In this document: piece by piece, positions 1 through 32,904 of the stretch
Layout: every line of letters starts with the position of its first letter
How positions within the stretch are numbered: position 1 is the first letter of the stretch
NCBI GenBank assembly: GCA_031256445.1
Contig: JAIRQN010000043.1
Span: 1-32,904 of the forward strand
DNA: 32,904 nt
Direction: 5' to 3'
From: Treponema sp.
Lineage (GTDB): Bacteria > Spirochaetota > Spirochaetia > Treponematales > Breznakiellaceae
Position numbers and translations under genes: made by a program
Notes under the pieces: generated by a model
What the model was told of the DNA's origin: nothing
Database searches by the model: none
Seen by the model: only the letters and a program-made list of their open reading frames with translations

Positions 1-186
1 TACGATGAAAGAATCTACCGCGCAGCCAAAGCGCTGGGTTTAACGGAAAAAATCCTTTTTGGCAGCGACTTCCCCATTCTTCCGCCTTCGCGTTATACAA
101 GCGGCCTTGAAAATAGCGGTTTTGGCGAAGAAGAAAAAATGCTGATACTCGGCGGAAACGCGGAAAAACTGCTGGGGATTGTTTAA
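1..186 (+). CDS. Amidohydrolase-like protein, C-terminal fragment
   Basis: This is the 3' end of a gene that begins left of the window; 61 codons are visible in frame 1 and it stops at TAA 184-186. The fragment contains ILFGSDFPILPP followed by a helix ending in GGNAEKLLGI. That arrangement is typical of the last strand and final helix of TIM-barrel amidohydrolases of the amidohydrolase-2 type: the Asp of GSDFP would be the metal or catalytic aspartate, and a GxNAxxLL helix closes the protein. The substrate cannot be judged from this piece. The 108 bp after it are AT-rich and hold the promoter of the next gene; I see no convincing terminator. Confidence 0.7.
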   Translation, partial: YDERIYRAAKALGLTEKILFGSDFPILPPSRYTSGLENSGFGEEEKMLILGGNAEKLLGIV

Positions 187-258
187 AGTTCCTGTTTCTC
201 CTGTCTCTTTAAAAAAATTTTTTACCATATCCAGAATAAAACTCCGCGACTCATCCTG

Positions 259-285
259 TTAAAAATTTTTAAAATTCGTTATAAT
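259..285 (+). promoter_or_regulatory. Promoter candidate abutting the OmpA-family gene
   Basis: A perfect TATAAT lies at 280-285, only 9 nt before the ATG at 295. The -35 is weak (TTAAAA at 259-264, 15-nt spacer). Transcription would start about 2-3 nt before the ATG and there is no Shine-Dalgarno, so the mRNA would be close to leaderless. Confidence 0.5.
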
Positions 286-294
286 TAAAACAAT

Positions 295-1533
295 ATGCCG
301 CAAAAATCTTTAACAGCCGTTTCAATTCTTTTTCTCTCATTGTTTTTTTTCCTGAACCTCCAAAACGCGGCGGGCGAGGTATTTGAATACCAGCACAACG
401 CAGGCGACCGGTACCGTATCCTTTCAATTGTCAGGGAAGAAGTATATTTGAACCGGAAACTGAGCCATCGCGCGGAAATACTTAACCGAATTGCGGTGGA
501 AGTAACGGGTATTAAAAACGGCAGAGGGGTGCACAGGGCGGTTTTTCAGACTTCTGAACGGGCTACATATGCTCCCGGTTTGCGCCCGCAGCAGACACAG
601 GCGGGGTTTCATTGGTCAAGGGAATATGAATCCGTTTTTGAGCGCGACAGGCTCGGTTATCTGTCAATTGACCGTAAATACTATATGCCTGTTGTGCGAA
701 ATGTGCCTGTGTTTCCAGGCAGAGATTTAAAACCCGGAGATACATGGAACGCTGACGGGCACGAGATGCACGATTTCAGAGACGCGTTCGGCATTGAACA
801 GCCGTACCGTATTCCTTTTACCGCGTTTTATGCCTTTTTGGGCGACCGCGAATGGAAAGGAAAAATGTACCCGGCCTTTTCGGTTAAATACCGGATAATC
901 ACATCGCCGATGGCGGTTCGCGGGAGAATCTGGCCTGAACGCATTTCTGGTTCTTCGGATCAGATCGTGTACTGGGATATTGAGAATGGGCATCCTGTCG
1001 CGTATGAAGAAACATTTTCAATGAGTTTTGAGCTTTCGGATCGCAATACAATTGAATATCGCGGCAGCGCGGAAGCGGAAGTAATAGAGTCCGAGTTTAT
1101 GGATAAAGAAAAATTCGCCGCCGAAATTAAAGAAGAAATCAAGCGCCTTGACATAGCCGATGTAGAGGTAAAGACAACGGATGAAGGCGTATCCTTAAGC
1201 CTGGAGGATATCAGGTTCTACGCTGAAACAAATGTCATGCTTCCAGGCGAACAGGAGAAACTTGATAAAATAGCGGAAATTCTAAAACGTTTTCCTGAGC
1301 GGGACATTGTGGTCGCGGGCCATGCCGCGCTTGGACCTTCGCGGGTGGATCTGATGCAGCTTTCAAAAGACAGAGCCAAAGCCATAACAGATTACCTTCT
1401 GGCGAAAAATGTCCGCACCGCCGATCGCATTGTAATGCGCGGATACGGCACAGAAAAGCCTGTAGCCCCAAACACCAGCGAAGAAGGCAGGCGGAAAAAC
1501 CGCAGAGTCGAAATTACCATTCTGGAAAACTGA
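295..1533 (+). CDS. OmpA-family envelope protein
   Basis: The 412-aa product has an N-terminal hydrophobic signal segment (about residues 5-27, ending near AAG), a unique middle region of about 275 residues, and an OmpA-like peptidoglycan-binding domain at about 306-412. The domain is recognised from IRFYAETNVMLPGE, the LSKDRAKAITDYLL helix, the RGYGTEKP turn and the NRRVEITI final strand. Such domains bind the diaminopimelate or ornithine stem peptide and tether outer-membrane or periplasmic proteins to peptidoglycan. The middle region is rich in aromatic and charged residues and I do not recognise a family in it. The start is preceded by a TATAAT and no Shine-Dalgarno. The next gene follows after 18 bp and may be co-transcribed. 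Confidence 0.85.
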   Translation: MPQKSLTAVSILFLSLFFFLNLQNAAGEVFEYQHNAGDRYRILSIVREEVYLNRKLSHRAEILNRIAVEVTGIKNGRGVHRAVFQTSERATYAPGLRPQQTQAGFHWSREYESVFERDRLGYLSIDRKYYMPVVRNVPVFPGRDLKPGDTWNADGHEMHDFRDAFGIEQPYRIPFTAFYAFLGDREWKGKMYPAFSVKYRIITSPMAVRGRIWPERISGSSDQIVYWDIENGHPVAYEETFSMSFELSDRNTIEYRGSAEAEVIESEFMDKEKFAAEIKEEIKRLDIADVEVKTTDEGVSLSLEDIRFYAETNVMLPGEQEKLDKIAEILKRFPERDIVVAGHAALGPSRVDLMQLSKDRAKAITDYLLAKNVRTADRIVMRGYGTEKPVAPNTSEEGRRKNRRVEITILEN

Positions 1534-1551
1534 CATGGCGAGCGCGATTAT

Positions 1552-2511
1552 ATGACGTATTTGCATAAAACGCATGAGGTTTTGCATAACGTAAACAGCT
1601 TTCTTGAACGGATAATACCTGTTACGACTCCGCTGGGCGTCGTGTTTGGTTTCCTGTTTCCTGAATTTTTTATCCGCCTGCGGCCGTTTGTCCCGCTGCT
1701 TTTCGGCATCATAACTTTTTCCGGCGCTTTAAAGCTGACCGTCTCTGAATTCGGGCGGACAATCAGGCGCCCTTCTCCCATATTGCTGTTTTTTCTCTGC
1801 GCCCATGTGATAATGCCGTTAGCTGCAATGCTTGTGTCTTCTCTTTTCTTTGAAAATCAGGACATTGTCGCCGGTTTTGTTTTGCTGTTTTCGGGCCCTA
1901 CGGCCATATCCTGTTTTATCTGGGTGTCAATTCTGAAAGGGGACATGGCCCTGTGCCTTACTCTTATTCTGCTGGATACAATTCTCGCTCCTCTTGTCGT
2001 TCCCGGCAGCGTATCAATTTTAATGGGAGCCAAAATCGCGATGAACATAAGCGGTATAGCTTTTTCGCTGCTTTTGATGATTGTAGTGCCGACAATTATC
2101 GGAGTTTTCGCGAATGAAGCCACCAGATCAAAGCTCCCCGATGTTTTATGCCCCTGGCTCAATCCCATCGCCAAAATATGCCTTATTCTCGTAATTGCAG
2201 CTAACGCCGCCGCTGTCGCGCCGAGAATTCGCTTTGACGATCCCATTGTCTGGAAAGCGGCTGTTTTTGTAATTCTTCTTACTGTCGCCGGTTTTTTATT
2301 AATAAAACTTATAACCGTTATTGTAAAATGCCGTTATCCAAAAGACATTACCGTGATTGTTTCCGGAGGGCTGCGGAACAACAGCGCCGTTATGACAATA
2401 GCGGTAACCTTTTTCCCGGAAGCCGCCGTTATTCCCACATTGCTGTGCCTTGTCTTTCAGCAGTCAATTACCGCCGTGATAGGCAAAATATTTACAAGGT
2501 CTTCAGGGTAA
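1552..2511 (+). CDS. Bile acid:sodium symporter (BASS/SBF) family transporter
   Basis: The 319-aa product is almost entirely hydrophobic with 9-10 likely membrane spans. The sequence GIITFSGALKLTVSEF in the first third, the conserved GPTAISCFIWVSILKGD stretch and the GGLRNNSAVMTIA segment near the end match the pattern of BASS/SBF (YocS-type) carriers, whose crossover helices carry similar Gly/Pro/Asn-rich motifs. These proteins couple Na+ to uptake of organic anions such as bile acids, pantoate or keto acids; the substrate here is unknown. The start has no Shine-Dalgarno. A six-codon mini-ORF (ATG 1535) ends with its TGA overlapping the ATG at 1552, which could allow coupling from the upstream gene. 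The gene ends 1 bp from the convergent gene at 2513. Confidence 0.8.
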   Translation: MTYLHKTHEVLHNVNSFLERIIPVTTPLGVVFGFLFPEFFIRLRPFVPLLFGIITFSGALKLTVSEFGRTIRRPSPILLFFLCAHVIMPLAAMLVSSLFFENQDIVAGFVLLFSGPTAISCFIWVSILKGDMALCLTLILLDTILAPLVVPGSVSILMGAKIAMNISGIAFSLLLMIVVPTIIGVFANEATRSKLPDVLCPWLNPIAKICLILVIAANAAAVAPRIRFDDPIVWKAAVFVILLTVAGFLLIKLITVIVKCRYPKDITVIVSGGLRNNSAVMTIAVTFFPEAAVIPTLLCLVFQQSITAVIGKIFTRSSG

Positions 2512-2512
2512 A

Positions 2513-3436
2513 TCAATTTCCGGTAAATTTATTTTTAAGCACCAAATCGTTCAGTATTATCGCGACTTTGCCTTCTCTTAACAGGCGGTGGTTTTCTTCG
2601 GAAGAGATAATCAACAGCGCGTCACTACGGTCGATAATAAGGTCGGTAGGCTTGCTTCCGAATACGCCGCTGGCGAAAATACGGAGAGGTTTTTCCCCTA
2701 CCGCCGCGATTAATTCTTTTGTAAGGCCGGACGGGTTTCTCTGAAAAATGCTGTTTGATGACGAGTAACGCACCATTGCGCTTCCATGTGCTGCTGCGCT
2801 GTTCTGCGTTTCCAGCATATTGCGTTCATAGATTAGATTCATTTCGCTGTCCCAGATTTTCGGGAAAAGACAGGGAACAGGCATGGCTTTGCTTTTCATG
2901 CCGTGAACAGGCAGTTCTCCATCGGCAATTATGATTATTCCGGTATACCGCGCGCTGGAAACCGGATTTAATATCCGCAGAACGGGAGAAGGGCGTTTGT
3001 GGCGCAAAAACGCGGCGTTAAGGCCGGAAAGGGCGAGCGTGTATGTTGAAGACATTTTCCTTAAATCGGGCGATAAAGAAGGCGGTAGTGACTGCGCTTT
3101 CAGCGCGAAAGTATCTGTTTCAGGCAGACTGAATTCACCCCTTTCCACAAGGTCGCCGATTGTTGATGAAGAATCAAACTGTAAATTTAAAATGCCCGGC
3201 TGAATCAGTTTCAAATATCCGGCTGCCAGGAGCAGCTCTCCCTGTGTTCTTCCCGATGGGAGTTTAATTCCAGCGGATGCCATGTCAAGTGAAATATCCG
3301 CGCTTATGCTGAATGTATCCCATTCAACAATGCCGGAAATATCAATTTTTTCGCGGAGAATATCGTTGTAGGGGGTATCCGCAAAGACTGCCGCGCAGAC
3401 GGGGAAAATCAGTATAAAGGATATTAATTTTTTCAT
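2513..3436 (-). CDS. Exported protein of unknown function
   Basis: The 307-aa product starts MKKLISFILIFPVCAAVFAD, a clear Sec signal peptide with probable cleavage after VFA (residue 19). I do not recognise the mature domain. It is a mixed alpha/beta sequence without further membrane spans. Near the end, SKPTDLIIDRSDALLIISSEEN followed by a short RLLREGKVAIIL stretch resembles the final part of small periplasmic proteins that carry a regulated beta-hairpin, but I cannot name a family. It is the last gene of a leftward cluster, 9 bp after the lytic transglycosylase, so it probably works in the periplasm or on the cell wall. Confidence 0.7.
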   Translation of the reverse strand: MKKLISFILIFPVCAAVFADTPYNDILREKIDISGIVEWDTFSISADISLDMASAGIKLPSGRTQGELLLAAGYLKLIQPGILNLQFDSSSTIGDLVERGEFSLPETDTFALKAQSLPPSLSPDLRKMSSTYTLALSGLNAAFLRHKRPSPVLRILNPVSSARYTGIIIIADGELPVHGMKSKAMPVPCLFPKIWDSEMNLIYERNMLETQNSAAAHGSAMVRYSSSNSIFQRNPSGLTKELIAAVGEKPLRIFASGVFGSKPTDLIIDRSDALLIISSEENHRLLREGKVAIILNDLVLKNKFTGN

Positions 3437-3445
3437 AATCGCCGT

Positions 3446-4747
3446 TTACTGTATTATCGGCACTTTTATGGTTCTTCCTTCACGCAGAACGCTGTTTAAT
3501 TCCATTCCGTTTTCTTCGGCAAGAACCTGGGGATCTATATTGTACTTCAGTCCAAGAGACCAGAGAGTGTCGCCTTTTTGAATCGCATGCCTGCCGTCAA
3601 AACGGTATGTTACTGTCTCCCGCTCATAAGGCTTTACTTCTTTGAACGCCGGAATAATAATTGTTTCCCCAAGCTGCAAATAACGGTTTTTTAACCTTGG
3701 ATTATGCTGTTCAATCAGCTCAATCGGCGTTTCATAATGCCGGGACATGGACCACAATGTGTCCCCGTGCCTGACAACATGATAATGATAACGGATCAAT
3801 TTCAAATCTTCCCGTTCCAGAGTCATATTTATCTGTTCTGCATGAGTCACAGGCGCTTTTAAATTGAAACTGCCAGCAGGGCTGATTCCATGGAGCAGTT
3901 CAGCGTTCAGATTGCGCAATAAATTCACATTTACTCCCGCTTCGGAGGCGAGTAAATCAATGGAAACCTGGCGTTTCAGCGGAATTTCGGTCCATTTAAA
4001 AGACTGCCGCCAGATATCAATGCCGAAGCGTCTCGGCTGTGATAAAATATAAGCCGCCGCCAGAAATTTTGGCACATAATTGATTGTTTCACGCTTTAAT
4101 TCGTTCATTTTGCATATTTCCCAGTAATCGCGCGATTTTACCTTGTTTGAAGCCCTTGTAGCGGCGCCAAGTCCGCAATTGTAGGCTGCAAGCGCGAGTT
4201 CCCAGTTGCCGAGCGTTTTGTAATTGTCTTCCAGCTTTTGCAGCGCTCCTCTTGTAGATTTAATAAAATCCCGCCTCTCGTCCACAAAGAATGTAACCTT
4301 CATATCATATGGGGAAATGCTGTTCATCATGAATTGCCACAGTCCAACCGCTCCCGATCTGCTCCTTGCCGTTATCTGAAAAGCCGATTCGATAACCGGC
4401 AGATACGCCAGTTCCGGCGGTAAATTCCGCTTTGCCACTTCTTCCATAATAAAAGGCATGTAAATATTGCCCCGTTCCATTATGGAATTCAGCCAGGCGA
4501 TGCCGCCTGCGGAAGAATACTGGGCTATATAGTACTGGGTCAGAGGCTCACTTAGCACTTCTTCCGTTAACATTGAATTTTCCGTTGTTAAGAAAGCATA
4601 TGCCGAAAGATTTGGCGTGTAAGCGTAAGCGCTGCTCTGCCTCACAGCCCTCATTGGTCTGCCTTCATCATTCTGTCCCCAGACGGCATTCCATCCGCCG
4701 GCGATGAGCAAAATTATGGCAATCGAAAAAATATTTTTAAACTTCAA
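3446..4747 (-). CDS. MltD-like membrane-bound lytic murein transglycosylase with two LysM domains
   Basis: The 433-aa product cleaves the MurNAc-GlcNAc bond of peptidoglycan, leaving 1,6-anhydro ends. Order of parts: signal peptide (about 1-24), family 1 SLT domain (about 95-240) and two LysM domains (about 321-366 and 386-432, each with GDTLWS). The catalytic Glu should be E120 in LPVIESAF; GAVGLWQFM and AAYNCGLGA are the other SLT signatures. The start codon is TTG: the complement at 4745-4747 reads TTG directly after the TAA of the upstream gene. The next in-frame Met (residue 32) would remove the signal peptide, so TTG is preferred. The abutting stop/start suggests translational coupling with the lipoprotein gene. 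Confidence 0.88.
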   Translation of the reverse strand: MKFKNIFSIAIILLIAGGWNAVWGQNDEGRPMRAVRQSSAYAYTPNLSAYAFLTTENSMLTEEVLSEPLTQYYIAQYSSAGGIAWLNSIMERGNIYMPFIMEEVAKRNLPPELAYLPVIESAFQITARSRSGAVGLWQFMMNSISPYDMKVTFFVDERRDFIKSTRGALQKLEDNYKTLGNWELALAAYNCGLGAATRASNKVKSRDYWEICKMNELKRETINYVPKFLAAAYILSQPRRFGIDIWRQSFKWTEIPLKRQVSIDLLASEAGVNVNLLRNLNAELLHGISPAGSFNLKAPVTHAEQINMTLEREDLKLIRYHYHVVRHGDTLWSMSRHYETPIELIEQHNPRLKNRYLQLGETIIIPAFKEVKPYERETVTYRFDGRHAIQKGDTLWSLGLKYNIDPQVLAEENGMELNSVLREGRTIKVPIIQ

Positions 4748-5824
4748 TTAAAATTTTTCTCCGTAGTAAATCCCGGCCCATTCCCAGCGGCCATGAATCT
4801 CCGGATCCTGGGGGAAGTAGATTTTCCTGAAGTACAGGTACCACACTTCAAGATACCGCGACCAGCCCCATGTCCTTAGATATGCCTCTGTAGCGTTGGA
4901 AGAAGCGTCAAGGGTCGCGGCGTAACGTATCCTGTTATTGTACATAAAATTATCAAGATAATAATCGATCATCCTTGTATTGTCGGTTTCTGTCTGTCCC
5001 CACGATCTTGTAAAAAAGTTAACCTTTGCCTGAATACGTCCAAGCGCTCTTGAATTGCCCGTGTCAAGCGCGTTCTCTATCGCGGTTCTCAGAGCCGGCA
5101 AATTTTCAAACGTCCAGTCTTTCGGGGATTTGCTGAAATCAACCTGCTGTTTGGCATATTGATCGGCATTTGGAAAACCGGCGATTATGGTTCCCGAATA
5201 GGGCAGGTAATTTGAATATGCCGCAATCGCGCTGTTCCAGTCGCCGATATGTTCACAAGCCTGACCCAGCATAAAATATGAAGTTCCCAGGTCAATTTTT
5301 TCGGGAAAACGGGTGATCAGTTCATGGTAATACCATGCCTGCCGCTCAGGATCATTGTTCAAATCGATTAACTGCTTAAGACATACAAGATGGATAGACT
5401 CATCATCTATTGTTAAATCAGGATAATTTTTAATAATCATATCGAAATAAAGTGCCGCTATCGGCTGTGAATCAAGCTGCAAATGAGCGTACGCAATCAT
5501 CAGCAGATTGTAACCGTTATATGGATTAGCGGGATAATTAATAATTCTTTCATTCAGAAAATGTATAAGCCTGTCGTATTCCCTGAGCCTGGCGTAACTG
5601 GCGGCAATTTCGTGGGTAACGGCAAATTCGCCTTCGCTTCCGTTTTCTTCCTGCTTCAGCAGATTAAAAAGATCAGTAAACAGTTCCTTGTTTTCCTTTG
5701 AGCCTGTTATAAAGTAAGGGTCAATGCTTGTATCTTTCTCTTTCCAGCATGAATTAAACACTAAAATAACTAATAATATAACCGGGATTTTAAGAGTTAT
5801 AACCGTCTTTTTCATGTTTTCCAT
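4748..5824 (-). CDS. TPR-like lipoprotein
   Basis: The 358-aa product has a lipoprotein signal with a spirochaete-type relaxed lipobox (LVFNSC, lipidated Cys 26). The rest is helical with TPR-like pairs, for example the stretches around YDRLIHFLNERI, LGQACEHIGDWNSAIAAYS and ARLREYD. The C-terminal third is aromatic-rich and unrecognised. It is first in a leftward cluster with the lytic transglycosylase, so a scaffold role in cell-wall turnover is a reasonable inference. The ATG at 5824 has a weak AGGA nine bases upstream; an in-frame Met three codons later is an alternative start and keeps the signal. Confidence 0.72.
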   Translation of the reverse strand: MENMKKTVITLKIPVILLVILVFNSCWKEKDTSIDPYFITGSKENKELFTDLFNLLKQEENGSEGEFAVTHEIAASYARLREYDRLIHFLNERIINYPANPYNGYNLLMIAYAHLQLDSQPIAALYFDMIIKNYPDLTIDDESIHLVCLKQLIDLNNDPERQAWYYHELITRFPEKIDLGTSYFMLGQACEHIGDWNSAIAAYSNYLPYSGTIIAGFPNADQYAKQQVDFSKSPKDWTFENLPALRTAIENALDTGNSRALGRIQAKVNFFTRSWGQTETDNTRMIDYYLDNFMYNNRIRYAATLDASSNATEAYLRTWGWSRYLEVWYLYFRKIYFPQDPEIHGRWEWAGIYYGEKF

Positions 5825-5925
5825 TGGTATTATCCTATCATTATGTTATATTTTTGTATATATTGGCATGCTGTTTGCTTTTGCTGGAAATTTGCAATAG
5901 CCTCTACCGATAATAAAAGGTAATC

Positions 5926-7635
5926 TTGAAAATTCGGCAGCTTACAGCGTTAATTTTAATTGCGGTTCTGATTATTTTCTCCTGCAAATCGGCGCCGGCA
6001 GAAATTACCGATCTGCCCGCAGTTCCGCAGCAGGCTGAAGAAGCGCCGCAGGTTTCTGAAAATCTGAATGAAATAATACGGCAATTGATTGAAACAGGGC
6101 TTTTATCATCCATGACGCGGGCGATTGAGCTGATACGCGGCAGAGATCTTGGCAACAGTGAATTCGGCAGGGTAATGAACGGCATCACTGCGCTCTTTAT
6201 CAGACTTGTTTATCCCGATTCCATGGTAAGGCTGCCTGTCCTTGATCTTCCGCAAACTCATGTATATTCCCGCATTATCCGGGAAGCCGAAAAAGGCAGT
6301 TATATTCAGCCGGCCGAAACATCCGGTGATTTTTTTGAGTACGTTCTTCCTTTTCTCGCGGTTAATAATGAATCAAACCGCCAGACGCTGCAAAGGGCGC
6401 TGAACGACCTGGTTAAAGCCGCTGAATTAAAGCCGCAATCGGTTCTGCCTCACTTCTTTCGGGGCATTGTATATGAACGCCTTGGCGAACATGAACATGC
6501 CGGAAACGCATATAAGCAGGCATATGATATTTCAGCCGAATGTTACCCGGCTCTTATCGGCTATGCCAGAATGATAAGGCTTTCCGGAAAAAGAGAAGAA
6601 GCGGCTGCGCTTTTTTCGGACCTTATAATAAGCCACCCTGACAGCATTGATATAAAGAAGCAGCTTGCCGTTACTTATTATGAAAATAGCGACTGGTCCA
6701 GAGCGGGTACTGCCATTGATGAGATACTTCAGCATGAACCCAGAGACGGGGATTTTTTGTTAATGAGAGCGCATGTCTCGGTTGAGCAGGGAAATTTCGC
6801 ACAGGCAAACGCGCCGCTGGATACATACGCGTCCATAAGCGCCGCCAATGCGAATAACAGGTTCTACCTTTTCCTTCGCGCCAGAGTTCAGGCGGAAGGA
6901 TTCAAAAACCGCGATTCCGCTCTCAATTATCTGCGTTCCATAATTCGATCCTATCCTGATGATGAAGACGCTTTAATTTACGCCGCCCATCTGCTGATGG
7001 AATCCCAGCGTTCCGCCGATCAGAGCGAAGGCAGGGAATACCTGAATGTTTTATTGAAGAAATCAGGCTCTTCAATTGCGGTTCTGAGTCTTGGACTCAG
7101 GGATGCCGTTAACAGGGAAAACTGGCGTGACGCTCAGGGTTTTTTAAACCGTATTCTTTCCGTCCGCCGGGATACCCAGGATCTTGTTGACGCTTATTAT
7201 ATCGAAAACGGCCTTGGCAATAACGCAAGGGCACTTACATACGCTCTTGAATTATACAACAGGGATTCTTCAAATAACGATTACGCCGCCATTTATATTT
7301 CCGCGCTTATTAACAACGGCAGAACCGAAGACGCTTCGGCGCTGCTTGAAAACCGGATATCCGCGCCAGGCAATGGAGCGGTTAAAAGCAAATATTTCTA
7401 TCTGCGCAGCCGCATACATAACAATGAAGACGCTTCGCTCGGAGATCTTCGTTCCAGTCTTTTTGAAGACCCCCGCAATCTGGAAGCAATTATCGCGATG
7501 TTTGAAATTTATCACCGGCGCAGGGAAGAACGCCGCGCGGTCTATTATTTAAGGCAGGCGCTTGCGATTGCTCCGGAAAATCCGCTGCTTAAACGTTACG
7601 AGAGGGAATACGCCGCCCAATTGGGCAGAAATTAG
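5926..7635 (+). CDS. TPR-repeat lipoprotein
   Basis: The 569-aa product begins at a TTG preceded by AAAGG five bases upstream. The signal ends in LIIFSC (Cys 20), predicting lipidation and envelope attachment. From about residue 155 to the end it is a run of TPR-like helix pairs (for example HFFRGIVYERLGEHEHAGNAY, YYENSDWSRAGTAIDEIL, YLRQALAIAPENPLLKRYERE). TPR arrays bind partner proteins. It starts a rightward cluster with the adenylate cyclase (39 bp downstream), the FecR protein and a probable outer-membrane protein, so it may scaffold that envelope-sensing group. Its start is divergent from the lipoprotein gene at 5824, with 101 bp between. Confidence 0.8.
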   Translation: MKIRQLTALILIAVLIIFSCKSAPAEITDLPAVPQQAEEAPQVSENLNEIIRQLIETGLLSSMTRAIELIRGRDLGNSEFGRVMNGITALFIRLVYPDSMVRLPVLDLPQTHVYSRIIREAEKGSYIQPAETSGDFFEYVLPFLAVNNESNRQTLQRALNDLVKAAELKPQSVLPHFFRGIVYERLGEHEHAGNAYKQAYDISAECYPALIGYARMIRLSGKREEAAALFSDLIISHPDSIDIKKQLAVTYYENSDWSRAGTAIDEILQHEPRDGDFLLMRAHVSVEQGNFAQANAPLDTYASISAANANNRFYLFLRARVQAEGFKNRDSALNYLRSIIRSYPDDEDALIYAAHLLMESQRSADQSEGREYLNVLLKKSGSSIAVLSLGLRDAVNRENWRDAQGFLNRILSVRRDTQDLVDAYYIENGLGNNARALTYALELYNRDSSNNDYAAIYISALINNGRTEDASALLENRISAPGNGAVKSKYFYLRSRIHNNEDASLGDLRSSLFEDPRNLEAIIAMFEIYHRRREERRAVYYLRQALAIAPENPLLKRYEREYAAQLGRN

Positions 7636-7638
7636 AAC

Positions 7639-7667
7639 TTGTTATAGGATATATTTTCCGATAATAT
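7639..7667 (+). promoter_or_regulatory. Promoter directly upstream of the cyclase start codon
   Basis: TTGTTA (7639-7644), a 17-nt spacer and TAATAT (7662-7667) end 7 nt before the ATG at 7675. The bases before the ATG hold only A and T, so there is no Shine-Dalgarno. The predicted transcript starts at or next to the ATG. Confidence 0.55.
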
Positions 7668-7674
7668 TAATTAA

Positions 7675-9561
7675 ATGAAAGAAAAAAGGCAGAAAAAGGA
7701 AAATAATGGCAATGCAGTCAAATTTTCAATAGGCGCAAAACTTGTTATAATCATTACCATTCTTGTTCTTGTATCGCTGGGGACAATAACATTTTTAGTA
7801 TCTTATCTTGTAAGAGAAGACATGCAGATTACTGCGGAAGAAAATAATTTTGAGGTTAACAGGCGGACCGCGGCAGAGGCTGAATATACGCTTACAAATG
7901 TGCACTCCAGCGCGCTTGTGCTTATGCAGATAATTAACGCCGCGGGAGCCGAAAGCGAGCTTGCAAAACAGGCGGCGGGTTTTTTCTTTGACCGCAACCG
8001 GCATATAGCGGCGCTTCAGTTCCCGGTTCAGGGGCAGGACGGCAATCTGCTTATCAACGAACGTTTTTTCTTTTTACAGGAAATTGACGATTCCCTTGTC
8101 AATTCATTTTATGAAAATAACAGCGGCATTATAGAGCGTTCAGCTATTGGAGAGACGATTTTCCTCAATGCCACCGCTCATTTTGATTTTCACCTGCTTG
8201 CTCTTTTTTTCCCGGTACACGGAGGCGGGGGAGCTGTCTCCATTCTGTTTTCTCCGGAACATCTGAGCAACAGCTTCAATTCGGGAATTAATCAGTCCTT
8301 TTTGCTGAACGGAGACGGCGATGTTCTTGTTCATCCCGATTTTGAACTGGTGCGCACTGCGGCGAATATGGCGAACCGCGGTTTTATCCGCTCGATACGC
8401 GAAAATCCCGCAAGGAACAGGCAGGATCTGTATGACGACGAAGGAAAGCGGTACTTTATCGCTTATACCAAACTTGATACCAGCTCTTCAATCGCGGTTA
8501 CCAGCATTGAGTATAACAAGATTTTCGAAGGAATAGCGGCTACTACGCGGCGGAATTTGTATTTAACAGCCGCGGTTTTAAGCCTTTCAATTTTATTTAT
8601 ATGGTTCTTTTCCAAAACAATTTCTGTTACGCTTAAATCCCTTGCGAAGGCCGCAAGCAAAATCGAGGAAGGAATCTTTGAAATTGATCTGGAACCGAAA
8701 GGAAATGACGAAATCAGTTATCTGACATCCAGCTTCCTGAAGATGAGCGCCGCCCTTGGAATCTTCGGCCGGTTCACGAACCGCGAAATCGCCGTTAAAG
8801 CGATGCGGGGCGAAATTAAACCGGGCGGTCTGCCGAAGCACGCCACTGTCTTCTTTTCTGACATACGCGGGTTTACAGAAAAGTCAGAGAATTTCACAAA
8901 CATGTTCGGCTCCGGCGCTTCGGATAAAATTGTACACTGGCTCAATGAATATTTTACGCACATGATCGAGTGCGTGGAAAAAACCAGCGGTGTAGTGGAT
9001 AAATTTATCGGGGACGCGGTAATGGCTCACTGGGGAACCGCCTACTCCGCGGGAAGTCCCGCCAAAGACGCGTACAACTGCGTTAAGGCGGCCCTGATGA
9101 TGCGCGTCGCTCTTCATATTCTGAATAAAAAACGCAGGAGCGGGGATCCGGGAAACCCTCCGATAAATATCGGCTGCGGCATCAACACCGGTATTGTGAC
9201 AGCCGGACAGCTTGGATCCGATCTGCGCATGGAATACACGGTTATAGGAGATCCTGTTAATCTCGCGTCCAGAATCGAATCTCTTAACAAGCCCCTGGGA
9301 ACTGACATTTTAATTTCCGAAGACACATGGAACCTGGTAAAATATCAGTTTATAACCGAAGAGATGCCGTCTGTAACAGTCAAGGGAAAGGAAAAACCGG
9401 TCAGACTGTTTGCGGTAGTCAATCATGTTTCCGTCACTTCCGGACCAAAAACGTTAGCTGAAGTAAGAGAACTTCTTGGAATAAAGCCGCCGGATGTTTC
9501 AAATGCGGACATTAATTCAGAAGAAAAGAAATATAAAATAGGCGCGGCGAAAAAGCAATGA
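7675..9561 (+). CDS. Membrane-bound class III adenylate cyclase with extracytoplasmic sensor domain
   Basis: The 628-aa product makes cAMP from ATP in response to an outside signal. Order: TM1 (about 21-46), periplasmic sensor region of Cache type (about 47-295), TM2 (about 296-313), HAMP-like segment (about 314-367), and cyclase domain (about 385-580). Metal-binding Asp are D396 (FFSDIRGF) and D447 (KFIGDAVM). K443 is the adenine-selecting Lys; N529 and R533 (GDPVNLASR) are the transition-state residues. The other adenine-contact position is T522 (EYTVIGD) where class IIIa enzymes have Asp, which is the class IIIb pattern often linked to bicarbonate stimulation. The gene's stop overlaps the FecR start (ATGA at 9558-9561). 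Confidence 0.9.
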   Translation: MKEKRQKKENNGNAVKFSIGAKLVIIITILVLVSLGTITFLVSYLVREDMQITAEENNFEVNRRTAAEAEYTLTNVHSSALVLMQIINAAGAESELAKQAAGFFFDRNRHIAALQFPVQGQDGNLLINERFFFLQEIDDSLVNSFYENNSGIIERSAIGETIFLNATAHFDFHLLALFFPVHGGGGAVSILFSPEHLSNSFNSGINQSFLLNGDGDVLVHPDFELVRTAANMANRGFIRSIRENPARNRQDLYDDEGKRYFIAYTKLDTSSSIAVTSIEYNKIFEGIAATTRRNLYLTAAVLSLSILFIWFFSKTISVTLKSLAKAASKIEEGIFEIDLEPKGNDEISYLTSSFLKMSAALGIFGRFTNREIAVKAMRGEIKPGGLPKHATVFFSDIRGFTEKSENFTNMFGSGASDKIVHWLNEYFTHMIECVEKTSGVVDKFIGDAVMAHWGTAYSAGSPAKDAYNCVKAALMMRVALHILNKKRRSGDPGNPPINIGCGINTGIVTAGQLGSDLRMEYTVIGDPVNLASRIESLNKPLGTDILISEDTWNLVKYQFITEEMPSVTVKGKEKPVRLFAVVNHVSVTSGPKTLAEVRELLGIKPPDVSNADINSEEKKYKIGAAKKQ

Positions 9562-12251
9562 ACAAAGAGATTGCGGTTTCCGGCAGAAAAGACAAAAAGA
9601 AGAAAAAAAAACATGGACAGGTTTTGGATATTCTTGTTGTGATCTTTTGTCTTTCAGGAGTCGCGGTAAGCCTTTTTTTCTTCCAGAGAGATCTTTTTAT
9701 GACGCTGCGTTCTCTGGGAATAATGCCTGCCGGCACTGTTACGGCAAAATTCAATACGGTGCAGCGCCGTTTGGCGGACAGGGTGGTATGGGACAGATTG
9801 AACGCCAATTCTCCAGTATACAACGGCGATTTAATCCGCGTTGCCAGGCAATCCGGCGCGACACTTAATATAGACGACAATCACGTTGAGTTATGTGAAA
9901 ATACAATTATCCGCATACAGAAAGACGGCGGTATTCCGCAGATTGAATTTTTTACCGGCAATATAATCAGCATTGCGTCGGAAAATGCGGACAACGGCGG
10001 CCTTTTGCTTTCAATCGGGGATCGCGTTGTGGATATAAAGCCTGGAGCTGTGCTCAGCGCTTTTGTCGGCAGCGAAGGAATGACACTGCAGGTAAGCGAA
10101 GGAACGGTTCAGTTAATTCAGGACGGACAGATCAGGGAAGCGGCGGCAGGCTCGGTGATAGTTCAGGATACCGAAGGAAATGAATTGCTTGAACCCGCGG
10201 CCGCTGTTCTGCAGCCGCGCCCCAACGCGCGTTATCTTAAAACATCCGCCGCGCCTGTGAATGTTAATTTTGCCTGGAACAGAATCAACCTTGAAACGGA
10301 CGCGCGGCTGCGTCTTGAAATTGCCGAAGACAGAAACTTTACAAAGATAAGGCGGAATGTCGCTAACCTTGATTCTTCGGCGGCTGCCGGTATGGACGCG
10401 GGTCTTTGGCACTGGCGGCTCATGTATGAAAATGCCGTCCTTGGCGCCGGGCGTTTCAGCATTACAGACTCATACGCGCCGGAATTAATAAATCCGTCCA
10501 TGGAGCGCCGCATCCAGTACAGGACGGCCCTGCCGGAGATTCAATTTTCGTGGTCTTCAAGCGAAGAATCTGCGTACTATCTTTTGAATGTCTCCGAATT
10601 TCCGGATTTGTCAAATCCGCGAATCCATATGCAGGTGCATGGAACCGCGTACGTCAGTTCCGGCCTTGGACCGGGAACCTGGTACTGGCAGGTTCAGCCG
10701 GTTTACCCCGCTGTTTATGCCGGAAACGCGGTTTCATCGGCTGTTTCAGCTTTTCATGTTGAAAGGCGGGATTCGCTTCAGCCGCCGGTTTTGAATCTGC
10801 CTGCGGAAGACGGTATTGTCAGTATCGGGCAGGATGGAGCCGGTATTTCTTTTTCATGGACTGCTTTAAGGGAAGCGCATGACTATTCGATTCAAATTTC
10901 ACAGGACCCTGGGCTTCGCAATCCTGTAATCAATCAGACGATGCGTAATAACTATTACACATACGGCAAGGAAGAAAATGTTCTTTCACCGGGGCAGTAC
11001 TATTGGAGTGTTTTCTATTCCGATGAGGAAGGGAATCTGTCGCCGCGCGCTTCTGTGCGGCAGTTCACCGTTATGGATAGAACGGTCAGCCAGAGGCTTA
11101 TTTTTCCTCCGGACAGATACAGTATAGAAAAGAGCCTGGTTAAAGATATTAATTTTTCATGGAGTTCGAACCTGCATGTTAACAGGCGGTTCCAAATTTC
11201 CTCTTCGCAGGATTTTTCCGCTCTGGAGATCGATGAACCTGTTACAGGCGATTCCATTCAGGGTATTTCCGTTCCTGCGGGCGAATGGTATTGGCGCATA
11301 ACAGCCAGATTTGACGCTCTTTCTGACGAGTACCCTGCGCGTTCACGGCGTTTCAGCCTTGTTGAGCCGCCTCCCGTAATTGAACCTGAACCGCCGCCGC
11401 CACCACCACCTCCGCCGCCACCACCTCCGCCTGCGCCGCCAGTACAACCTGCTGTTCAACCTGTTGTGCGTCCCCCTGTACAGCCTGCTGTTCAACCTGC
11501 TGTGCGTCCTGCTGTGCAGCCTCCTCCCGCGCCGGAACCTGAGCCTCGTGTTCTTACGCTTTTATCCCCCGCGCATGGAACGTCCGTTCCGGGGCTTGCC
11601 GCCCTGCGGGAACCGACCGTATTCACATGGGAAACAACGCAGGACATCGGAAGATCCAGGTTTATTCTTTCACGTAACGCCAATCCGCTGCTCGGACAGC
11701 CTGAAGCGGAAATTGCAAATCCCGGCCGTTCAATTTCAGTTAACAGCCTGGCCGAAGGCCGCTGGTATTGGATCATAGAAGCGCAGACGAAAGACGGACA
11801 TCCGGTTCTTTGCAGCCAGCCGGGTCAGCTGACGGTGCAGGCTGTCCCGCTGCTGCCGCCGCCGGAAATAACGCGGCCGGCGCGCGAACACCGCATAGAC
11901 GCGCAGGAATTAAGAACCAGCAGGCAGGTTGAATTCCAGTGGTCAGAAGTAGAAGGCGCCAATTCATATATCCTGACCATCAGCAGGCAAACGGCGCATC
12001 CGGCAGGCGCGGCCGCAGGGCGGCAGCGAATTCTCCAGACAGAACCGTTAAGGCGGCAAAATTATACATTTAACGATCTTGGCTTGCTGGATTACGCCGC
12101 TGAATATGTCTGGCAGGTAGAGGCGTTATTCATCAATACCGAAGGAAAAATTGAACAGCGCGGCAGGCAGGGAGAAAGCGTATTTAAGGTTGAAGTCCCC
12201 CGTCCCGGTCAGGTGGAAACCAAAGATACGGGAGTTTTATATGGCTTCTAG
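9558..12251 (+). CDS. FecR-domain protein with Fn3-like repeats and polyproline linker
   Basis: The 897-aa product has a Lys-rich cytoplasmic tail (KKKKKK near residue 13), one TM (about 23-42), a FecR-like domain (about 58-215; GTVTAKFNTVQRR, LNANSPVYNGDLI and GSVIVQD are the hallmarks), then about six Fn3/Ig-like repeats. The repeats share a pattern: F-x-W, a Y-x-L-x-I-S strand and a final G-x-[YW]-Y-W-x-[VI] strand. Between repeats lies a 14-Pro run (residues 612-625) followed by VQPAVQP/VRP units. FecR domains sense or scaffold signals across envelopes. It overlaps the cyclase gene by 4 nt and the next gene by 11 nt, so the three are surely one operon. The ligand is not evident. Confidence 0.85.
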   Translation: MNKEIAVSGRKDKKKKKKHGQVLDILVVIFCLSGVAVSLFFFQRDLFMTLRSLGIMPAGTVTAKFNTVQRRLADRVVWDRLNANSPVYNGDLIRVARQSGATLNIDDNHVELCENTIIRIQKDGGIPQIEFFTGNIISIASENADNGGLLLSIGDRVVDIKPGAVLSAFVGSEGMTLQVSEGTVQLIQDGQIREAAAGSVIVQDTEGNELLEPAAAVLQPRPNARYLKTSAAPVNVNFAWNRINLETDARLRLEIAEDRNFTKIRRNVANLDSSAAAGMDAGLWHWRLMYENAVLGAGRFSITDSYAPELINPSMERRIQYRTALPEIQFSWSSSEESAYYLLNVSEFPDLSNPRIHMQVHGTAYVSSGLGPGTWYWQVQPVYPAVYAGNAVSSAVSAFHVERRDSLQPPVLNLPAEDGIVSIGQDGAGISFSWTALREAHDYSIQISQDPGLRNPVINQTMRNNYYTYGKEENVLSPGQYYWSVFYSDEEGNLSPRASVRQFTVMDRTVSQRLIFPPDRYSIEKSLVKDINFSWSSNLHVNRRFQISSSQDFSALEIDEPVTGDSIQGISVPAGEWYWRITARFDALSDEYPARSRRFSLVEPPPVIEPEPPPPPPPPPPPPPPAPPVQPAVQPVVRPPVQPAVQPAVRPAVQPPPAPEPEPRVLTLLSPAHGTSVPGLAALREPTVFTWETTQDIGRSRFILSRNANPLLGQPEAEIANPGRSISVNSLAEGRWYWIIEAQTKDGHPVLCSQPGQLTVQAVPLLPPPEITRPAREHRIDAQELRTSRQVEFQWSEVEGANSYILTISRQTAHPAGAAAGRQRILQTEPLRRQNYTFNDLGLLDYAAEYVWQVEALFINTEGKIEQRGRQGESVFKVEVPRPGQVETKDTGVLYGF
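11391..11535 (+). repeat. Polyproline and PAVQP/VRP tandem-repeat linker in the FecR gene
   Basis: DNA from 11391 to 11432 encodes 14 consecutive Pro using CCG, CCA and CCT codons. It is followed to about 11535 by imperfect copies of a 12-bp unit coding for Pro-Ala-Val-Gln or Pro-Val-Val-Arg. The repeat is internal to the coding frame and joins two Fn3-like blocks. Confidence 0.85.
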
Positions 12252-13440
12252 CGTCCGGTTTTCCGGAACGGTAATTTTAATTTTGCTATTGCTGTTTCCC
12301 GCTTTTTTGTTACACGCGCAAAATACGAATCCGGCAGGCGCTGAAAGCTCCCCTGAGAACGATGGATTCTTCATTGATACAAGCGGTATAATGCCGAGGT
12401 TTTTCCAGCGGCTGATCTGGGCCGGAGACGAGTATGCGCTGCATTATGAAGTGACAATTCAAAGGCAGTCAGTCGCAGGCGGCGAATATCTTGAATTCGG
12501 GGATGAGACAACAAAAGAAAAATTTCTTTCTGTCTCGCTTCCGCCCGGAAAGTACCGTTACTGTGTAACTCCCGTTGATTTGCTTGGGAATCGCGGCGAC
12601 AGTTCGGCGTGGAGGCAGTTTGAAATACTGACCGCTTTTCAGCCGTCGATAGAAAAATTTTATCCGCCGGCTTTTTTGCTTGACAGGAATATCGACAGAA
12701 AAATTGATCTTACCGGAAACAATCTGTTAAAAGAATCTGATATTTTTCTCCGCAGCGGGAATTCACATCTTTTCCCGCTTGAAATTCGTATTTTAGATAA
12801 CAGAAGGGCTATACTCACCTTCGACGACAAAACGCTTGTGACAGGCGATTATGAGATATATATAAAGAATCCCGGCGGACTGGAAACATCAATGACAGGT
12901 TTTTCGGTAAAATATAAAAAACCGCTGGATTTATTTATTAAATCATTCTGGGCTCCGTCCATCCCCATATACGGGCAGATGCATGAAATCTTTGGCGGCA
13001 AATTTTATCCGGCAGGCGCCGGGATAAGTTTTGAGGCAGTTTCTTCCAAACGCGCCGCATTCAACGGCGGGTTTGAATTTACATTCTCAGGGTATTCCAT
13101 TAACTCCCTGCTTTCTTTTTCTCCTGACTATTATGATGATATTGACGCGCTTTTTTCCGGCGCTTTAAACGGAGCGTCATGGCTGTCCGGCAGTTTTAAT
13201 TTTCTTTTTCAAAAACAATTTTTAAATAAACAGATGGCGCTGACATTGCGGATTGGCGGCGGGCTGGGCATAATGAATCTCAGCGCGGAAATGCTTTTGT
13301 CTTTCTCTTCAGGATTGTCCTATCTGCTGCGTCTTTATGATATTTTTTATCTGGATTTGGGCGCGGATTTTACCCAGTATTTTGGCTCTGAAAATTCCGG
13401 CATTATTCATCCCAGATTGGCTGTTGGGTGGCTTTTCTAG
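12241..13440 (+). CDS. Probable outer-membrane protein
   Basis: I choose the ATG at 12241 because it is preceded by GGGAG six bases upstream and gives a clean signal peptide (FSGTVILILLLLFPAFLLHAQ). An ATG 90 bp upstream is also open but would bury that signal inside the FecR gene. The 399-aa product has a short N-terminal domain with an SLPPGKYRY turn (Fn3-like, about 60-130) and an IPT/TIG-like domain (about 138-225: FYPPAF, IDLTGNNL, YEIYIKNPGG). The C-terminal half is aromatic and Gly-rich and ends in HPRLAVGWLF. An aromatic last residue after alternating hydrophobics is typical of outer-membrane beta barrels. It overlaps the FecR stop by 11 nt, so it probably forms the outer-membrane end of that system. 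Confidence 0.72.
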   Translation: MASSVRFSGTVILILLLLFPAFLLHAQNTNPAGAESSPENDGFFIDTSGIMPRFFQRLIWAGDEYALHYEVTIQRQSVAGGEYLEFGDETTKEKFLSVSLPPGKYRYCVTPVDLLGNRGDSSAWRQFEILTAFQPSIEKFYPPAFLLDRNIDRKIDLTGNNLLKESDIFLRSGNSHLFPLEIRILDNRRAILTFDDKTLVTGDYEIYIKNPGGLETSMTGFSVKYKKPLDLFIKSFWAPSIPIYGQMHEIFGGKFYPAGAGISFEAVSSKRAAFNGGFEFTFSGYSINSLLSFSPDYYDDIDALFSGALNGASWLSGSFNFLFQKQFLNKQMALTLRIGGGLGIMNLSAEMLLSFSSGLSYLLRLYDIFYLDLGADFTQYFGSENSGIIHPRLAVGWLF

Positions 13441-13450
13441 ATTCCGCGTA

Positions 13451-13478
13451 TTGAACAAAGAGTAAAACCCGGTATAAT
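13451..13478 (+). promoter_or_regulatory. Promoter abutting the start codon of the 102-aa gene
   Basis: TTGAAC (13451-13456), a 16-nt spacer and a perfect TATAAT (13473-13478) are followed by only 6 nt before the ATG at 13485. No Shine-Dalgarno is present. The expected transcription start coincides with the A of the ATG. Confidence 0.65.
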
Positions 13479-13484
13479 TTACCT

Positions 13485-13793
13485 ATGCTTTCACGGGACG
13501 ATTTTGTTTTTACAATTGGTTATGACGGGCCTTCCGCAATAGTTGACGGTCAGGCCAAAAAGCGCTATTCCTCCCTTTCTACAAAAGAACTTGCCGAAAA
13601 AGGGCTATTCAGAGCCGCCTATTCCTCCGCAATCTGGTCAAAAAATCCCGAAGAGCTTAAAACAGTCGTAGAAGTCTATAATAGAATCTCCGGCTCATCA
13701 ATCAGCGCGGATGCATATACAGCAGGCTCTTCGTCTCTTCAGCGACTTTTTGGGGTTTTCCCTGTAGAAGTATACCGGGCAATAATCCTTTAA
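13485..13793 (+). CDS. Small conserved-type protein of unknown function
   Basis: The 102-aa product has no signal peptide or membrane span. It begins MLSRDDFVFTIGYDGPSAIV and is evenly mixed alpha/beta, with an LSTKELAEKGLFRAAYSSAI helix. I do not recognise a family. The strong promoter immediately before the ATG and normal codon use support a real gene. It lies 65 bp before yajC, so it may be co-expressed with the Sec accessory genes, although yajC has its own TATAAT and Shine-Dalgarno. Confidence 0.65.
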   Translation: MLSRDDFVFTIGYDGPSAIVDGQAKKRYSSLSTKELAEKGLFRAAYSSAIWSKNPEELKTVVEVYNRISGSSISADAYTAGSSSLQRLFGVFPVEVYRAIIL

Positions 13794-13858
13794 GCCCTTG
13801 AACATTAACCTCCATTTTGCTAAAGTGTTGATAAATATAATTTATAAGGATGTAACCA

Positions 13859-14275
13859 ATGAATAATTTCGTTTTTCCGCTGCTTATGGCAGCTCCGCAG
13901 ACAGATGGGGCGGCAGGTCCGGGCGGTTTCCTGACAAGCATAATTCCCTTTGCTCTGATTATTTTTATCTTCTATTTCCTGATAATCAGGCCGCAGAATA
14001 AAAAACGGAAAGAAACAGAAAAAATGCTCTCTGCCGTAAAGAAGGGCGATAAGGTTGTCACCATCGGCGGAATTCACGGGACGATTCAGAGCGTAAAGGA
14101 AACAACTGTAATTATTAAAGTGGATGATAATGTCAAACTTGAATTGCTGCGCAGCGCGATATCCAGCGTAGTGACTTCAGGCAAAGAAGAAAAAATCGAA
14201 GACAAAAGCGACGACAAAGAAAAAGACAAGGAAAAGGAAAAATCAGAAGGACAATCTTCCGAAAACGGAGCATAA
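13859..14275 (+). CDS. yajC: Preprotein translocase subunit YajC
   Basis: The 138-aa product has one TM (about 25-44, SIIPFALIIFIFYFLIIRP) followed at once by the YajC signature RPQNKKRKE and the small cytoplasmic domain (GDKVVTIGGIHGTIQSV, about 61-78). The tail is a highly charged KDKEKEK stretch not seen in E. coli YajC (110 aa). YajC joins SecDF in the holotranslocon that helps pull proteins through SecYEG. A TATAAT at 13836-13841 and AAGGA eight bases before the ATG give it its own expression signals. secD follows after 3 bp. Confidence 0.93.
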   Translation: MNNFVFPLLMAAPQTDGAAGPGGFLTSIIPFALIIFIFYFLIIRPQNKKRKETEKMLSAVKKGDKVVTIGGIHGTIQSVKETTVIIKVDDNVKLELLRSAISSVVTSGKEEKIEDKSDDKEKDKEKEKSEGQSSENGA

Positions 14276-14278
14276 AAA

Positions 14279-16117
14279 ATGAGTAAAAAGTACAGATTCT
14301 TTATTATCCTGGCGGTAATGGCAGTCTGTTTTGCGTTTCTCTGGCCGACAATACGCTGGTATTTTTTCATACCCAGAGACAAACAGGCGCTGGCGCTGGA
14401 AACCAGGCAGCAAATCAGAACTTACGCGTCACAAACCGCCCAGGCGGATTTACAGCGTCTTATAGACGCTTCGCGTTCCAATGACACAATTCCCGAAGAT
14501 CTGATGTTTTTGACACTGGAAGCCAAAAAACTTCATAAAGCGAACAAGCAGGATCTTCCCGGCGCGTGGACAGCGACAAATGTTCTTCTTTCATTCCCAA
14601 ACAGAAGGGAAGCGTTGGACGCAATCGAATCCAAATACCGTGATGATATTTTTTCCCTAAAAGACCTTCAGAAAAACGCGGTTAAACTGGGCCTGGATCT
14701 TTCTGGCGGTTTAAGCATTGTTTTACAGGCAAATCTCGATTCATTGCAGGCAAAGCTGGGGCGCGGTCTTTCAGACGCGGATCGAATAGACGCGATGGAC
14801 CGGGCTATGGAGGTTCTGAACAGCCGTATCGATCGTTTCGGCCTTACAGAGCCGGTTGTCCGCCGCCAGGGAACAGATCAGATATATATCGAAATTCCTG
14901 GAACCGCGGATCCGGAACGGATTAACGACATTATTATGGGAAAGGGAAGCCTTGCTTTCCACCTGGAAGACAGCGAAGCGACAGAAATGTTTTACAAATA
15001 TTATATGAGCAACCCTACCGGCACATTTGACGCAGGCGGAAATCTGATTAATCCGGCAATTATTCCCGGCGATTGCATGATACTTGGTTACTATATCAAG
15101 GATCGGTACGGACTTGATGAGCAGGCAAGGAATTCTGACGGAACTCTGCGTTATATAGCCGTAAAGAAACAAGTAGGGCTGGACGGCAATTACATTGAAG
15201 ACGCCGTAGTCGAGAGAAACAATATGGACGGCAAACCGGAAGTAACTTTCAGGCTGAGCAGCGAAGGAGGGGAAATTTTCTATAGACTTACTTCAGCTAA
15301 CATAGACAAGAACCTTACCATTGTGCTTGATGACAAAATCAAGTCAAACGCAAGAATTTCAAGCGGTATCCGCGAAAGAGGGCAGATATCAGGGTTCGGA
15401 GCGGAAGAAGCCGACAATCTCGCCCTGGTCTTAAGAACGGCGGCCCTGCCTGTCGAACTGGAAGTCGCAAGCCAGCAGAGCATCGGAGCTTCAATGGGAG
15501 AGGATACCATTCGCCAGGGGCTTTTCGCGCTGCTTGGCGGAATTCTCGCTGTTCTGATTTTCATGCTGGCTTTCTACAGAACAGCCGGCATTAACGCGGT
15601 AGTCGCCCAGCTTCTCAACTTTTACATTATGTTCAGCGTGCTTTCTGCGCTTAATTTTACGCTCACGTTACCCGCCATCGCAGGTTTTATCCTGACAATC
15701 GGCATGGCGACAGACGCAAACGTGATTATCTTTGAGCGCATGAAAGAAGAAATGCGTCTGGGTAAAACCAGAAAAGCTGTCGTGGAAGCGGGCTTTGGAA
15801 AGGCGTTCTGGGCAATTATGGACTCCAATATAACTACATTTATCGCGGCTTTGTTCCTTTCCCAGCTTGGTTCAGGCCCAATCCGGGGCTTTGCCGTAGC
15901 GCTTTCAATCGGCGTATTTTCGTCGGTCTTTACAGCTTTATTCGTATCGCGGCTTATCTTCGACTTTGGCACCGATGTTATGCGCAGCAAAAATCTTTCT
16001 GTCAGCTGGAAAATCCGTATTCAGGACGGACAGTGCCCTTCAAAAACCGGCGCGGCTGAAATACAGGAAAGCGCTTCAGGCGGCGCCCTTCCGCGCGTTA
16101 AGGGAGCGGGCATATGA
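14279..16117 (+). CDS. secD: Protein translocase subunit SecD
   Basis: The 612-aa product has an N-terminal TM (about 7-24), a large periplasmic region (P1, about 130-390; LGLDLSGGLSIVLQAN, MDRAMEVLNSRIDRFGL, QIYIEIPG) and five C-terminal TMs (about 413-575) with the RND-type GMATDANVIIFERMKEE motif. The conserved Asp of that motif belongs to the proton path. SecD uses the proton motive force with SecF to complete protein export. GGAG eight bases before the ATG is the ribosome site. About 35 residues after the last TM are low-complexity. The stop overlaps the secF start (ATGA at 16114-16117). Confidence 0.95.
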   Translation: MSKKYRFFIILAVMAVCFAFLWPTIRWYFFIPRDKQALALETRQQIRTYASQTAQADLQRLIDASRSNDTIPEDLMFLTLEAKKLHKANKQDLPGAWTATNVLLSFPNRREALDAIESKYRDDIFSLKDLQKNAVKLGLDLSGGLSIVLQANLDSLQAKLGRGLSDADRIDAMDRAMEVLNSRIDRFGLTEPVVRRQGTDQIYIEIPGTADPERINDIIMGKGSLAFHLEDSEATEMFYKYYMSNPTGTFDAGGNLINPAIIPGDCMILGYYIKDRYGLDEQARNSDGTLRYIAVKKQVGLDGNYIEDAVVERNNMDGKPEVTFRLSSEGGEIFYRLTSANIDKNLTIVLDDKIKSNARISSGIRERGQISGFGAEEADNLALVLRTAALPVELEVASQQSIGASMGEDTIRQGLFALLGGILAVLIFMLAFYRTAGINAVVAQLLNFYIMFSVLSALNFTLTLPAIAGFILTIGMATDANVIIFERMKEEMRLGKTRKAVVEAGFGKAFWAIMDSNITTFIAALFLSQLGSGPIRGFAVALSIGVFSSVFTALFVSRLIFDFGTDVMRSKNLSVSWKIRIQDGQCPSKTGAAEIQESASGGALPRVKGAGI

Positions 16118-17325
16118 ATAAAATAATCCGCTTTTCAAAATTCTTCCGTCTGGCCGCGGTTATTTCCTGCGTTCTTGTTGTGTTTGGCTTAACAGGATAT
16201 TTTTTCAAAGGCTTCACGTTAGGTGTCGATTTTCAGGCTGGTCTTATTCAGGAAGTGCAGTTTGCTCCTTCGGCATTCAGTCTGAGCTGGAACGGTACGA
16301 CGAACGCCATTTTAAATTTTGACCGCAGCAGTCTTTATATTATCACTGCCGGTTCAGGAGTAGAGAGCAGGACTTATTCCTTCCCGTTCAGCGAATACGC
16401 CACGATTGGCTCCCTTACGCGCGCCATTACCGGGCAGCTTGAAGAAATGACAATTTCATTAAACGCGCCTTCTGGAATAAATTCGCAGTGGCTTTTATTC
16501 AGTTCTCACGGAAATCCATACCTTGGCGCGGCTCCGTATGTAGTGCATTACCTTGAACCGCATAGCGCCGTTGTTGATATCTCCGAGGTGCGCTCGGCGA
16601 TGTCATCCATCGGAGCCGGGGTTTCGGTTCAGAGTATTGGTTCCGCCTCCAACCGGCATTTTATGATTCGTGTCGAAGACAAAGACGAAGGGCGCATTAA
16701 ATCGGATCAGATTACCGGTATGCTGGAAAACGTTTTTGGAGACGGCAATGTCGCGGTGCTTCGTTCCGATTATGTAGGTTCACGCTTTTCAAAGGATCTG
16801 ACAGATCAGGTAGGTCTCCTTACGGCCCTTACCCTGCTGTTGATACTGCTTTATTCGGCAGTGCGCTTTAAATTACAGTACGCTGTCGGAGCTGTTATCG
16901 CGATTATGTACGACGGCCTTGTAATTATCACTTTTGTTGTCTGGACGAGCATGGAGTTCAACACTACTACCATAGCCGCCATTCTTACAATACTGGGCTA
17001 TTCAACCAACAACACAATTATCTTTTTTGACCGCATGAGGGAAAATATGCGCGTTTATCCCGACAGTTCATTTGTGGATATATTGGACATTTCGCTTACC
17101 GGTATTTTAGGACGCACCATAATTACTACCGCGACAACAATGCTTGCCGTTTTGGCTCTGTTTATCTTTACCACTGGTTCAATGAAGGATTTTGCGCTTG
17201 CCCTGCTTGTTGGAATGACTTCCGGCGTTTACACGACGCTTTTCATTGTTTCCGGTTTTGTGTATTTCTGGCAAAATCAGAAAATCAAGCGGGAAAAGAA
17301 GAAACTGGCGTCAGCGGCAAGTTAG
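16114..17325 (+). CDS. secF: Protein translocase subunit SecF
   Basis: The 403-aa product has TM1 (about 12-31), the GFTLGVDFQAGLIQEV start of its periplasmic domain, and five C-terminal TMs with LTILGYSTNNTIIFFDRMREN, the SecF counterpart of the SecD motif. At 403 residues it is longer than E. coli SecF (323). The extra length lies mainly in the periplasmic domain, between about residues 50 and 160. AAGGGAG seven bases before the ATG is the ribosome site. The 4-nt overlap with secD implies translational coupling, which suits a 1:1 complex. Confidence 0.94.
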   Translation: MNKIIRFSKFFRLAAVISCVLVVFGLTGYFFKGFTLGVDFQAGLIQEVQFAPSAFSLSWNGTTNAILNFDRSSLYIITAGSGVESRTYSFPFSEYATIGSLTRAITGQLEEMTISLNAPSGINSQWLLFSSHGNPYLGAAPYVVHYLEPHSAVVDISEVRSAMSSIGAGVSVQSIGSASNRHFMIRVEDKDEGRIKSDQITGMLENVFGDGNVAVLRSDYVGSRFSKDLTDQVGLLTALTLLLILLYSAVRFKLQYAVGAVIAIMYDGLVIITFVVWTSMEFNTTTIAAILTILGYSTNNTIIFFDRMRENMRVYPDSSFVDILDISLTGILGRTIITTATTMLAVLALFIFTTGSMKDFALALLVGMTSGVYTTLFIVSGFVYFWQNQKIKREKKKLASAAS

Positions 17326-17339
17326 CATTATGTTCATTT

Positions 17340-18212
17340 ATGACGGTAATTCGCGCGAAGGTTTTAGGTTTTTGCGCCGGGGTTCGCCGCGCTGTAGATC
17401 TTGCCGTATGTGAAGCGGGACGCGCCGGAACAGAGCGGGCGCGGCGCGTTTATACTCTGGGTCCTCTTATTCACAATCCCAAAGTGTCAGCCGATCTTTA
17501 CAGTCTTGGAGTGGAAACCGCGGATGCCCTGCCTGATGATGGTGAAAACGCCTCAATTATTATCCGTACCCACGGAGTAAGCCCTGATGTTGAAAACAGG
17601 CTGAAAAACAGCGCTTTCCGCATTATCGACGCCACCTGTCCCAATGTAAAAGCAAGTCAGTTAAAAACGCGGGAGTTCTCCCGTGCGGGGTACTGCCTCT
17701 TTCTTGCCGGAGAAGCCGGTCACGCCGAAATCGCCGGCATACGCGGATACGCGGAAGGCGGATTTTGCTTTGTTGTCTGCGGAGCGGATGAAGCGCGGGA
17801 AAAAGCGGCGGCTCTTTTTGAAACAAACAAAGGGGCCAAAACGGCTTTAATCGCGCAGACTACCATTTCCGAAGAAGAATATTATTCCATAAGTGCGGCG
17901 ATAAAGGAATATTTTCCGTTACTCGAAACTGTTAATACAATCTGCGCTGCCGCAAAAGACCGCCAGAATGCCCTGCGCGGACTGCTGGATCATGTTGACG
18001 CCGTTATAATCGCCGGCGGCAGGCAGTCTTCCAACACCCGCCGTCTTCTTGCAGCCGCGCAGGAAAGCGGCAAACCCTGCGCTCTCTGTGAATCCGCGGC
18101 CGATATTCCACGCGGTTACTTTTCTGACTTTGAAACAATCGGCCTGTGCGCCGGGGCTTCCACGCCGGATGCGGTGATAGATGAGATAGAACAGGCTTTG
18201 CAGCGCAAATGA
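17340..18212 (+). CDS. ispH: 4-hydroxy-3-methylbut-2-enyl diphosphate reductase (IspH/LytB)
   Basis: The 290-aa product carries out the last MEP-pathway step, reducing HMBPP to IPP and DMAPP with a 4Fe-4S cluster. The three cluster cysteines are C12 (GFCAGVRRAV), C100 (DATCPNV) and C202 (NTICAAAKDRQNA). Substrate residues are H45 (LIHNP), H78 (RTHGV), H128 and catalytic E130 (EAGHAE), with a GGRQSSNTRRL loop for the Ser-x-Asn pair. All key residues are present and length is within the normal range. No Shine-Dalgarno precedes the ATG, and it follows secF by 14 bp, so it is probably read from the sec transcript. It ends 2 bp from the convergent gene. Confidence 0.95.
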   Translation: MTVIRAKVLGFCAGVRRAVDLAVCEAGRAGTERARRVYTLGPLIHNPKVSADLYSLGVETADALPDDGENASIIIRTHGVSPDVENRLKNSAFRIIDATCPNVKASQLKTREFSRAGYCLFLAGEAGHAEIAGIRGYAEGGFCFVVCGADEAREKAAALFETNKGAKTALIAQTTISEEEYYSISAAIKEYFPLLETVNTICAAAKDRQNALRGLLDHVDAVIIAGGRQSSNTRRLLAAAQESGKPCALCESAADIPRGYFSDFETIGLCAGASTPDAVIDEIEQALQRK

Positions 18213-18214
18213 AA

Positions 18215-18949
18215 TTATTCTTTTTGAACGCCCATTCCAAATAATGCAAAATCGTACTTTACCGGGTCTTTCTGGCAGAAGACGCGCAATTTTTCGGTAA
18301 GCGCGATGACCGCTTTTTTATCATTGGATTTTCTTTCCAGAAGACCGAGTTTTCTGGCAGTACGCGCGACATGGACATCAAGCGGGATGTAAAGAGACGC
18401 AGGTTTTATTTTTTTCCATATGCCCAAATCCACCGGCCCTTCGCGCACAAGCCAGCGCAGAGCGAGATTGAGTTTTTTGCAGGCGGAAGTATTCCCGTCG
18501 CTTACATGTCTTGAGTACGCGCCGCCGTTTGCGTCCGCCATTTCCCGGCGGAACAGGACAATGCCGTCCCAGATTTGCGGCGCGGACGAAAACATATTTT
18601 CCAGTTTGCCGTATTTCGCGTAACAGCGCTTGATTCCGCGGCACAGGTATTTCAGGTCATTTTCAAAAAAAGTGCGGTGTATATTGCGGTTCTTGAGTTT
18701 TTTAAAACCGCCTGACATTATAAAAACATAGGGGCTTGGTCCCATCATGGCGAACATTTTTTCAGCAGAGCGCAGAATCATGTCTCTTCTTCCCCATGCG
18801 ATTGTCGCTGTCAGCAGCGCGGCTATTTCCATATCTTCGCGTTTCGTATAACGATGCGGAAACTGCACAGGGTCAAGGGCGATAAAATCCCTTGTGCAGA
18901 TTTTTTTATACCAAAAATCCAGTTCCTCTGCGGCGGATTTATCTGCCAT
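18215..18949 (-). CDS. TIGR02757/DUF2400 family protein
   Basis: The 244-aa product has no signal or membrane span. The stretch REDMEIAALLTATIAWGRRDMIL near the N-terminus, the middle WKKIKPASLYIPLDVHVARTARKLGLL and the final DPVKYDFALFGMG match what I remember of the TIGR02757 family. These proteins look distantly related to helix-hairpin-helix DNA glycosylases (the conserved PLDxHxxRxxRKLGLL stretch sits where that fold has its catalytic region), but no activity is established to my knowledge. It begins 2 bp after guaB with no Shine-Dalgarno, suggesting coupled translation. Confidence 0.8.
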   Translation of the reverse strand: MADKSAAEELDFWYKKICTRDFIALDPVQFPHRYTKREDMEIAALLTATIAWGRRDMILRSAEKMFAMMGPSPYVFIMSGGFKKLKNRNIHRTFFENDLKYLCRGIKRCYAKYGKLENMFSSAPQIWDGIVLFRREMADANGGAYSRHVSDGNTSACKKLNLALRWLVREGPVDLGIWKKIKPASLYIPLDVHVARTARKLGLLERKSNDKKAVIALTEKLRVFCQKDPVKYDFALFGMGVQKE

Positions 18950-18951
18950 TA

Positions 18952-20388
18952 TTATGCCCGTGAGTAATTGGGCGCTTCCTGAGTAATCATGACATCATGC
19001 GGGTGGCTTTCGCGCAGGCCTGCGGCGGAAATTTTGATAAACCTGCGGTACTTGTTCAGTTCCTTTATATCGCGGCAGCCGCAGTAACCCATACCCTTAC
19101 GCAGTCCTGCGACAAGCTGGTTCAGGTAGGAACGAAGCTCGCCCTTGTAAGGAACGCGCCCTTCAATGCCTTCAGGCACAGGTTCTTCGTCTTTTCCAAT
19201 CTGGTAACGATCCCCCGCGCCGTCTGCGATTGCGCCCATGCTGCCCATTCCGCGGTACTCTTTGTAAATTCTTCCGTCAAATATAATCTCGCTTCCCGGC
19301 GCTTCCTTTAATCCGGCGAACAGGTTGCCAATCATTACAACGCCGGCTCCGGCGCCGATTGCTTTTGTAATGTCGCCTGAAAATTTTATCCCTCCGTCGG
19401 CTATCGCCGGAATGTTAAATTTGGCGGCTTCTTCGGCGCATTCCATGACGGCTGTAAACTGGGGAACGCCGATTCCGGCGATAATTCTCGTGGTGCAGAT
19501 TGAACCGGGTCCGATGCCGACTTTTACCGCGTCAGCTCCGGCTTCGATTAATCTTTTTGTGCCTTCTTTTGTGGCGACATTCCCGCCGATTACGGGAATA
19601 TCATAATCCTTTTTAATCTGACGCACAGCTTCCATTACGTTTTTTGAGTCGCCGTGGGCGGTATCAATTACTATAAAATCTGCTTTTGCTTTTTTAAGCA
19701 GCGGAAGGCGTATTGTAAAATCCTGCGGGGAAACCGCGGCTCCTACAATCAGTCTGCCGTTTTTATCCACCGCCGCGTTTGGGAAATTTTCATTTTTCTC
19801 CATATCTGTTACGGTAATAAGCCCTGTAAGTCTGCCCTCGCTGTCAATTACCGGAAGTTTTTCTATTCGGTATTCATCAAATTTTTCGCGCGCTTTATCG
19901 ACAGTCGGCTCTCCTGTGACAACCACAAGTTCATTTTTCATTACATCAACAACAGGCAGGGAATCGTCACGGCGAAAACGCAGGTCGCGGTTTGTGATTA
20001 TGCCTTTTAATATTCCATCTTTGTCCACAACCGGCAGGCCGGAAACCCCGAACTTCGCGATTAATTCCCTTACATCCCTTAAATGGGCGTCTTCAGGAAC
20101 TGTCACAGGGGATTCGATTATCCAGTTAAGAAAACGTTTTACATTGGAAACCTGACGCGCCTGTTCTTCCGGATTCAGATTACGGTGAATGACGCCGGCT
20201 CCTCCTTCCAGCGCAATCGCGATAGCCATTTTTTCTTCTGTTACGGTATCCATTGCCGCTGAAATAATCGGCACATTCAAATGTATGCCATCGCATAACA
20301 CAGTCCTGACGCTGCATTCTTTGGGCAGGAGTTCCGAATACCCCGGTTCCAGAAGAACATCATCATAAGACAGACCCTCGTTAAACAT
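18952..20388 (-). CDS. guaB: Inosine-5'-monophosphate dehydrogenase
   Basis: The 478-aa product oxidises IMP to XMP with NAD+, the committed step of GMP synthesis. Catalytic Cys is C298 in [15 protein letters not shown]; the mobile flap has R394-Y395 (GDRYQIG). Two CBS domains (about 94-200, for example [20 protein letters not shown] and [17 protein letters not shown]) interrupt the TIM barrel and usually bind adenine or guanine nucleotides to regulate the enzyme. The ATG has a strong GGGAGGA about seven bases upstream. It is transcribed away from trxA, with a 256-bp spacer between them. Confidence 0.97.
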
Positions 20389-20554
20389 GTTTTTTTCCTC
20401 CCATTGTTTTTATTATGGTTAAATATTGATGAGTGATTACATACGGATATTGAGAAATATTACGCGCGGGGGATTTTGCTGCAAAAAGCGCTTCCATATT
20501 CGATACTGACATTAATGAAAAAAAAAGTCAAGCGCACGCATAGCGGACTCATGG

Positions 20555-20568
20555 TCACGCACGCGTGA
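20555..20568. promoter_or_regulatory. Perfect inverted repeat between guaB and trxA
   Basis: TCACGC-AC-GCGTGA is a perfect 6-2-6 dyad in the 256-bp divergent spacer. CATGG occurs as a direct repeat on both sides (20550-20554 and 20571-20575). Size and position suit a dimeric regulator site. No regulator is identified. Confidence 0.4.
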
Positions 20569-20644
20569 AACATGGCGCAGCATGCTTTTTCAGGCTCTTG
20601 CGTAAAACACTTCAATACTGGAAAATAAAAAGGGGGAGGGATTT

Positions 20645-20965
20645 ATGAGTAGTCTTGTTTTAACCGCTGACAATTTCCATTCTGAGGTTTTACAATCGCC
20701 AATTCCGGTATTAATTGATTTTTGGGCGCCCTGGTGCGGTCCTTGTAAAATGATGAAGCCAGTAGTAGAGCAGATTGCCAGTGAATACAACGGAAGATTA
20801 AAAGTAGGCATGGTTAATGTTGATGAGCAAGGGTCTATCGCGGAACAGCATGGGGTCAGTTCAATTCCCACGCTGTTCCTGTACAAAGACGGGGCAATTG
20901 CGGGCCAGAGAACCGGCGCCGCTCATAAGCATGATGTAGAAGCCCTTTTCCGGAACTTAATTTGA
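20645..20965 (+). CDS. trxA: Thioredoxin
   Basis: The 106-aa product is a single full-length thioredoxin domain that reduces protein disulfides in the cytoplasm. The active site is W-C-G-P-C at residues 30-34 (C31, C34) and the cis-Pro is P75 (SSIPTLFLY). The F-W-A-P-W lead-in is canonical. There is no signal peptide. A very strong Shine-Dalgarno (GGGGGAGGG) precedes the ATG by about four bases. The stop codon lies inside the end of the convergent lipoprotein gene (9-bp overlap, 20957-20965). Confidence 0.97.
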   Translation: MSSLVLTADNFHSEVLQSPIPVLIDFWAPWCGPCKMMKPVVEQIASEYNGRLKVGMVNVDEQGSIAEQHGVSSIPTLFLYKDGAIAGQRTGAAHKHDVEALFRNLI

Positions 20966-21973
20966 ATATCTGCCTGGATTATTTGTTTTTCCGGGAGTCG
21001 CGCCGCTTGTAACGGTTATATACCAGTTTGCCCCTGTATTTGAATCTGCTGCGGTTTCATCGCGGCAGATCGTGCGGGAGTTGGTTGTTTTTGCGCTGAT
21101 AACAGAGTGCACCGGGCTGCAAATTCTTCCGTCCGCAGATTTCCATGCTCCTTTTTCATATAAAAATTCTGTAATGTCCGCAAAATGTTCTTTTGACCAC
21201 CATGCGTCTGGATTTTCAGACATCATTACCGCGTCAAGCACATTATTGTCCTGATCCAGCAGATAGACCGCGTCTGTTTTTCGCAGCAGCTTTGTGTTGC
21301 CGTTTACCCAAAAATCACGCGCCGCAGGCGATGAATCTGTGCCGCCTGATTCCCCCAAATTAGCGCCGTACTCATTCCTGTAGTTTTCTTCTGTCGCGCG
21401 TAAATGAAGCACCACATATTCGTCTTTTTTTACTTCAACAGGCATAAATTCATAAATTAACGGGTTTTTATCATTGCTTGCTGCATAAACGCGAATCGCG
21501 CCGAGATTACCCGCTGTCTTCATTTTTAACTCAATAAATTCCGCTTTTGGCTTTGTGTTTTCTGTCCGCAATTCATTTATAACCAGTTCCGGCATCCGGT
21601 TATTTCTGGATCGGAACGGAACCAGCACATTAATGGAATTTCTCTGCTGGTCTTCCGCTAAAAGATCGGCAGTAAACAATGTCCCTGGGCTTGGGCTTTC
21701 GTTTATCTTTACCTTTACCGTACTGCCGTTTTCAACAGACGCTACTGTAAGCGCCGGTTCAAAAGTTATTTGCTTTACTGTGACAGGCTGCGTAAACTCG
21801 AATTCAATCTGGTTGTCCGATGCAGCACGGCAATCAATAAAAAGCAGCGCCTGTGTGCTGCCTCCCAGCATCTGGACGGCCGCCGAAGCCGCCGCGTCTC
21901 CCGTTGAACAGGAGCCAAAAGCGATAACTGCAATCAGGACTCCCGCGGGAAGAAAATCAAAAATCTTCATCAT
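20957..21973 (-). CDS. Lipoprotein with lamin-tail-like domain
   Basis: The 338-aa product has a lipoprotein signal with lipobox AFGSC (Cys 22 from the first Met). Residues about 40-125 form a beta domain (Ig-like, FEFTQPVTVKQITFEPAL). From about 128, LVINELRTENTKPKAEFIEL, the hydrophobic strands to about 195 and the closing GATPGKTNNPG match the lamin-tail (LTD) domain style of bacterial surface proteins. The role is unknown; LTD domains are thought to bind surfaces or nucleic acids. Two ATGs stand in tandem: GGAGGT is 4 nt from the first and 7 nt from the second (21970), so the second may be the real start. Confidence 0.68.
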   Translation of the reverse strand: MMKIFDFLPAGVLIAVIAFGSCSTGDAAASAAVQMLGGSTQALLFIDCRAASDNQIEFEFTQPVTVKQITFEPALTVASVENGSTVKVKINESPSPGTLFTADLLAEDQQRNSINVLVPFRSRNNRMPELVINELRTENTKPKAEFIELKMKTAGNLGAIRVYAASNDKNPLIYEFMPVEVKKDEYVVLHLRATEENYRNEYGANLGESGGTDSSPAARDFWVNGNTKLLRKTDAVYLLDQDNNVLDAVMMSENPDAWWSKEHFADITEFLYEKGAWKSADGRICSPVHSVISAKTTNSRTICRDETAADSNTGANWYITVTSGATPGKTNNPGRYSN

Positions 21974-22042
21974 AAAGACCTCCGCCCATATATAGGTGCG
22001 GGTATGCGCAGTGCTTTGGTCTGGCGGGAAAAAATACCAATC

Positions 22043-22062
22043 TATAGGTAAAATTCCCTATA
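22043..22062. promoter_or_regulatory. Inverted repeat upstream of the PPIase gene
   Basis: TATAGG (22043-22048) and CCTATA (22057-22062) form a dyad with an 8-nt centre in the 212-bp divergent spacer between the LTD lipoprotein and the PPIase. A further TATAGG copy lies about 50 bp to the left. It may be an operator; I could not fit good -35/-10 pairs around it. Confidence 0.3.
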
Positions 22063-22185
22063 AATGCCTGCCGCCAATGGTGGACAAAATGGCTAATAAA
22101 TGTTATTTTTTGTATTTAAAGCGTCCGAACCTTCTGTTTAAGGCTGCGGGTTCGCTGTAAATACTGGATTTCTGAGGTAATTTAT

Positions 22186-23709
22186 ATGGCTGATAAAGAA
22201 AAAGACGCGTCATCTTCGGAGATTGTCCGCAGATTCAAGCAAAATCCCGCTCTTTTTATCGGAACAGTTATTGTGCTTGTTCTTGTGACTGTATCATTTG
22301 TACTGGTTCCTGCAATTGTCCCCAATAACAGGGGAAATGCTGACCTTACATTTGGATATTACAATAAAGCCCCTATTTCCTGGGTTCCCGGAAATTTTTT
22401 CGCTCAATATCAGGATATGCTAATCCGTAATAACAGAAATCGCGTAGATATTAACGATTTTCAGATTCAGCTGACAATCTGGAGACAGGCATTTGAAGTA
22501 GCTGCCGTTCATACCGCTATTTTGCAGGAAATGAAAAAATCGAATTACTCCATTCCAGCAAGAATTGTCGACAGAGAGGTCGCCAGGCTGCCGCAGTTTC
22601 AGCATAACGGGCGGTTTTCTTCCGCGTTGTACAATCAGATGTCTGATACGGAGCGTCTTATCCTGTGGCGTCAGGTTCAGGATGAGTTAATTAAAATTCA
22701 GTATTACAATGATTTATTTAGCATTGTCACACCTTCCGGCGAAACGGAATTTATGGCAAACATGACTTCTGTTATGAGAAATTTTCAGGCAGTGTCTTTC
22801 CCTGTTGATAATTATCCTGATTCGGAATATAGGGCCTTTGCCGCAGAAAATGCGGGTATGTTCAATTCCATTCATCTTTCCAGGATAGTGATCAGCTCAA
22901 GTGAAAGAGAGGCGGCAAAGATTCTCAATTCCATTAAAGACGGAACTTCTTCATTTGAAGATACCGCTAAAAACCAGTCGCATGATTCCCTTGCGGACAG
23001 GGGCGGAGATATGGGTATCAAGTATGTCTTTGAACTTGAGCAGGAAATTCCAAATGCCGCGGATCGTGAAAAAATTCTGGGTCTTGGCAGGGGAGAGTAC
23101 AGCAATGTTATCAAATTCAATGATATGTGGGCTTTTTTCAGGGTGGAAGAAGAGGTAAAACATCCTGATTTTGAAGATACCGCCGTCATGGATAGAGTAA
23201 AGTATTATGTCAGAAGTTACCGCAGAGGTCTTATGGAAAACTGGGCTATCGCCCAGGCAAATGAATTCAGAGCGAACGCGGAAACATCAGGTTTTTCCTA
23301 TGCCGCCGTTACAGCCGGAGAAGAAGCGCATGAATTTGGACCGCTCCCATTAAATTTCGGAAGCGTAGATCTGTTTGCCGGGATTGAATATTATAATATA
23401 CCGGAACTTTCCAGTCAGGATATGACCAACTTGTCCCAAAATGAAAAATTCTGGAAAGCCGCTTTTTTATCGGAAATAAATGTTCCGTCAGAACCAATTG
23501 TTCAGGGAAACAGGGTACTGGTAATTCTTCCGGCTGAACAAATTGAAACTGACGAAGAACAGCTTGAAATGATCAGGTCAGGTTATTCAGACTGGATTAG
23601 TAATTTAACCGAAGGAATGCTGGGGCCTTATTTCATTAAAAGCCCCAAAATGGAAGATAATTTTTGGGACGTCTATTACCGTTTTTTTATGCCTTCGTTT
23701 AACAATTAA
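22186..23709 (+). CDS. PpiD-like membrane-anchored peptidyl-prolyl isomerase/chaperone
   Basis: The 507-aa product has a cytoplasmic N-tail, one TM (about 22-44) and a large periplasmic part. A SurA_N-like helical segment (about 90-185) precedes a parvulin-type rotamase domain at about 227-325 (NSIHLSRIVISS, FEDTAKNQSHD, ADRGGDMGIKY, LGLGRGEYSNVI). The topology is that of PpiD, which sits at the exit of SecYEG and assists folding of exported proteins. The region after 330 is unrecognised. GAGG about nine bases before the ATG is the ribosome site. The DUF115 gene follows after 3 bp and must be co-transcribed. Confidence 0.85.
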   Translation: MADKEKDASSSEIVRRFKQNPALFIGTVIVLVLVTVSFVLVPAIVPNNRGNADLTFGYYNKAPISWVPGNFFAQYQDMLIRNNRNRVDINDFQIQLTIWRQAFEVAAVHTAILQEMKKSNYSIPARIVDREVARLPQFQHNGRFSSALYNQMSDTERLILWRQVQDELIKIQYYNDLFSIVTPSGETEFMANMTSVMRNFQAVSFPVDNYPDSEYRAFAAENAGMFNSIHLSRIVISSSEREAAKILNSIKDGTSSFEDTAKNQSHDSLADRGGDMGIKYVFELEQEIPNAADREKILGLGRGEYSNVIKFNDMWAFFRVEEEVKHPDFEDTAVMDRVKYYVRSYRRGLMENWAIAQANEFRANAETSGFSYAAVTAGEEAHEFGPLPLNFGSVDLFAGIEYYNIPELSSQDMTNLSQNEKFWKAAFLSEINVPSEPIVQGNRVLVILPAEQIETDEEQLEMIRSGYSDWISNLTEGMLGPYFIKSPKMEDNFWDVYYRFFMPSFNN

Positions 23710-23712
23710 TTC

Positions 23713-25500
23713 ATGCAGGGGCAGCCTTTTGTCAGAAACGGCAAGACCCTTCTTTCAGGAATTGATCCTGTCCGCCGCGCCGAACGCACAGCTGACGCTG
23801 TTTCTGTCAGCGACAGAACACTTTACTTTTGCCCCTCTGTCCTTTTCGGATACGGGCTTGCGCGGCTGCTGTCCCGGCTTGAGGCAAGCGCGCCCAATTC
23901 GGCGGTTCTGTGCATAGAAGCGGATCCGCAGCTTTACGAATTAACCTTGCAGAATATTGACCCTGCGTTAGCTGTAAATAAAAAACTGCGCATAACAAAT
24001 TTGCCCGCAACCGCGTCTGCTGACTCATCTGCGGCGGACGCGCTGTTGGCAAACGCGCCGCTGGCAAACGCAGCGCGGCTTGCTGCCATTGTAAGCGAAG
24101 CCTGGGGAACAAGGGCGTTCCGCCGCATTGAAACAATCCGTTTTACGGGAGGATACCAGCTTTTCCCGGAATTGTACGATTCTCTTTGTGAAGCGCTTCG
24201 CCGCCAGATTGCTTCAGACTGGAGCAACGCTTTAACCCTTGCTAAACTCGGACGGCTTTTTATCCGCAACGCGTTACGCAACATTTCTCTTGTTTCCGTT
24301 TTCCCTTCCGTATCGGAACTTTCTTTCGGCGATTGCCCTGTTCTTGTACTTGGAGCGGGCCCTTCCCTGGATGATACGCTCGATTCAATTGTCAATAGCC
24401 AATTATCATTAAACAGCAAGCGGAAAGAGAAAATTCCGTTTAAACCGGAAGATCGCCCTTTTAAAATTGTCTGTGTTGATACCTGTCTGGGGGCTTTAAA
24501 AGACAGGGGAATTACGCCCGATTTGGCTGTTATTCTTGAAAGCCAGCACTGGAATCTGCGGGATTTTATCGGGTGCAGGGACTGGAAAGCGAATGCCGCT
24601 GTGGATATTTCCGCTCTTCCGCTATCCGCGCAAATTCTTGGCGGCAAGGGCTGCCTCTTTTTTACGCCATGGACTTCCCTGCGTATTTTTGAAAGGTTAA
24701 AAGATGCAGGATTGCTTCCGGCCGCCGTAGAACCGCTTGGCTCTGTCGGTTTAACCGCGGTAGAGATTGCCCGCTGTCTTACAGGCGGAAAGATAATCTG
24801 TTCAGGGCTTGATTTTTCATTTACCGCTGACAGCTATCACGCGCGCGGAACGCCAGGGCACAGAAGCAAATTGAACGCGCATACCCGGCTGCGTAGTCTG
24901 GCGAATACCGCCGCGTACAGCGAAACCGCCTTTGCCGCGGTTTCAAAAACAGGCGTGCGCGTTTACGCAAACCCCGTTATGAGAAACTACCGCGATTTGT
25001 TTGAACAGGAATTCGGCTCCGACAGGCGCATTTTCGACATAGAAGGATGCGGGCTTTCTTTGGGAATTAAAACGCTCTCCATGAAAGAGGCGATGGAAGC
25101 GTTAAATGTAAATACAGAAGAGTTCCCTCAGAGACGCAAAGGCGCCAAAACCGCAGAGGGAAAAGAAATAAACAGCATTGATGATTTTTTTTCCTGTTCT
25201 CCGCGTCATGGCGGGAAGAATTTCGCATTGGACGCATTTTATAAAAGCGAGAAAAACCGTTTAATTGAGTTACGCGATATCCTTTGCGGCGAAGCGGAAA
25301 TGAATAACAAGCGGCTAAATGAACTTATTGACGAGTGCGATTACCTTTGGGCGCACTTTCCTGACCGCGCGGGAGACTTCGCCGCGGGAAGCGCCGCCGG
25401 CCGCAGGCCGGAGATTGACCTGCAGACGGATATTTCTTTTTTAAAGAGGGTGCGAATTGAAATCGATTCGATGCTGGAGTTAATCTCCCATTTCGTCTAA
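23713..25500 (+). CDS. DUF115 / MptE-like 'motility associated factor' protein
   Basis: The 595-aa product has a central domain (about 205-380) with VLVLGAGPSLDDTLDSI, FKIVCVDTCLGALKDRGI, a PDLAVILESQHW strand and ICSGLDFSFT. This is the MAF/DUF115 fold, related to 6-hydroxymethylpterin diphosphokinase MptE. In Campylobacter, Helicobacter and Aeromonas such Maf proteins are needed for flagellin glycosylation with nonulosonates. By analogy it may modify periplasmic flagella here, but that is inference. The N-terminal 200 residues hold a Rossmann-like stretch (VLCIEADPQLYEL). There is no Shine-Dalgarno. Its last 21 bp overlap the 3' end of the convergent MFS gene. Confidence 0.82.
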   Translation: MQGQPFVRNGKTLLSGIDPVRRAERTADAVSVSDRTLYFCPSVLFGYGLARLLSRLEASAPNSAVLCIEADPQLYELTLQNIDPALAVNKKLRITNLPATASADSSAADALLANAPLANAARLAAIVSEAWGTRAFRRIETIRFTGGYQLFPELYDSLCEALRRQIASDWSNALTLAKLGRLFIRNALRNISLVSVFPSVSELSFGDCPVLVLGAGPSLDDTLDSIVNSQLSLNSKRKEKIPFKPEDRPFKIVCVDTCLGALKDRGITPDLAVILESQHWNLRDFIGCRDWKANAAVDISALPLSAQILGGKGCLFFTPWTSLRIFERLKDAGLLPAAVEPLGSVGLTAVEIARCLTGGKIICSGLDFSFTADSYHARGTPGHRSKLNAHTRLRSLANTAAYSETAFAAVSKTGVRVYANPVMRNYRDLFEQEFGSDRRIFDIEGCGLSLGIKTLSMKEAMEALNVNTEEFPQRRKGAKTAEGKEINSIDDFFSCSPRHGGKNFALDAFYKSEKNRLIELRDILCGEAEMNNKRLNELIDECDYLWAHFPDRAGDFAAGSAAGRRPEIDLQTDISFLKRVRIEIDSMLELISHFV

Positions 25501-26736
25501 CACCTGCGCCGCGCTGGTTATCTGCGGCTCATCTTCGCCGTGGCGGACAAAAAAGAGGGCTGCCAAAGCCAGCAAAAAGGCGATGCTGGAATAAAGGAAA
25601 AGCACCCTGTAATGGCCTGTAAAGTCCCGGATTGCGCCGAATAATATCGGAGAGATAATCTGCGAAAGAAAAGAGAAGAAGTAGTAATACCCGATAAAGG
25701 TTCCTATTTTTGTTTCGCCTGAAAGCCGCACAACCATAGGAAGCGAATTGATGTTGACCATTGCCCAGAAGAATCCGCTCAGGAACAGGCAGGCGCGTGT
25801 CAGCCAGACGTTGGTAAAAACGACCATCGGAAGGAATAGAACGGTAAGGCCTGTTAAGCCAATAAGTATCGCTCTGCGCCGCCCGATTTTCGCGCCGATA
25901 AAACCGGCAGGAACCGCAAATGCCAAAAAAGTGAGTGAAAAAATTGAAAGGGTCATCGCGGCGTCTCCGGGCGTCATGGAAAGCGTATTGGTCGCATAAA
26001 GGGTAAAGAATGTCTCTACCGCATTATAACCCGTGAACCAAAAGAAAATTCCCGTCAAAATTAAAAGGAGACTCTTTCTTTCATCTTTATTCAGTTTTAC
26101 TTTTACTGCGTCTTTTTTTTCTTCCGGTTCGTAAGCGTGTTTGGGTTCGCGCACGAAAAGCGCCAGCACCGCAAGGGCGAGTATCATCATTGCGGAACTC
26201 ATCATGAAAGGAAGGGGGAATCCGTTACCGGTTTTATTCAGCCAGAAATTAAAAAGAATTCCGCCAAGAAGGAAAGCGAATACGCTGCCGACTCCGCCCA
26301 TCAGGTTTACAATACCGTTTGCCTGGCTGCGAAGCGGCCCGGGCGTTAAATCAGGCATCAGCGATACAACAGGGGTTCTCCATGCCGACATTACAAATGT
26401 GAAAATGATCAGGACAACCATTAAAGACCAAAGGCTTCCCATATAGGGAATTATGGCGAAAGCCGCAGCGCAGATTGGCAGCCCGATAAAAATATACGGC
26501 ATGCGGCGGCCAAAGCGCGTGCGTGTATTGTCGCTCATTTTTCCGAACAGCGGCTGGAATATCACTCCGAAGACATTGTCTATAGTCATGATAAGCCCGA
26601 TTAAAGTGGTGCTTGCTATAAAACCTTCGAGGATCTGGGGTACGAACGAATTATAAACGCTCCACGCGATTGACGACGCGAAAAACCCAAATGATAAAAG
26701 AAGCGTCACTTTAACATTCAGTTTGTTCTCTTTCAT
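25480..26736 (-). CDS. MFS transporter, SLC45/GPH-like
   Basis: The 418-aa product has about 12 membrane spans. The loop between TM2 and TM3 reads GKMSDNTRTRFGRRMPYIFIG, an extended version of the MFS GxxxDRxGRR motif that is typical of SLC45 sucrose carriers and GPH-type sugar symporters. GAKIGRRRAILIG is its second-half counterpart. A sugar or glycoside is therefore the likely substrate, driven by a cation gradient. AAGGAG five bases before the ATG is a good ribosome site. It stands alone on this strand, with 100 bp to the end of lepA; I saw no terminator there. Confidence 0.82.
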   Translation of the reverse strand: MKENKLNVKVTLLLSFGFFASSIAWSVYNSFVPQILEGFIASTTLIGLIMTIDNVFGVIFQPLFGKMSDNTRTRFGRRMPYIFIGLPICAAAFAIIPYMGSLWSLMVVLIIFTFVMSAWRTPVVSLMPDLTPGPLRSQANGIVNLMGGVGSVFAFLLGGILFNFWLNKTGNGFPLPFMMSSAMMILALAVLALFVREPKHAYEPEEKKDAVKVKLNKDERKSLLLILTGIFFWFTGYNAVETFFTLYATNTLSMTPGDAAMTLSIFSLTFLAFAVPAGFIGAKIGRRRAILIGLTGLTVLFLPMVVFTNVWLTRACLFLSGFFWAMVNINSLPMVVRLSGETKIGTFIGYYYFFSFLSQIISPILFGAIRDFTGHYRVLFLYSSIAFLLALAALFFVRHGEDEPQITSAAQVLDEMGD

Positions 26737-26836
26737 AAAAACTCCTTTGTCCCCATATCTGCCATTCTCAATTATCGCAGGTTATTCAGTATCTGTCCAC
26801 TTAAAGTCCCGGAATAAAAATCAGTTTAAACGCCGT

Positions 26837-28642
26837 TCACTCGTCGCGGCTTTTAAGAACCGCCAGAAACGCGCTTTGCGGAAGTTCCACATCGCCGACC
26901 ATTTTCATGCGTTTCTTGCCTTCTTTCTGCTTTTCCAGGAGTTTGCGTTTGCGCGTAATGTCGCCGCCGTAGCACTTGGCGAGTACGTCCTTGCGCAGGG
27001 CGTTAACGGTTTCCCGCGCGATTATCTGGCTGCCGATTGCTCCCTGAATGGGGATTTTAAACTGCTGGCGCGGGATCTCATCGCGAAGGCGTTCGCATAC
27101 CTTCCGCGCCCGGTCATACGCGCTGTCCCTGAACACAAGCTGGGAAAGAGCGTCAACAGCTTTTCCGTTAAGAAGAATGTCCAGTTTGGCAAGCTCTGTC
27201 GGCTTGTAGCCGGAAATATCGTAATCGAATGACGCGTAACCTCGGCTGATGCTTTTAAGTCTGTCGTAAAAATCGAATAACACTTCCGAAAGGGGCATCT
27301 CGTAAACAAGCTCCACGCGTTTCTCGTCAAGATAGGTCATGTTGGTCTGTACCCCGCGTTTTTCCAGGCAGAGCGTCATTATGTTTCCAAGGTAATCGGA
27401 AGGGGTAATAACAGAAGCGCGGATGTATGGTTCCTGCGCTCCTTCTACGCGGCCTTCGTCCGGGTAGTCGATTGGATTGTCAATAAAGGTTTCTTCCCCG
27501 CCGCGGACGCTCACCTTGTATCTGACCGACGGAGCGGTGAAAATTACCGATTGATCAAACTCGCGCTCAAGCCGTTCCTGGATTACCTCAAGATGCAAAA
27601 GGCCCAAAAAACCGCATCGGAAACCAAAGCCAAGGGCGGCAGATGAATCTTTTTCATAGACAAGGGAGGCGTCGTTAAGTTTCAGCTTTTCCATGCTGGC
27701 GCGCAGCTCTTCGTAGTCGTTGGAGTCTACAGGGTAAATCGAGGAGAACACGACGGGTTTTACCTCGCGGAAACCGGGAAGCGCCGCACAGCAGGGGTTA
27801 TCAGCGCCTGTTACGGTATCTCCTACGCGGACATCGCTTACGGTTTTTATGCCCGCTATTATATAGCCGACATCTCCCGCGGACAGAGCGCCTGTTTCCA
27901 CAAGCGCGAGTTTAAAGACGCCGGCGGTTTCTATTTCATAAACCGACTCGTTTGACATAAAGGAAATTTTCATTCCTTTTTTTAACTGCCCGTCAAAAAG
28001 GCGCAGATGCACCACTACGCCGCGGTAGGGATCGTAGTGGCAGTCGAAGATTAAAGCGCGTAACGGGGAAGAGGGATCGCCTGAAGGATGGGGAATTTTT
28101 TGAACGATGGCTTCAAAGAGTTCATCAATGCCTATGCCCTGACGCGCTGAAACAAGCAGGGCGTTCTCTGCGTCCAGGCCAAGGTCTTTTTCAATTTGTT
28201 TTTTAACGCGCGGCACATCGGCGGCCTGCATGTCAATTTTATTTATAACGGGAACTATTTCCAGATTGTGTTCAAGCGCGAGGTACATGTTTGATAGCGT
28301 CTGCGCCTGCACCCCCTGTGTCGCGTCAACCAGAAGGAGGGCGCCTTCGCAGGAGTTTATTGCGCGGCTCACTTCGTAACTGAAGTCTACATGCCCCGGC
28401 GTGTCAACAAGGTTCAGCGTGTACTCAATGTCGTCCGCCGCCGTATAGGGAATTGTCACAGCCTGGCTTTTTATCGTAATGCCCCTTTCCCTTTCTATAT
28501 CCATGTTGTCGAGAATCTGATCTTTAAAATTGCGATCATCTACAAGTTTGGCTTTTTGAATGAGCCTGTCTGCGAGAGTGGACTTGCCGTGATCGATGTG
28601 CGCGATAATGCAAAAATTACGGATATGCTGCGTCTGTGCCAT
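26837..28642 (-). CDS. lepA: Elongation factor 4 (LepA) GTPase
   Basis: I set the start at the ATG 28640-28642, giving 601 aa, the usual LepA length (about 599). A longer frame from a TTG at 28678 adds 12 residues, but that TTG is the -35 box of the promoter. Order: G domain with [13 protein letters not shown] (G1), DTPGHVDF (G3) and NKIDM (G4); domain II; domains III and V; and the LepA-specific C-terminal domain ([20 protein letters not shown]). EF-G domain IV is absent, as expected. LepA acts on stalled or assembling ribosomes. There is no Shine-Dalgarno. It lies 78 bp downstream of the FliG-like operon. Confidence 0.96.
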
Positions 28643-28649
28643 AACAGCA

Positions 28650-28678
28650 ACTATAGCGGGATTATGGCGTTTGTACAA
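28650..28678 (-). promoter_or_regulatory. Promoter directly upstream of lepA
   Basis: On the minus strand TTGTAC (28678-28673), a 17-nt spacer and TATAGT (28655-28650) end 7 nt before the lepA ATG. The predicted start of transcription is at the ATG, so lepA mRNA would be leaderless. No Shine-Dalgarno is seen. Confidence 0.6.
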
Positions 28679-28720
28679 GAACGGAAGATTATTGGAGGTT
28701 GAAAGCCTGGCCGCGCTTTG

Positions 28721-30583
28721 CTAATTGCTCCTGGGAACTTCAATTTCTCCTTTTTCTTCCAGATACATGGCAACAGACGATATTTTTCGCCGGGCTTCCA
28801 TAATATCGTCATGGCGCACAGGCCCCATATATTCCATGTCCTCTTTTAACATTGCGCCCGCTCTTGTTGACATATTATTAAATACCTTTTCCTTTACGCT
28901 TTCGTCCGCGTTATTTAGGGCTTTAGCAAGATCAAAGGAATCTACTTCCCTGAAAACTTTCAGGACATCTTTATCGTCCAGTAGAATAATATCTTCGAAT
29001 GAGAACATTCTGCTCTTTATTTCCCGCATCAGCTCCGGATCGTCATATTTCCATTTTTTAAACAGCTCTCTTGCGATTGAACGATCTGCGAATTTTAAAA
29101 TCGCGGCGATTGTTTCAATTCCGCCTGCCGTGAAGCGTCCGCTGGACAGCCACGCGAGAATAAACGCGCTTGTATTGGGATGTTCCTCTTTTATAAACTC
29201 CGCAAGACGTTCCATGTCGTCTTCTTTTACCAATTCGTATGGTCTGTTGAAAAAATCAATAACCTCGCGGCTCCCGATTGATTTTTCCAGTTCTTCTTTG
29301 TATTTGTTCTGCGTTTTTTCCGCTTCTTCCTTGTCGCATATAGGACTGGTGAGAAGATCTTTGAACTTGTCTGCGAATTTTGTGCTTTCAAATAATTTCT
29401 GAATTTCCTCCAGCTCTTTATCGGTTACAAAAGAGAGCAGGGCATGAACAAGAACGGCGGGATTTTCTTTTTTACAGATGCTTAAAACAGCTTCCTTCTG
29501 CATCAGTTTTAATCTTTTAATTTCTTCGTTTTTTTCAAACGTGATAAGGTTGGACAGTATAAGTTCTATGTCTTCAGGATACTCTTCATTGGCCGCGAAC
29601 TGCATGCCGTATTCAAAAATATCACGCGCCGCCATTTTTTGTCTGTCAATATATTCTTTTGACGCTGACAGGTCTTTATATTTTTCCATGAATTTGTACG
29701 CCCTGTGCAAAATGTTAGATGCAAGCGCCGTAAATTTCTTTCCCTCAGCTTCCAACGGATTGGCTTCTTCGAATTTATTTTCAGTAAAAAATTCCATCTC
29801 ACCAATATGTTCTTCAACAGCCTTTAATTCTGAATTGTCCAGGAATGATAATAATTTATGCGCCAGAAAATCCGGATTGTCTCCTCTTTGAATATAAAGA
29901 ACCGCTTCTTTAATTATGTTTATAAGTCTTCGCCGGTTTTCATCCTGTTCCAGTCCGGCTTTGTTGGTTAAAATTGTATCAATGATTTCGCAGGCAGTTC
30001 CGTCCACAACAAGGCGCAAACCTTCTTTTATATACTCATCGTCCAGGTCTTCCAGTTCGTCTTCCAGTGACAGAAGTCCCTCTCTCCTTGCCTTACAGGA
30101 AAATTTATACGCGATCCTTATTATATACGCAGTCTGTTTTAAAAATTCCGATTGTTCCATTGCCTCAACCGGTTCCTCAGGTTCCTGTTCTTCTTCCGTA
30201 TCGTCCAGACCGTCCAAATCCAAATCGTCATCCAACAGGCGGTATTCCAATGGGCGGCGTTCATGTTTATGCAGATGCGAAAATAATATAAGTGTAAATA
30301 CTCTGGTGTTATAGCCCGCCTGAATGTAAATGACAGCTTCTCTTTGGATTATCCCCAATCTTTTGGCTTCGCTGTCTTTTTCCAGATCGATCATATTGGT
30401 TAAAACATAGTAAATAAACCCGCTTTCAGCGCCGTCCAGTACGAGTCTTAAACCAAATTTTAAAATGCCCATGCTCTCTGAATCAAGTTCTTCGATTTCT
30501 TCATTCAGCGCGAGAAATCCTTCTCTTCTTGATTTTTGAGATAATTCAACCGCTGTCATCATTATTTTACTTAATTGATTCAT
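28721..30583 (-). CDS. Three MotA-loop-like modules fused to a shortened FliG middle and FliG C-terminal domain
   Basis: The 620-aa soluble product has no membrane span. Module 1 (about 4-105) and module 2 (about 143-255) each carry the MotA cytoplasmic-loop signature: SRREGFLALNEEIEELD (18-34) and ARREGLLSLEDELEDLDD (165-182), then G-L-R-L-V-[LV]-D-G. Module 3 (about 283-400) keeps the second half only. An acidic linker (117-143) joins modules 1 and 2. The FliG part starts with EEHPNTSAFILAWL (466-479), then jumps to AGGIETIAAILKFADRS, missing roughly 55 residues of a normal middle domain. FliG-C is at about 510-616, with MFSFEDIILLDDKDVLKVFREVD, MSTRAGAMLKEDM and GPVR. AGGAG eight bases before the ATG is the ribosome site. 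FliG-C is certain; MotA kinship is by motif. It may regulate the motor or be a diverged rotor part. Confidence 0.85.
   Translation of the reverse strand: MNQLSKIMMTAVELSQKSRREGFLALNEEIEELDSESMGILKFGLRLVLDGAESGFIYYVLTNMIDLEKDSEAKRLGIIQREAVIYIQAGYNTRVFTLILFSHLHKHERRPLEYRLLDDDLDLDGLDDTEEEQEPEEPVEAMEQSEFLKQTAYIIRIAYKFSCKARREGLLSLEDELEDLDDEYIKEGLRLVVDGTACEIIDTILTNKAGLEQDENRRRLINIIKEAVLYIQRGDNPDFLAHKLLSFLDNSELKAVEEHIGEMEFFTENKFEEANPLEAEGKKFTALASNILHRAYKFMEKYKDLSASKEYIDRQKMAARDIFEYGMQFAANEEYPEDIELILSNLITFEKNEEIKRLKLMQKEAVLSICKKENPAVLVHALLSFVTDKELEEIQKLFESTKFADKFKDLLTSPICDKEEAEKTQNKYKEELEKSIGSREVIDFFNRPYELVKEDDMERLAEFIKEEHPNTSAFILAWLSSGRFTAGGIETIAAILKFADRSIARELFKKWKYDDPELMREIKSRMFSFEDIILLDDKDVLKVFREVDSFDLAKALNNADESVKEKVFNNMSTRAGAMLKEDMEYMGPVRHDDIMEARRKISSVAMYLEEKGEIEVPRSN
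29384..30574 (-). repeat. Array of three MotA-loop-like protein modules
   Basis: Approximate module spans: 30269-30574, 29819-30157 and 29384-29737. Two more copies lie in the neighbouring genes at about 31826-32182 and 32324-32707. All five share an opening helix before R-[RK]-x-[GD]-L, then F/E-x-G-[LIM]-x-[LF], an I-L-[ST]-N/G-[LMI]-I turn, and a closing RLKxMQKEAVLxI-type stretch followed by N-P and L-x-SFL. They are diverged at DNA level, so this is old duplication. Confidence 0.7.
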
Positions 30584-30598
30584 ATTACTACTCCTGTA

Positions 30599-32200
30599 TC
30601 AGGCGGCAACAATTTCGCCTGTTTCTTCCAAATGGCGGATAACCGCGACGATTTTTTTCTTTGCTTCTTCGGAATCTTCCGGGCTGACAGAATTTAAACA
30701 TTCAATGTCTTCTTTTAACATAATGGCGGCTCTTTTTGACATGTTACTGAATATCTTTTCCCGTACCCGTTCGTCTGTATTTTTTAGCGCTATTGCCAAA
30801 TCGCCTGAATATACTTCCCGCAGAACCTTTTGAATTGCCCTGTCGTCCAGTATGACGATGTCTTCGAAGACGAATATGTAATACCTGATTGGTTCGATTA
30901 AATCAGGATACACTTTCTCCAAAAATTCCATGATACATTTAAATGTATCAGTTTCTGTCAGGCAAAGAATATCTGTGATTTTTTTAATGCCGCCCCTGAC
31001 AGTACATTTTTTGCCGAATATCGCAGAAAGATTTTTTTCTATACGGCTGATGTCTTCGCGGGAAATTTCCGCGACATCGGCCCGCATGTCAGGCGTAATT
31101 AATTTGCTGTCGTCCATAAGCGCGATGCGGCTGGCGACATCGCATTGCAGACGCGGCGATAATTGCTGAAGCATTATAGCGGCTTTTGGCGGTTCCAGAA
31201 CAGATAATATGCAGGCGATTGTTTTAGGGTGTTCATCATTCAGCATGTTAAGGAAGTTAACAGGATCTGTTATAATGAAATCAACCGGCTTTCCCCTCAT
31301 TACCGATAAAAGACGGCCTGTAAGCTCAACTGTTTCTCCGCTGCCTGCGGTTTTCTGCGCCGCACCCACTGGATGCGCCGCACCTGCCTGTTCATAAAGA
31401 TTTTTTGCCTCAGCAACCGCGTTTTGCCTTAAAAGATATGTTTTAAGTACTTTTTCAAATTCGGCGCTTTGCGCAGCGGCGTATTTTTTTCCTGACAATG
31501 ATAAAAGTTTTTTCTCCAGTTGTAAAACATTGCATATTAATTCCAGGTTTGGGCTGTCCATGACCGCAATGCGGTAAGCAATATCGCTTTGTTGTTTGGC
31601 AGGCAGATTTGACAGTATAAATGAAGCTTTTTTTGGCTCTATTGCTGCCAAAACATAGGCGATTGTTTTTGGCTGTTCATTGCGCAGATGTTCCAGAAGA
31701 ACAGATGGATCGGCGTTTTTTATACACTCGAACGGATACGCCAGAATGACATCTTCCTCCTGTTTCTCGCCTGTAGCATCCAGTTTGCCGCATTCGCGTA
31801 TTGAATTAAAATCTTCGATAATGTTTGTCTGTTCAAGGAATCCTTTTATCTCATCCAGTTCCGCCGTATGGAGAAGCGGGAACAGGCTATATAAAAATAA
31901 TTTAGGGTGAAGCCCTTTTTGAATGTGCATGACAGCTTCTTTCTGAATTTTTTTTAAAAGTTTTTCTTCCTTGTCCTGTTCCTGGCTGATTAGATTTAAT
32001 AAAATTTTTTCCAGTTGTACAGTTTCAATGCCGCCTGAGCAGAGAAGCAAACCGTATTCAAAAACATCCCTAAAATTTTTTCTGTCGCGGTTTATTTTAT
32101 TCATAAGAGAAGATAGATCGTTCCTTCTTGTGACTGCGCTTAACTCGTAAACCCTTTGCGCGATACACGCTGCCTGTTCTGTCATTTTCATTTCTGTCAT
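30599..32200 (-). CDS. MotA-loop-like module fused to two FliG middle-type segments and FliG C-terminal domain
   Basis: The 533-aa soluble product begins with one module (about 7-125; TRRNDLSSLMNKI is a degenerate form of the MotA loop and IQKEAVMHIQKG its tail). A FliG middle-like segment follows (about 150-235: NEQPKTIAYVLAAIEPKKASF), then an Ala-rich linker, a second and better one (about 303-400: DEHPKTIACILSVLEPPKAA, DVASRIALMDD), the GG linker (403-404) and FliG-C (about 410-531: YIFVFEDIVILDDRAIQKVL, MSKRAAIMLKED). Canonical FliG is about 340 aa with one such EHPQT motif. The torque-helix stretch looks intact. AAGAGGT precedes the ATG at about five bases. It sits 15 bp upstream of the 620-aa gene, clearly one operon. 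Confidence 0.85.
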   Translation of the reverse strand: MTEMKMTEQAACIAQRVYELSAVTRRNDLSSLMNKINRDRKNFRDVFEYGLLLCSGGIETVQLEKILLNLISQEQDKEEKLLKKIQKEAVMHIQKGLHPKLFLYSLFPLLHTAELDEIKGFLEQTNIIEDFNSIRECGKLDATGEKQEEDVILAYPFECIKNADPSVLLEHLRNEQPKTIAYVLAAIEPKKASFILSNLPAKQQSDIAYRIAVMDSPNLELICNVLQLEKKLLSLSGKKYAAAQSAEFEKVLKTYLLRQNAVAEAKNLYEQAGAAHPVGAAQKTAGSGETVELTGRLLSVMRGKPVDFIITDPVNFLNMLNDEHPKTIACILSVLEPPKAAIMLQQLSPRLQCDVASRIALMDDSKLITPDMRADVAEISREDISRIEKNLSAIFGKKCTVRGGIKKITDILCLTETDTFKCIMEFLEKVYPDLIEPIRYYIFVFEDIVILDDRAIQKVLREVYSGDLAIALKNTDERVREKIFSNMSKRAAIMLKEDIECLNSVSPEDSEEAKKKIVAVIRHLEETGEIVAA

Positions 32201-32257
32201 ATAAACCTCTTTTTTCCTGTTTATGTCTTTATTTAAAAATAAAAAATAAAAATAATT

Positions 32258-32713
32258 TTACGATTTTAATAAATCCTGCTTTTGCGCTCCTGCAGAATCC
32301 GCGTTATCCCAATAATTTTTAAAATAATCTGTAAATACCTTGTCCTTAAGAAGTTCCCGCGCTTCTTTTTGTTCGTTACCTGTCATTAATGAAAAAATCG
32401 AATTAAAAAGCATCCAGGAGTTGGTATTGTCCCTTATGCAAAGAACAGCTTCTTTTTGCATTGTTTTTAAACGTTTTGCCGTTTCGTCCTGTTTACGGCT
32501 AATTATGCCGGATAATATATTGTTTATATTTGCGGAATCTACGCCCTCTGATGCCAGTTTAATGCCGAATTCGAAGATATCCAGGCGTTTTAACCCCTCC
32601 GCTCTAATGTCATCGCCAATTTCCCCAAGCCCCTGTTTTCTTCCCTTTAAATTAATAGTATATGCCCTCTGTACTATGTAAGCAGCCTGCCGAACAAAGT
32701 CCTTCTGTTCCAT
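32258..32713 (-). CDS. Stand-alone MotA-loop-like module protein
   Basis: The 151-aa soluble product consists of one module (about 3-130) and a short polar tail. GRKQGLGEIGDDIRAEGLK takes the place of the MotA loop signature, FEFGIKLASEGVD follows it, and RLKTMQKEAVLCI is nearly the same as in the two larger proteins. There is no FliG domain, no signal and no membrane span. It is the first gene of the leftward operon; AAAGGGG about six bases before the ATG is the ribosome site. By itself the family would be hard to recognise; it is assigned through the neighbouring copies. It may be a regulator or a partner of the two FliG-like proteins. Confidence 0.72.
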   Translation of the reverse strand: MEQKDFVRQAAYIVQRAYTINLKGRKQGLGEIGDDIRAEGLKRLDIFEFGIKLASEGVDSANINNILSGIISRKQDETAKRLKTMQKEAVLCIRDNTNSWMLFNSIFSLMTGNEQKEARELLKDKVFTDYFKNYWDNADSAGAQKQDLLKS

Positions 32714-32733
32714 AATTTGCCCCTTTCTTTAAT

Positions 32734-32742
32734 AGTATATCA
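32734..32742 (-). promoter_or_regulatory. Extended -10 promoter of the FliG-like operon
   Basis: On the minus strand TGATATACT (extended TGn plus TATACT) lies about 20 nt before the ATG at 32713. No good -35 is seen at the normal distance, which extended -10 promoters can tolerate. The leader would be about 14 nt and would just include the ribosome site. Confidence 0.45.
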
Positions 32743-32765
32743 CATTTTTTGAAAAAAAAGGGTTA

Positions 32766-32794
32766 TTGACTTTGCAGACACTGTAAATTATAGT
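32766..32794 (+). promoter_or_regulatory. Sigma70-type promoter of the transposase gene
   Basis: TTGACT (32766-32771), an exact 17-nt spacer and TATAGT (32789-32794) form one of the best promoters in the window. It faces right, toward the transposase start at 32837, and is back to back with the FliG-like operon promoter. Confidence 0.65.
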
Positions 32795-32836
32795 GAATTA
32801 ATTTAAGTATTTGGAAGAAAAGCCGATAAATAAAAT

Positions 32837-32904
32837 ATGTACAGTATAGATTTTATTAGGTGCGCAGTCGCCTATAGAGATGAAGGACATACCTTTACGG
32901 AACT
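32837..32904 (+). CDS. IS630-family transposase, N-terminal fragment
   Basis: Only the first 22 codons lie in the window, reading MYSIDFIRCAVAYRDEGHTF and continuing past the end. A start of the form YSIDFRxxxVxYxxEGHTxxE is characteristic of the helix-turn-helix DNA-binding domain of IS630-type transposases, which insert at TA dinucleotides. No Shine-Dalgarno is seen. The left terminal inverted repeat should lie between 32714 and 32836 but cannot be fixed without the right end. Confidence 0.7.
   Translation, partial: MYSIDFIRCAVAYRDEGHTFTE

Follow-up and report, generated by a model that had tools for sequence, protein, structure and literature searches.

To our knowledge, known flagellar motors bring MotA and FliG into contact in one way only, with a membrane ion channel that presses on the C-ring. 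The window analysed here is a stretch of 32,904 nucleotides from Treponema sp. (contig JAIRQN010000043.1, positions 1 to 32,904 of the forward strand). It contains a reading frame in which both contact faces are cut out and placed on one soluble chain, resembling a construct that structural biologists have built. What is this protein, and what might it do? A sequence-only reading had proposed that stator modules and a rotor domain are joined here, as a motor brake, clutch, stator competitor or rotor variant.

Domains of the 620-residue chain

The protein and its parts, in window coordinates, are:

28721..30583, minus strand: 620-aa protein with three soluble MotA modules, a FliG_M remnant and FliG_C; ATG start
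30233..30583, minus strand: module 1 (residues 1–117); Arg90-equivalent kept, Glu98-equivalent is Asn
29801..30160, minus strand: module 2 (residues 142–261), nearest to native MotA; Arg90- and Glu98-equivalents kept
29387..29746, minus strand: module 3 (residues 280–399), diverged; interface charges lost
29138..29245, minus strand: FliG middle-domain remnant (residues 447–482) with EEHPNT, resembling the EHPQR motif; E = 1.5e-5
28727..29131, minus strand: FliG_C (residues 485–619); Pfam E = 5e-34

A ribosome-site-like sequence, AGGAGTAG, lies upstream of the reading frame. Four segments of the protein align with the NCBIfam MotA profile NF005997, with a whole-protein E of 3.4e-28. In a hydropathy scan over 19 residues the highest mean is 1.2, compared with 2.3 in MotA of the same genome, and no membrane helix is found. 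The four transmembrane helices and ion channel of a MotA stator subunit are missing, as the earlier reading had said of the helices, and the protein should therefore have neither an ion channel nor a MotB partner. Neither PF01618 nor a c-di-GMP-binding domain was found in a Pfam search.

The nature of the modules is seen most directly by comparison with MotA of the same genome (263 aa, contig C26). A module matches MotA residues 78–137, the cytoplasmic loop between TM2 and TM3, with i-E = 1e-15, and residues 218–259, the tail after TM4, with i-E = 3.5e-8 (both searches against a single target). MotA residues 138–217, within which TM3 and TM4 lie, have no counterpart in the module in this comparison. 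The module is thus the entire cytoplasmic domain of MotA, loop and C-terminal tail, minus the TM3–TM4 hairpin. Taken singly, module 2 matches NF005997 with E = 1.3e-18 and module 1 with E = 1.8e-11. Module 3 alone gives no match to NCBIfam MotA; it matches a module profile with E = 4e-44 (the profile was built with module 3 included), and its tail matches MotA by BLAST with E = 0.01. That profile was made from nine copies from the same genome, those of the window included, and its E-values for these copies are generous by construction. The sequence-only reading had counted two MotA-like modules. Their identity as MotA is borne out, but there are three, the third being too diverged for single-profile MotA matches. 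In PDB searches MotA ranks first both for module 2 (8ucs and 6ysf at 6e-14) and for the module profile (7e-15).

The folds agree with these assignments. An AlphaFold2 model of the 620-aa protein, from an alignment of only 10 rows, has a mean pLDDT of 74 and pTM of 0.40. Module 1 of the model superimposes on MotA 9lu9_B with Z = 16.6 (rmsd 1.4 over 102 residues), module 2 on MotA 8ucs_C with Z = 17.9, and residues 486–618 on FliG 4fhr_B with Z = 17.8, while unrelated rows reach Z ≤ 5.2. The MotA cytoplasmic fold is confirmed separately for modules 1 and 2 only. A chance resemblance of short charged helices was rejected because two separate MotA regions match in the correct order and the folds match. 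Membership of an unrelated helical family was also considered; only MotA and FliG stand clearly above background in the fold searches, where absence of a match does not by itself exclude other families. The refuting condition set with the sequence-only reading, no MotA match for modules 1 and 2 or a match to such a family, was thus checked by profile and fold searches, and the reading withstood it.

At the other end of the chain the FliG_C domain is complete, as had been stated from the sequence. The remainder of FliG is largely missing. FliG_N was not found by Pfam or profile searches, and FliG_M is reduced to residues 447–482, with complete copies in the 533-aa paralogue described below. The FliG profile TIGR00207 matches the protein with E = 3.6e-42 and 144.9 bits, below its cut-off of 226.7 bits. 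We define a soluble-MotA-module/FliG_C family by a MotA cytoplasmic domain free of transmembrane helices and a FliG_C domain on one chain, and the 620-aa protein has both. Profile and fold searches agree, and the chain is almost certainly a soluble chimera that unites both halves of the torque interface, with three contiguous MotA cytoplasmic domains lacking the TM3–TM4 hairpin and a C-terminal FliG_C.

Paralogues, orthologue and distribution

Three further genes of the window lie beside the chimera, two paralogues upstream and lepA downstream:

30599..32200, minus strand: 533-aa paralogue with one soluble MotA module, two FliG_M domains and FliG_C
31829..32200, minus strand: soluble MotA module of the 533-aa paralogue
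30602..30994, minus strand: FliG_C of the 533-aa paralogue; charges K/R/E/D/S
32258..32713, minus strand: 151-aa paralogue, a single soluble MotA module
26837..28678, minus strand: lepA, directly downstream; a conserved neighbour outside the system

The 151-aa, 533-aa, 620-aa and lepA genes follow one another on one strand, separated by 57, 15 and 42 bases, and are likely to form a single operon. The contig ends 191 bases ahead of the 151-aa gene. A second species of the genus, G027, has an orthologue that adjoins the same lepA, MFS and PF01973 genes and shows 55% identity across 320 residues. From a dN of 0.35 and a dS of about 2 (saturated), the ratio dN/dS is about 0.18, which indicates that the gene is under purifying selection. 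The PF01973 (MptE-like) protein lies at 23713–25500 of the window, and its synteny near the chimera is kept in G027; the family presumably includes the Maf flagellin-modification proteins. A protein with HAMP and class III adenylate/guanylate cyclase domains is encoded at 7675–9561.

Might the chain be no more than pseudogene fragments of motA and fliG, fused by chance or by misassembly? The genome is a draft of 107 contigs, and the FliG_M piece is eroded. However, the frame is intact over 620 codons, the syntenic orthologue has the low dN/dS ratio given above, both paralogues are intact, and the same combination is present in many independent genomes, complete or named assemblies included. 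Such an origin is extremely improbable. A scan of the genome contigs with a segment of the window gave no match, and PADLOC gave only a weak match (E = 0.02).

The same genome has the canonical motor genes, with FliG on contig C35 (beside genes that read as fliF, fliH and fliI) and motA paired with motB on C26. It also has other module genes. On C107 a module gene directly follows a FliG_C-only gene, on C1 a gene has two modules and a MORN repeat, and on C57 a module is fused to Sel1/TPR repeats. The C57 gene (7317–9509 of locus L010, plus strand) also encodes EIDQLL/EIDALL motifs, and it adjoins a gene (9520–11184, plus strand) for a protein in which Sel1/TPR repeats are joined to a FliM domain (Pfam 3e-33). 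Among 4101 ORFs, FliM-type EIDALL motifs are elsewhere found almost solely in the N-termini of FliM/FliN-like proteins.

Within the genus, modules distinct from MotA were found at high score in 13 of the 40 genomes inspected, many of which are incomplete. A wider survey covered 393 sampled spirochaete genomes. Single chains with a module and FliG_C occur in G231, G272, G154 and G137 (family f21), G223 (f55), G244 (f34), G271 (f52), G343 (f17), G128 (twice) and G216 (f42), in addition to the genus itself. In G264 (f1) FliG_C, leucine-rich repeats (LRR) and two modules are on one chain. These chains come from at least seven spirochaete families among the genomes sampled. In family f3 (G243 and G324) there are module proteins with no FliG_C on the chain. 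The module family is therefore rare, patchy and phylum-wide, previously unrecognised and extending well beyond the 620-aa gene. Among the 33 module genes read, ten encode FliG_C on the same chain, and six others have a FliG_C gene on their own strand less than 200 bases away. A location in flagellar operons was sought, and most module genes lie outside them. In spirochaete genomes with no MotA or FliG match there is no module match either, a weak comparison given the rarity of modules.

Repeated independent loss of TM3–TM4 was also considered, and a quick unconstrained tree required three changes. A tree with all modules as one clade scored better (AU p = 0.85), in an alignment where the MotA rows are mostly loop columns and the resolution is weak; a single origin for all modules is not rejected by these sequences.

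The compact members consist of a single module and FliG_C. An AlphaFold2 model of one of them (L174, 250 aa, from a MAG labelled Treponema sp.) has a mean pLDDT of 87 and pTM of 0.54. Both domains are above 90 in most blocks, and the linker is of low confidence (residues 126–132 and 138–150); together with the pTM this is consistent in the model with two independent domains. Module residues 8–122 superimpose on residues 75–259 of MotA in 8ucs with Z = 16.3 (rmsd 2.0, 110 residues), and FliG_C is matched with Z about 17. The first unrelated row is at 5.6. Over the fold searches of this model and of the 620-aa protein, the FliG middle domain 4fq0 stands apart from the background at 7.0.

Where records with modules carry a name they are spirochaete bins, and several of them bear the label Treponema. 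Their isolate series presumably comes from termite guts, which suggests the same source for the window. One module–FliG_C fusion (L177, 3268–4209) is in a bin labelled Candidatus Fibrimonas termitidis (Fibrobacterota), and reflects either contamination in binning or transfer between phyla. Three FliG_C-only proteins of 160–183 aa (L009 9230–9721, L047 1785–2309 and L048 8016–8564) share similar N-terminal segments of 60–85 residues with no Pfam match, and each of their genes shares a few bases with the beginning of a single-module gene. In family f3, locus L122 (6085–8911) has three soluble MotA module proteins in tandem. Two of these have EIDALL/EIDELL-like C-terminal tails and one has a weak DNA-clamp-like N-terminus (Pfam E = 0.008).

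Interface residues and possible action at the motor

E. coli residue numbers are used here for reference; the sequences behind them were checked for internal consistency only. The Arg90 position holds arginine in 37 of 49 modules and the Glu98 position an acidic residue, Glu or Asp, in 36 of them, compared with 112 of 112 MotA loops for each. When the 124 module columns are ranked by conservation (thinned at 70% identity) these two stand 10th and 22nd, and thus appear well kept, short of the very top. Within the 620-aa protein both charges are present in module 2, only the arginine in module 1, and neither in module 3. On the FliG side, the torque-helix residues K264, R281, D288, D289 and R297 correspond to N, R, E, D and R in the 620-aa protein, and to K, R, E, D and S in the 533-aa paralogue. 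K264 or R297 is lost in several compact relatives outside the genus. As judged from the alignments, the charges of both faces are mostly kept.

Some loss of charges, and the scattering of the genes outside flagellar operons, would be expected if the module and the FliG_C fold had been taken over as protein-interaction partners in some process other than that of flagella. Conservation of most interface charges argues against this, as do the combination of modules with FliM and FliG parts and, weakly, the lack of module matches in spirochaete genomes without MotA or FliG. We regard such reuse as quite improbable.

We estimate a probability of about one half that the 620-aa protein works on the flagellar motor by mimicking the stator–rotor interface. 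Two modules of one chain, most likely 1 and 2, would form a soluble pincer that grips FliG_C, in the manner of two neighbouring MotA subunits of a stator. Tethered by a flexible linker, the FliG_C of the chain could itself be held by a MotA pincer or by the pincer of the same chain. With the interface occupied or bridged in this way torque might be braked, unclutched or tuned, possibly in only one set of motors. We infer all four steps, that is formation of the pincer, binding to the native motor, an effect on torque and a controlling signal. In a cryo-EM study of an engineered MotA–linker–FliG_C fusion, docking of FliG_C is confined to sites where two MotA cytoplasmic domains stand close together (PMC11302681). 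The known brake YcgR binds MotA and FliG, and in its c-di-GMP-bound form has been proposed to block or bridge the contact between stator and rotor through them (PMC10140304).

The presence of canonical MotA/MotB and FliG in the same genome favours action as an interface mimic. Several observations count against it: the charges lost in module 3 and the Asn in place of Glu98 in module 1, the absence of torque-helix charges from FliG_C of some compact relatives, the location of most genes outside flagellar operons, and the fusions of some modules to the repeat domains described below. None of the data conflict with the original proposal of a brake, clutch, stator competitor or rotor variant, which is strengthened by the conservation of the interface charges and the recurrent linkage of module and FliG_C.

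The main rival is that the FliG_C proteins, above all the 533-aa paralogue, are accessory rotor parts that join the C-ring of some motors, for example those at one pole, with the modules of the same chain serving to cover or cushion the torque helix. FliG_N binds FliF and FliG_M binds FliM, and two FliG_M domains are kept in the 533-aa protein. Additional FliG and FliM pairs in other genomes of the genus also favour this, including one 1.6 kb from a module gene. These pairs are at L128 6480–9058, L058 3663–6274 and L059 4587–6878, in three species, that of L128 being the one close to a gene with two soluble MotA modules. Against it, FliG_N and a complete FliG_M are missing from the 620-aa protein and the compact relatives, and a rotor part would leave the module-only genes unexplained; on balance we think it unlikely. 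Spirochaetes have motors at two cell ends that turn in opposite senses. The opposite rotation of the ends is unexplained, and FliG1 of Borrelia localises asymmetrically (PMC7225975), which could also be read in favour of accessory rotor parts. For both these reasons regulators specific to particular motors are of direct interest.

Some proteins join modules to TPR, Sel1, LRR, MORN or DUF4116 repeats, a pattern that suggests use as adaptors. In a complete genome of 4.06 Mb in the same family, locus L121 (2602–13189) encodes two similar 1027-aa proteins with modules and DUF4116 repeats, and an 805-aa protein with FliG_C, LRR and two modules. The module might accordingly be a homing tag that brings TPR, Sel1, LRR, MORN or FliM pieces to FliG or to the cell pole with no direct effect on torque, the window protein being one member of the set. 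The position of modules N-terminal to Sel1/TPR and DUF4116 repeats, the FliG_C–LRR–two-module relative and the FliM-type EIDALL motifs in module proteins all fit such docking. Yet the window protein has no cargo domain other than FliG_C, and we consider that it is improbably a docking adaptor.

The interface mimic leads to a wider proposal, which we regard as rather doubtful. Spirochaetes may have a separate class of motor regulators made from the motor's own parts, with soluble stator pincers that grip rotor domains and rotor domains that load native stators. A cytoplasmic stator–rotor pair acting in the absence of ion flow might hold single motors locked, set them free or bias them, and might in this way help the two cell ends to rotate in opposite senses. 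Because the two flagellar bundles must turn oppositely, individual motor control in spirochaetes is an open question, for which the chimera would be a testable candidate. It would also be a natural soluble stator–rotor complex that could be crystallised.

Relation to known proteins

With the stator subunits MotA, PomA and MotP the modules share the fold, the Arg90/Glu98 loop and the C-terminal tail; by contrast the 620-aa protein has no membrane helices and carries three copies per chain. With FliG, including FliG1 and FliG2 of spirochaetes, it shares FliG_C and most of the torque-helix charges, but it lacks FliG_N, has only a fragment of FliG_M and scores under the TIGR00207 cut-off. The engineered fusion of 8ucs (PMC11302681), with which the stator–rotor interface was solved, has the same pairing of a MotA cytoplasmic domain, a flexible linker and FliG_C. 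That protein was made by hand in membrane-embedded MotA5B2, whereas the natural chain is soluble. The YcgR brake and the EpsE clutch are likewise soluble proteins of the stator–rotor interface, where action of the 620-aa protein is only proposed, and their folds (PilZ/YcgR-N and glycosyltransferase-like, respectively) are unrelated to it.

No natural fusion of MotA with FliG_C is described in the open-access PMC papers searched, in line with the earlier reading, which knew of no description of the architecture. The nearest named relative is the uncharacterised LIC10244 family of Leptospira (NCBIfam NF047717, ‘PerRA/PerRB upregulated protein’). This is a single compact unit of about 250 aa whose function is uncharacterised, and the papers searched give no derivation from MotA or FliG. 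Compact module–FliG_C relatives match NF047717 at 1e-12 to 1e-16, below its curated cut-off of 475 bits, one of them over profile positions 9–241 of 252. The 620-aa protein itself gave no match to NF047717 in the NCBIfam search. Given the matches of the compact relatives, once over nearly the whole profile, the LIC10244 family is probably a divergent member of the module–FliG_C family, and action as an interface mimic, if correct, would suggest a role for it. LIC10244 is a hypothetical protein predicted to be cytoplasmic, and is among the genes raised in a perRA/perRB double mutant, by 6.61-fold (PMC8638967).
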